This document shows, piece by piece, positions 1 through 34,733 of a DNA stretch of 34,733 nt; positions within the stretch are counted from its first letter, which is position 1; each line of letters opens with the position of its first letter. A model generated the notes under the pieces. That model ran no database searches. It had not been told where the DNA came from and saw only the letters and a program-made list of their open reading frames with translations. A program made the translations under genes and the position numbers. The DNA comes from Chloroflexota bacterium (GTDB lineage: Bacteria > Chloroflexota > Anaerolineae > Anaerolineales > Anaerolineaceae). The stretch spans positions 1-34,733 of the forward strand of contig JAKPNN010000038.1 in the NCBI GenBank assembly GCA_029548365.1, written 5' to 3'.

Positions 1-1355
1 TTATCAGTCCATGATGGCCAGATAGAAAATAAATTCAGCCCTTCGGGGCATTGAAACGGGTAGCCCCAATAAAGATCTCGGTCCGGTTTTACGAAGGGTG
101 AAATACAAAATAAGCCCTTCGGGGCATTAAAACTTCCCTCCACCACTTTCAGTATTTTCATCAGAAGCGGGGAACAGGTGAAATACAAAATAAGACCTTC
201 GGGGCATTGAAACTCTCCTTTTTCCTTTTCTAATATCTAAGTTTTTAAAACGGTGAAATACAAAGTAAGCCCTTCGGGGCATTGAAACGATGTTGATTAA
301 CATTAACACGGCGTGACCCTATGGCCAGGTGAAATACAAAGTAAGCCCTTCGGGGCATTGAAACGGGATTGGGATATGGTTATTTAGTGTAAGTAAAAGT
401 GTGGGGTGAAATACAAAATAAGCCCTTCGGGGCATTGAAACTGGTTCGAGCTCTGCTTCTTCGCCGTCTTGGTGTAGGTGTGGGCGTGGTGAAATACAAA
501 ATAAGCCCTTCGGGGCATTGAAACGCTGATATCTCTCCGATGAGTCGCAGCCCCTCGGAGGGGTGAAATACAAAATAAGCCCTTCGGGGCATTGAAACCT
601 GTTCCGTTGACGGTATTTAATAATTTGACTCTTTAGGTCACGGTGAAATACAAAATAAGCCCTTCGGGGCATTGAAACGTGTCGTGTTGGCGTTTAATGG
701 GAATGGGTTTCCCAGGGTGAAATACAAAATAAGCCCTTCGGGGCATTGAAACTTTGAAGCAATTCATTTGCTTCCATTTTATTTTTACTCCTGGTGAAAT
801 ACAAAATAAGCCCTTCGGGGCATTGAAACATCTTTCAGCGAGGCCATCGCTTGGCAATGTGCGCAGGGGTGAAATACAAAATAAGCCCTTCGGGGCATTG
901 AAACAGAGGTTGAGCGTCACGTATGGCTGCCATTGCTGAGGTGAAATACAAAATAAGCCCTTCGGGGCATTGAAACATTGGATAATTTTTGTCCATTTCT
1001 CTCCTTTCCTGTTTGGTGAAATACAAAATAAGCCCTTCGGGGCATTGAAACAGAGCTCCTGGTGGGAGAGTTCGGCCCAGCGCCCGGGGTGGTGAAATAC
1101 AAAATAAGCCCTTCGGGGCATTGAAACGCTTGTTTCAAGGTAGACGAATCTACCTTGGACTATTATTTCCAGGTGAAATACAAAATAAGCCCTTCGGGGC
1201 ATTGAAACTTGCACGCATTATTTTTGATGCGTCGAGCTCGTCGAGGTGAAATACAAAATAAGCCCTTCGGGGCATTGAAACGGTTTTGGCCCTTTTCGTA
1301 GGGCTAGATCGTGCTCGTGGTGAAATACAAAACAAGCCCTTCGGGGCATGGTATA
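1..1355 (+). CRISPR. CRISPR array 1 (18 repeats in view, truncated by the left window edge)
   Basis: There are 18 copies of a 37-bp repeat, beginning at 21, 97, 177, 252, 328, 405, 488, 562, 642, 716, 793, 868, 940, 1015, 1091, 1172, 1245 and 1319, separated by 17 unique spacers of 35-46 bp. Bases 1-20 look like the end of another spacer, so the array continues to the left. The repeat begins GGTGAAATAC, contains a GCCC-TTCG-GGGC hairpin and ends ATTGAAAC, the 3' motif that becomes the 8-nt crRNA handle in many type I and III systems. The last copy (1319-1355) has lost that 3' end, which marks the distal end and so rightward transcription. The copy at 21 has a different 5' half; those at 97, 177, 252 and 328 carry point changes. 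The subtype cannot be assigned because no cas operon is present. Confidence 0.98.
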
Positions 1356-1560
1356 GGTGATCCCGCTCGCTGCGCTCGGGGACTGTGTAGCCGATCCCGC
1401 TTCGCGAAGCAATCACGGTGCTCTGGGAGGGTATTTGGGCGTCTGCGCTCGGGGACTGCAAATCCAACTCCACTTGCTTCGCTCGGGAACTGCTCAGCAG
1501 ATAGCATAACGCTTCGTCCTGACGAATGTTTGTCCGTATGGAAAAAGCGAAAAAAACATC
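1356..1560 (+). repeat. Array 1 trailer with GC-rich internal repeats
   Basis: The 16-mer CTGCGCTCGGGGACTG occurs at 1370-1385 and 1443-1458, with a diverged copy (CTTCGCTCGGGAACTG) at 1477-1492. A 12-bp palindrome GCTTCGCGAAGC sits at 1399-1410. The flank from about 1493, including GCATAACGCTTCGTC, reappears in similar form after array 2 (around 3235-3250), so the two trailers are related. No open reading frame here looks like a real gene. Confidence 0.75.
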
Positions 1561-1599
1561 AATCCCTCGTACTTCGGCCCTCCCTCACTTGCCATTAAC

Positions 1600-1842
1600 C
1601 GGATCAGACTTTCCCAGTCGTCCTCTCCTTTAAAGAGCTTCGGCAGCCCGGTTCAGTACAGCGTTTTTGAATGCCTGCTGACCCATGAAGAAATAATCGA
1701 AATGAAAGGTCGGGTTAAAAGATTAATTCGCCCAAAAGCAGATCATGTGCGCTACTATCGACTGTGTAAAACGTGCAAAAGCAAAACGGAAGTGATGGGT
1801 CGGGTTGAGGTTTTGGCGGAAAAGGATGTGATCGTTGTTTAA
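1600..1842 (+). pseudogene. cas2: cas2 remnant (5'-truncated CRISPR adaptation nuclease)
   Basis: Frame 1600-1842 encodes about 80 residues that read as the C-terminal four fifths of Cas2. They include VQYSVFEC (from 1651), an internal VRYYRLC segment and the ending EKDVIVV. Cas2 pairs with Cas1 to integrate spacers and is usually about 90-95 residues, with an N-terminal YDI-type strand bearing the conserved Asp. That part is missing here. In this frame a stop lies at 1507-1509, and no ATG, GTG or TTG follows before VQYSVFEC, so a normal product is not possible. Upstream the frame runs into array 1 trailer sequence, placing a rearrangement junction near 1560-1600. Downstream lies the array 2 leader, the usual cas2-leader-array order. 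Confidence 0.85.
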
Positions 1843-2098
1843 TTTAATACAAGCTTTTCCAAGGATTCCGGGCAACACGGGGGGTAGTGAAGGAATTCAA
1901 GATGCCCGGAAAAATTGCGCTCTGACCCCCAGATGTGGCACTCAAAAATTTATTGAACCCCAATATATTGGCATTTGTTTAAATAATTTCCGGGCGAAAC
2001 AGGGTTTTTTAGCAAAACTAAATTGCCCGGAATGTGTAAATATCGCAAGATATAGGGAAAACTTAAAAAATTATGGTATAATACCGGTAGATGTTGCA
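1843..2098 (+). promoter_or_regulatory. CRISPR leader of array 2
   Basis: This AT-rich 256-bp stretch lies between the cas2 remnant and the first repeat of array 2, the normal leader position. It holds two inverted-repeat pairs built on CCGGGC. The first is TTCCGGGCA (1865-1873) with TGCCCGGAA (1902-1910). The second is TTCCGGGC (1988-1995) with GCCCGGAA (2025-2032). The loops are 28 and 29 nt. Such regularly placed motifs could be binding sites for adaptation proteins or a regulator; that role is inferred. Confidence 0.7.
2074..2082 (+). promoter_or_regulatory. Extended -10 promoter of array 2
   Basis: TGG followed by TATAAT (2077-2082) is an extended -10 element 16 bp before the first repeat at 2099, which would start transcription just upstream of the array. 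No convincing -35 is seen, which is common for extended -10 promoters. Confidence 0.65.
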
Positions 2099-3195
2099 GG
2101 TGAAATACAAAATAAGCCCTTCGGGGCATTGAAACTGGGGACTATTGCTGCGGATCGGGGCATACAACCCCGGTGAAATACAAAATAAGCCCTTCGGGGC
2201 ATTGAAACGATCAGAATCAGGATGCAGTGGAGAAGCATCTTGCTCCTGGTGAAATACAAAATAAGCCCTTCGGGGCATTGAAACAATAAGACTGGATGCG
2301 CCTTCCTCGTAGATGTACCCAGTGGTGAAATACAAAATAAGCCCTTCGGGGCATTGAAACACTACAATCAACGATAGTCGGGGGCAAAAGCTCCCAACTT
2401 GGTGAAATACAAAATAAGCCCTTCGGGGCATTGAAACACGACACTTTTAACGCTGTTCCAAAACTTTTGCCACGGTGAAATACAAAATAAGCCCTTCGGG
2501 GCATTGAAACCCTTCCGGAGCAAAATCTTTAGACACTACAAAACTCACTATGGATAGAAAATAAATTCAGCCCTTCGGGGCATTGAAACTCATAGCTCAT
2601 AGCATTGTGTCCTTTCGATAATAGATACGGTGAAATACAAAATAAGCCCTTCGGGGCATTGAAACACGCGATGGAAAAAGCGATAACGTCATCAGGCTTG
2701 TAACGGTGAAATACAAAATAAGCCCTTCGGGGCATTGAAACGCGAGCATATGTCTTCTATCTTCTCTAATATAGTTAAAAGGTGAAATACAAAATAAGCC
2801 CTTCGGGGCATTGAAACGCATTGACTGCCTCGATGAGTATCTGCCGATTTGCCCGGTGAAATACAAAATAAGCCCTTCGGGGCATTGAAACGCTACAAAC
2901 ATATTTTGCAACGTTGTCCCGAAGACCTGGTGAAATACAAAACAAGCCCTTCGGGGCATTGAAACCATGCCGTGGGGCTCTCGGCTTTTATAAATTATTC
3001 GTGACATAGGTGAAATACAAAATAAGCCCTTCGGGGCATTGAAACTTGTTTGAGGCGCTATCGTCATAGCACCCACACATCTACGGTGAAATACAAAATA
3101 AGCCCTTCGGGGCATTGAAACGAATTACAAGGGGTAGAATTAAAAATACCAAGACAATGGTGAAATACAAAATAAGCCCTTCGGGGCATGGTGTA
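2099..3195 (+). CRISPR. CRISPR array 2 (15 repeats, complete)
   Basis: There are 15 repeats of the same 37-bp family, starting at 2099, 2172, 2248, 2324, 2401, 2474, 2553, 2629, 2705, 2781, 2855, 2929, 3009, 3085 and 3159, with 14 unique spacers of 36-43 bp. The final repeat (3159-3195) keeps the hairpin but its 3' end changes to GGTGTAG, as at the end of array 1. The copy at 2553 carries the same alternative 5' half (GATAGAAAATAAATTCAG) as the repeat at 21; the copy at 2929 has one T-to-C change. By eye no spacer is shared between the arrays. The leader, promoter and decayed terminal repeat all indicate rightward transcription. Confidence 0.98.
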
Positions 3196-3536
3196 GCTGA
3201 TCCCGCTCGCTGCACTTGGGGACCGCTCAGCTGGTAGCATAACGCTTCGTCTTAACGAATAATTAAATAAATGGGAAAAGGCGAAAAGAATATAAAACCC
3301 CCAGTTTAATCATTCAACCCTTATGGCGGTTGGGCGAATGGTTAATCAAACAAAACCATTTAAATAAACTCAGACTCTGCTGCTTTCTCCGCCAACCTAC
3401 CCACCTAAACTGCCGGAAAGTTCGCTATCAAACAGGTCTCGGGAGATAAGAAAATTCCAGGCCCGGAAAATGGATAAACTTTGATCTACCTGTGATGTAT
3501 TTAAATAATCACTGTTTCCCTTAAGACTTAAATCTG
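3196..3536. other. Array 2 trailer and gene-free spacer
   Basis: The first ~95 bp resemble the array 1 trailer (GATCCCGCTCGCTGC at 3199-3213, then GCATAACGCTTCGTC near 3237-3251) but with only one copy of the GC-rich unit. The remaining ~240 bp are AT-rich with no convincing ORF. A short inverted repeat AATGGTT/AACCATT lies near 3340-3365. No obvious terminator was found for the minus-strand gene that ends at 3537. Confidence 0.6.
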
Positions 3537-3902
3537 CTAACCATTAAATGCATGATGAATTCCTCTATCCCCATCTTTTTGAATTTCATCATTGAATGAA
3601 TCCAGCATGGCTGCACCCTGGCGATATTGATAAGGCCACATGGATCGCAAATGGAACAAGGCGACCCGGTCTTGATCTTTAAGTTCTTGGGTAAGATCAT
3701 GCTGTTTACCCGGCATCGCGGACAGGTTCCCGTTAATGAAGGTGATTCCCCGCAATTCAGTGGGAAGATCGATTTCATCCAACAGGTCTTGCATTGTTGC
3801 ACCATCCGGTAGTTCAATCTTCAGTTGTGCAAAACCGGGTTGGGCATCTTCACCGGCATAGCTTGCCAACTCTCCGTAAAGCCATGTGTCAATCACAATC
3901 AT
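3537..3902 (-). CDS. MoaD/ThiS-like beta-grasp protein without a Gly-Gly tail
   Basis: This 121-residue product aligns over its first ~90 residues with the neighbouring 79-residue MoaD/ThiS-type protein: a short N-terminal strand, an ELPDGATMQDLLDEIDLP helix region, FINGNLS, and DQDRVALFHL where MoaD has its last strand. MoaD-type proteins end in Gly-Gly, which is adenylated and thiocarboxylated. Here the corresponding point continues as RSMWPYQYRQGAAM plus ~20 residues, so ordinary sulfur-carrier chemistry looks impossible unless the protein is processed. The start at 3902 follows AGGA 8 nt upstream and matches the family; an ATG at 3923 would add seven residues. It is the last gene after the oxidoreductase and the canonical MoaD-like gene, so a role in maturation or binding of that enzyme is inferred. 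Confidence 0.8.
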   Translation of the reverse strand: MIVIDTWLYGELASYAGEDAQPGFAQLKIELPDGATMQDLLDEIDLPTELRGITFINGNLSAMPGKQHDLTQELKDQDRVALFHLRSMWPYQYRQGAAMLDSFNDEIQKDGDRGIHHAFNG

Positions 3903-3966
3903 CTTATAATTCCTATCAATCATAAAATTACCTGTCTATTGCAAAGTAACCTGCCATCGAATGGCT

Positions 3967-4206
3967 TCATCCACCGCCGATGGGCGGGAACAATCCAACT
4001 TCGTCATCAGGTTCTAACACATAATCCCATTTACGTGCACGCCCGTTCACAAATTTTACACGGACGCTCTCTTCCGGAATGTCCAATTTGTCAAGCAGGG
4101 CATTCAACCGGGTGCCTTGATCGACTTCCATGACAAACGGCTTGGCGCTCTCACCGCCTGGGGCGTACATGCCCAATGTGGCAAACAATTTAACCCTGAC
4201 TCGCAT
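3967..4206 (-). CDS. MoaD/ThiS family sulfur-carrier protein
   Basis: A 79-residue beta-grasp, ubiquitin-like protein. It starts with the RVRVKLFATLG strand, has KFVNGRA in the middle and ends VGLFPPIGGG. The C-terminal Gly-Gly is the site that an E1-like MoeB/ThiF enzyme adenylates so it can carry sulfur for pterin dithiolene or thiamin synthesis. It lies about 160 nt downstream of the aldehyde ferredoxin oxidoreductase on the same strand, so it most likely serves molybdopterin/tungstopterin synthesis or that enzyme's maturation; ThiS-like use cannot be excluded. Two ATGs occur in tandem (4209 and 4206). The second is preferred because AAAGG lies 4 nt before it. A matching activating enzyme is encoded at 7738-8517. 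Confidence 0.85.
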   Translation of the reverse strand: MRVRVKLFATLGMYAPGGESAKPFVMEVDQGTRLNALLDKLDIPEESVRVKFVNGRARKWDYVLEPDDEVGLFPPIGGG

Positions 4207-4302
4207 CATCCCTTTGATTTGAATGAACGACTGGATGGAAGCTCAATATTAATATATCCACTCCACGATGATAACACGGATACTGCATCCAGGTTTAAAA
4301 CC

Positions 4303-4334
4303 GGGGCTGTCGTCTCCCTGGATCAGACAGCCCC
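4303..4334 (-). terminator. Intercistronic hairpin between the oxidoreductase and the MoaD-like gene
   Basis: Perfect 9-bp arms (GGGGCTGTC at 4303-4311 and GACAGCCCC at 4326-4334) flank a 14-nt loop. On the minus strand the sequence after it has only a short T-run (GGTTTTAA), so it may be a weak or partial terminator, or a 3'-end stabiliser that sets different levels of the two products. Confidence 0.5.
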
Positions 4335-4368
4335 TGACATTACCTTTATGAGCCTTCTACCAGATGTT

Positions 4369-6135
4369 CTACAGCTCACCATAAACTTTATCTAAAGTTT
4401 CCTCATCAATTTCAAAGACGACATTATGCGGTGGAAGCGGTTCTGTATGCATAAACTCTGGTATGCGGTCAGCCTGTTTCCCGATACCCGCTGCCTCGTT
4501 GAATTTGCGTTCAACACGCAGCACTTCGGTTCCTAATTCAAGGATGTCATCAGCCGTCCATTTCGTCCCCAGCACACCGTTGACCTCGTCGATCATCCCC
4601 TGGTAGCCACTGGCGATATCCAGGATGGCGAACGCAATGAACAGGCAATGCCCGCTGGTATCGATAAACGCCGTCGTGGCCTGGAAGGCCCGGCTGAGGG
4701 CAATTTTTCCTTCTTTTGAAAGCGGGTCCAGATCATCCATGACAGCAAGGATTTCCGGGGCGATCGTGTACCCTGCGGTGTGATCAGCGCCCATCGTGGA
4801 TGTGGCATAGGTTATCCCAATCCCTTTGACCGCGCGTGGCTCGTAGGCAGGCATTCCCTGACCTTTGACTGCAGGCGTTCGGACCACACCCAGAATCTTA
4901 CCAGCTGTGCCGGTGCCACTGCCCAAAATGCGACCGATTGGCTCGCCTTTACCCATCTTGTGCACCATCTCAATAGCAGCCTCGCCGTCTCCGAAGGGCA
5001 GCACGCCGGCTTCCATGGCAACACCGAGGGTCACCCCGGTTTCAATCGTGTCAAGGCCATAGCCGTTGCACAGTTTGACCAATTCAGAAATCGTATCCAG
5101 ATCGTCAATCTCAAGGTTGGCGCCAAACGCCCAATCTGATTCGTACTCCACGCAGGAAACATGCTCGCTTTTATCTTTTCGATACCAGGTATTCGAGCAG
5201 CGGATGATGCACCCAGGACTACAGGCGTGATTGTACCTTTCCTCACCCAATCGTTCTTTAACACCATCGAAAATAGCTTCGCCGGCGATCTTGGCAGCAT
5301 TTTCAAAGCGTCCTCTGGAGAAATTCCGGGTCGGTAAACCGCCTGCTTCATTCAAGATGTTAACCAGAACTGCCGTCCCGTAGGTATTGAGTCCGCCTTT
5401 AGGTTTGGTAATGGCATGTTCATTTAATGCCGCCGCCAACTTTTTGCGACCTTCATCAAACAGCTCCTTATCAGCGATTTCTACGCCCGGCGCCCCGGCG
5501 TCATCCAACAGGATAAATTTGAGTCCTTTGCTGCCCATCACTGAACCCAATCCACCCCGTCCTGCAAACCGGCTGGGATTCTGCGACATATCTTCGAAAA
5601 TCACACCAGCGTTGCCATAAGCATGTTCACTGGCCATACCAATCCCGCAAACAGAAACCCTTCGGCCCTCAAACTTTTTAAAAACCATGGGATAGACGTC
5701 ATACGCATCCTGCCCGGTAAATTCTGTGGCGTCAAACCATTCAAGCGTCGGTTGTCCTGTTTCTTTATCCAGGCCAATCACCAAACCCCAGAATTCTCCT
5801 TTATCCTCCGGTTGCCCCTCCACGATCAGGGCCTTGATGCGCATCCTGCCGAGCTTCCATGCCCAGGGTGTTCCCGCATTTGATTCCTTGATGCCCCCTG
5901 TCAGTGGCGATTTTCCGCCAACAGAGATGCGCGAGGATGACGGCGCAGACGTTCCCGTCACAAAGCCGGGTGAAAACACCAGCTTGTTGTTCGGGCCAAG
6001 GGGATGCGCCAGCGGGGGAACTTCATCGGCGATCAAGTTCGATGTGAGCGACCGTCCAGCCAGCTTTTTATATTTTTCCGGAACTTCTGTTAATTGATGC
6101 GTTCGATCTTTCATATTTATTCTTAAAAACCACAT
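4369..6135 (-). CDS. Aldehyde ferredoxin oxidoreductase family protein (tungsten/molybdenum bis-pterin enzyme)
   Basis: A 588-residue member of the AOR family, cytoplasmic iron-sulfur tungstoenzymes that oxidise aldehydes (or related substrates) to acids using ferredoxin. GRGGLGSVMGSKGLKFILL (~192-210) is the family pterin-binding region. Cys305, Cys309 and Cys313 in ACSPGCIIRC, with Cys497 in DTSGHCLF, are placed to bind the [4Fe-4S] cluster. The first three are spaced C-x3-C-x3-C rather than the C-x2-C-x3-C of Pyrococcus furiosus AOR. The start at 6135 is fixed by AGGAGG (6141-6146) with good spacing and by the family-like N-terminus MWFLRINMK. An open frame continues 50 codons upstream but would translate the leader terminator. 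Two MoaD-like genes follow. The substrate cannot be predicted. Confidence 0.93.
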   Translation of the reverse strand: MWFLRINMKDRTHQLTEVPEKYKKLAGRSLTSNLIADEVPPLAHPLGPNNKLVFSPGFVTGTSAPSSSRISVGGKSPLTGGIKESNAGTPWAWKLGRMRIKALIVEGQPEDKGEFWGLVIGLDKETGQPTLEWFDATEFTGQDAYDVYPMVFKKFEGRRVSVCGIGMASEHAYGNAGVIFEDMSQNPSRFAGRGGLGSVMGSKGLKFILLDDAGAPGVEIADKELFDEGRKKLAAALNEHAITKPKGGLNTYGTAVLVNILNEAGGLPTRNFSRGRFENAAKIAGEAIFDGVKERLGEERYNHACSPGCIIRCSNTWYRKDKSEHVSCVEYESDWAFGANLEIDDLDTISELVKLCNGYGLDTIETGVTLGVAMEAGVLPFGDGEAAIEMVHKMGKGEPIGRILGSGTGTAGKILGVVRTPAVKGQGMPAYEPRAVKGIGITYATSTMGADHTAGYTIAPEILAVMDDLDPLSKEGKIALSRAFQATTAFIDTSGHCLFIAFAILDIASGYQGMIDEVNGVLGTKWTADDILELGTEVLRVERKFNEAAGIGKQADRIPEFMHTEPLPPHNVVFEIDEETLDKVYGEL

Positions 6136-6224
6136 TTTTGCCTCCTTTAATTTGATAAAGATATTAGTTATTGACGAACAAAATGTTTTTTCAATTGATA
6201 ATTTCGTAGAACAAGTCTTTGTGA

Positions 6225-6268
6225 ATAAAAAAGGAGTTATTCCTCGAATTGACGAGGAATAACTCCTT
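6225..6268 (-). terminator. Intrinsic terminator in the oxidoreductase mRNA leader (attenuator)
   Basis: A perfect 16-bp inverted repeat (6231-6246 and 6253-6268, 6-nt loop) is followed on the minus strand by TTTTTTATTC. It lies about 90 nt before the oxidoreductase start codon and just downstream of the structured leader element, so it would stop transcription before the gene unless its first arm is held by another structure. Confidence 0.88.
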
Positions 6269-6358
6269 TGCGCAATGGCGGGCATTGCAATTGCTCACAA
6301 TACCGTATCGTTCAACATAACCCGGTAGGTCAGGCTGAATCGGAGTCGCTTAGTCAGT
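6261..6358 (-). promoter_or_regulatory. Candidate molybdenum/tungsten cofactor (Moco/Tuco) riboswitch aptamer
   Basis: On the minus strand the leader contains a possible closing stem ACTCC (6346-6342) with GGAGT (6266-6262). Inside it are a TACCG...CGGTA hairpin and a GCAATG-CCCGC-CATTGC hairpin. The motifs GCCTGACCTACCGGG and AATGCCCGCCATTGC resemble, from memory, conserved parts of the Moco/Tuco RNA class, which controls cofactor-synthesis and cofactor-using genes. The closing stem uses bases of the downstream terminator's first arm, so the two folds exclude each other. If ligand stabilises the aptamer the gene would be switched on; that logic is inferred. Context (a tungsten-cofactor enzyme directly downstream) supports the class; a covariance search was not possible. 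Confidence 0.62.
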
Positions 6359-6381
6359 GTTTTTTAATTTAACTTGTTACC

Positions 6382-6410
6382 AGGTTATCATATTTCAATC
6401 TATTTGTCAA
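6382..6410 (-). promoter_or_regulatory. Promoter of the oxidoreductase operon
   Basis: A perfect -35 TTGACA (6410-6405), 17-bp spacer and TAACCT (6387-6382) preceded by TGA. The -10 is weak, but start of transcription near 6375 would place the whole riboswitch-like element at the beginning of the transcript. Confidence 0.6.
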
Positions 6411-6831
6411 ACAATTGTATGGGTTCGTTTCTGTCAAGAATTTCCATATATCCAAGCAATTAGAGAACTCCTTTTGGATGAAGAATGTCCTTCAAAATCT
6501 TCGCCCAAGGTCTTCCTGAGTGGCACAAATGGAGAGCAGGCACATCTGCTTGCAACCATTCTCCATAATCGATCCTTTTCAGATGAACTTTTTTCTGTGG
6601 AATGCTCTCACTGCTGACTTTTTCATAACGCGCATCCAATTACAGATGGACGAAATCGCCTGTTGTGCCAGGCTGCCAGTTCTTCCAGTTATTCACTTGT
6701 TAATGTAATTTCATTCTTGGAGACTTTATTTATCTCTTCCTGGTTGTTGGGCTAACTTTTGAAAGGATAGTGTGATCTTCATTTTTATGCTTTTACAGAA
6801 AAAATGTTACACCAGCCAATTCAGGGGCAGG
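6411..6831. other. Gene-free interval
   Basis: About 420 bp without a gene I can support. A plus-strand frame up to 6617 has a faint likeness to part of an AAA+ (sigma-54 activator) domain but no proper start or complete motif. The stop of the lipoprotein gene lies at 6832, and no clear terminator for it was seen in this stretch. Confidence 0.5.
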
Positions 6832-7458
6832 TTAAAAATCAAATAGGTGGTACAAATCCTTATAATACTCCAGAATGATGATGGTTGTGTTTGGAGGGAT
6901 CTGGTCAGCGATATCGTGCGCGGCAGCAGCAAAACTCAAGCGGGTCCATTCATAACCGACATTAGAATGGGTAACCTCTAAACTCAGTAAATATCCATCC
7001 ATGGCTTTCGAGATTTCTTGCATCTCCTCAATATCCTCAATACCGTCCATAAAATCCATAGGCTCAGGATGTGCCAAACCCAGGTATCTGATTCCATCAA
7101 CAATTTCATCATGTTCAACATCAAACCAGTAGAGCTGCTGTTTGTAATATTCAGCCAACTTTTCCCCGCTGGCATTGGGTACCGTATAAAATCGCCATGG
7201 ATTCATCGGTCCGCCAATCCCATCCACTTCAAGCAAAAATTCTGCTCCAGGGTAAACCATGTCTTCCATCCAAACGACTTTATCAGAAGGTGGCTGGCGC
7301 TCGCTTTCTGTGGGGGGATCGGCTGGGACATCAACCGCAGTGGATTCATCTTCCCTCACATTCTGCATGGGCTTGCCTGGGCTGCACGCTGATAACAGCA
7401 ATATAACCAGAAAACAAACCAAGATATTGACTTTGATGATAGGGGATTTATTCTTCAT
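6832..7458 (-). CDS. Putative lipoprotein of unknown function
   Basis: A 208-residue protein with a basic N-terminus, a hydrophobic stretch NILVCFLVILLL and the lipobox LLSAC, giving Cys25 as the likely lipidated residue; it would be anchored on the outer face of the membrane. Residues ~30-60 are Pro/Ser/Glu/Asp-rich, a typical linker. The remainder is acidic and soluble, with an EYYKQQLYWFDVEHDE segment, and resembles no enzyme family I recognise. The start at 7458 is chosen because it begins the signal peptide and AGGAG lies 8 nt upstream; a longer frame from 7530 would add 24 unlikely residues. It sits downstream of the ThiF-type gene on the same strand, but ~280 bp separate them, so co-transcription is uncertain. 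Confidence 0.8.
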   Translation of the reverse strand: MKNKSPIIKVNILVCFLVILLLSACSPGKPMQNVREDESTAVDVPADPPTESERQPPSDKVVWMEDMVYPGAEFLLEVDGIGGPMNPWRFYTVPNASGEKLAEYYKQQLYWFDVEHDEIVDGIRYLGLAHPEPMDFMDGIEDIEEMQEISKAMDGYLLSLEVTHSNVGYEWTRLSFAAAAHDIADQIPPNTTIIILEYYKDLYHLFDF

Positions 7459-7580
7459 TTCCGTTTCTCCTTTCAGGCATAGTGACATTTTTAGGAGGCG
7501 TGAGGATGTAAGGTTTACAAACAGCCTCAATGTTTTATACCAGTAACAGGGTTGATAGTCAATCGAAAGTGCGCTTTGTC

Positions 7581-7646
7581 ATTTAAACTTCAAAAGTGAA
7601 CTATTTAAACTTAAAAAGTAAACCGTTTAAAGCTGAAAAGTGAACC
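7581..7646. repeat. Three tandem 22-bp imperfect repeats
   Basis: Units at 7581-7602, 7603-7624 and 7625-7646 share the pattern TTTAAA-CTT-AAAAGTGAACC, and a fourth unit begins at 7647 (GTTAAAATC). The period equals two DNA helical turns. Similar AAGTGAAC-type iterations occur at the ends of some insertion sequences, so this may be an IS-end relic, or a multi-site binding region. No transposase is present. Confidence 0.75.
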
Positions 7647-7737
7647 GTTAAAATCATCACAAAAGATGCATGATTGGGTAGATAACTCAGAAACTGGAGG
7701 TATCGATGTCTCAACTTCACAAAAGGTTGGCGGACGA

Positions 7738-8517
7738 TCAAGTTCGCGCCTTTATTTCGGAGTTTTCTCCACAAACAGGGCAGCTTGGGTCTTTCAGGAC
7801 TTCGATGTGGTCAAATTCTGCGGTCAGACTGTTGATCAACACCAATTTCCCGCCCAGTGTTTCACCAATACCGAGAATAATTTTAAGGATCTCCGCAGCC
7901 TGCAGCAACCCTACCAACCCGGCCAACACCCCAAAAACACCGCTGTCAGCAGGTAGGGGGATGTGATCAGATGGCGGGGGGCTGCCAAACACACAGCGAT
8001 AACAGGGCCCGATCCGAGAATCAAACAACGCCATCTGCCCATCAAATCCTTGAATTGCGCCAAACACAAACGGCCGGGCAGTCCGCACGCACAGATCATT
8101 GATCAGGTAGCGCGTGGTCAGGTTATCCGTCCCATCCACAAGGATGTCAAAACCCTCAGCGATTTCTTTGGCGTTTTCAGATGTAAAAGCCACAGGGAAA
8201 ATATCAATCTGACAACAGGAGTTTAAGCCCGTTAAGCGCTGTTTGGCAGCCTCAACTTTCATTTCCCCTACCGTGTTGAAACTGTATAAAACCTGCCGCT
8301 GCAAATTTGACAGGCTCACCCGGTCAGGATCGACAATCCCGATTCGCCCGATGCCCGCTGCAGCTAGATAAAGACTGATGGGAGAGCCCAACCCACCAAC
8401 GCCGATGATCAACACCGACGCTTGCTTTAACTTTCTTTGACCGTCAATGCCAACCTGGGGCAGCAGGATCTGTTTTGAGTATCGGAGTAACTCTGATTGC
8501 GAAAAATCTGAAATCAT
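7738..8517 (-). CDS. MoeB/ThiF-family adenylyltransferase (E1-like)
   Basis: A 259-residue E1-like enzyme that uses ATP to adenylate the C-terminal Gly-Gly of a MoaD or ThiS protein. The N-terminus SELLRYSKQILLPQVG and the Rossmann motif GVGGLGSP (~39-46) are typical; DGTDNLTTRYLIND is the family's substrate and metal region. Two Cys pairs (CYRC and a C-terminal CPVC) form the structural zinc site. No rhodanese domain is attached. The start at 8517 is preferred: AAAGG lies 7 nt upstream and the N-terminus then matches the family, while an ATG at 8538 has no binding site. The GG-tailed protein at 3967-4206 is a likely partner. MoeB and ThiF cannot be told apart from sequence alone. Confidence 0.9.
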   Translation of the reverse strand: MISDFSQSELLRYSKQILLPQVGIDGQRKLKQASVLIIGVGGLGSPISLYLAAAGIGRIGIVDPDRVSLSNLQRQVLYSFNTVGEMKVEAAKQRLTGLNSCCQIDIFPVAFTSENAKEIAEGFDILVDGTDNLTTRYLINDLCVRTARPFVFGAIQGFDGQMALFDSRIGPCYRCVFGSPPPSDHIPLPADSGVFGVLAGLVGLLQAAEILKIILGIGETLGGKLVLINSLTAEFDHIEVLKDPSCPVCGENSEIKART

Positions 8518-8557
8518 TGCAGAACCTTTGCTGGTCATTCATTTAATGATGAATTTC

Positions 8558-8566
8558 AGTATATCA
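8558..8566 (-). promoter_or_regulatory. Extended -10 promoter of the MoeB/ThiF-type gene
   Basis: TGA-TATACT on the minus strand, 41 bp before the chosen start codon. The -35 region is not conserved. Confidence 0.5.
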
Positions 8567-8923
8567 TAAATGATTTATTGAGCACCACCAACACGCTTCT
8601 TAGTATATACGGCCTTCCTTCTTGGAACATGAATTACATTAATAACAAATTGTTTAGTAATTTATAAAACTATATCGTCCCCGCTTTAGGGGAAGCGCCG
8701 GGGGTAAAACCCGGAAAACAATTTCTGAAATGTGAAAATTCACCTGATAGAACAAATAAAAAGCAAGGCTGCCAAAACGCAATTTGCACGACTTAACCAG
8801 ATACTAACAATGGTCCTGGGCGTGCCCATCACCGCCTGGCAAGAGAGGACAAGGTCAGAAAGTGGGGTTACTAATTTGTTCGAAACTGACGTACTATTTT
8901 GGGTTTTTGATTCTGACATTCTA
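8567..8923. other. Gene-free interval with a compact structured motif at 8679-8714
   Basis: No credible gene. At 8679-8692 CCCC and GGGG can pair around GCTTTA, while GCTT (8683-8686) can pair with AAGC (8693-8696), allowing an H-type pseudoknot or two alternative hairpins. A second hairpin CCGGG (8698-8702) / CCCGG (8710-8714) follows at once. Function and strand are unknown. Confidence 0.5.
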
Positions 8924-8960
8924 TAAAAACAACGCCTCCGTTCTATGCAACGGAAGCGTT
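8924..8960 (-). terminator. Intrinsic terminator after tRNA-Gly
   Basis: A 12-bp hairpin with one G-U pair (8931-8942 and 8949-8960, loop of 6) is followed on the minus strand by GTTTTTAT. It lies 9 nt beyond the tRNA 3' end. Confidence 0.85.
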
Positions 8961-8968
8961 TGGTAAAA

Positions 8969-9040
8969 AGCGGGCGATGGGACTCGAACCCACGAATGTC
9001 AGCTTGGAAGGCTGATGCCTTACCACTTGGCGACGCCCGC
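8969..9040 (-). tRNA. tRNA-Gly (anticodon TCC)
   Basis: The minus strand folds as a 72-nt cloverleaf. The 7-bp acceptor stem is GCGGGCG/CGCCCGC with discriminator U. The D stem is GCC/GGC, the anticodon stem TCAGC/GCTGA has loop CTTCCAA, and the T arm contains GGTTCGAGTCC. Anticodon TCC reads GGA and, by wobble, other Gly codons. The 3' CCA is not encoded. The gene lies about 50 bp downstream of gatB and has its own terminator. Confidence 0.96.
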
Positions 9041-9092
9041 AAGGTTGTATTATTTTACGTCACTCAAATCATTTGGTCAATCAACTGCTCCC

Positions 9093-10535
9093 TCAACGCT
9101 TTCCCTGCAACGCTTTTTGCAGCAGCGCCCTTGTTTTTGCTGGGTCAGCCTGACCGCGTGTCTGGCGCATCACCTGACCCATAAACCAGCCAAACAAACC
9201 CTCCTTGCCGCCGCGGTAGGATTCAACCTCCTGCGGATGGGCAGCCAGAACAGCGTCAATTACCGATTGCAAGGCGCTATCATCGCTCACCTGAGACAGG
9301 CCCTCCGCTGCCACGATTGCCTGCGGCGGCTGGCCGCTTTGCTGCACCTTCACCAGCAAAGCCTTGCCCGTCGCGGCGTTGATGGTGCCCGCGTCGACCA
9401 GCCTGATCACCTCAGCCAGGTATTCGGGAGTGAGGGTCAGCGCATCGGCGCTGAGCCCCAGCTCATTTTGCATCCGCAACACTTCGTTCATAATCCAGTT
9501 CGAGAGGATCTTCGGGTCGGTCCCATATGCGGTTAAAGCTGCTTCATAATAGTCTGCGATTGGACGATCTGCGGTGAGGATATCGGCGTCATATTCTGGC
9601 AACTGGTAACGGGTCATAAAACGCAACTGTCGCTCAAGGGGGAGTTCAGGCAGGTTTTGAATCACAGCGTCGCGCCATTCGGATGTCAGTTCCAGGGGGA
9701 GCAGGTCCGGTTCCCTGAAGTAACGATAATCCGCTTCCGTCTCTTTAGAGCGCATTTTATTCAAACGTTGCCGGGTTTCATCCCAATCCAACGTCCAGGA
9801 TTCAACCTGCCCACCGGCCTGCACCAGCGATACCTGCCGTTCGATCTCCATGTTGATCGCCGCCCGTACAGCCTCGATCGAATTGACATTCTTGATCTCT
9901 GTCTTGGTGTTCAGATAGGTGCTGCCAGCCGTCCTGATCGACACGTTGGCATCACAGCGTAGATGGCCCTTTTCCATGTCAGCTTCGGAAACACCTAGCC
10001 AGCGTAAGAGCTGTCGCAGCCGGATCAGGTACTGCGCGGCTTCGTCAGCAGAGCGCAGGTCGGGTTCGGTCACCATTTCCACCAGGGGGACACCGCAGCG
10101 GTTGAAGTCCACCAGACGCTGCCCGCCTTCGTACTTGGTCTTACCGGCATCTTCTTCAAGGTGCAGCTTGGTGATGTTCACCCGTCTAACAAACCCACCC
10201 GGCATCGTCACATCCAGGTAACCGCCGTCACCCAGGGCAAGGTCAAATTGCGAGATCTGGTATCCCTTTGGCAAATCGGGGTAGAAATAATTCTTGCGGT
10301 CAAAATAGGAAACCAGCCGTATCTCGGCGTGCATCGCTGCCGCCAGCAGCGCACCCTTGTAAACCGCTGCTTCGTTTAACACGGGCAGCACACCCGGCAA
10401 ACCCGCACACACCGGGCAGATATTCGTGTTTGGCGGGTCTTGCCATGAATCGGCTTTGCAACTGCAAAAGATCTTGGTAACCGTGTTCAATTGAATATGG
10501 GTTTCCAGTCCGATGACGGCTTCAAAATCTGCCAT
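9093..10535 (-). CDS. gatB: Asp-tRNA(Asn)/Glu-tRNA(Gln) amidotransferase subunit B
   Basis: A 480-residue GatB, the subunit of GatCAB that binds misacylated tRNA and activates its Glu or Asp with ATP before ammonia from GatA is added. The N-terminal signature is EAVIGLETHIQL, followed by a zinc-type Cys set (FCSC and CPVC) and GLPGVLPVLN; DMEKGHLRCDANVSIR is the central conserved block. The C-terminal YqeY-like tail domain is present, ending in the family-typical GWFMGQVMRQTRGQADP. The start at 10535 follows AAGGA with good spacing and gives the usual N-terminus MADFEAVIGLE. An ATG overlapping the gatA stop at 10588-10586 would add 17-18 residues. It is third in the gatC-gatA-gatB operon. Confidence 0.97.
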   Translation of the reverse strand: MADFEAVIGLETHIQLNTVTKIFCSCKADSWQDPPNTNICPVCAGLPGVLPVLNEAAVYKGALLAAAMHAEIRLVSYFDRKNYFYPDLPKGYQISQFDLALGDGGYLDVTMPGGFVRRVNITKLHLEEDAGKTKYEGGQRLVDFNRCGVPLVEMVTEPDLRSADEAAQYLIRLRQLLRWLGVSEADMEKGHLRCDANVSIRTAGSTYLNTKTEIKNVNSIEAVRAAINMEIERQVSLVQAGGQVESWTLDWDETRQRLNKMRSKETEADYRYFREPDLLPLELTSEWRDAVIQNLPELPLERQLRFMTRYQLPEYDADILTADRPIADYYEAALTAYGTDPKILSNWIMNEVLRMQNELGLSADALTLTPEYLAEVIRLVDAGTINAATGKALLVKVQQSGQPPQAIVAAEGLSQVSDDSALQSVIDAVLAAHPQEVESYRGGKEGLFGWFMGQVMRQTRGQADPAKTRALLQKALQGKR

Positions 10536-10582
10536 AAGCCCATCCTTATTGCGGTGTTGATCAGGAACAGCGAGGGGGTTCA

Positions 10583-12178
10583 TCATTCCACCTCCGCCAG
10601 CACGCACGGTTTCACAGCCCGCCAATCGGCATCCGCAGTCGCCTGCTCGAAGGCATATCCCGCCCGAAACAGGGTCGCTTCGGCAAAATCGGGTCCAATC
10701 AATTGCAGACCCATCGGCAGTCCCTCCGCTGAAAGGCCGCCCGGGATCGAGAGCGCCGGCACACCGGCGTGGTTGGCAGACACCGTCAACTGGTCAGAAT
10801 ACTGCATTAACGTCGAATCGCCGTAAAAATCGCCCATTTTAAAGGCCGGGGTAGGCGCTGTAGGCGTCAGCAGGACATCCAGCCGATATGGCCCATCCGG
10901 ATCGAACGCGGTTTCAAAATCTGCCCGGATCATGCTGCGCGCCTGGAGTGCACGCTGGAAATACTGCAGGCTGAGCTGCCCGCCGCTCATGTACATCCCC
11001 ATCAATACACGCAGCTTGGGTTCCAAGCCAAAGCCCTCCGCGCGGGTCAGCCGGTACAACTCGGCCAAATCACCACCGCTTGCCCGGGCACGGTAGCCGT
11101 ATTTAACCCCGTCAAAACGGTGCAGGTTGGAAGATGCCTCAACCCGGCTGATGACAAAATACGCCGGTATTCCATAAATGCTGTTGGGCATGGGAACGTT
11201 TTCTACAATCTCCGCCCCTTCAGCCGCCAAAGTTTCAGCGGCGCGCAGCGTCATGTTACGGATTTCAGCGGGCAGGTCTTCCATAATCGTTTCGCCAGTA
11301 TCCGGGTCAGGGTAGGAAATCTGCAGATAATCCTTAGAAAGCCCAATGCGCATGCCTTTCACGCCCCGGTCTATACCTGCCAGGTAATCCGGCACAGGAA
11401 GCCTGACCGCCGTGCTATCGCGAGTGTCGGCGCCCGCCATCACCGAGAGCATCAGGGCTGCATCGCGCACGTTGCGCGCCAGGGGTCCCGGGCAGTCCAG
11501 GGAAGAGGCAAAGGCGATCACTCCATAGCGCGAGATGCGCCCATAGGTCGGCTTGAGACCCACCACGCCGCAATACGCTGCTGGCTGACGGATGGATCCA
11601 CCCGTATCCGTCCCCACCGAAAGGCACCCCTGCCCCGAAGCCACAGCCGCAGCAGACCCCCCGGAAGAACCGCCCGGCACCCGTGTCAGGTCCCAGGGAT
11701 TGCGGGTCGTGGGTTTAAACGCCGAAGATTCGTTCGAAGAGCCATAAGCGAACTCGTCCATGTTGACCTTCCCCAACACCACCGCACCGGCATCCTCAAG
11801 GCGCTCGATCGCGGTGGCGGTATAAGGTGCCACGAAATTCGATAATATGCGTGATGCTGCCGTGGTAGGCACACCCTTCAGGCAGAAGAGGTCCTTGATG
11901 GTAATCGGTACGCCTGCCAGCGCGCCGGCGTCTTCTCCGGAGCTAATCCGGGCATCCACCCGTTCAGCCTTCTGGCGCGCCCGGTCAGCCGTCAGGGTGA
12001 TGAAAGCGTGTACCTTGGTTTGATCCTCTTGTGTAAGTGGGCCGTAATCCAGCGCACCCGGCCTCCCATCCACCGCAGCAATGCGTTCCAGGGCTGCATC
12101 CAGCACGTCAACTGCAGCCAGCTCACCTCGTTGTATTTTATGGGCAATATCAAAAGCAGATTGATCTGTCAGGGACAT
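10583..12178 (-). CDS. gatA: Asp-tRNA(Asn)/Glu-tRNA(Gln) amidotransferase subunit A
   Basis: A 531-residue GatA, the amidase-signature glutaminase that releases ammonia for tRNA-dependent Gln and Asn synthesis. The catalytic Ser-cisSer-Lys triad is visible: Lys95 in GVPITIKDLF, Ser171 in PGGSSGGSAAA and Ser195 in GTDTGGSIRQPA. It is somewhat longer than the usual ~485 residues, mainly by an insert around residues 30-60 and in the central part. The ATG at 12178 is chosen; a TTG at 12187, adjoining the gatC stop, is an alternative that adds three residues. It is tightly linked between gatC (5 bp upstream) and gatB. The operon suggests that the organism lacks GlnRS and/or AsnRS. Confidence 0.97.
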   Translation of the reverse strand: MSLTDQSAFDIAHKIQRGELAAVDVLDAALERIAAVDGRPGALDYGPLTQEDQTKVHAFITLTADRARQKAERVDARISSGEDAGALAGVPITIKDLFCLKGVPTTAASRILSNFVAPYTATAIERLEDAGAVVLGKVNMDEFAYGSSNESSAFKPTTRNPWDLTRVPGGSSGGSAAAVASGQGCLSVGTDTGGSIRQPAAYCGVVGLKPTYGRISRYGVIAFASSLDCPGPLARNVRDAALMLSVMAGADTRDSTAVRLPVPDYLAGIDRGVKGMRIGLSKDYLQISYPDPDTGETIMEDLPAEIRNMTLRAAETLAAEGAEIVENVPMPNSIYGIPAYFVISRVEASSNLHRFDGVKYGYRARASGGDLAELYRLTRAEGFGLEPKLRVLMGMYMSGGQLSLQYFQRALQARSMIRADFETAFDPDGPYRLDVLLTPTAPTPAFKMGDFYGDSTLMQYSDQLTVSANHAGVPALSIPGGLSAEGLPMGLQLIGPDFAEATLFRAGYAFEQATADADWRAVKPCVLAEVE

Positions 12179-12183
12179 GGCGT

Positions 12184-12516
12184 TCAATCCAGTTCTCTGT
12201 GAGGGATATCGGGCACAATCAAATAACCGTCTTCCACCTCGGGCGCCTGGTTCAATATTTCTTCAGGGTTTTCAAAGGGCACCCAAACATCCGGCCTGAG
12301 GGGTGGACGGGATTCGGCTGTGTATGTCACCCCACGCGGCACCAGGGGTACGTCCACATCCAGGGCAAGTGTTTCTAACTGCCGGATCGCCTTTAGCTGC
12401 TGATTGAGTTCCATCCTCAGGTACTCTGCTTCTTCGGGATTAAAGCGAAAGGCAGCCAGGTCGGCTAATTTTGCAAATATTTCAGGGGAGATCTCATCGC
12501 GCATAGGCTTAATCAT
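12184..12516 (-). CDS. gatC: Asp-tRNA(Asn)/Glu-tRNA(Gln) amidotransferase subunit C
   Basis: A 110-residue GatC, the small subunit that wraps around GatA and holds the complex together. The N-terminal helical region (ISPEIFAKLADLAAFRFNPEE) and the C-terminal DVWVPFENPEEILNQAPEVEDGYLIVPDI region match the family, where the tail reads like NAPE..DGFFRVP. It is the first gene of the operon. The start codon at 12516 has no strong ribosome-binding site; an ATG four codons later is possible. Confidence 0.93.
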   Translation of the reverse strand: MIKPMRDEISPEIFAKLADLAAFRFNPEEAEYLRMELNQQLKAIRQLETLALDVDVPLVPRGVTYTAESRPPLRPDVWVPFENPEEILNQAPEVEDGYLIVPDIPHRELD

Positions 12517-12542
12517 CCATTCTTAATCAGGGCATTTCTAAA

Positions 12543-12548
12543 ATTATA
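12543..12548 (-). promoter_or_regulatory. -10 element before gatCAB
   Basis: TATAAT on the minus strand, 27 bp before the gatC start codon. No clear -35 is visible. Confidence 0.45.
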
Positions 12549-12692
12549 TAATACCTTAATTCGTGGAATTGAGCATGCTGAAAGCTGATCGTAGCTGGAT
12601 CAAACTTGTAAGCCAAATTCCATAATGCCTCATTTCGAAGCGCCAAACATGAAATTCCTTTTCACGACGCGCCATTCACCATTAACTCATTG

Positions 12693-12698
12693 TATAAT
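12693..12698 (+). promoter_or_regulatory. -10 element of kbl
   Basis: A perfect TATAAT on the plus strand, 37 bp before the kbl start. The -35 region is poorly conserved. Confidence 0.55.
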
Positions 12699-12734
12699 AA
12701 CCCCGTAAACATCACCTATAACTGCGAGGGAATC

Positions 12735-13919
12735 ATGTCTCAAAAACTGAAATGGATCGAAGAAGAACTGCAAAATCTGCAGGATGCTGGCCTGTACAAC
12801 AAAATCCGCACGCTCAGCTCGCCCCAGGGCGCCTGGCTGGTGGTCGATGGGAAACACGTTCTTAATTTTTGCTCAAACAACTACCTGGGTCTGGCCAATC
12901 ATCCGCGGGTGGTCGCTGCTGCACAGCAAGCGATGCAGCAGTACGGGCTGGGTCCGGGCGCTGTGCGTACGATTGCCGGCACCATGGATTTGCACCTGCA
13001 ATTAGAACAACGTATGGCCGCCTTCAAGCGTGTGCAGGACGCCATTACCTTTCAGTCGGGCTTTTCTGCCAACACAGGCTCTATTCCCGCACTGGTCGGA
13101 AAGGGCGATATGATCTTTTCCGACGAGCTCAACCATGCCTCCATCATCGACGGCAGCCGCCTTTCGGGGGCAACCATCACCCGTTACGACCACGCCGACC
13201 CGGCTGATCTGCAAGCGAAAATCAAAAAGCACGCCGGAAGCTACCGCCGGGGATTGATCATCACCGATGGTGTTTTCTCGATGGATGGAGACTATCCACC
13301 CCTGGACAAAATTGCCGATATCGCTGAAGCCCATGACCTGATGCTGATGGTTGATGACGCTCACGGCGAGGGTGTGCTGGGTGAAGGCGGGCGCGGGATT
13401 GTGGATCATTTCAAATTACATGGTCGGGTCGATGTAGAGGTCGGCACCTTCTCCAAGGCTTTTGGCGTTGTTGGGGGTGTGGTGGCCGGTAATGCCCGCA
13501 TCATTGAATGGTTAAGGCAACGAGGACGCCCCTTCTTGTTCTCCTCGGCAGTGACGGTCCCTGATGTGGCTGCAACCCTGGCCGCTATCGATATTCTTGA
13601 GGAATCCACCGAGCTGGTCGATCGACTGTGGGCTAACGCAGCCTTTTTCAAAGAGGAGATGTTGAACCTTGGCTTTGATACCGGTAAGACCATGACTCCC
13701 ATCACCCCGGTTATGCTGGGCGATGTCACCCTGGCCAGGGAATTCAGCCGCCGATTGTACGAGGAAAATGTCTTCGCCATGGCTCTGGGCTTTCCCACAG
13801 TGCCCGTTGGCCTGGCGCGCATCCGGGTGATGATTTCTGCAACCCATTCTCGAGAAGATCTTGAACAAGCATTGCAAGCCTTTGCTCGTGTCGGTCGAGA
13901 TTTGGGCGTGATTGGATAG
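12735..13919 (+). CDS. kbl: Glycine C-acetyltransferase (2-amino-3-ketobutyrate CoA ligase)
   Basis: A 394-residue fold-type I PLP enzyme of the alpha-oxoamine synthase group. Kbl joins acetyl-CoA and glycine reversibly, the second step of threonine breakdown after Tdh. Recognisable parts are [12 protein letters not shown] (~46-57), the [11 protein letters not shown] block (~206-216) with the PLP-contacting Asp and His, and the Schiff-base Lys241 in [12 protein letters not shown]. The length equals that of the family. The ATG at 12735 has GAGGG just upstream; a longer frame from 12690 would add 15 residues that overlap the promoter. 8-amino-7-oxononanoate synthase (BioF) is the main alternative; the VGTFSKAFG pattern and length favour Kbl. 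No tdh or bio genes are adjacent. Confidence 0.88.
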
Positions 13920-13966
13920 TCGTTTCGTTTAGCGCCTTTTTAGCATCCACCAGCACACTTAAAAAC

Positions 13967-13989
13967 AAAACGCCCAAACGGGCGTTTTT
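13967..13989. terminator. Bidirectional intrinsic terminator
   Basis: The hairpin AAAACGCCC-AAAC-GGGCGTTTT has A-runs on one side and T-runs on the other. It can end kbl (plus strand) and the small gene at 14014 (minus strand), which converge here. Confidence 0.9.
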
Positions 13990-14013
13990 AAATCGTTACA
14001 GAGCGTATCTGTA

Positions 14014-14262
14014 TTACTCGGATCGTTTAGCTGATTTAGGCGCTTTGAAGGGGTCATAATTCGGGTTCGTGCCCGACCAGCAGCAACCCGGTTGAGAAAA
14101 ACTATTGCATGCTAAACCTCGCGAGCAGCGATGTGCCAGGATGCGCGGCGCTTGCTCCGGCAAAAAAGTCGCCGGGTAGACGATGTCAGCCTCCAAATAA
14201 ACTTCCTCGCCGGCGTGTTCACAATAAGCGGCCTTAATTACTTTCCAATCTCGATAAGCCAT
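14014..14262 (-). CDS. Small Cys-rich protein of unknown function
   Basis: An 82-residue soluble protein with a strong binding site (GGAGG, 7 nt before ATG). The C-terminal half has a compact Cys set, HRCSRGLACNSFSQPGCCW, followed by SGTNPNYDPF. Four closely spaced Cys plus His and Asn suggest a bound metal or disulfides. A Cys also occurs near the N-terminus (AAYCEHAG). I do not recognise a named family. It is expressed from its own promoter (extended -10 at 14312-14320) and ends at a shared terminator, so it looks like an independent, well expressed gene. Confidence 0.8.
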   Translation of the reverse strand: MAYRDWKVIKAAYCEHAGEEVYLEADIVYPATFLPEQAPRILAHRCSRGLACNSFSQPGCCWSGTNPNYDPFKAPKSAKRSE

Positions 14263-14311
14263 ATTTTAACCTCCAAAGGCAGCAAAACAGTTACTGCTAA
14301 TCTTTATACAG

Positions 14312-14320
14312 ATTATAACA
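14312..14320 (-). promoter_or_regulatory. Extended -10 promoter of the small Cys-rich gene
   Basis: TGT-TATAAT on the minus strand, 50 bp before the start codon at 14262. The same TGNTATAAT form recurs at other genes in the window. Confidence 0.6.
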
Positions 14321-14435
14321 CACCCACTTTTGTCTCCAAAATAGCGCTCCTGAACTCTGATGACAAAACTTGGTTTTCTAAGCCAATCAAGATCAGGCGT
14401 CCGCGGTTCAATCATGACTTTCATTCACAAGGAAA

Positions 14436-14783
14436 TCAGTGAGGTTCTTTAAACTCCCCATCTATCACCGTACGGGGTTGTTCTTTTATCTTACCTTTTT
14501 CCTGCAGCGCCTTTCGGTGTTCTGTAACCACATCCTCCGGGCACAATTCTAAAAACAACGCACAACCCGCCCAGACCACCAACGCATCGTCCAGCGGATT
14601 GATCGGTAAAAGATCATAAGGAACCACCAGGTAAATCAATGCGCCAACTGGCAATGCTTTAAACAGGAGATTCACGCGTGAATCGCCCATTAAACGAATG
14701 ATCAGACGTATGTTTTGGTATAAATCGCTGAAAAACCCTTCTTTTGCCTGGTTCAGTGATCGGTTGTCTTTCATGTTCATCAT
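14436..14783 (-). CDS. DUF1232 (YkvA-like) small membrane protein
   Basis: A 115-residue protein with two hydrophobic segments, LLFKALPVGALIYLVVPYDL and DDALVVWAGCALFLEL. The YLVVPYDLLPINPLDDALV block matches the DUF1232 signature (Y.l.PiDliPd...D...), a family whose function is unknown. The C-terminus is polar and cytoplasmic-like. The start at 14783 has GGAGG six nt upstream; two more in-frame ATGs follow within four codons. The gene lies alone between the Cys-rich gene and a glycosyltransferase on the same strand. Confidence 0.85.
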   Translation of the reverse strand: MMNMKDNRSLNQAKEGFFSDLYQNIRLIIRLMGDSRVNLLFKALPVGALIYLVVPYDLLPINPLDDALVVWAGCALFLELCPEDVVTEHRKALQEKGKIKEQPRTVIDGEFKEPH

Positions 14784-14846
14784 AAGCTACCTCCTGCAGT
14801 CTTTTTAAGCACTTTTAAGCATCAAACGGGTAGGTGAATGTGTAAA

Positions 14847-15641
14847 TTATTCCATCTCGCCACGCGCCGGGCAGCGAAACATACGCTGTCGGCGCCAATT
14901 AATCACCGGCGCTGCTAGTTTGCGCAGTTGATATTTTAGCACAATCGGCGCCAGGGGATGCCCGCCCTCCCGATAGTGCACGCGCAGCATCTCCGGCCAG
15001 CAGCGATCGTCAGCAGCAATGGTTTTTGCGTCGCCATGCAGTCGAAAACTGGCCCAAACCTGCCCGGGCAGGTAAATCAGTGGCGCTTCTTTGGCCAGAC
15101 GCACCCACAGGTCATAATCCATGGCAAAATAAAAACTGGGGTCCAGCGGTCCGACCTTTCGCCACAGGTCAGCCCTAAAAAACGATGCCTGCTGGGGAAT
15201 GTGTACATATCCCCGCCGTAAACGTTGAATATTCGTCTGTGCTGCCGGAAAGCGCCCGATTTCTCGATCCTGGGCATCGATAAAAGTGCAGTCTCCGTAA
15301 ACCATCGCGGCTTCGGGGTGATTCTCCAGGAATTTCACGGCTTCCATAAGCGCGCCCGGCAAGTAAACGTCATCTGAATTCAGCCAGGCCAGGTACTTTC
15401 CGGTTGCTCGAGCAAAGCCTTTGTTGATTGCATCGGTCTGCCCCCTGTCAGGGTTTGATTCCCAGTAAGCCAGACGATCCGCATAGTTCTGGATGATCTC
15501 CAGGCTGCCATCCGTTGATCCGCCGTCCATCAGGATATATTCAATATTGGGATAATCCTGGGTCAATACCGATTCGATCGTCCTGGGCAGATAGCGTGCT
15601 TGATTAAAGGAGGGTGTAATGATGCTGATCGTTGGTTGCAT
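14847..15641 (-). CDS. Family-2 glycosyltransferase
   Basis: A 264-residue GT-A fold enzyme that transfers a sugar from a nucleotide donor during surface glycan assembly. The first strand TISIITPSFNQARYLPRTIE and the MDGGSTDGS block bind the nucleotide; the metal-binding DXD-like motif is WLNSDDVYLPG (~95-105). FYFAMDYDLWVRLAKE is the acceptor-side region. There is no membrane segment. The start at 15641 (MQPTISI) matches family starts; GTG/ATG options up to 15668 add nine residues. Its closest relative in the window is the gene at 19694-20638, with the same FNQ..L...I.SV..QDYP pattern. It is divergent from the Wzz-like gene. Confidence 0.92.
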   Translation of the reverse strand: MQPTISIITPSFNQARYLPRTIESVLTQDYPNIEYILMDGGSTDGSLEIIQNYADRLAYWESNPDRGQTDAINKGFARATGKYLAWLNSDDVYLPGALMEAVKFLENHPEAAMVYGDCTFIDAQDREIGRFPAAQTNIQRLRRGYVHIPQQASFFRADLWRKVGPLDPSFYFAMDYDLWVRLAKEAPLIYLPGQVWASFRLHGDAKTIAADDRCWPEMLRVHYREGGHPLAPIVLKYQLRKLAAPVINWRRQRMFRCPARGEME

Positions 15642-15868
15642 GAAGTCTATGACCTGGGTTGAAACCATTAAGTGGGGGAAATCCGTTCCCGTTGTTTAAT
15701 CGCCATAATTATACTGGAGTTTCACCAAAGTCCATAATGGTTACTGTCCACTTTCAACATGCAAGCAAGGCCTGGTCAGACCCACACAACTTGCCATCGG
15801 TAAAAAATTCTTTCAAGGTGTTTCAATAAACCGTCATCCATCACTGTTTTCCATTGAACAGGACGATG

Positions 15869-15877
15869 TGTTATAAT
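15869..15877 (+). promoter_or_regulatory. Extended -10 promoter of the Wzz-like/Wzy-like pair
   Basis: TGT-TATAAT on the plus strand, 29 bp before the start codon at 15907. The -35 is weak. Confidence 0.62.
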
Positions 15878-15906
15878 TTTAGCCGTCTCTAAAGGAAAAA
15901 CAATCA

Positions 15907-16572
15907 ATGGAACCAAACAATCCTCAAGATGAATTTTACCCGATCCAGACCATCAATCACCTGCTCAATAATTGGTGGAAAATTGTCCTGTGGGCGGGGA
16001 TCTTTGGCATATTGGGCCTGGCTTTCTCATATCTCAAACCTCCAAAATACGAGGCAGAAGCCATTTTTTCTTCAACGATCGATTACAGTCAAATCAACTT
16101 CGCAAACCTTGTTGGCGAGAGAGGGCAACCCCTGGAAATGACACAGTATGATCTTGACCTGGCGCTCTCGTCAGTCCAAAGGATCATCTACCAGGTGAGG
16201 AACAATGCTCTCGCCTATGCGCAATCGCTTGATCCAAACCTCGAAGCCGGCACTTTCGGAAAAAACATGGCTGTTGAAAGGCTGCATGACCGCTGGTATC
16301 TCCGCTTCCGTCACGAAGATCCCCAAATCGCCCAATCAGTGGTCAATTACTGGGCTGAAATCACAATGAGCCAATTAGAACAGGAACAGGCAGACAACAA
16401 AATCGAGCCATTTGTGCTGTCGAGCTTGATTGCACAGGCCAGCTTACCCAATCGACCCCTTTACCAGAACAGGAATACCCTGGTATTGGCCGGGACAATC
16501 ATCGGGTTGTGCCTGGGGATTCTGCTGGTCGATATGCGCTACCGCTTTTTCACAAGCGCTAAACAAGGTTAA
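15907..16572 (+). CDS. Wzz-like polysaccharide chain-length/co-polymerase protein
   Basis: A 221-residue protein with a membrane segment near each end (NWWKIVLWAGIFGILGLAFS at ~22-41 and TLVLAGTIIGLCLGILLVDM near 190-210) and an extracytoplasmic domain between them. The domain is predicted mixed alpha/beta with a long helical stretch rich in Gln and Glu. This topology and the N-terminal KPPKYEAEAIFSS segment fit Wzz-type proteins that set polymer length with a Wzy polymerase. It lacks the cytoplasmic tyrosine kinase domain of the fused forms and the usual Pro-rich motif before TM2 is only LPNRP. It is followed after 9 bp by a Wzy-like gene. Confidence 0.82.
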   Translation: MEPNNPQDEFYPIQTINHLLNNWWKIVLWAGIFGILGLAFSYLKPPKYEAEAIFSSTIDYSQINFANLVGERGQPLEMTQYDLDLALSSVQRIIYQVRNNALAYAQSLDPNLEAGTFGKNMAVERLHDRWYLRFRHEDPQIAQSVVNYWAEITMSQLEQEQADNKIEPFVLSSLIAQASLPNRPLYQNRNTLVLAGTIIGLCLGILLVDMRYRFFTSAKQG

Positions 16573-16581
16573 TCAAAAACC

Positions 16582-18135
16582 ATGCTGTCTCGGATCACCA
16601 GCAACCGGTTTTACCAGGGCCTCTGCACCCTTCTTCTCGCCCTGGTATTAATTGGTCTGCCATTAACAAGTGTGCCATTTCTTACCCGGATAACCGGGTC
16701 ACTGGTGGCGCCCTTTTCAGCCCTGCCCTTGTTCGGCCTCGTCCTGATCTGGTTGATCCCTTATTTACTCCGCCATGGTTCCTTCCCCAAAGATATGATG
16801 GCCATTTTCTATTTTATAATCGTTGCCGTCATCAGTTCAGCTTCTGCATATTTCCTTGATGGGTTTTATGTGCGCGACAGAACTTTTTTCGATCAAAGCC
16901 TGCGGGCTCTGCTCACATTAGCGATTGGGCTCAGCTTCTATGCCACCCTGTCTGCCTATCTGCGCCAAAGATCGGCGCTACAGCAAGCTGTGTTATTCAT
17001 TTATATCGGCGGCATGGGGTTGATCCTCTGGTCGGTGATGGAAATTATCGTCTTACATCGTTCTGGCAGTGTACAAAATTTCCCTGCCTGGCTGACCCAC
17101 ATCAAATCTGTGCTTGTTTTTCAACAGCCAGGCATGCTTTTCACCAATCGATTAACGGCGCTGGCTTACGAACCTTCGTGGTATGTGCTGATTTTCACCC
17201 TGGTGCTCCTCCCCTTATGGTTATCCGCCGTCTTTCAACGAAAATCACTTTTTTCAATCAAGCTGTGGCGATTTATTGTTGAAGATGTTTTGTTATTAGC
17301 GGGGATGACCGTCTTTATGTTCAGTTTTCCTCGTATCGGTCTGCTGGCATTGATTGTGATGCTGCTCTATTTTGGAATTCAGTTGACCAGACGGCTGTTT
17401 GACAAAATTAATACCTGGCTGATCAACCACAAGAGGTTCAAAGTCAGTGACACAACCCTGTTCCGAACGGGTTTAACCCTCGCTTTAATCACTCTGACAC
17501 TCATCATTCTGATCAGTGCAGCAGCGATCTTCATCAAAATCGCCAGCCAACAAGATGCCCGTTTTCAACTGATCATTGACCTGTTTTCGACAAACACATT
17601 AAAGAAACTGCCCACCTCTGAAACAGACATTATCCTGTTTTCACGTGGATTAGCCTTCATGGAACGCACCATTTATTGGTTTGGGGGGTGGAGGATCTTT
17701 GCTGATTATCCCTTTGGCGTTGGTTTGGGCAACGCTGGTTTCTACATGATTGATCGAATCAACAGCCTGGGTTATGGGTCTTTTGAAGTGCGCAATATTT
17801 TATACCAGTCGGTTTCCTTGATGAACACCAAGTCTTTATGGATCAGACTGCTGGCAGAAACAGGCTTTATTGGATTGAGTGTTTACTTAACCTGGCTGTA
17901 CCTGCTGTGGCGAAACAGCACGTTCATTCAAAAAAGCGATGACGCCCTCCTGCAAATAGTGGGGATGGCTGGAAAATTCTTCATCCTGGCATACCTGGTA
18001 GAAGGATTCAGCGTCGACACTTTTGCCTTCCCCTATCCCTGGGTTACGGCAAGCTTGATTTCCGCAGGTAGCCTGATTATGCGCAAAGAAATCCAGAGCA
18101 GACGACCCCTCCACGCTGACTCTGCAAAACGGTAG
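16582..18135 (+). CDS. O-antigen polymerase/ligase family membrane protein (Wzy-like)
   Basis: A 517-residue protein with about ten to twelve hydrophobic segments, including LCTLLLALVLIGLPL near the start and FILAYLVEGFSVDTFAFPYP near the end. A large loop lies between about 300 and 420, where RGLAFMERTIYWFGGWRIFADYPFGVGLGN matches the conserved GR...W..g...i...p..G.G.g. pattern of the O-antigen ligase/polymerase family. It would polymerise or ligate lipid-linked glycan units on the outer membrane-proximal side. It is co-transcribed with the Wzz-like gene and converges on the minus-strand glycan operon with only 31 bp between stops. Polymerase versus ligase cannot be decided from the sequence. 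Confidence 0.85.
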   Translation: MLSRITSNRFYQGLCTLLLALVLIGLPLTSVPFLTRITGSLVAPFSALPLFGLVLIWLIPYLLRHGSFPKDMMAIFYFIIVAVISSASAYFLDGFYVRDRTFFDQSLRALLTLAIGLSFYATLSAYLRQRSALQQAVLFIYIGGMGLILWSVMEIIVLHRSGSVQNFPAWLTHIKSVLVFQQPGMLFTNRLTALAYEPSWYVLIFTLVLLPLWLSAVFQRKSLFSIKLWRFIVEDVLLLAGMTVFMFSFPRIGLLALIVMLLYFGIQLTRRLFDKINTWLINHKRFKVSDTTLFRTGLTLALITLTLIILISAAAIFIKIASQQDARFQLIIDLFSTNTLKKLPTSETDIILFSRGLAFMERTIYWFGGWRIFADYPFGVGLGNAGFYMIDRINSLGYGSFEVRNILYQSVSLMNTKSLWIRLLAETGFIGLSVYLTWLYLLWRNSTFIQKSDDALLQIVGMAGKFFILAYLVEGFSVDTFAFPYPWVTASLISAGSLIMRKEIQSRRPLHADSAKR

Positions 18136-18166
18136 TCTTTTTAATTTCTTTTATGAATGCGGTGGT

Positions 18167-19672
18167 TTACCTCAACAGAAATATCAGGAAACCATCACCC
18201 TCTTCAAAAATGGGGTAATTTTCCAGCAAGATTTCCTTCACATCAGCCTGGCGCTCAAATTCAGCAAAATTCGTGACCAGGAACAACTCTCTTCCTTCCA
18301 GGGCTTCTGCAAATAACGCGTTTTTATCGAGGTCCATCCCTGCCAATTCTCGCATCCCAAAATCACCCATCGACATCCAATTTTTCGTTGGTTTCCATCC
18401 CCAATATGCCAGGCGATACCCATAATCGGGGGTGATGGAAATTACCGAATAATCTCGCAGTTTCTCACCCAGGGCAGCGTAAAAACCCGGCTGGTCGTGA
18501 TACCTGGCGTGCTTGAGGTTCATTCTTGCGTCCCAGAAATTAAATGCCATCCAGAAAAACGTCAGCCCTGTGAGCACAGCCAGCCCAAAAGTCTTTTTGC
18601 CGGGCAATTTTTCGATCAACACAGCCGCACAAGCAGCCAACCCAATGCCTATTACGGGGGTCAATGGGATTTGATAGTAATTATGGGTAACAATATGATA
18701 TGAAAAAACCATGCCGTACAGGAAATAGCCCACAAAGATGCTCAAAACCATGACCCGATAGGGTTTGTTTTTAATCACCAGAGCTCCTGCAATGCTGAAT
18801 AAAAAGAATTCAATCCCCAGCGTGCTGTTGATCACATCTTTCCATTGCAGATAATGAAAGGGGTCTTTCAACAAATCAGGAAATACCCTAAAGCTGGTTT
18901 GATTTTGCAGAAAACCGGAGATGTACATCCCATCAATATGATAAATCAATGCCGGCAGGACAGCTAACCCCGCGATGAGAAGCACCTGGCGATTGGTCAG
19001 GGCCTTGATCAACTTTTGATCCGTAACCACAATCGCGATCAAAGCTGGGGCAACAAAAAAGACAGCCGGCGACTTGACATAGATTGCCAAACCCGCCGTG
19101 ATGCCGGCAATCACCGCATTGAGCCAATTCTTGTTCTTCGACCACCTGACGATTGTCCACCACGAGAAGATGATCGCAGCCGTCATCAATGACTCCGGCT
19201 GAAATGAACGGCTCGCATAGAGTGGGAAAGGCATCACCATATAATAAGCTAATCCGAGAATCGCACCTTTTTCTCCGACCAATTCACGCATTAAGCAAAA
19301 CAAGCCAATCCCACCTATCGTCCAAAAGAAGATCGATAAAAACCTGGGGATTCGTAAATCATCCGTGCCGAACAGGCGGTAACCCCATGCTGATAAGCGT
19401 TCCATAATCGGCGGTTCAATTTGGCCTTCTGATTTCCACTGGTGGACAGCCAGCTCCCGCTGTTCAGGCGGTGCATCCTCCAAACCCTCATAATACATAC
19501 CCCTGGCAATCAACATCGAATGCAGTTGCCGGGTCGGATGAAAATCCAGGGGTGGGTCGTCAAAATCATAGAAGCGCCCCACCAGGCCAAAGAAAAACAC
19601 CAGGGCAAGCATTAACCAGACCCAATATCGATGCTCCTGAAAAAATTTGTGTCTCCTGGGTTTAGTTTCCAT
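18167..19672 (-). CDS. GT-C membrane glycosyltransferase (ArnT/PMT-like, GT39/GT83 type)
   Basis: A 501-residue protein with about eleven membrane segments. The first extracytoplasmic loop carries FYDFDDPPLDFHPTRQLHSM, whose acidic residues match the catalytic Asp/Glu region of polyprenyl-phosphate-sugar dependent GT-C enzymes. FHPTRQ replaces the YDE type seen in many relatives. It likely transfers a sugar from a lipid-phosphate donor to a lipid or protein outside the membrane. The C-terminal ~90 residues form a soluble domain (SVISITPDYGYRLAYWGW). It is the last gene of the minus-strand series, 21 bp downstream of a family-2 glycosyltransferase. Confidence 0.85.
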   Translation of the reverse strand: METKPRRHKFFQEHRYWVWLMLALVFFFGLVGRFYDFDDPPLDFHPTRQLHSMLIARGMYYEGLEDAPPEQRELAVHQWKSEGQIEPPIMERLSAWGYRLFGTDDLRIPRFLSIFFWTIGGIGLFCLMRELVGEKGAILGLAYYMVMPFPLYASRSFQPESLMTAAIIFSWWTIVRWSKNKNWLNAVIAGITAGLAIYVKSPAVFFVAPALIAIVVTDQKLIKALTNRQVLLIAGLAVLPALIYHIDGMYISGFLQNQTSFRVFPDLLKDPFHYLQWKDVINSTLGIEFFLFSIAGALVIKNKPYRVMVLSIFVGYFLYGMVFSYHIVTHNYYQIPLTPVIGIGLAACAAVLIEKLPGKKTFGLAVLTGLTFFWMAFNFWDARMNLKHARYHDQPGFYAALGEKLRDYSVISITPDYGYRLAYWGWKPTKNWMSMGDFGMRELAGMDLDKNALFAEALEGRELFLVTNFAEFERQADVKEILLENYPIFEEGDGFLIFLLR

Positions 19673-19693
19673 TTTTGATCTGCTGCTTTCTGT

Positions 19694-20638
19694 CTAAATG
19701 AAATGCTGTTTTCGTTTCTCTAAATAACGGTCTCTCAAGGCGTTGAGCTTTAATGGGCTCAGCAGTGCGAAAGCAACCCGCCGCCAATCTTTGACGACGA
19801 CAGACGGATTTTTAACAAAAGCCCTTCCATAAGCTCTGAGTGCTGCTGCGGGTTGATCTGCATTGAGTAAATAAAAAGCATTCAACCGGTGTGCGCCCGC
19901 CAAAATATTTTTTTCGTTTTCAGCGTACAGCTCGGCAAAACGGTCATCCTGCTGCATCCATTCTGCCAGTCGATATGCTTCTTGACCAAAACCTTCAGCA
20001 TGGGCGACATTTTTTGCATCAGCATGCACCCTGGCTGCCGCCCATACCTGATCGTGAACATAATAGATTTTTGTCAGCAGTCCCATGCGCAGCCACAGGT
20101 GATGATCTAACAGGTAATGATAAGATCCATCCAGGTAACCCGCTGCATCCAGCGCAGATCGGCGAAAGAAAACCCCCGGCTGCCCTAAAATGTTGAAAGC
20201 CATAAGATCCTTTAACCCCCAGTGGTCATAAGACATGCGGTTAAAAACCTCACCCTCCGTATCGATCGAATCAACATCACTGTAAACCAATCCAACTTCA
20301 GGGTATGCTTGAAAAATGGCAACCGCCCTCTCAATGGCATGCGGGCGGTAAACATCATCCGAGTTGAGCCAGCCGACGATTTCACCCCTCGTCCGTTGAA
20401 ATCCCTTATTAATCGCATCAGCCTGCCCCTCATCCGTTTCAGACATCCAGCCTGTAAGGCAGTTAGCATACTTCTGGATGATCTCCACGCTGCCATCCTG
20501 CGATCCCCCGTCGATGACCCAGTATTCCGTATGGGGATAATCCTGGTTGATGACGGACTGAATGGCGCTTTCAAGAAACTGGCTCTGATTGAACGAAGGT
20601 GTGATGATCGAAACAAGAGGTTTCTCAGCCATGCTCAT
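19694..20638 (-). CDS. Family-2 glycosyltransferase
   Basis: A 314-residue GT-A enzyme with LVSIITPSFNQSQFLESAIQ, VIDGGSQDGSVEII and WLNSDDVYRP as nucleotide and metal sites, and YHYLLDHHLWLRMGLLT as the acceptor-side motif. Compared with its relative at 14847-15641 it has ~50 extra C-terminal residues with a helical, basic tail (KDWRRVAFALLSPLKLNALR). Its ATG overlaps the stop of the upstream gene (ATGA), showing translational coupling; an ATG two codons later is possible. It is part of the nonulosonic-acid glycan operon. Confidence 0.92.
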   Translation of the reverse strand: MSMAEKPLVSIITPSFNQSQFLESAIQSVINQDYPHTEYWVIDGGSQDGSVEIIQKYANCLTGWMSETDEGQADAINKGFQRTRGEIVGWLNSDDVYRPHAIERAVAIFQAYPEVGLVYSDVDSIDTEGEVFNRMSYDHWGLKDLMAFNILGQPGVFFRRSALDAAGYLDGSYHYLLDHHLWLRMGLLTKIYYVHDQVWAAARVHADAKNVAHAEGFGQEAYRLAEWMQQDDRFAELYAENEKNILAGAHRLNAFYLLNADQPAAALRAYGRAFVKNPSVVVKDWRRVAFALLSPLKLNALRDRYLEKRKQHFI

Positions 20639-21450
20639 TTCCCAAAATACTGATCAAAATCAACCTTGGGGAACACCTGCAGTTTTCCACCGACGGTGGC
20701 ATCCAACACCTGGCGACCATCAGCTAAAAACGCCTGGTGTGCCATTTTATAAGCCACTTCCGATGTCTCCAAATCGGGGAGTTGCCAGCGAAACCCCTTG
20801 CCAAAATATTGTGGGCTGAAATGATTGGGGTCATCCCCTTGGGATTCAACCGTCTGGTTGGGCTTCCCCTTTGATGAGAAGCTGTGATCCACCCCGATCA
20901 ACACCACCGTTGAAAAACCCATGTGGTAAGCCAATTGCAGGGCGGTATAGGTTACTGTTGCGCCTTCCCACACGCGCTTGCTGACATCCTTAGCAAATTT
21001 CGGGCTGGTGTACGTTGTATAGAGGAAATGCAGGTTGTCCTGGGGCTCAAGCCAGCGATGGGCGCGCCAGGAAATAAACGCAGGGATGGGTAAAGCCATG
21101 ATCTCATGGGCACACTGCTCAATCACCAGGTCATTTACCGAAAGAAAATAAGAGGTCGTAAAGCCCCACTCTTCCCAGGCAAGGTAGATCCGATTCAATC
21201 CAAAACTGTATTCATCCCTGATTTTCTGTATGTCGGTTTTATTCAAGCTGGGGCCATTGCCGATGATTACACACCGTTCACCCTTGTGAATATCTTTGAG
21301 TGCGCGTAGTTTCAGGATGCTGTCGCGCCGCCAGGGATGCAGGGTCGCCTCCACACGACCCGGGATCCTTTGGATCCCATCCCAGCTCGACCTCCCAAAC
21401 TGCCACACACGATTTGGTACGATCCGTTTGATCAATGCTTTCGGGTTCAT
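20635..21450 (-). CDS. MptE-like/DUF115 family protein (possible nonulosonate transferase)
   Basis: A 271-residue protein. GERCVIIGNGPSLNKTD (~57-73) followed by GLNRIYLAWEEWGF and VNDLVIEQ matches the DUF115/6-hydroxymethylpterin diphosphokinase MptE-like family, whose glycine-rich motif resembles that of GT42 sialyltransferases and of the Maf proteins that attach nonulosonic acids to flagellin. In a cluster with NeuB and CMP-sugar synthetases, transfer of a CMP-activated nonulosonate is a reasonable inference; the pterin role is unlikely here. The C-terminal half carries a VLIGVDHSFS motif. It overlaps both neighbours by 4 bp. Confidence 0.72.
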   Translation of the reverse strand: MNPKALIKRIVPNRVWQFGRSSWDGIQRIPGRVEATLHPWRRDSILKLRALKDIHKGERCVIIGNGPSLNKTDIQKIRDEYSFGLNRIYLAWEEWGFTTSYFLSVNDLVIEQCAHEIMALPIPAFISWRAHRWLEPQDNLHFLYTTYTSPKFAKDVSKRVWEGATVTYTALQLAYHMGFSTVVLIGVDHSFSSKGKPNQTVESQGDDPNHFSPQYFGKGFRWQLPDLETSEVAYKMAHQAFLADGRQVLDATVGGKLQVFPKVDFDQYFGK

Positions 21451-22211
21451 TCTGTACTCAATCGACAGGTTGCACCGCCATCGACGATCATCGCCTGCCC
21501 GGTCATAAATGATGACTGTTGATTATCAGCCAGGAAATAAATCGAGCGGGCAATCTCCTCGGGTTTGCCAACCCGCCCGTTGACCGTCTTGCGAGCCAAA
21601 TTTTCCAGCCGGTCAATGATTGTGCCTTCACCAACATGGCCGCGGCTTAAGCCCGCACGCAGCATGGGTGTATCCACGGCTCCGGGCAGGATGGCATTGA
21701 CACGGATTTCATCGGGTGCAAACTCGATCGCCATCGCGCGGGTTAATGCCAGCAATCCGCCCTTGCTGGCTGCATAGGCGGAAATATCCGCTGAGGTAAC
21801 AACAGCATGCACCGACGAGACGTTAACAATGGCGCCTCCCTGAACTTTGAGCAAGGGATGCGCCAGCTTGGCGCCTAAAAACACCGAACGCAGGTTGGAT
21901 GCCATCACCAGGTCCCATTCTTCGGCAGTCGTCTCTAAAAGCGGTTTTGCGATCTGCAGGGCAGCGTTGTTTACCACAGCGTCCAACCGATCAGTAAAGG
22001 CTGATACCTGTCGATAAATATTTTCGATTTGCTCGGGCAGTGAGATATCCGCCTGGATATACATCCCGTCTTCCGGGAAGCCCGCGTACTTCGGTTGGCG
22101 ATCGACGCCTATCACCCGCCAACCTTGTTCAGCAAAGACGCTTACCGTAGCGCGGCCAATACCCCCTGCCGCGCCGGTAATGAGTAAGGTTCTGGTTTTT
22201 GTTTCAGACAT
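21447..22211 (-). CDS. Short-chain dehydrogenase/reductase
   Basis: A 254-residue SDR. The NAD(P) motif is TGAAGGIG (~13-20) and VNNAA follows. The catalytic Ser is in IVNVSSVHA and Tyr-x3-Lys is YAASK; the C-terminus MTGQAMIVDGG is family-typical. The start at 22211 follows AGGAAG with good spacing and drops six unlikely residues. It likely oxidises or reduces a sugar or sugar precursor of the glycan. The stop overlaps the next gene by 4 bp. Confidence 0.9.
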   Translation of the reverse strand: MSETKTRTLLITGAAGGIGRATVSVFAEQGWRVIGVDRQPKYAGFPEDGMYIQADISLPEQIENIYRQVSAFTDRLDAVVNNAALQIAKPLLETTAEEWDLVMASNLRSVFLGAKLAHPLLKVQGGAIVNVSSVHAVVTSADISAYAASKGGLLALTRAMAIEFAPDEIRVNAILPGAVDTPMLRAGLSRGHVGEGTIIDRLENLARKTVNGRVGKPEEIARSIYFLADNQQSSFMTGQAMIVDGGATCRLSTE

Positions 22212-22270
22212 GATATTCTTCCTGACCAACCCGGTTTACATGGTCTATTTTCAATCGTTGTTCTGTATTT

Positions 22271-23248
22271 TCAAGCTGCAGATTTTTCTTTGAACGCATC
22301 AAGCCGACCTGCATCCATTGCGAGACCTTCCAGTAAATTCCTGATCGTGTTCCAGTGCACCCGCTCCCAAAACAGGGGGCTCGAATTTGAATTATGCGGC
22401 GCCAGCATCACCTGTTCCATATACCGCAAGGGGCTGTCCGAGGGCAGGGGTTCAATTTCAAAGACGTCCAGGGCAGCACCGCGCAGCGCATTCCTTTGCA
22501 AAGCGGAGATCAGGGCTGATTCTTCCACAATTGGGCCGCGGGCGGTGTTAATGATCACAGCTCCCGGTTTGCAAAGAGAAAGTGTCTCTGCGTTGATCAG
22601 GTGATAACTGGTCGGGTTCAGGGTGCAGTTGATGCTGATATAGTCTGCTCGAGACAGCAAATCATCTAAATCGATCATTTCAACCCCGTATTCCAGCAAG
22701 AAATCCGGTTCAATCTCAACGATGTCATTGCCCAATATCTTCATCCCGAATCCCCGCGCCCGCCGAATGACCGCCTTACCGACATGACCCACACCAATAA
22801 CGCCCAGGGTGCTCTCTGCCAGGGTTCTACCAATAATTTTCTCCCATGCTCCGCTTTTTACCGCTGCATCCAAACGCGTGAGGTACCTTGAAAAGACCAG
22901 CATATAGCCGATCACACTCTCAGATACCGGTACGGTAAAGGCGTTGGGGGTATTGCAAACCGCCACGCCCAGTTCATCCGCTGCAGCTCGGTCAATCGAA
23001 TCGATGCCCGTTCCCCACTTAGAGATCACCTTCAGTCGCGGCAGACAGGCTTCAATCACCCGCCGGGTAAAACGATCATCACCGCAGATCACGCCATCGA
23101 ACGCCCCGGCATGAACAAGGATTTCCTCCTCGGAAAGGCGTTCGTTGACCGTCGGTGTGATCAGGTCAAGGTCGAAGGCTTCCAGAACAGGGCGAAAGCG
23201 CTTCATTTCAGGCAGCATATAGGGCGCAGAGATTAAAACCGTTTTCAT
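22271..23248 (-). CDS. D-isomer specific 2-hydroxyacid dehydrogenase
   Basis: A 325-residue NAD-dependent dehydrogenase of the phosphoglycerate dehydrogenase group. GVIGVGHVGKAVIRRARGFG is the Rossmann motif. The catalytic Arg is in INTARGPIVEE, the Glu in ALDVFEIEPLP and the His in LAPHNSNSSP. No ACT or other regulatory domain follows, so it is not a long-type SerA. The start at 23248 follows AAGGAA with suitable spacing. Within this operon it may make a hydroxy- or oxo-acid precursor or serve a modified sugar; the substrate is unknown. Confidence 0.9.
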   Translation of the reverse strand: MKTVLISAPYMLPEMKRFRPVLEAFDLDLITPTVNERLSEEEILVHAGAFDGVICGDDRFTRRVIEACLPRLKVISKWGTGIDSIDRAAADELGVAVCNTPNAFTVPVSESVIGYMLVFSRYLTRLDAAVKSGAWEKIIGRTLAESTLGVIGVGHVGKAVIRRARGFGMKILGNDIVEIEPDFLLEYGVEMIDLDDLLSRADYISINCTLNPTSYHLINAETLSLCKPGAVIINTARGPIVEESALISALQRNALRGAALDVFEIEPLPSDSPLRYMEQVMLAPHNSNSSPLFWERVHWNTIRNLLEGLAMDAGRLDAFKEKSAA

Positions 23249-23293
23249 AGGCAAATTCCTTATAGAATAATTCAATGGGTAAAAAATATAATC

Positions 23294-23968
23294 TCACTCG
23301 CCATGTATCTGACGATAGAGCATATCGGTAATGATAAAATCCAGTTCATCATCGATATCCTGGGCTTCACGGGCAGGGATTTCGAACATCAACGGGCGCT
23401 CACCCAGCCGGTTACGGCGGTTAATCAGGGTATGACGTTCGAAGATGTACACACAGGAATTTTCTTCGTAAATAGGCGGCAGGTCCTGGGTGCGCAAGAG
23501 GATATTGGGGTTATGGTTGATGGGTCTCCCAAGCTGATCCCACAAACGGGTTTGATAACGCGTGACCCCAAACAATGAATCATATTCAGGGATGGCATCT
23601 AAAAAAGCCTGGATGGCTGCTGAAATCGTTTCAGGCCGCAACAGGGGGTTGGTTGAATGGGTTTGCAGATAAAATTCGGCTTCGATTATGCTGGTATCGT
23701 GAATCAGGATCTCGTTCATCGGAACCTGGTCTCCCCTTAAATGCTCCGGTCGAGAGATCACTTTTACGTCGGGAAAATGATCCTGCAATCCGGTGATGAT
23801 TTCTAAACTGTCGGTATCGACCACGATCGCCGCAAGTTCGGGAACCTTCAGCAAAGTATTGATAATGTGGTGAAAAAGCGGCTTTCCTGCCAGGAGGCGG
23901 TAGTTTTTCCCGGGCACCCGCACCGATTCATGACGCATGGGCACCAATGCAATTATTTTTTGAGTCAT
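23294..23968 (-). CDS. Acylneuraminate cytidylyltransferase family protein (stand-alone)
   Basis: A 224-residue NeuA-like enzyme that would couple CTP to a nonulosonic acid. The N-terminal LVPMRHESVRVPGKNYRLLAGKPL is a variant of the usual ARGGSKGIPGKN loop, with the Gly-rich part replaced by RHESVRV. VVDTDSLEI and FYLQTHSTNPLLRPETI fit the family's donor and substrate sites, and QDIDDELDFIITD is its C-terminal metal motif. The start at 23968 follows AAAGG (7 nt); the frame upstream to 24172 is not coding. It is one of three cytidylyltransferase-like genes in the locus, so its sugar may differ from that of the gene at 27771-29018. Confidence 0.85.
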   Translation of the reverse strand: MTQKIIALVPMRHESVRVPGKNYRLLAGKPLFHHIINTLLKVPELAAIVVDTDSLEIITGLQDHFPDVKVISRPEHLRGDQVPMNEILIHDTSIIEAEFYLQTHSTNPLLRPETISAAIQAFLDAIPEYDSLFGVTRYQTRLWDQLGRPINHNPNILLRTQDLPPIYEENSCVYIFERHTLINRRNRLGERPLMFEIPAREAQDIDDELDFIITDMLYRQIHGE

Positions 23969-24004
23969 AAACTTGCCTTTAAATGTGTAATTTTCTCGCC
24001 TGTT

Positions 24005-24010
24005 ATTATA
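24005..24010 (-). promoter_or_regulatory. -10 element before the stand-alone cytidylyltransferase
   Basis: TATAAT on the minus strand, 36 bp before the start codon, within a 175-bp gap in the operon. No -35 is evident. Confidence 0.4.
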
Positions 24011-24143
24011 ACCCGGAATCAGACAGGTTGATGCTATTATGCCTGTTAGGGCATCTGTGCATAATAAGCCCACTCCGAAACAAAGCAGGCTGTAAGGCGC
24101 AATTGATTGTTCTTTACGCTGATATTTTGGAGGATTATGATAC

Positions 24144-25754
24144 TCACGCCTCTGACAGTAAGAAATCACCACCCTGCAGCAATCCTTCAGAGATCGCTTT
24201 TAACGTCGGTGACTGTTCGGGCAACAAATCCTGCGGGCTAAAGTCCTTCAAGCGCACAAAGCCAGGCCAGATGCCATCCGGCTCTAAAAAGTAGTCAAAG
24301 GGCAGGGATGTGCGGAATAGTTGAAAATAGAGAAAGCGCCTGGCATTGAGCCGATGCGCTTCTGGCACACTGACCTTTTCTGAGGTTAAAAATTCCTCCA
24401 ACTGAGCTACATATTCAGCCTGGGTTTGAGGAAAGAAAACCGTATCCAGTTGAGTGAACCGGGCTTTGCCGGCGCACAGCACCGGCGAACCCATGATCGC
24501 AGCCTCCATGCCGATGGTGGAATTATAGATCATGACAAATTTTGCTCTCTGGATCATTTCATAGGAGCTGAAGTACTCATCCGGCTTCACAAAGACCACA
24601 TTTGGCAAGCTGTCAACGCCCCGCTCCTGTACCCATTCCGCCACACTTTCCTGGCTGGCTTTGCCGGGCCGCGATTCATCCGGATGGGCCCGGATGACAA
24701 ATAATGTCTGCGGATGGGCCTTGATGACCTTCAGAACCTTATCCAACCAGGAAAACATATCCCTGAAAATCACATTCGCGTGAGGTTGGCTGGTGTCAAA
24801 GATCACATTAGTAAAGATTGGAACCACCTGTGTAAAAGATTCCATCCGTTTGACCAGGGTCTCATCCAGGCGGGTCATCTCCGGCCAAAATTGGACACCG
24901 GCCATACTGAAATCGCCTTTAAAGCGCTTGGAGAGATACTCATCCAGTTCTGCTTCTTGTGCAGGAGTTAGTTGAAAACCTTGCGGGATGTCAACATCGT
25001 AAGCTGTCGCCTCACCTTCGGTAAAGAAAACCGAGAAGGGGCGCATACCCACCTCATGTGAATACACCGGCACGCCACGTTGTCGCGCCACCCAGCGGGC
25101 AGAAGCCTCCGGGAATAGCATGCCGTTAAACACAACCACTGCCTGCGGCGATTCTGTGATCACCTGCCAGTCGAATTGCAGAGCCACTTTATAAGCAGAA
25201 AGAATGAAATAACGGTAAAGAACACGGGTAGGTTCGTCATCGATCAGATGGTGACGGCGTAATACCCAGCGCATGGAAGGCACGCACAGGTCGCCCAGGG
25301 GGAAGTCCTCATACCGAAAATGGCGTAATTTATCCAGGTTTGTATTTTGTAATTGTTTAGCCAGTTCCTCACTGGATGTGGTAATTAACCTGCTGACCTT
25401 CGATTGGTGATAGATGATTTTCGATTGCGTCACACACGAATGGCATGGCGGTAGTTGATAAACATCGGTTCGATCTGTTCCCTGGACACACCGAGGCATC
25501 CCCTGATAACAAACAAAATTAATCACCCGCACCCCTTGCATACGCAAGGACCAGCCGGTCAGCATGGCAAAGGCAGCATTCAAGCTTAAACCGCTGATAC
25601 GGGTTGATGCATTAAACGAAAGAATGGTCTTCGTTTCATCGGGCTTCGGGGCTGCCTTAGCCACCTGAGTTGCCATCTGACGGATATCCTGATTGATCTT
25701 CCGTCGTAAAAAGCGGTCAGCCAGGAATTCTTGAGACTGCTGAAAAAATGTCAT
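24144..25754 (-). CDS. Capsule/surface polysaccharide biosynthesis protein, GT-B-like
   Basis: A 536-residue protein with a two-domain GT-B outline. The N-terminal half has a Cys-bearing region (FVCYQGMPRCVQG and PPCHSC) typical of surface-carbohydrate proteins of this kind, and VFNGMLFPEASARWVARQRG. The C-terminal half carries FVIRAHPDE and YNSTIGMEAAIMGSPVLCAG, the phosphosugar/nucleotide motifs of capsule-polysaccharide (Kdo-transferase-like) families. It lacks membrane segments and probably works on the cytoplasmic membrane face. The start is uncertain: ATG at 25754 is chosen over GTG at 25766, neither having a strong binding site. It lies 16 bp after neuB. Confidence 0.75.
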   Translation of the reverse strand: MTFFQQSQEFLADRFLRRKINQDIRQMATQVAKAAPKPDETKTILSFNASTRISGLSLNAAFAMLTGWSLRMQGVRVINFVCYQGMPRCVQGTDRTDVYQLPPCHSCVTQSKIIYHQSKVSRLITTSSEELAKQLQNTNLDKLRHFRYEDFPLGDLCVPSMRWVLRRHHLIDDEPTRVLYRYFILSAYKVALQFDWQVITESPQAVVVFNGMLFPEASARWVARQRGVPVYSHEVGMRPFSVFFTEGEATAYDVDIPQGFQLTPAQEAELDEYLSKRFKGDFSMAGVQFWPEMTRLDETLVKRMESFTQVVPIFTNVIFDTSQPHANVIFRDMFSWLDKVLKVIKAHPQTLFVIRAHPDESRPGKASQESVAEWVQERGVDSLPNVVFVKPDEYFSSYEMIQRAKFVMIYNSTIGMEAAIMGSPVLCAGKARFTQLDTVFFPQTQAEYVAQLEEFLTSEKVSVPEAHRLNARRFLYFQLFRTSLPFDYFLEPDGIWPGFVRLKDFSPQDLLPEQSPTLKAISEGLLQGGDFLLSEA

Positions 25755-25770
25755 ACAGAAACTCACATCT

Positions 25771-26646
25771 CTAAGTGCTGTATTTCCTCAGCTTTTTAAG
25801 GATCGATTGTTCGCTGTCGTACACATGCTTTACGCCATCTCCCAGGGCTTTTTCCGTCACCCGGATGTATTTGACCAGTGTACGCATCCCCTGCGGCTCA
25901 ACCGAAGCTGCCTGGTCTGTGCCCCACATCGCCCGGTCGAGAGTCACATGGCGTTCTACCAGGCAGGCGCCCAAACCTACGGCAATGGCTGATGTTACCA
26001 GCCCCACCTCGTGCCCTGAATACCCGATTGGGCAATCAAACGCTTCCTGCAGGGTTTGAATCATCTTCAAATTCAACTCATCCGGCGGGCAGGGATAGCT
26101 GCTGGTGGTATGGCAGATGAGCAGTTTGTCCAGGCCCAACACATCGACCGCTGCTTGAATCTCTTCCATAGTGGACATACCGGTCGATAGGATAGCTGGT
26201 TTCCCGGTATCTTTAACAGCCCGCAGCAGTTCATGGTCCGTCAGCAAAGCTGAAGGGATTTTGTGCGCCGGGGGGTTATAGGCATCAATGAAGGCCAGGG
26301 ATTCAAGATCCCACGAGCTGGCTAACCAATCCATACCTAATGACTTGCAATAAGCATCAATCTCATCAAATTCATCCCGCTCAAATTCCACCTTGTAGCG
26401 GTAATCTAAATAAGTGATATAGCCCCAGGGGGTGTCGCGCATCTGGTCTTTCTGATGATCAGGGACGCACACCGCTGGCGTGCGTTTCTGGAATTTCACC
26501 GCATCAACGCCGGCATCAGCCGCCGCTTTGATCAATTCCCTGGCAATTTCAACCCGGCCGTTATGGTTGATGCCAATTTCTGCTATGATATAGGTGGGGT
26601 GACCATCGCCTACCAGCCTGGTTCCAATTCGAATCTCTCTGTTCAT
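25771..26646 (-). CDS. neuB: N-acetylneuraminate synthase family protein lacking the SAF domain
   Basis: A 291-residue NeuB-type TIM barrel that condenses phosphoenolpyruvate with a hexosamine or hexose to give a nonulosonic acid. YIIAEIGINHNG, DAVKFQKR, ILSTGMSTMEEI, CHTTSSYP and IGYSGHEVG are family motifs. ERHVTLDRAMWGTDQAAS replaces the common DHxFSLEP pattern with TDQAASVEP. Family members usually have ~340 residues with a C-terminal antifreeze-like SAF domain that closes the active site. Here the protein ends straight after the barrel, so the domain is absent and no separate SAF gene was noticed nearby. The start has GGAG five nt upstream. The radical SAM gene is 10 bp upstream. Confidence 0.88.
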   Translation of the reverse strand: MNREIRIGTRLVGDGHPTYIIAEIGINHNGRVEIARELIKAAADAGVDAVKFQKRTPAVCVPDHQKDQMRDTPWGYITYLDYRYKVEFERDEFDEIDAYCKSLGMDWLASSWDLESLAFIDAYNPPAHKIPSALLTDHELLRAVKDTGKPAILSTGMSTMEEIQAAVDVLGLDKLLICHTTSSYPCPPDELNLKMIQTLQEAFDCPIGYSGHEVGLVTSAIAVGLGACLVERHVTLDRAMWGTDQAASVEPQGMRTLVKYIRVTEKALGDGVKHVYDSEQSILKKLRKYST

Positions 26647-26656
26647 ATATGCTCCC

Positions 26657-27730
26657 TTAAACCTGATTACGATCGGAGAGGAAACTGCCGATCAATTGCA
26701 TATCACATTGTTCAGTACACTTGATCCCCGGCGTCAGGTCAAAATGATCCATGCGGAATTGCCTGTACTTCTCGCCATTCCAGATGTCATATAACGATTC
26801 AACTCCCGCATCACCCAGGATGATCTCATTATTAAAATCTTCCACACATTCCGTACATTCGCCGTTTGACTTAACAGTCATTGAAGACCATGGGAACTGG
26901 CAGAATTCAATCCAGTGTATGGATTGAGTCTGCTGTTTGTTGTCCTCATACCATTGCTGGTCCTGGCTCTTCAGGTACACATACACATCACAGCCATCGA
27001 AAGCTTCCTGCAAGCGCTCGAATTCATCCTGCTGCCAGGGTTTATTCAAGTTGATCATTGTGATAACAATCTCGGTCTGGAAATTTCGCTGGGCTTTATA
27101 ATCCAGCAATTTTAAGATGTTTCGGTAAGATTCAGTGAAATTAGAAGCCTGACCGCGCACTTCCTTATGACGCAGGTCGTCCACGCTCTCAATCGAATAT
27201 TTGATATAACCCAATCCGTTTTCAAAGGTCTCCAGGGTGCGTTCCATGTTGATATTAGCCGGGTTGCAGGAAAAGTAAGATTCCAATCCTCTTTCCGTCA
27301 TCCACTGCACGTACTGGGGCATGTTTTTATCCAGCAACGGATCGCCATAGCCATGCAGGACGATCACCCGTGGAATCACGTATAAAAAGAAGTGATTCTC
27401 GCTCATATCATCCTTATCAATGCCATAGTTGTGCTTGACAAAGGCTTCCCATTGCGCCAATTGTTCCGGAGTAAAGGGCTTTAGCTGATCGATGACGCGC
27501 TTAAACAGCTCGGGCGTCATGGTTTCGATCGGGCGAGTCATCATGGTGGTGCGGGGGCACATCTCACAGCGCATATTGCAGGCATTGGTGGTTTCAATAT
27601 TGTAAACCACCGGTTCAGGGTTGCGAAAGGATTCAAACGTTTCCAGCAGGGTTTCACGCGGCATCCTTTCTCCGCCCATTAACCGATACTTAAGGTCATA
27701 TACTTTCATATAAAAATCAATATCAATCAT
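26657..27730 (-). CDS. Radical SAM protein with SPASM-like C-terminus
   Basis: A 357-residue radical SAM enzyme. Cys51, Cys55 and Cys58 in ACNMRCEMCP bind the [4Fe-4S] that cleaves S-adenosylmethionine. The C-terminal part has further Cys (EFCQFPWSSM, GECTECVED and a final KCTEQC), suggesting auxiliary cluster(s) as in SPASM or twitch domains. A Gly-rich HGYGDPLLD matches the conserved second strand. The start has GGAG five nt upstream. It sits between neuB and the NeuA-HAD gene, so it probably modifies the sugar, a precursor or a partner protein. The reaction cannot be predicted. Confidence 0.87.
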   Translation of the reverse strand: MIDIDFYMKVYDLKYRLMGGERMPRETLLETFESFRNPEPVVYNIETTNACNMRCEMCPRTTMMTRPIETMTPELFKRVIDQLKPFTPEQLAQWEAFVKHNYGIDKDDMSENHFFLYVIPRVIVLHGYGDPLLDKNMPQYVQWMTERGLESYFSCNPANINMERTLETFENGLGYIKYSIESVDDLRHKEVRGQASNFTESYRNILKLLDYKAQRNFQTEIVITMINLNKPWQQDEFERLQEAFDGCDVYVYLKSQDQQWYEDNKQQTQSIHWIEFCQFPWSSMTVKSNGECTECVEDFNNEIILGDAGVESLYDIWNGEKYRQFRMDHFDLTPGIKCTEQCDMQLIGSFLSDRNQV

Positions 27731-27770
27731 TTATGCTCCAATACATAAAACTCAAACAATCGGGTTCACG

Positions 27771-29018
27771 TCAAAAAGGCCTGACACCCAGATGATCCAT
27801 GATCAAATCGCACAACTCCCTCACAGCGCCCTTTCCACCGGGCGCGGAAAGTACCCGATCAGCCTTCCTGAGCACCGCAGGATGCGCGTCGACAGGCACA
27901 GCCGTAAAAGCCACCTCGGGAAATACCGGCAGATCATTAATATCATTGCCCATAAACACAACCTGTGAGTGGTTGAGCTTTTTATCGGCGATGATGTCAC
28001 GAATGGCGCTGACTTTATCCTGCACAGCTTGCAGCACCGGCAATTTCAACTTTTTGCAGCGCGCGGCCACTACTGGATTGGTCTCTTTGGAAAGCACCAT
28101 CACTTCAATGCCCGTCAGCCTGCGCAGGATTTCAAGTCCCAGGCTGTCCGAGCGATTGGAAGCCACCATTTCCTTGCCATCTTCATTGACCCACACCCGG
28201 TTGTCGGTTAACACGCCGTCAAAATCAAGCACGATCAATTGAATATCTTCAGGCAAATGCCGGCGCTGATTGGCAGGGTCGACCATTGTCAGTTCGCGGG
28301 TATTGTTCAACACGAGCTGTTCAGCCGTAGGCCAGTCGGAGGGTATGTCAATGTCAACGGTATAGCGTGGGTCTATCATCAATGGCAGGATTGTATTGCC
28401 GGTCATCGAGTGCTTTTGAAGCACGGTCTTTGCCCGCAATGCATCGATATGCCCGGTCTGCCAGTACACATCTGGCAGGGCTTGCCGCGGGGCGTTGTAG
28501 GCTTCAGGAATGCCCTCAACGCCCAGTAAGGGAATCATTTTCGGTGTTTCGCCATCAAGCGTCCACATCTTGAAAGGGTTCTGCCCGGCGGGGACAACGC
28601 CGCGCACACTGTCCGCCCGGGGGTGTTCCAGCAGCAGACGGATCGCCTGGTCAACACAGTCCAGGGGTCGGATTGGCGAGGTCGGTCGCAGCCACACCAC
28701 GATCTCCGGGTGATAACCCTCATGTTCAGCCAGCCAATCCAGGCAGTGCTGCGCAACCGGTAAATCCAGGGTGTCATCCCGAGAAAACGGTTCAGGGCGC
28801 AAAAAAGGCGTTTCTGCGCCGTAGTGACGCGCCACCTCGGCGATCTTCTCATCGTCAGTAGAGACAATCACCCGGGTGACCAGCTCGGATTGCAAGCCAG
28901 CAATAATACTATACGCAATTAACGGAAAGCCAGCAAAATCCTTGATGTTTTTCCCCGGGATGCCCTTAGAGCCGCCGCGCGCCGGGATGATTGCCAGTAT
29001 ATCAGGTTCCATTACCAT
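27771..29018 (-). CDS. CMP-nonulosonate synthetase fused to a KdsC-like HAD phosphatase
   Basis: A 415-residue two-domain protein. Residues ~5-240 form a NeuA-type cytidylyltransferase (IIPARGGSKGIPGKN at 10-24, WLRPTSPIR and VDIDIPSDW). Residues ~258-415 form a HAD domain close to KdsC: nucleophile Asp265 and Asp267 in VLDFDGVLTD, then Lys335 and GNDINDLP (358-364), so catalysis seems possible. The layout resembles animal CMAS. The HAD part could remove phosphate from a nonulosonate 9-phosphate before CMP activation, which would imply a phosphorylated product of NeuB; that is inference. GGAGGG eight nt before 29018 decides the start. The gene overlaps the upstream SDR by 7 bp. Confidence 0.9.
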   Translation of the reverse strand: MVMEPDILAIIPARGGSKGIPGKNIKDFAGFPLIAYSIIAGLQSELVTRVIVSTDDEKIAEVARHYGAETPFLRPEPFSRDDTLDLPVAQHCLDWLAEHEGYHPEIVVWLRPTSPIRPLDCVDQAIRLLLEHPRADSVRGVVPAGQNPFKMWTLDGETPKMIPLLGVEGIPEAYNAPRQALPDVYWQTGHIDALRAKTVLQKHSMTGNTILPLMIDPRYTVDIDIPSDWPTAEQLVLNNTRELTMVDPANQRRHLPEDIQLIVLDFDGVLTDNRVWVNEDGKEMVASNRSDSLGLEILRRLTGIEVMVLSKETNPVVAARCKKLKLPVLQAVQDKVSAIRDIIADKKLNHSQVVFMGNDINDLPVFPEVAFTAVPVDAHPAVLRKADRVLSAPGGKGAVRELCDLIMDHLGVRPF

Positions 29019-29833
29019 GCAGTATACCCTCCATCTACGATCAAATTAGCGCCGGTCATGTAACTTGATGCATCAGATGCCAAAAACAAGATGGCTCCAT
29101 TGATCTCATCGATGTCTGCCATGCGTCCTAAGATTGCTTTCGCAGAATAACGGCTCGAAAAATCATCATCATGCCCATTAAAGATGCCGCCTGGCGTCAG
29201 GGCATTAACACGAATGCCTGTACCCGCATAATAAGCTGCCAGGTAACGTGTCAATCCAAGTATCCCGGCTTTGGTGACCGGGTAATCAACGGGTTTGAAC
29301 TGCTGGTGCCCGTCCACCTGGGGGTAAATGCTCTGGTCTGCGCCTGCCAACCCATAAATTGACGAGATGTTGATGATCACACCCGAACCCTGCTGCAGCA
29401 TGCTCTTCACGGCTGCCTGGCAACTTAGAAAAACACCGGTTAAATTGACCTCCAGGGATTTCTGCCAGGCCTCGAGGGCATAATTTTCAAACGCGTTAGC
29501 CGATTGATCACCCAGGTGCTGCGGGTCAAATTTCGGATCGAGGGCAGCACAGTTGACCAGCACATCCAGCCGCTCATATTCTGAGAGGGTATGTTCAACC
29601 ATGCCTGCAACCGAACCAGGATCGGTTACGTTGACCTTTATCGCAATCGCCGGGATTTGGTTGGCGCGTAATTCTCGGGCATGTTCGGAGGCTGCACCGA
29701 AATCGATATCTGCAATGACAACCCGCGCCCCCGCTTCACCCAACGTGCGCGTAAATTGCCGGCCCAGCAAACCAACACCTCCCGTTACCAGCACCGAACG
29801 TCCTTCTAATGAAAACTTATCAAAGATCGTCAA
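29012..29833 (-). CDS. SDR oxidoreductase similar to PtmA-type flagellin-glycan proteins
   Basis: A 273-residue SDR with VTGGVGLLGRQF as the nucleotide motif, VNCAA, NISSIYGLAG with the catalytic Ser, and YPVTKAG as the Tyr-x3-Lys pair. The sequence ends MTGANLIVDGGYTAW. The IYGLAGADQSIYP stretch and the ending are as I remember for PtmA-like proteins of legionaminic-acid flagellin loci; this is recollection, not a search. TTG at 29833 is the start, with AAGGA seven nt upstream. The only stop before the next gene overlaps it. The role in nonulosonate or amino-sugar supply is inferred. Confidence 0.87.
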   Translation of the reverse strand: MTIFDKFSLEGRSVLVTGGVGLLGRQFTRTLGEAGARVVIADIDFGAASEHARELRANQIPAIAIKVNVTDPGSVAGMVEHTLSEYERLDVLVNCAALDPKFDPQHLGDQSANAFENYALEAWQKSLEVNLTGVFLSCQAAVKSMLQQGSGVIINISSIYGLAGADQSIYPQVDGHQQFKPVDYPVTKAGILGLTRYLAAYYAGTGIRVNALTPGGIFNGHDDDFSSRYSAKAILGRMADIDEINGAILFLASDASSYMTGANLIVDGGYTAW

Positions 29834-29872
29834 ATTACATTCCTTGTTCTGACTGACAAATCATCGATGGGT

Positions 29873-29878
29873 ATTATA
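29873..29878 (-). promoter_or_regulatory. -10 element before the PtmA-like SDR
   Basis: TATAAT within GGTATAATACC on the minus strand, 40 bp before the TTG start. The same 11-mer flanks the array 2 promoter. It may start a shorter transcript of the downstream genes. Confidence 0.45.
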
Positions 29879-29959
29879 CCTTCGGGTTAGTAATTGGCGA
29901 CTGCAGCGCAAACTGTGCAGCCTTTTCTTGGTTCATTCCTTTTTACAGTAATGAATTGG

Positions 29960-30955
29960 CTATTGAAACAAATCAAGCGTCTCACCCAGCGCGGCTGCTT
30001 GATGGACAGCCGTGGTGAGGTCTAAAGACCTGATCCCATCCGCCAGGCTGCACCGAGATGCTTCCTGCCCGCTTATCAGCGCCAGAAAATGGCTCATCTC
30101 TGCCAGAAACAAATCGTTCCGTTCAAAATCCGCCGGTGGCTGAATATCGTCCCAGCCTCCCTCATTAACATAATAAACCCGGGCTGCCCCGCTGGTGTTA
30201 TCCCAGTGGATTAAGCCTGCAGTGCCGCTGATCTCCAACCAGTGCGTCGGTGGCTGCTGAAAAAAGTCCAGATGAACCGAGCCGATCACGCCGTTCTCAA
30301 AGCGCAGGGTGATCTCAGCCAGGTCTTCCACGTCGATCTCAAGGTCAGAGACCCGATCAGTGACGGCAAACACCGACCGCACTTCGCCAAACAACCAGCG
30401 CAGGTAATCCAGCGGGTGACAGAGCGTGTTGATCACACCACCTCCCAGGTCGGCTCTGGCTGCATATCCCTGGCGGTAGTCCTCCCAGGGATGCCAGCCT
30501 GGCAGATACTCGCCCCAATGAGCGCGGAAATGGAGCGGGCGCCCAATGCCACCGGCATCCAGAATCGTCTTCACCCGTTCCAATACCGGATGAAAACGGA
30601 ATTGAAACCCGACCAGGGTTTTGATCTTAGCGGCGTCTGCCAGGGATTGCAGCCTTTCAACCTCCAACCCCAGTTGAGGTGCGACGGGCTTTTCAATCAA
30701 CAGATGGCACCCAGCCTGCGCGGCTGGGATAGCCACATCCAAATGCAGCGCAGTCGGGTTGGCTACAATCACAGCATCAGGATGATGCGCCAGGGCTGCT
30801 TTGAGGTCCGTCTCAACCGGAAACGGTGCCAGTTCATCCTCTGGCAGCGTGCTGCGGTGCGTGCGGTACAGCAGAATATCCTGTTCACCCAGGGAAACCA
30901 GGTTGCGCAGGTGTCGCCTGCCAATTGAGCCCAAACCTGCAATTAAGAATTTCAT
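29960..30955 (-). CDS. Gfo/Idh/MocA-family oxidoreductase
   Basis: A 331-residue NAD(P)-dependent sugar dehydrogenase-like protein. GLGSIGRRHLRNL at the N-terminus is the Rossmann motif, LLIEKPVAPQ contains the catalytic-region EKP lysine, and GGGVINTLCHPLDYLRWLFG supplies the conserved His. The C-terminal alpha/beta domain is complete. GGAAG lies just before the ATG. It is located after a 126-bp gap that carries the internal -10. Members in glycan loci oxidise or reduce nucleotide sugars or myo-inositol; the substrate here is unknown. Confidence 0.9.
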   Translation of the reverse strand: MKFLIAGLGSIGRRHLRNLVSLGEQDILLYRTHRSTLPEDELAPFPVETDLKAALAHHPDAVIVANPTALHLDVAIPAAQAGCHLLIEKPVAPQLGLEVERLQSLADAAKIKTLVGFQFRFHPVLERVKTILDAGGIGRPLHFRAHWGEYLPGWHPWEDYRQGYAARADLGGGVINTLCHPLDYLRWLFGEVRSVFAVTDRVSDLEIDVEDLAEITLRFENGVIGSVHLDFFQQPPTHWLEISGTAGLIHWDNTSGAARVYYVNEGGWDDIQPPADFERNDLFLAEMSHFLALISGQEASRCSLADGIRSLDLTTAVHQAAALGETLDLFQ

Positions 30956-31001
30956 ATTTGCTTCCCAGTTTAAAACATAAATCTTGTTGATCGCAGCCGG
31001 G

Positions 31002-31997
31002 TCAATTCAGCCAGTGGTAAAACCGATTGACAATTTTCTGTAGAGCATAACGGATCAAGCGTACATCAGCCAGGCGCTGCATCAAACCCCTGGTTCGGGG
31101 TTTTACAACCTGCACTGCCGAAGAGAGTCCCGTCTGCGCAGCCAGCGCCGCCATCTCCTCAGAAAGGGCATTCCCCATCAAGCGCATGGTTTGCTGGCGA
31201 GTACAAAGCCGCAGATACCCCTTGGCATCCATCAAATCATCCATCTCCACCATGCGCCCCATCACGTGTTCACCCCAGCCTGTGGGCAGCATCTCCGCCA
31301 GGACTTCCTGCAGCACAGTCTTGGGGCACACCATCTGGAAGTGATGTGCAGAAACCCAGGCTTCAAGCCCATCATAAGCAACGATGATGTCCTCAATCCC
31401 GTCCACTTCAGCCTGGTAGACCTCCCAGGTGCGACCGCTGTTTTCGATATACTCTTCCTCCCATTTGTGGGGCATTAGCAAACCGCGCTGAACGATCAAG
31501 CCGGATTTTTCGACAAAATTTACGGTGCTTGACGAGCTCATTGCCACACGCTGCCGAATATAAAAACCCGTCACCGCGCCCACATTAGGAAAGGTATCGA
31601 TGATTTTCAGGTGTTCGCCCAGCCAACCAGGCAGGTGAAAGACATCATCATCCGTATACGCTACGATCTCTCCAGGGGCTATGTCCACAATCATCCGCAG
31701 AGCGTTCGGCTTGCCAACATTCTGTTTGGAAAGCAGCAGGTAATCGATGGCGCCCTGTTCGTACAAGGATTGAAGATATGCCACCATTTCAGGGCAACTA
31801 CCGTTATCAAAAACAAGCAGGTCATAAGACTCGTGAGTATTCGCCAGTATGCTTTCAATGGTCGCCCGGGTTACATCCAGGCGGTGTTGAAAATAACCCG
31901 CCTGGTATGGCGCATAAACCAGCACCGCTACTGTCGTGCGCGCCGGTGAAAAATCAAGGGTTTTTCCGCGGGAAGGATTAATGCCAATACGAGCCAT
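31002..31997 (-). CDS. GT-A glycosyltransferase (family-2-like)
   Basis: A 331-residue enzyme. VAVLVYAPYQAGYFQHRLDV begins the nucleotide domain after a ~20-residue basic extension, LLVFDNGSCPE and SKQNVGKPNALRM follow, and the metal site is EIVAYTDDDVFHLPGW. EDIIVAYDGLEAWVSAHHF and GWGEHVMGRMVEMDD lie on the acceptor side. No membrane segment. The C-terminus is basic and helical and may bind the membrane surface. It is 28 bp downstream of the GT-like gene at 32025. Confidence 0.87.
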   Translation of the reverse strand: MARIGINPSRGKTLDFSPARTTVAVLVYAPYQAGYFQHRLDVTRATIESILANTHESYDLLVFDNGSCPEMVAYLQSLYEQGAIDYLLLSKQNVGKPNALRMIVDIAPGEIVAYTDDDVFHLPGWLGEHLKIIDTFPNVGAVTGFYIRQRVAMSSSSTVNFVEKSGLIVQRGLLMPHKWEEEYIENSGRTWEVYQAEVDGIEDIIVAYDGLEAWVSAHHFQMVCPKTVLQEVLAEMLPTGWGEHVMGRMVEMDDLMDAKGYLRLCTRQQTMRLMGNALSEEMAALAAQTGLSSAVQVVKPRTRGLMQRLADVRLIRYALQKIVNRFYHWLN

Positions 31998-32024
31998 TGA
32001 TTACTCTCTGTTCATTGATCATCT

Positions 32025-32960
32025 TCAGTTCGCATTACGATTTTTAAGTTTCTCTGCCAACCACCCCCGCACCTCACCGTAGGCTTTTACCGGGTGAAAC
32101 AGCGCAAAGAATAACCAGCCCAAAAAGCGCGAATGCAACCGGATAAGGGGGAAAATCTCCACTTCACGCCAGAAACCGCTCCAACCCAGGCGTTTTCGTT
32201 GCAACCTATCTGCGTTCAGCACATGTGTGACATCATGAAGCGTGAAAATTGTGCGCCGCCCACCTCCCAGCCGCACATTGACGCCGGTCTCCGGTTGGTA
32301 ATAATGTTTCAGCCCGCCCGGCAGGTGGCGATAATCATGGTTCTGATGCACAATGGTCACCACCTCTGAAAGGTCAATCACCGGCCAACCCTTCCAACGC
32401 GCCCGGTAAATCATCCAGTTGTCCCATCCCGCTCTACCAACCGCAAAATCCGGGATGTCTTGAAAGCACGCCCGGGGGAACACAAAATAATCGCTGCCAG
32501 TTGGTCGGTGCAAAACACCCTCTTCGCGGATGCCCGCCAGCAATGCCTGGTCCCAGCCTTCCGAAAAATCCATGGGTGCATCAATATCCATATCCCAGCG
32601 CTGACCCACAGCCAAAAAGTGTTCTTTTGCGCCTGAAAGTCGCCGAACCGCACCCAGTAAGTCCGGCAAGAAGAGAATGTCGGCATTGGCATAGACCAGG
32701 AAAGGGGTTTCACTCACCCCGCGCGCGAGGGCAAAAATCGAACTGATCAGCGGTGTTCCTAACTCGTTGCAGCGCACATTCGAGAGATGCAGCAGCCCCA
32801 ATTCCTGGCAGTACTCCGCAATCCCGGGCTCATCTCCGATCACAACCACCTCGACCTCATCGCCCAGCGCCTGCCAATTTCGCAGCATATTGCCCTGAAT
32901 CATCCGGATATGCGGGTCAGTGAAGGGTTTGGGGGCGGTAAACAGGGTTAACAGTGGCAT
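32025..32960 (-). CDS. Putative GT-A-like glycosyltransferase
   Basis: A 311-residue protein with a GT-A-like plan. The N-terminal LTLFTAPKPFTDPHIRMIQG is followed by VVVIGDEPG and then FLVYANADILFLPDLL, where NADI is a DXD-type metal site. GSDYFVFPR and GRAGWDNWMIYRAR resemble the substrate region of such transferases. The C-terminus (GWLFFALFHPVKAYGEVR) is amphipathic and may touch the membrane. The family is less clear than for its neighbours. It lies 3 bp after the methyltransferase gene. Confidence 0.72.
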   Translation of the reverse strand: MPLLTLFTAPKPFTDPHIRMIQGNMLRNWQALGDEVEVVVIGDEPGIAEYCQELGLLHLSNVRCNELGTPLISSIFALARGVSETPFLVYANADILFLPDLLGAVRRLSGAKEHFLAVGQRWDMDIDAPMDFSEGWDQALLAGIREEGVLHRPTGSDYFVFPRACFQDIPDFAVGRAGWDNWMIYRARWKGWPVIDLSEVVTIVHQNHDYRHLPGGLKHYYQPETGVNVRLGGGRRTIFTLHDVTHVLNADRLQRKRLGWSGFWREVEIFPLIRLHSRFLGWLFFALFHPVKAYGEVRGWLAEKLKNRNAN

Positions 32961-32963
32961 CGT

Positions 32964-33845
32964 TCAATCAGCCTTGTCATCCGGGAGGGGCAACCAGGCC
33001 TGGTGAGGGAAAAGCTTCTGAATTGCCTGTCGATACAACATCCCTGCCTGCCGCTTTAAGCGCACCATCCGCTCACGAGTAAGCTGTGGTTGAGGCGCGT
33101 CATCGGGTAAAGGTTGTGCCAGTGCAGTCAGGTAGAGGTTCAACAGCGAGGAGCGCGGAAAGCCGTGGCGATGAAAAAAGAATACGTGATAGCCTGCCTG
33201 CCGTAAAACCGTCTGCAGGCTGTGCGGGGTATAGCAGGCCAGGTGCGCCAGCTCAAAACTGTCATGCGCATAAAAATTAGGCACCTCCAGCAAGAGGATG
33301 CCGCTTTCATTAAGAAGCTCTCTGCGGATTGTGCTTAACATCCCCACCGGGTCTGGCAGGTGTTCTAAAACATGAACCAGGCTGACCAGGTCAAACCTGG
33401 GCGGGTTGTCCGCTAACAGCTTGTCAAGCGCTGCATACATGTTAATCCCCCGATCCTGAGCATACCGCCTGTAAGCCTCTCCCGGTTCAACACCGACCAC
33501 AACGCTGTCGAAGGCGTCTTGAAAGGCTGCCAGCAGGATGCCGGTTGATGCGCCAATATCCAAAATGCGCGCCGGCGGATCGATCTGCAGTGCGTGCAAT
33601 ATTTTAATCAGGGATAACGCCCGACGTTCCTGTACCCACAGGTCTTTTGCTGTTGGTTCTTCTGAAGACTGGTAAATTCTGCGGTAGGTTTCTGCATAAA
33701 AAGCCGGGTCTGCCGCCTGGCTGGCTTGTGGAGATTGATAAATCAACCCGCAATGCGTACATTGGAAATACGCCAGCGGAAAGCCAAAGGATTCCACCTG
33801 GGTAAAAAGATCGTATTGGGCTGATCCACATACCAAACAAATCAT
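32964..33845 (-). CDS. SAM-dependent methyltransferase with N-terminal zinc ribbon
   Basis: A 293-residue class I methyltransferase. Cys3, Cys6 (CLVC) and Cys29, Cys32 (CTHC) form a four-Cys zinc-binding head. ILDIGASTGILLAAF (~94-108) is the SAM-binding motif, LVHVLEHLPDPVGML the second conserved block, and LLLEVPNF the following strand. Enzymes with this layout are frequent in sugar-modification and polysaccharide loci, where they methylate a sugar or a glycan end. It has its own extended -10 at 33875-33883, so it may be expressed separately from the gene upstream. Confidence 0.88.
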   Translation of the reverse strand: MICLVCGSAQYDLFTQVESFGFPLAYFQCTHCGLIYQSPQASQAADPAFYAETYRRIYQSSEEPTAKDLWVQERRALSLIKILHALQIDPPARILDIGASTGILLAAFQDAFDSVVVGVEPGEAYRRYAQDRGINMYAALDKLLADNPPRFDLVSLVHVLEHLPDPVGMLSTIRRELLNESGILLLEVPNFYAHDSFELAHLACYTPHSLQTVLRQAGYHVFFFHRHGFPRSSLLNLYLTALAQPLPDDAPQPQLTRERMVRLKRQAGMLYRQAIQKLFPHQAWLPLPDDKAD

Positions 33846-33874
33846 AAACAGCTCGCAAAACCGGTTTTCAATCG

Positions 33875-33883
33875 ATTATATCA
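33875..33883 (-). promoter_or_regulatory. Extended -10 promoter before the methyltransferase gene
   Basis: TGA-TATAAT on the minus strand, 30 bp before the start codon. The -35 is not conserved. Confidence 0.55.
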
Positions 33884-34036
33884 TTCTGCAACCGGTCTAC
33901 GCCTCCAGAATTTTCAGATCTTTTACTATCGTGGTCTGAACGGTTAAAGACACGTTCCGGCTAACCGGTTTGAGCCGCAGCACCCCACGATCAACCCTGT
34001 TTCTCGGTTACTGCTCCCAGGTTCTGCCAGGCATCA

Positions 34037-34733
34037 TTAAAAACGTGTGTCTTTGTCCTGAAAACCTTTTTGAACCACCGCGGCATTCAACGCGGCCAGT
34101 TCAGGACGTTGCTCCAGCAGGGAAATGATTTCATCCAGTGAAAACTCGTCAGTACACTCAAAATGCTCGTAAATCTGCTGAATCAAAGCCAGATCCTCAG
34201 GAGTGTCCACCGTCAGGCGATAATGGCTTAAGTCGGGTTCATGATCAATTAAAACGACCTTAAACCGCCCTTCCTGCTGGTAGAAATAGGGCATAACATG
34301 CTCCCGCTCGTGCTTTTGCTCAGCCTCGCACCAAGCGCGCGCCAGGTTGTCAAAACTCACCACCTCGGTATCCATACCAATGGGCGTGGTGCGCTTCAAT
34401 GGCGGTGGTAGACGATTGGCAGCAAAATCTGCCTTGGTTTCAAAAAAACTGTGTACGGTCCGATCAATGAACCGTGGGTCAACCACAGGACAATCCCCAG
34501 TCAACCGCACGATCGTTTCAGCTCTAAACAAACCGGCTGTTCGATAATAGCGGTCGAGCACATCATGAGGGCTTCCGCGAAAATAGGGGATGCCAAATTT
34601 TCGGCACATCTGGGCGATGCGGTTATCCTCCGGGTCAAGCGTAGTGGCAACAACCACCTGCCCGATGCTGCTTGCACGCCGTACCCGGGTCACCTGGCGA
34701 ACGAGCATTGGCTTTCCGCAAACTTCCTTAAGA
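34037..34733 (-). CDS. SpsF-like cytidylyltransferase family protein (partial)
   Basis: The frame runs off the right edge: codons upstream of the ATG at 34708 remain open and read LKEVCGKPMLVRQV, the usual continuation of the SpsF-type N-terminus after GSTRLPGKV. At least 231 residues are visible. VVATTLDPEDN, VRLTGDCPVVDP and the C-terminal LTVDTPEDLALI match that nucleotidyltransferase family (spore coat/legionaminate-type NTP transferases). The last ~30 residues (QRPELAALNAAVV) are helical. It is separated from the methyltransferase gene by ~190 bp, and most of its N-terminal loop lies outside the window. Confidence 0.85.
   Translation of the reverse strand, partial: LKEVCGKPMLVRQVTRVRRASSIGQVVVATTLDPEDNRIAQMCRKFGIPYFRGSPHDVLDRYYRTAGLFRAETIVRLTGDCPVVDPRFIDRTVHSFFETKADFAANRLPPPLKRTTPIGMDTEVVSFDNLARAWCEAEQKHEREHVMPYFYQQEGRFKVVLIDHEPDLSHYRLTVDTPEDLALIQQIYEHFECTDEFSLDEIISLLEQRPELAALNAAVVQKGFQDKDTRF

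Follow-up and report, generated by a model that had tools for sequence, protein, structure and literature searches.

In the assembled genome of an Anaerolineaceae bacterium, the trailer of one CRISPR array is joined to the middle of a cas2 gene. The joint lies in the window analysed here, which is the whole of contig C31 (34,733 bases); the genome assembly comprises 48 contigs, totals 1.65 Mb and is 71% complete. The plus strand of the window reads array 1, trailer, cas2 fragment, leader, array 2 and trailer, in this order. It may be that two separate events are responsible, a copying of leader-array-trailer units and, after it, a deletion that made the trailer-cas2 joint; we give this reading a probability of about one half.

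Array 1 (21-1355) runs off the left end of the contig and shows 17 spacers and 18 repeats of 37 bases, and array 2 (2099-3195) has 14 spacers and 15 repeats. Both have the regular repeats and the unique spacers of like length (35-46 bases) of a CRISPR array. The repeat, GGTGAAATACAAAATAAGCCCTTCGGGGCATTGAAAC with few variants, is the same in both arrays, and, as the initial annotation had noted, both end in the same decayed copy (1319-1355 and 3159-3195), which finishes in ...GGGGCATGGT(A/G)TA in place of ...GGGGCATTGAAAC. No match of either repeat type of this genome was found among viral contigs, and array repeats occur nowhere in the 1.65 Mb assembly outside C31 and a second contig, C23.

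The array on contig C23 (5,711 bases) lies on its minus strand and belongs to a third unit of the same kind. Its leader is homologous to window positions 1875-2098 (69% identity) and its trailer to 1388-1609 (70% identity); it has 13 spacers, and its terminal repeat is decayed as in arrays 1 and 2 (...GGGGCATGGTATAGGTGAT). The 3′ half of its repeats is that of the window repeats, but the 5′ half is different (GATAGAAAATGAATTCAG). The contig stops 225 bases before the array, and the first inverted repeat of the leader is cut off there. Because arrays 1, 2 and C23 have homologous trailers, and arrays 2 and C23 homologous leaders as well, leader, array and trailer are shown by homology to travel together and to have been copied as units in this lineage. 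No spacer is common to the three arrays (17 + 14 + 13 compared), as had been remarked at the outset for the two in the window; the only match is a 38-base spacer that occurs twice within the C23 array (L030 4778-4946; A3_8 and A3_10), with one other spacer between the copies. An identical variant repeat, with the common 3′ half and the 5′ half GATAGAAAATAAATTCAG, is found once in array 1 (21-57) and once in array 2 (2553-2589) and is close to the C23 repeat type, which suggests an exchange from array to array by way of that common half.

The trailer of array 1 (1356-1613) has three recognizable parts, at 1359-1383, 1470-1566 and 1575-1609, whereas the trailer of array 2 (3196-3300) is paralogous to 1356-1383 and 1470-1566. 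The trailer motifs that had been noticed in both arrays are real, amounting to 26 bases at 92% and 98 columns at 74% identity. The first part, with its copy at 3199-3223, is a dispersed palindromic element present at 13 places in the assembly at 3 mismatches or fewer, two of them in the two trailers; a reversed control pattern gave zero places, and the element itself gave zero in three other genomes of the family. Dispersed palindromic elements also lie at array trailers in another genome of the family, G095 (C4 and C7), at 6 of 10 places. The second part is an array-specific core whose own-genome matches are only those in the trailers of array 2 and C23. Its 98 sites differ at 25 positions between arrays 1 and 2, at 20 between array 1 and C23 and at 26 between array 2 and C23, and the pairing of array 1 with C23 has a weak bootstrap value of 0.75. 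The third, distal part matches the C23 trailer over 35 bases (88.6% identity, E 2e-10), whereas the stretch 1560-1640 has no counterpart at 3290-3450 beyond array 2 (best E 0.73). The repeats group arrays 1 and 2 against C23 and the distal trailer groups array 1 with C23, and when arrays 1 and 2 are considered as each other's closest copies, the repeats would answer yes and the distal trailer no.

The cas2 fragment (1630-1842) runs in an open frame from approximately residue 26 to the end and the stop codon. The stretch 1606-1785 matches positions 14-73 of 74 of PF09827 at 51.5 bits (cut-off 23.8), positions 25-94 of 96 of TIGR01573 are matched at 43.2 bits (cut-off 24.5), and the best solved relative, 4qr0, aligns from its own residue 29. 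About 26 N-terminal residues are missing, including the conserved YD(I), and the last 70 codons remain. No ATG, GTG or TTG opens the frame upstream, the first such codon being an internal ATG at 1702, and the gene is thus incomplete; 5 of 22 conserved Cas2 columns (Y, D, I, R, R) fall in the missing part, and the N-terminal strand is absent. The initial annotation was therefore right to describe, between trailer 1 and leader 2, a C-terminal Cas2 fragment without a start codon, since the profiles score above their cut-offs and the frame is unopened. Its assignment of 1600-1842 to Cas2 holds except for the start: 1575-1609 is trailer, clear Cas2 similarity begins near 1630, and the junction lies at approximately 1610-1630, with 1614-1629 assigned to neither. 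An intact Cas2 with an unusual start was ruled out because there is no start codon, and a decayed Cas2 N-terminus at 1567-1613 was ruled out because homology to C23 marks 35 of these bases as trailer. A second Cas2, including any Cas2 5′ part, was not found in the assembly (71% complete), nor was any Cas1, Cas6 or RAMP protein, nor an active adaptation module of cas1 and intact cas2. A search of the literature for truncated cas2 found no papers, and a search for array-with-trailer duplication and orphan found none.

Of the columns with 75% conservation or more in 113 other Cas2 rows, the fragment covers 17 and keeps all of them; it contains no stop, and a profile built from those 113 rows without the fragment ranks it above 75 of 114 sequences. 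In a simulation of neutral decay (20000 runs per level, substitutions without indels), the probability of keeping 17 of 17 columns and no stop was 0.26 at 3% change, 0.11 at 5%, 0.045 at 7%, 0.010 at 10% and 0.0027 at 12.4%; half of the divergence between trailers 1 and 2, which differ at ~25% of core sites, is ~12.8%. Because the fragment is undecayed while the trailer cores differ to this extent, cas2 was probably cut after the units had been copied. The earlier judgement that the event is old thus applies to the trailers, with 25 of 98 core sites different, and probably not to the cut. Trailers may also have been swapped later between arrays, and such swaps would uncouple the trailer divergence from the date of the break in cas2; the variant repeats at 21 and 2553 and the conflict of repeats with distal trailer both hint at exchange by way of the common 3′ half.

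Among related Cas2 loci, 100 of 109 scored as having cas1 within 400 bases; these loci are not independent, as L034 and L069 come from the same genome and L035 and L073 probably do so. Of the nine flagged as lacking cas1, two (L067 and L082) stand at the end of a contig and two others (L056 and L129) have an adjoining cas1 after all; the rest are L034 and L069, from one genome, and L127, L130 and L141, two of these three with a cas1 farther off in the locus. Since such loci normally run cas1-cas2-leader-array, the most natural interpretation of the fragment is that it formed the end of one. In the same genus, 15 other genomes, eight of them at least 90% complete, yielded no Cas1, and the Cas2 fragment as query had no match in these 15; in one of them (G027), Cas6 and RAMP matches adjoin an array. 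Loss of adaptation genes looks common in the genus.

The two events can be envisaged as follows. In an old step, a leader-array-trailer unit was copied in the lineage, so that arrays 1, 2 and C23 descend from one array; common descent is shown by the same decayed terminal repeat, the homologous trailers and the homology of the two visible leaders. Before a younger step, array 1 would have preceded a cas1-cas2 pair serving array 2, a placement proposed because cas1-cas2-leader-array is usual in relatives, and in that step a deletion would have joined trailer 1 near position 1613 to cas2 at about residue 26, with loss of the cas2 start and of cas1. Thereafter, the locus would no longer write spacers with its own genes, and the arrays may still be transcribed from their leaders. 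The undecayed state of the fragment, the existence of three paralogous units and the likeness of distal trailer 1 to C23 and not to array 2 all argue for the deletion, as do the frequency of cas1 beside cas2 in relatives and the lack of Cas1 in the assembly and in the genus. Arrays of one repeat on both sides of adaptation genes do exist, as in L132, where one repeat type flanks a cas2 and a long ORF carrying cas1, and this locus may serve by analogy as a weaker precedent. Against the deletion, the missing cas1 is weak evidence by itself in an assembly 71% complete, recombination may have moved trailers from one array to another, and the pairing of array 1 with C23 on the trailer core is weak and is opposed by the repeats. 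No relative with the undeleted order, array 1-cas1-cas2-leader-array 2, was found in this lineage.

The same order could also have arisen in one step, as first proposed, if an unequal exchange duplicated cas2-leader-array-trailer in such a way that the trailer of copy 1 came to abut the interior of the cas2 of copy 2. The copying of the unit, seen in arrays 1, 2 and C23, and the joining of a trailer to mid-cas2 survive from that proposal, whereas a single old exchange between arrays 1 and 2 is not well supported. Such an exchange predicts a counterpart of trailer 1 beyond array 2 up to the joint, whereas the homology of the two trailers ends before the distal part; this would count against it unless the flank of array 2 changed later. 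The cas2 fragment is also in too good a state to date from an event of the age that the trailers imply, and the arrays have no spacer in common. Their identical repeat sequence speaks for the exchange. The mechanism does occur in nature. A contig of 143.7 kb from Deltaproteobacteria CR9063A (L090) reads, over 6884-10964, cas1-cas2-leader-array-two ORFs-second cas2-second leader-array, with the same array repeat, 90.9% identity over the 276 bases of the second cas2 and 96.5% over the 226 bases of the second leader. This is a true cas2-leader-array duplication, the only one in 80 loci examined; a second Cas2 merely adjoins the first in three others. The two ORFs between the copies are presumably an antitoxin and a PIN-type toxin. 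UBA1415, a relative within the family, has a lone intact cas2 followed by a leader and a short array (L069 9857-10800), with no cas1 found in the 9.8 kb upstream of cas2, and its genome (G073) has one Cas1 only, on another contig beside another Cas2. In G095, further array pieces and a second leader (98 bases, 85.7%) come after cas6-leader-array-trailer, forming tandem trailer-leader-array units, and one unit of 116 bases has a copy at 99% on another contig. With these precedents on one side and the distal trailer and the state of cas2 on the other, a one-step duplication is unlikely but deserves more credit than the remaining alternatives.

An insertion of the array-1 unit, leader, array and trailer, into cas2 would have split the gene and left its 5′ part to the left of the leader of array 1. 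The C23 unit, which sits elsewhere in the genome without a cas gene on its visible side and whose trailer is the closest to the distal part of trailer 1, is in keeping with such mobility, but the Cas2 5′ part was not found in the assembly, in which the contig starts inside array 1, and we regard the insertion as improbable. Least probable of all is a chimera in which a contig bearing array 1 was wrongly joined to cas2: the assembly is metagenome-like (48 contigs), a contig end falls inside array 1, and the 37-base repeats are common to both arrays, but a search of the genome with 1356-2098 gave no second copy of 1610-1874 and thus no repeat for a mis-join. The deletion after copying is accordingly still the reading that we prefer.

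Single arrays of G095 (L190, L191 and L192) mix two repeat types that differ in the 5′ half, in orders such as AABBBBBBBABAB; if only the leader-proximal repeat were copied, such a pattern would be hard to account for.

The leader of array 2 (1843-2098), which has a TATAAT at 2077-2082, is identified as a CRISPR leader by homology to the leaders of C23, UBA1415, G095 and G027. At the DNA level, the leader was found in its own genome only, apart from short matches within repeats in 2 of 146 other genomes of the family. No Rfam family matched window positions 1-6000, and promoter and terminator consensus scans gave no excess over shuffles and no terminator. The leader contains two inverted repeats, at 1866-1911 (arms TTCCGGGCA at 1866 and TGCCCGGAA at 1903) and, 122 bases after it, at 1988-2032 (TTCCGGGC at 1988 and GCCCGGAA at 2025), and the four arms agree with one another. 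In an unselected test for this layout (a single 8-letter word recurring as forward, reverse, forward and then reverse arm, with at most one mismatch), 12 of 75 leaders between cas2 and an array were positive, two genomes being counted twice among the 12 (one surely, one probably); none of 375 shuffles was positive, nor any of 75 stretches of equal length taken upstream of cas2; the 75 leaders share the dependence described above for the 109 loci. By phylum, assigned from record titles for L063-L142 and from the family search for L034-L062, the positives were 10 of 31 leaders of Chloroflexota and 2 of 44 others, and with 21 of the 31 negative the layout is not general.

Doubled inverted repeats were noted at window 1866-2032 and in L069, L191, L195, L063-L075 and L141. 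In 13 leaders that were measured, picked partly for already showing the pattern, the arms had at most two mismatches in total in 11, three in L073 and five in L063, and the forward arms were 122-124 bases apart in seven, 112-113 in three, and 198, 235 and 247 in the rest. The arm words vary among lineages (TTCCGGGC, TGCGAGCA, AAAAACCG, TTTTCGAG, TGGCGACG, TTTACGAG, CGAGCATC and others). Were pairing between the arms of each inverted repeat the only constraint, the two would not stay alike, whereas a shared binding factor would keep them so. We therefore tentatively suggest, with less confidence than the deletion, a class of leaders, mainly in Chloroflexota, with two inverted repeats ~122 bases apart (also 112-113, or about twice the distance), in which the four arms carry one word per leader and another word in other lineages. 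The identity of the arms would point to a putative sequence-specific DNA-binding factor of drifting specificity, perhaps active in spacer integration or leader regulation, and leader-array-trailer units would multiply as modules, sometimes with cas2. Earlier publication of the layout is possible, and titles and the beginnings of abstracts showed nothing of the kind. To our knowledge, CRISPR adaptation in Chloroflexota has been little studied. According to a 2025 preprint (PMC12259127), integration in type I-F involves contacts of Cas2 with conserved inverted-repeat motifs in the leader. The doubled inverted repeat offers a specific candidate site at which binding of a leader factor could be tested.

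The locus is a clear case in which CRISPR arrays descend one from another, each as a complete leader-array-trailer unit, and the adaptation gene next to them bears a scar that can be dated; it allows array copying and adaptation-gene loss, which look like one event in the raw sequence, to be separated as two processes. The portions of PMC2886076 and PMC8047081 drawn on here describe arrays that survive next to cas genes lost through partial deletion, terminal repeats that have decayed, and array deletions and duplications through repeat recombination. The window resembles such degraded loci in its partial cas loss, surviving arrays and decayed terminal repeats; those portions treat repeats and spacers or whole cas operons, whereas the window presents leader-array-trailer units and a trailer-cas2 joint. 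L063 and Ornatilinea L073, both Anaerolineae, have a Cas2 of the same kind (57% and 49% identity, respectively) followed by a leader and an array, as in the window, but they possess cas1 and an intact cas2, of which the window keeps only the last 70 codons; among relatives in culture, Ornatilinea apprima has an intact locus. The UBA1415 locus, like the window, has no cas1 beside cas2, a homologous leader and a related repeat, but its cas2 is intact and no second array lies upstream. In L090, a second cas2, leader and array stand co-oriented behind a first array, as in the window; unlike in the window, cas1-cas2 precedes the first array, the copies are 91-96% identical with two ORFs between them, and the frame of the second cas2 runs its full length, whereas the cas2 of the window is a 3′ part.
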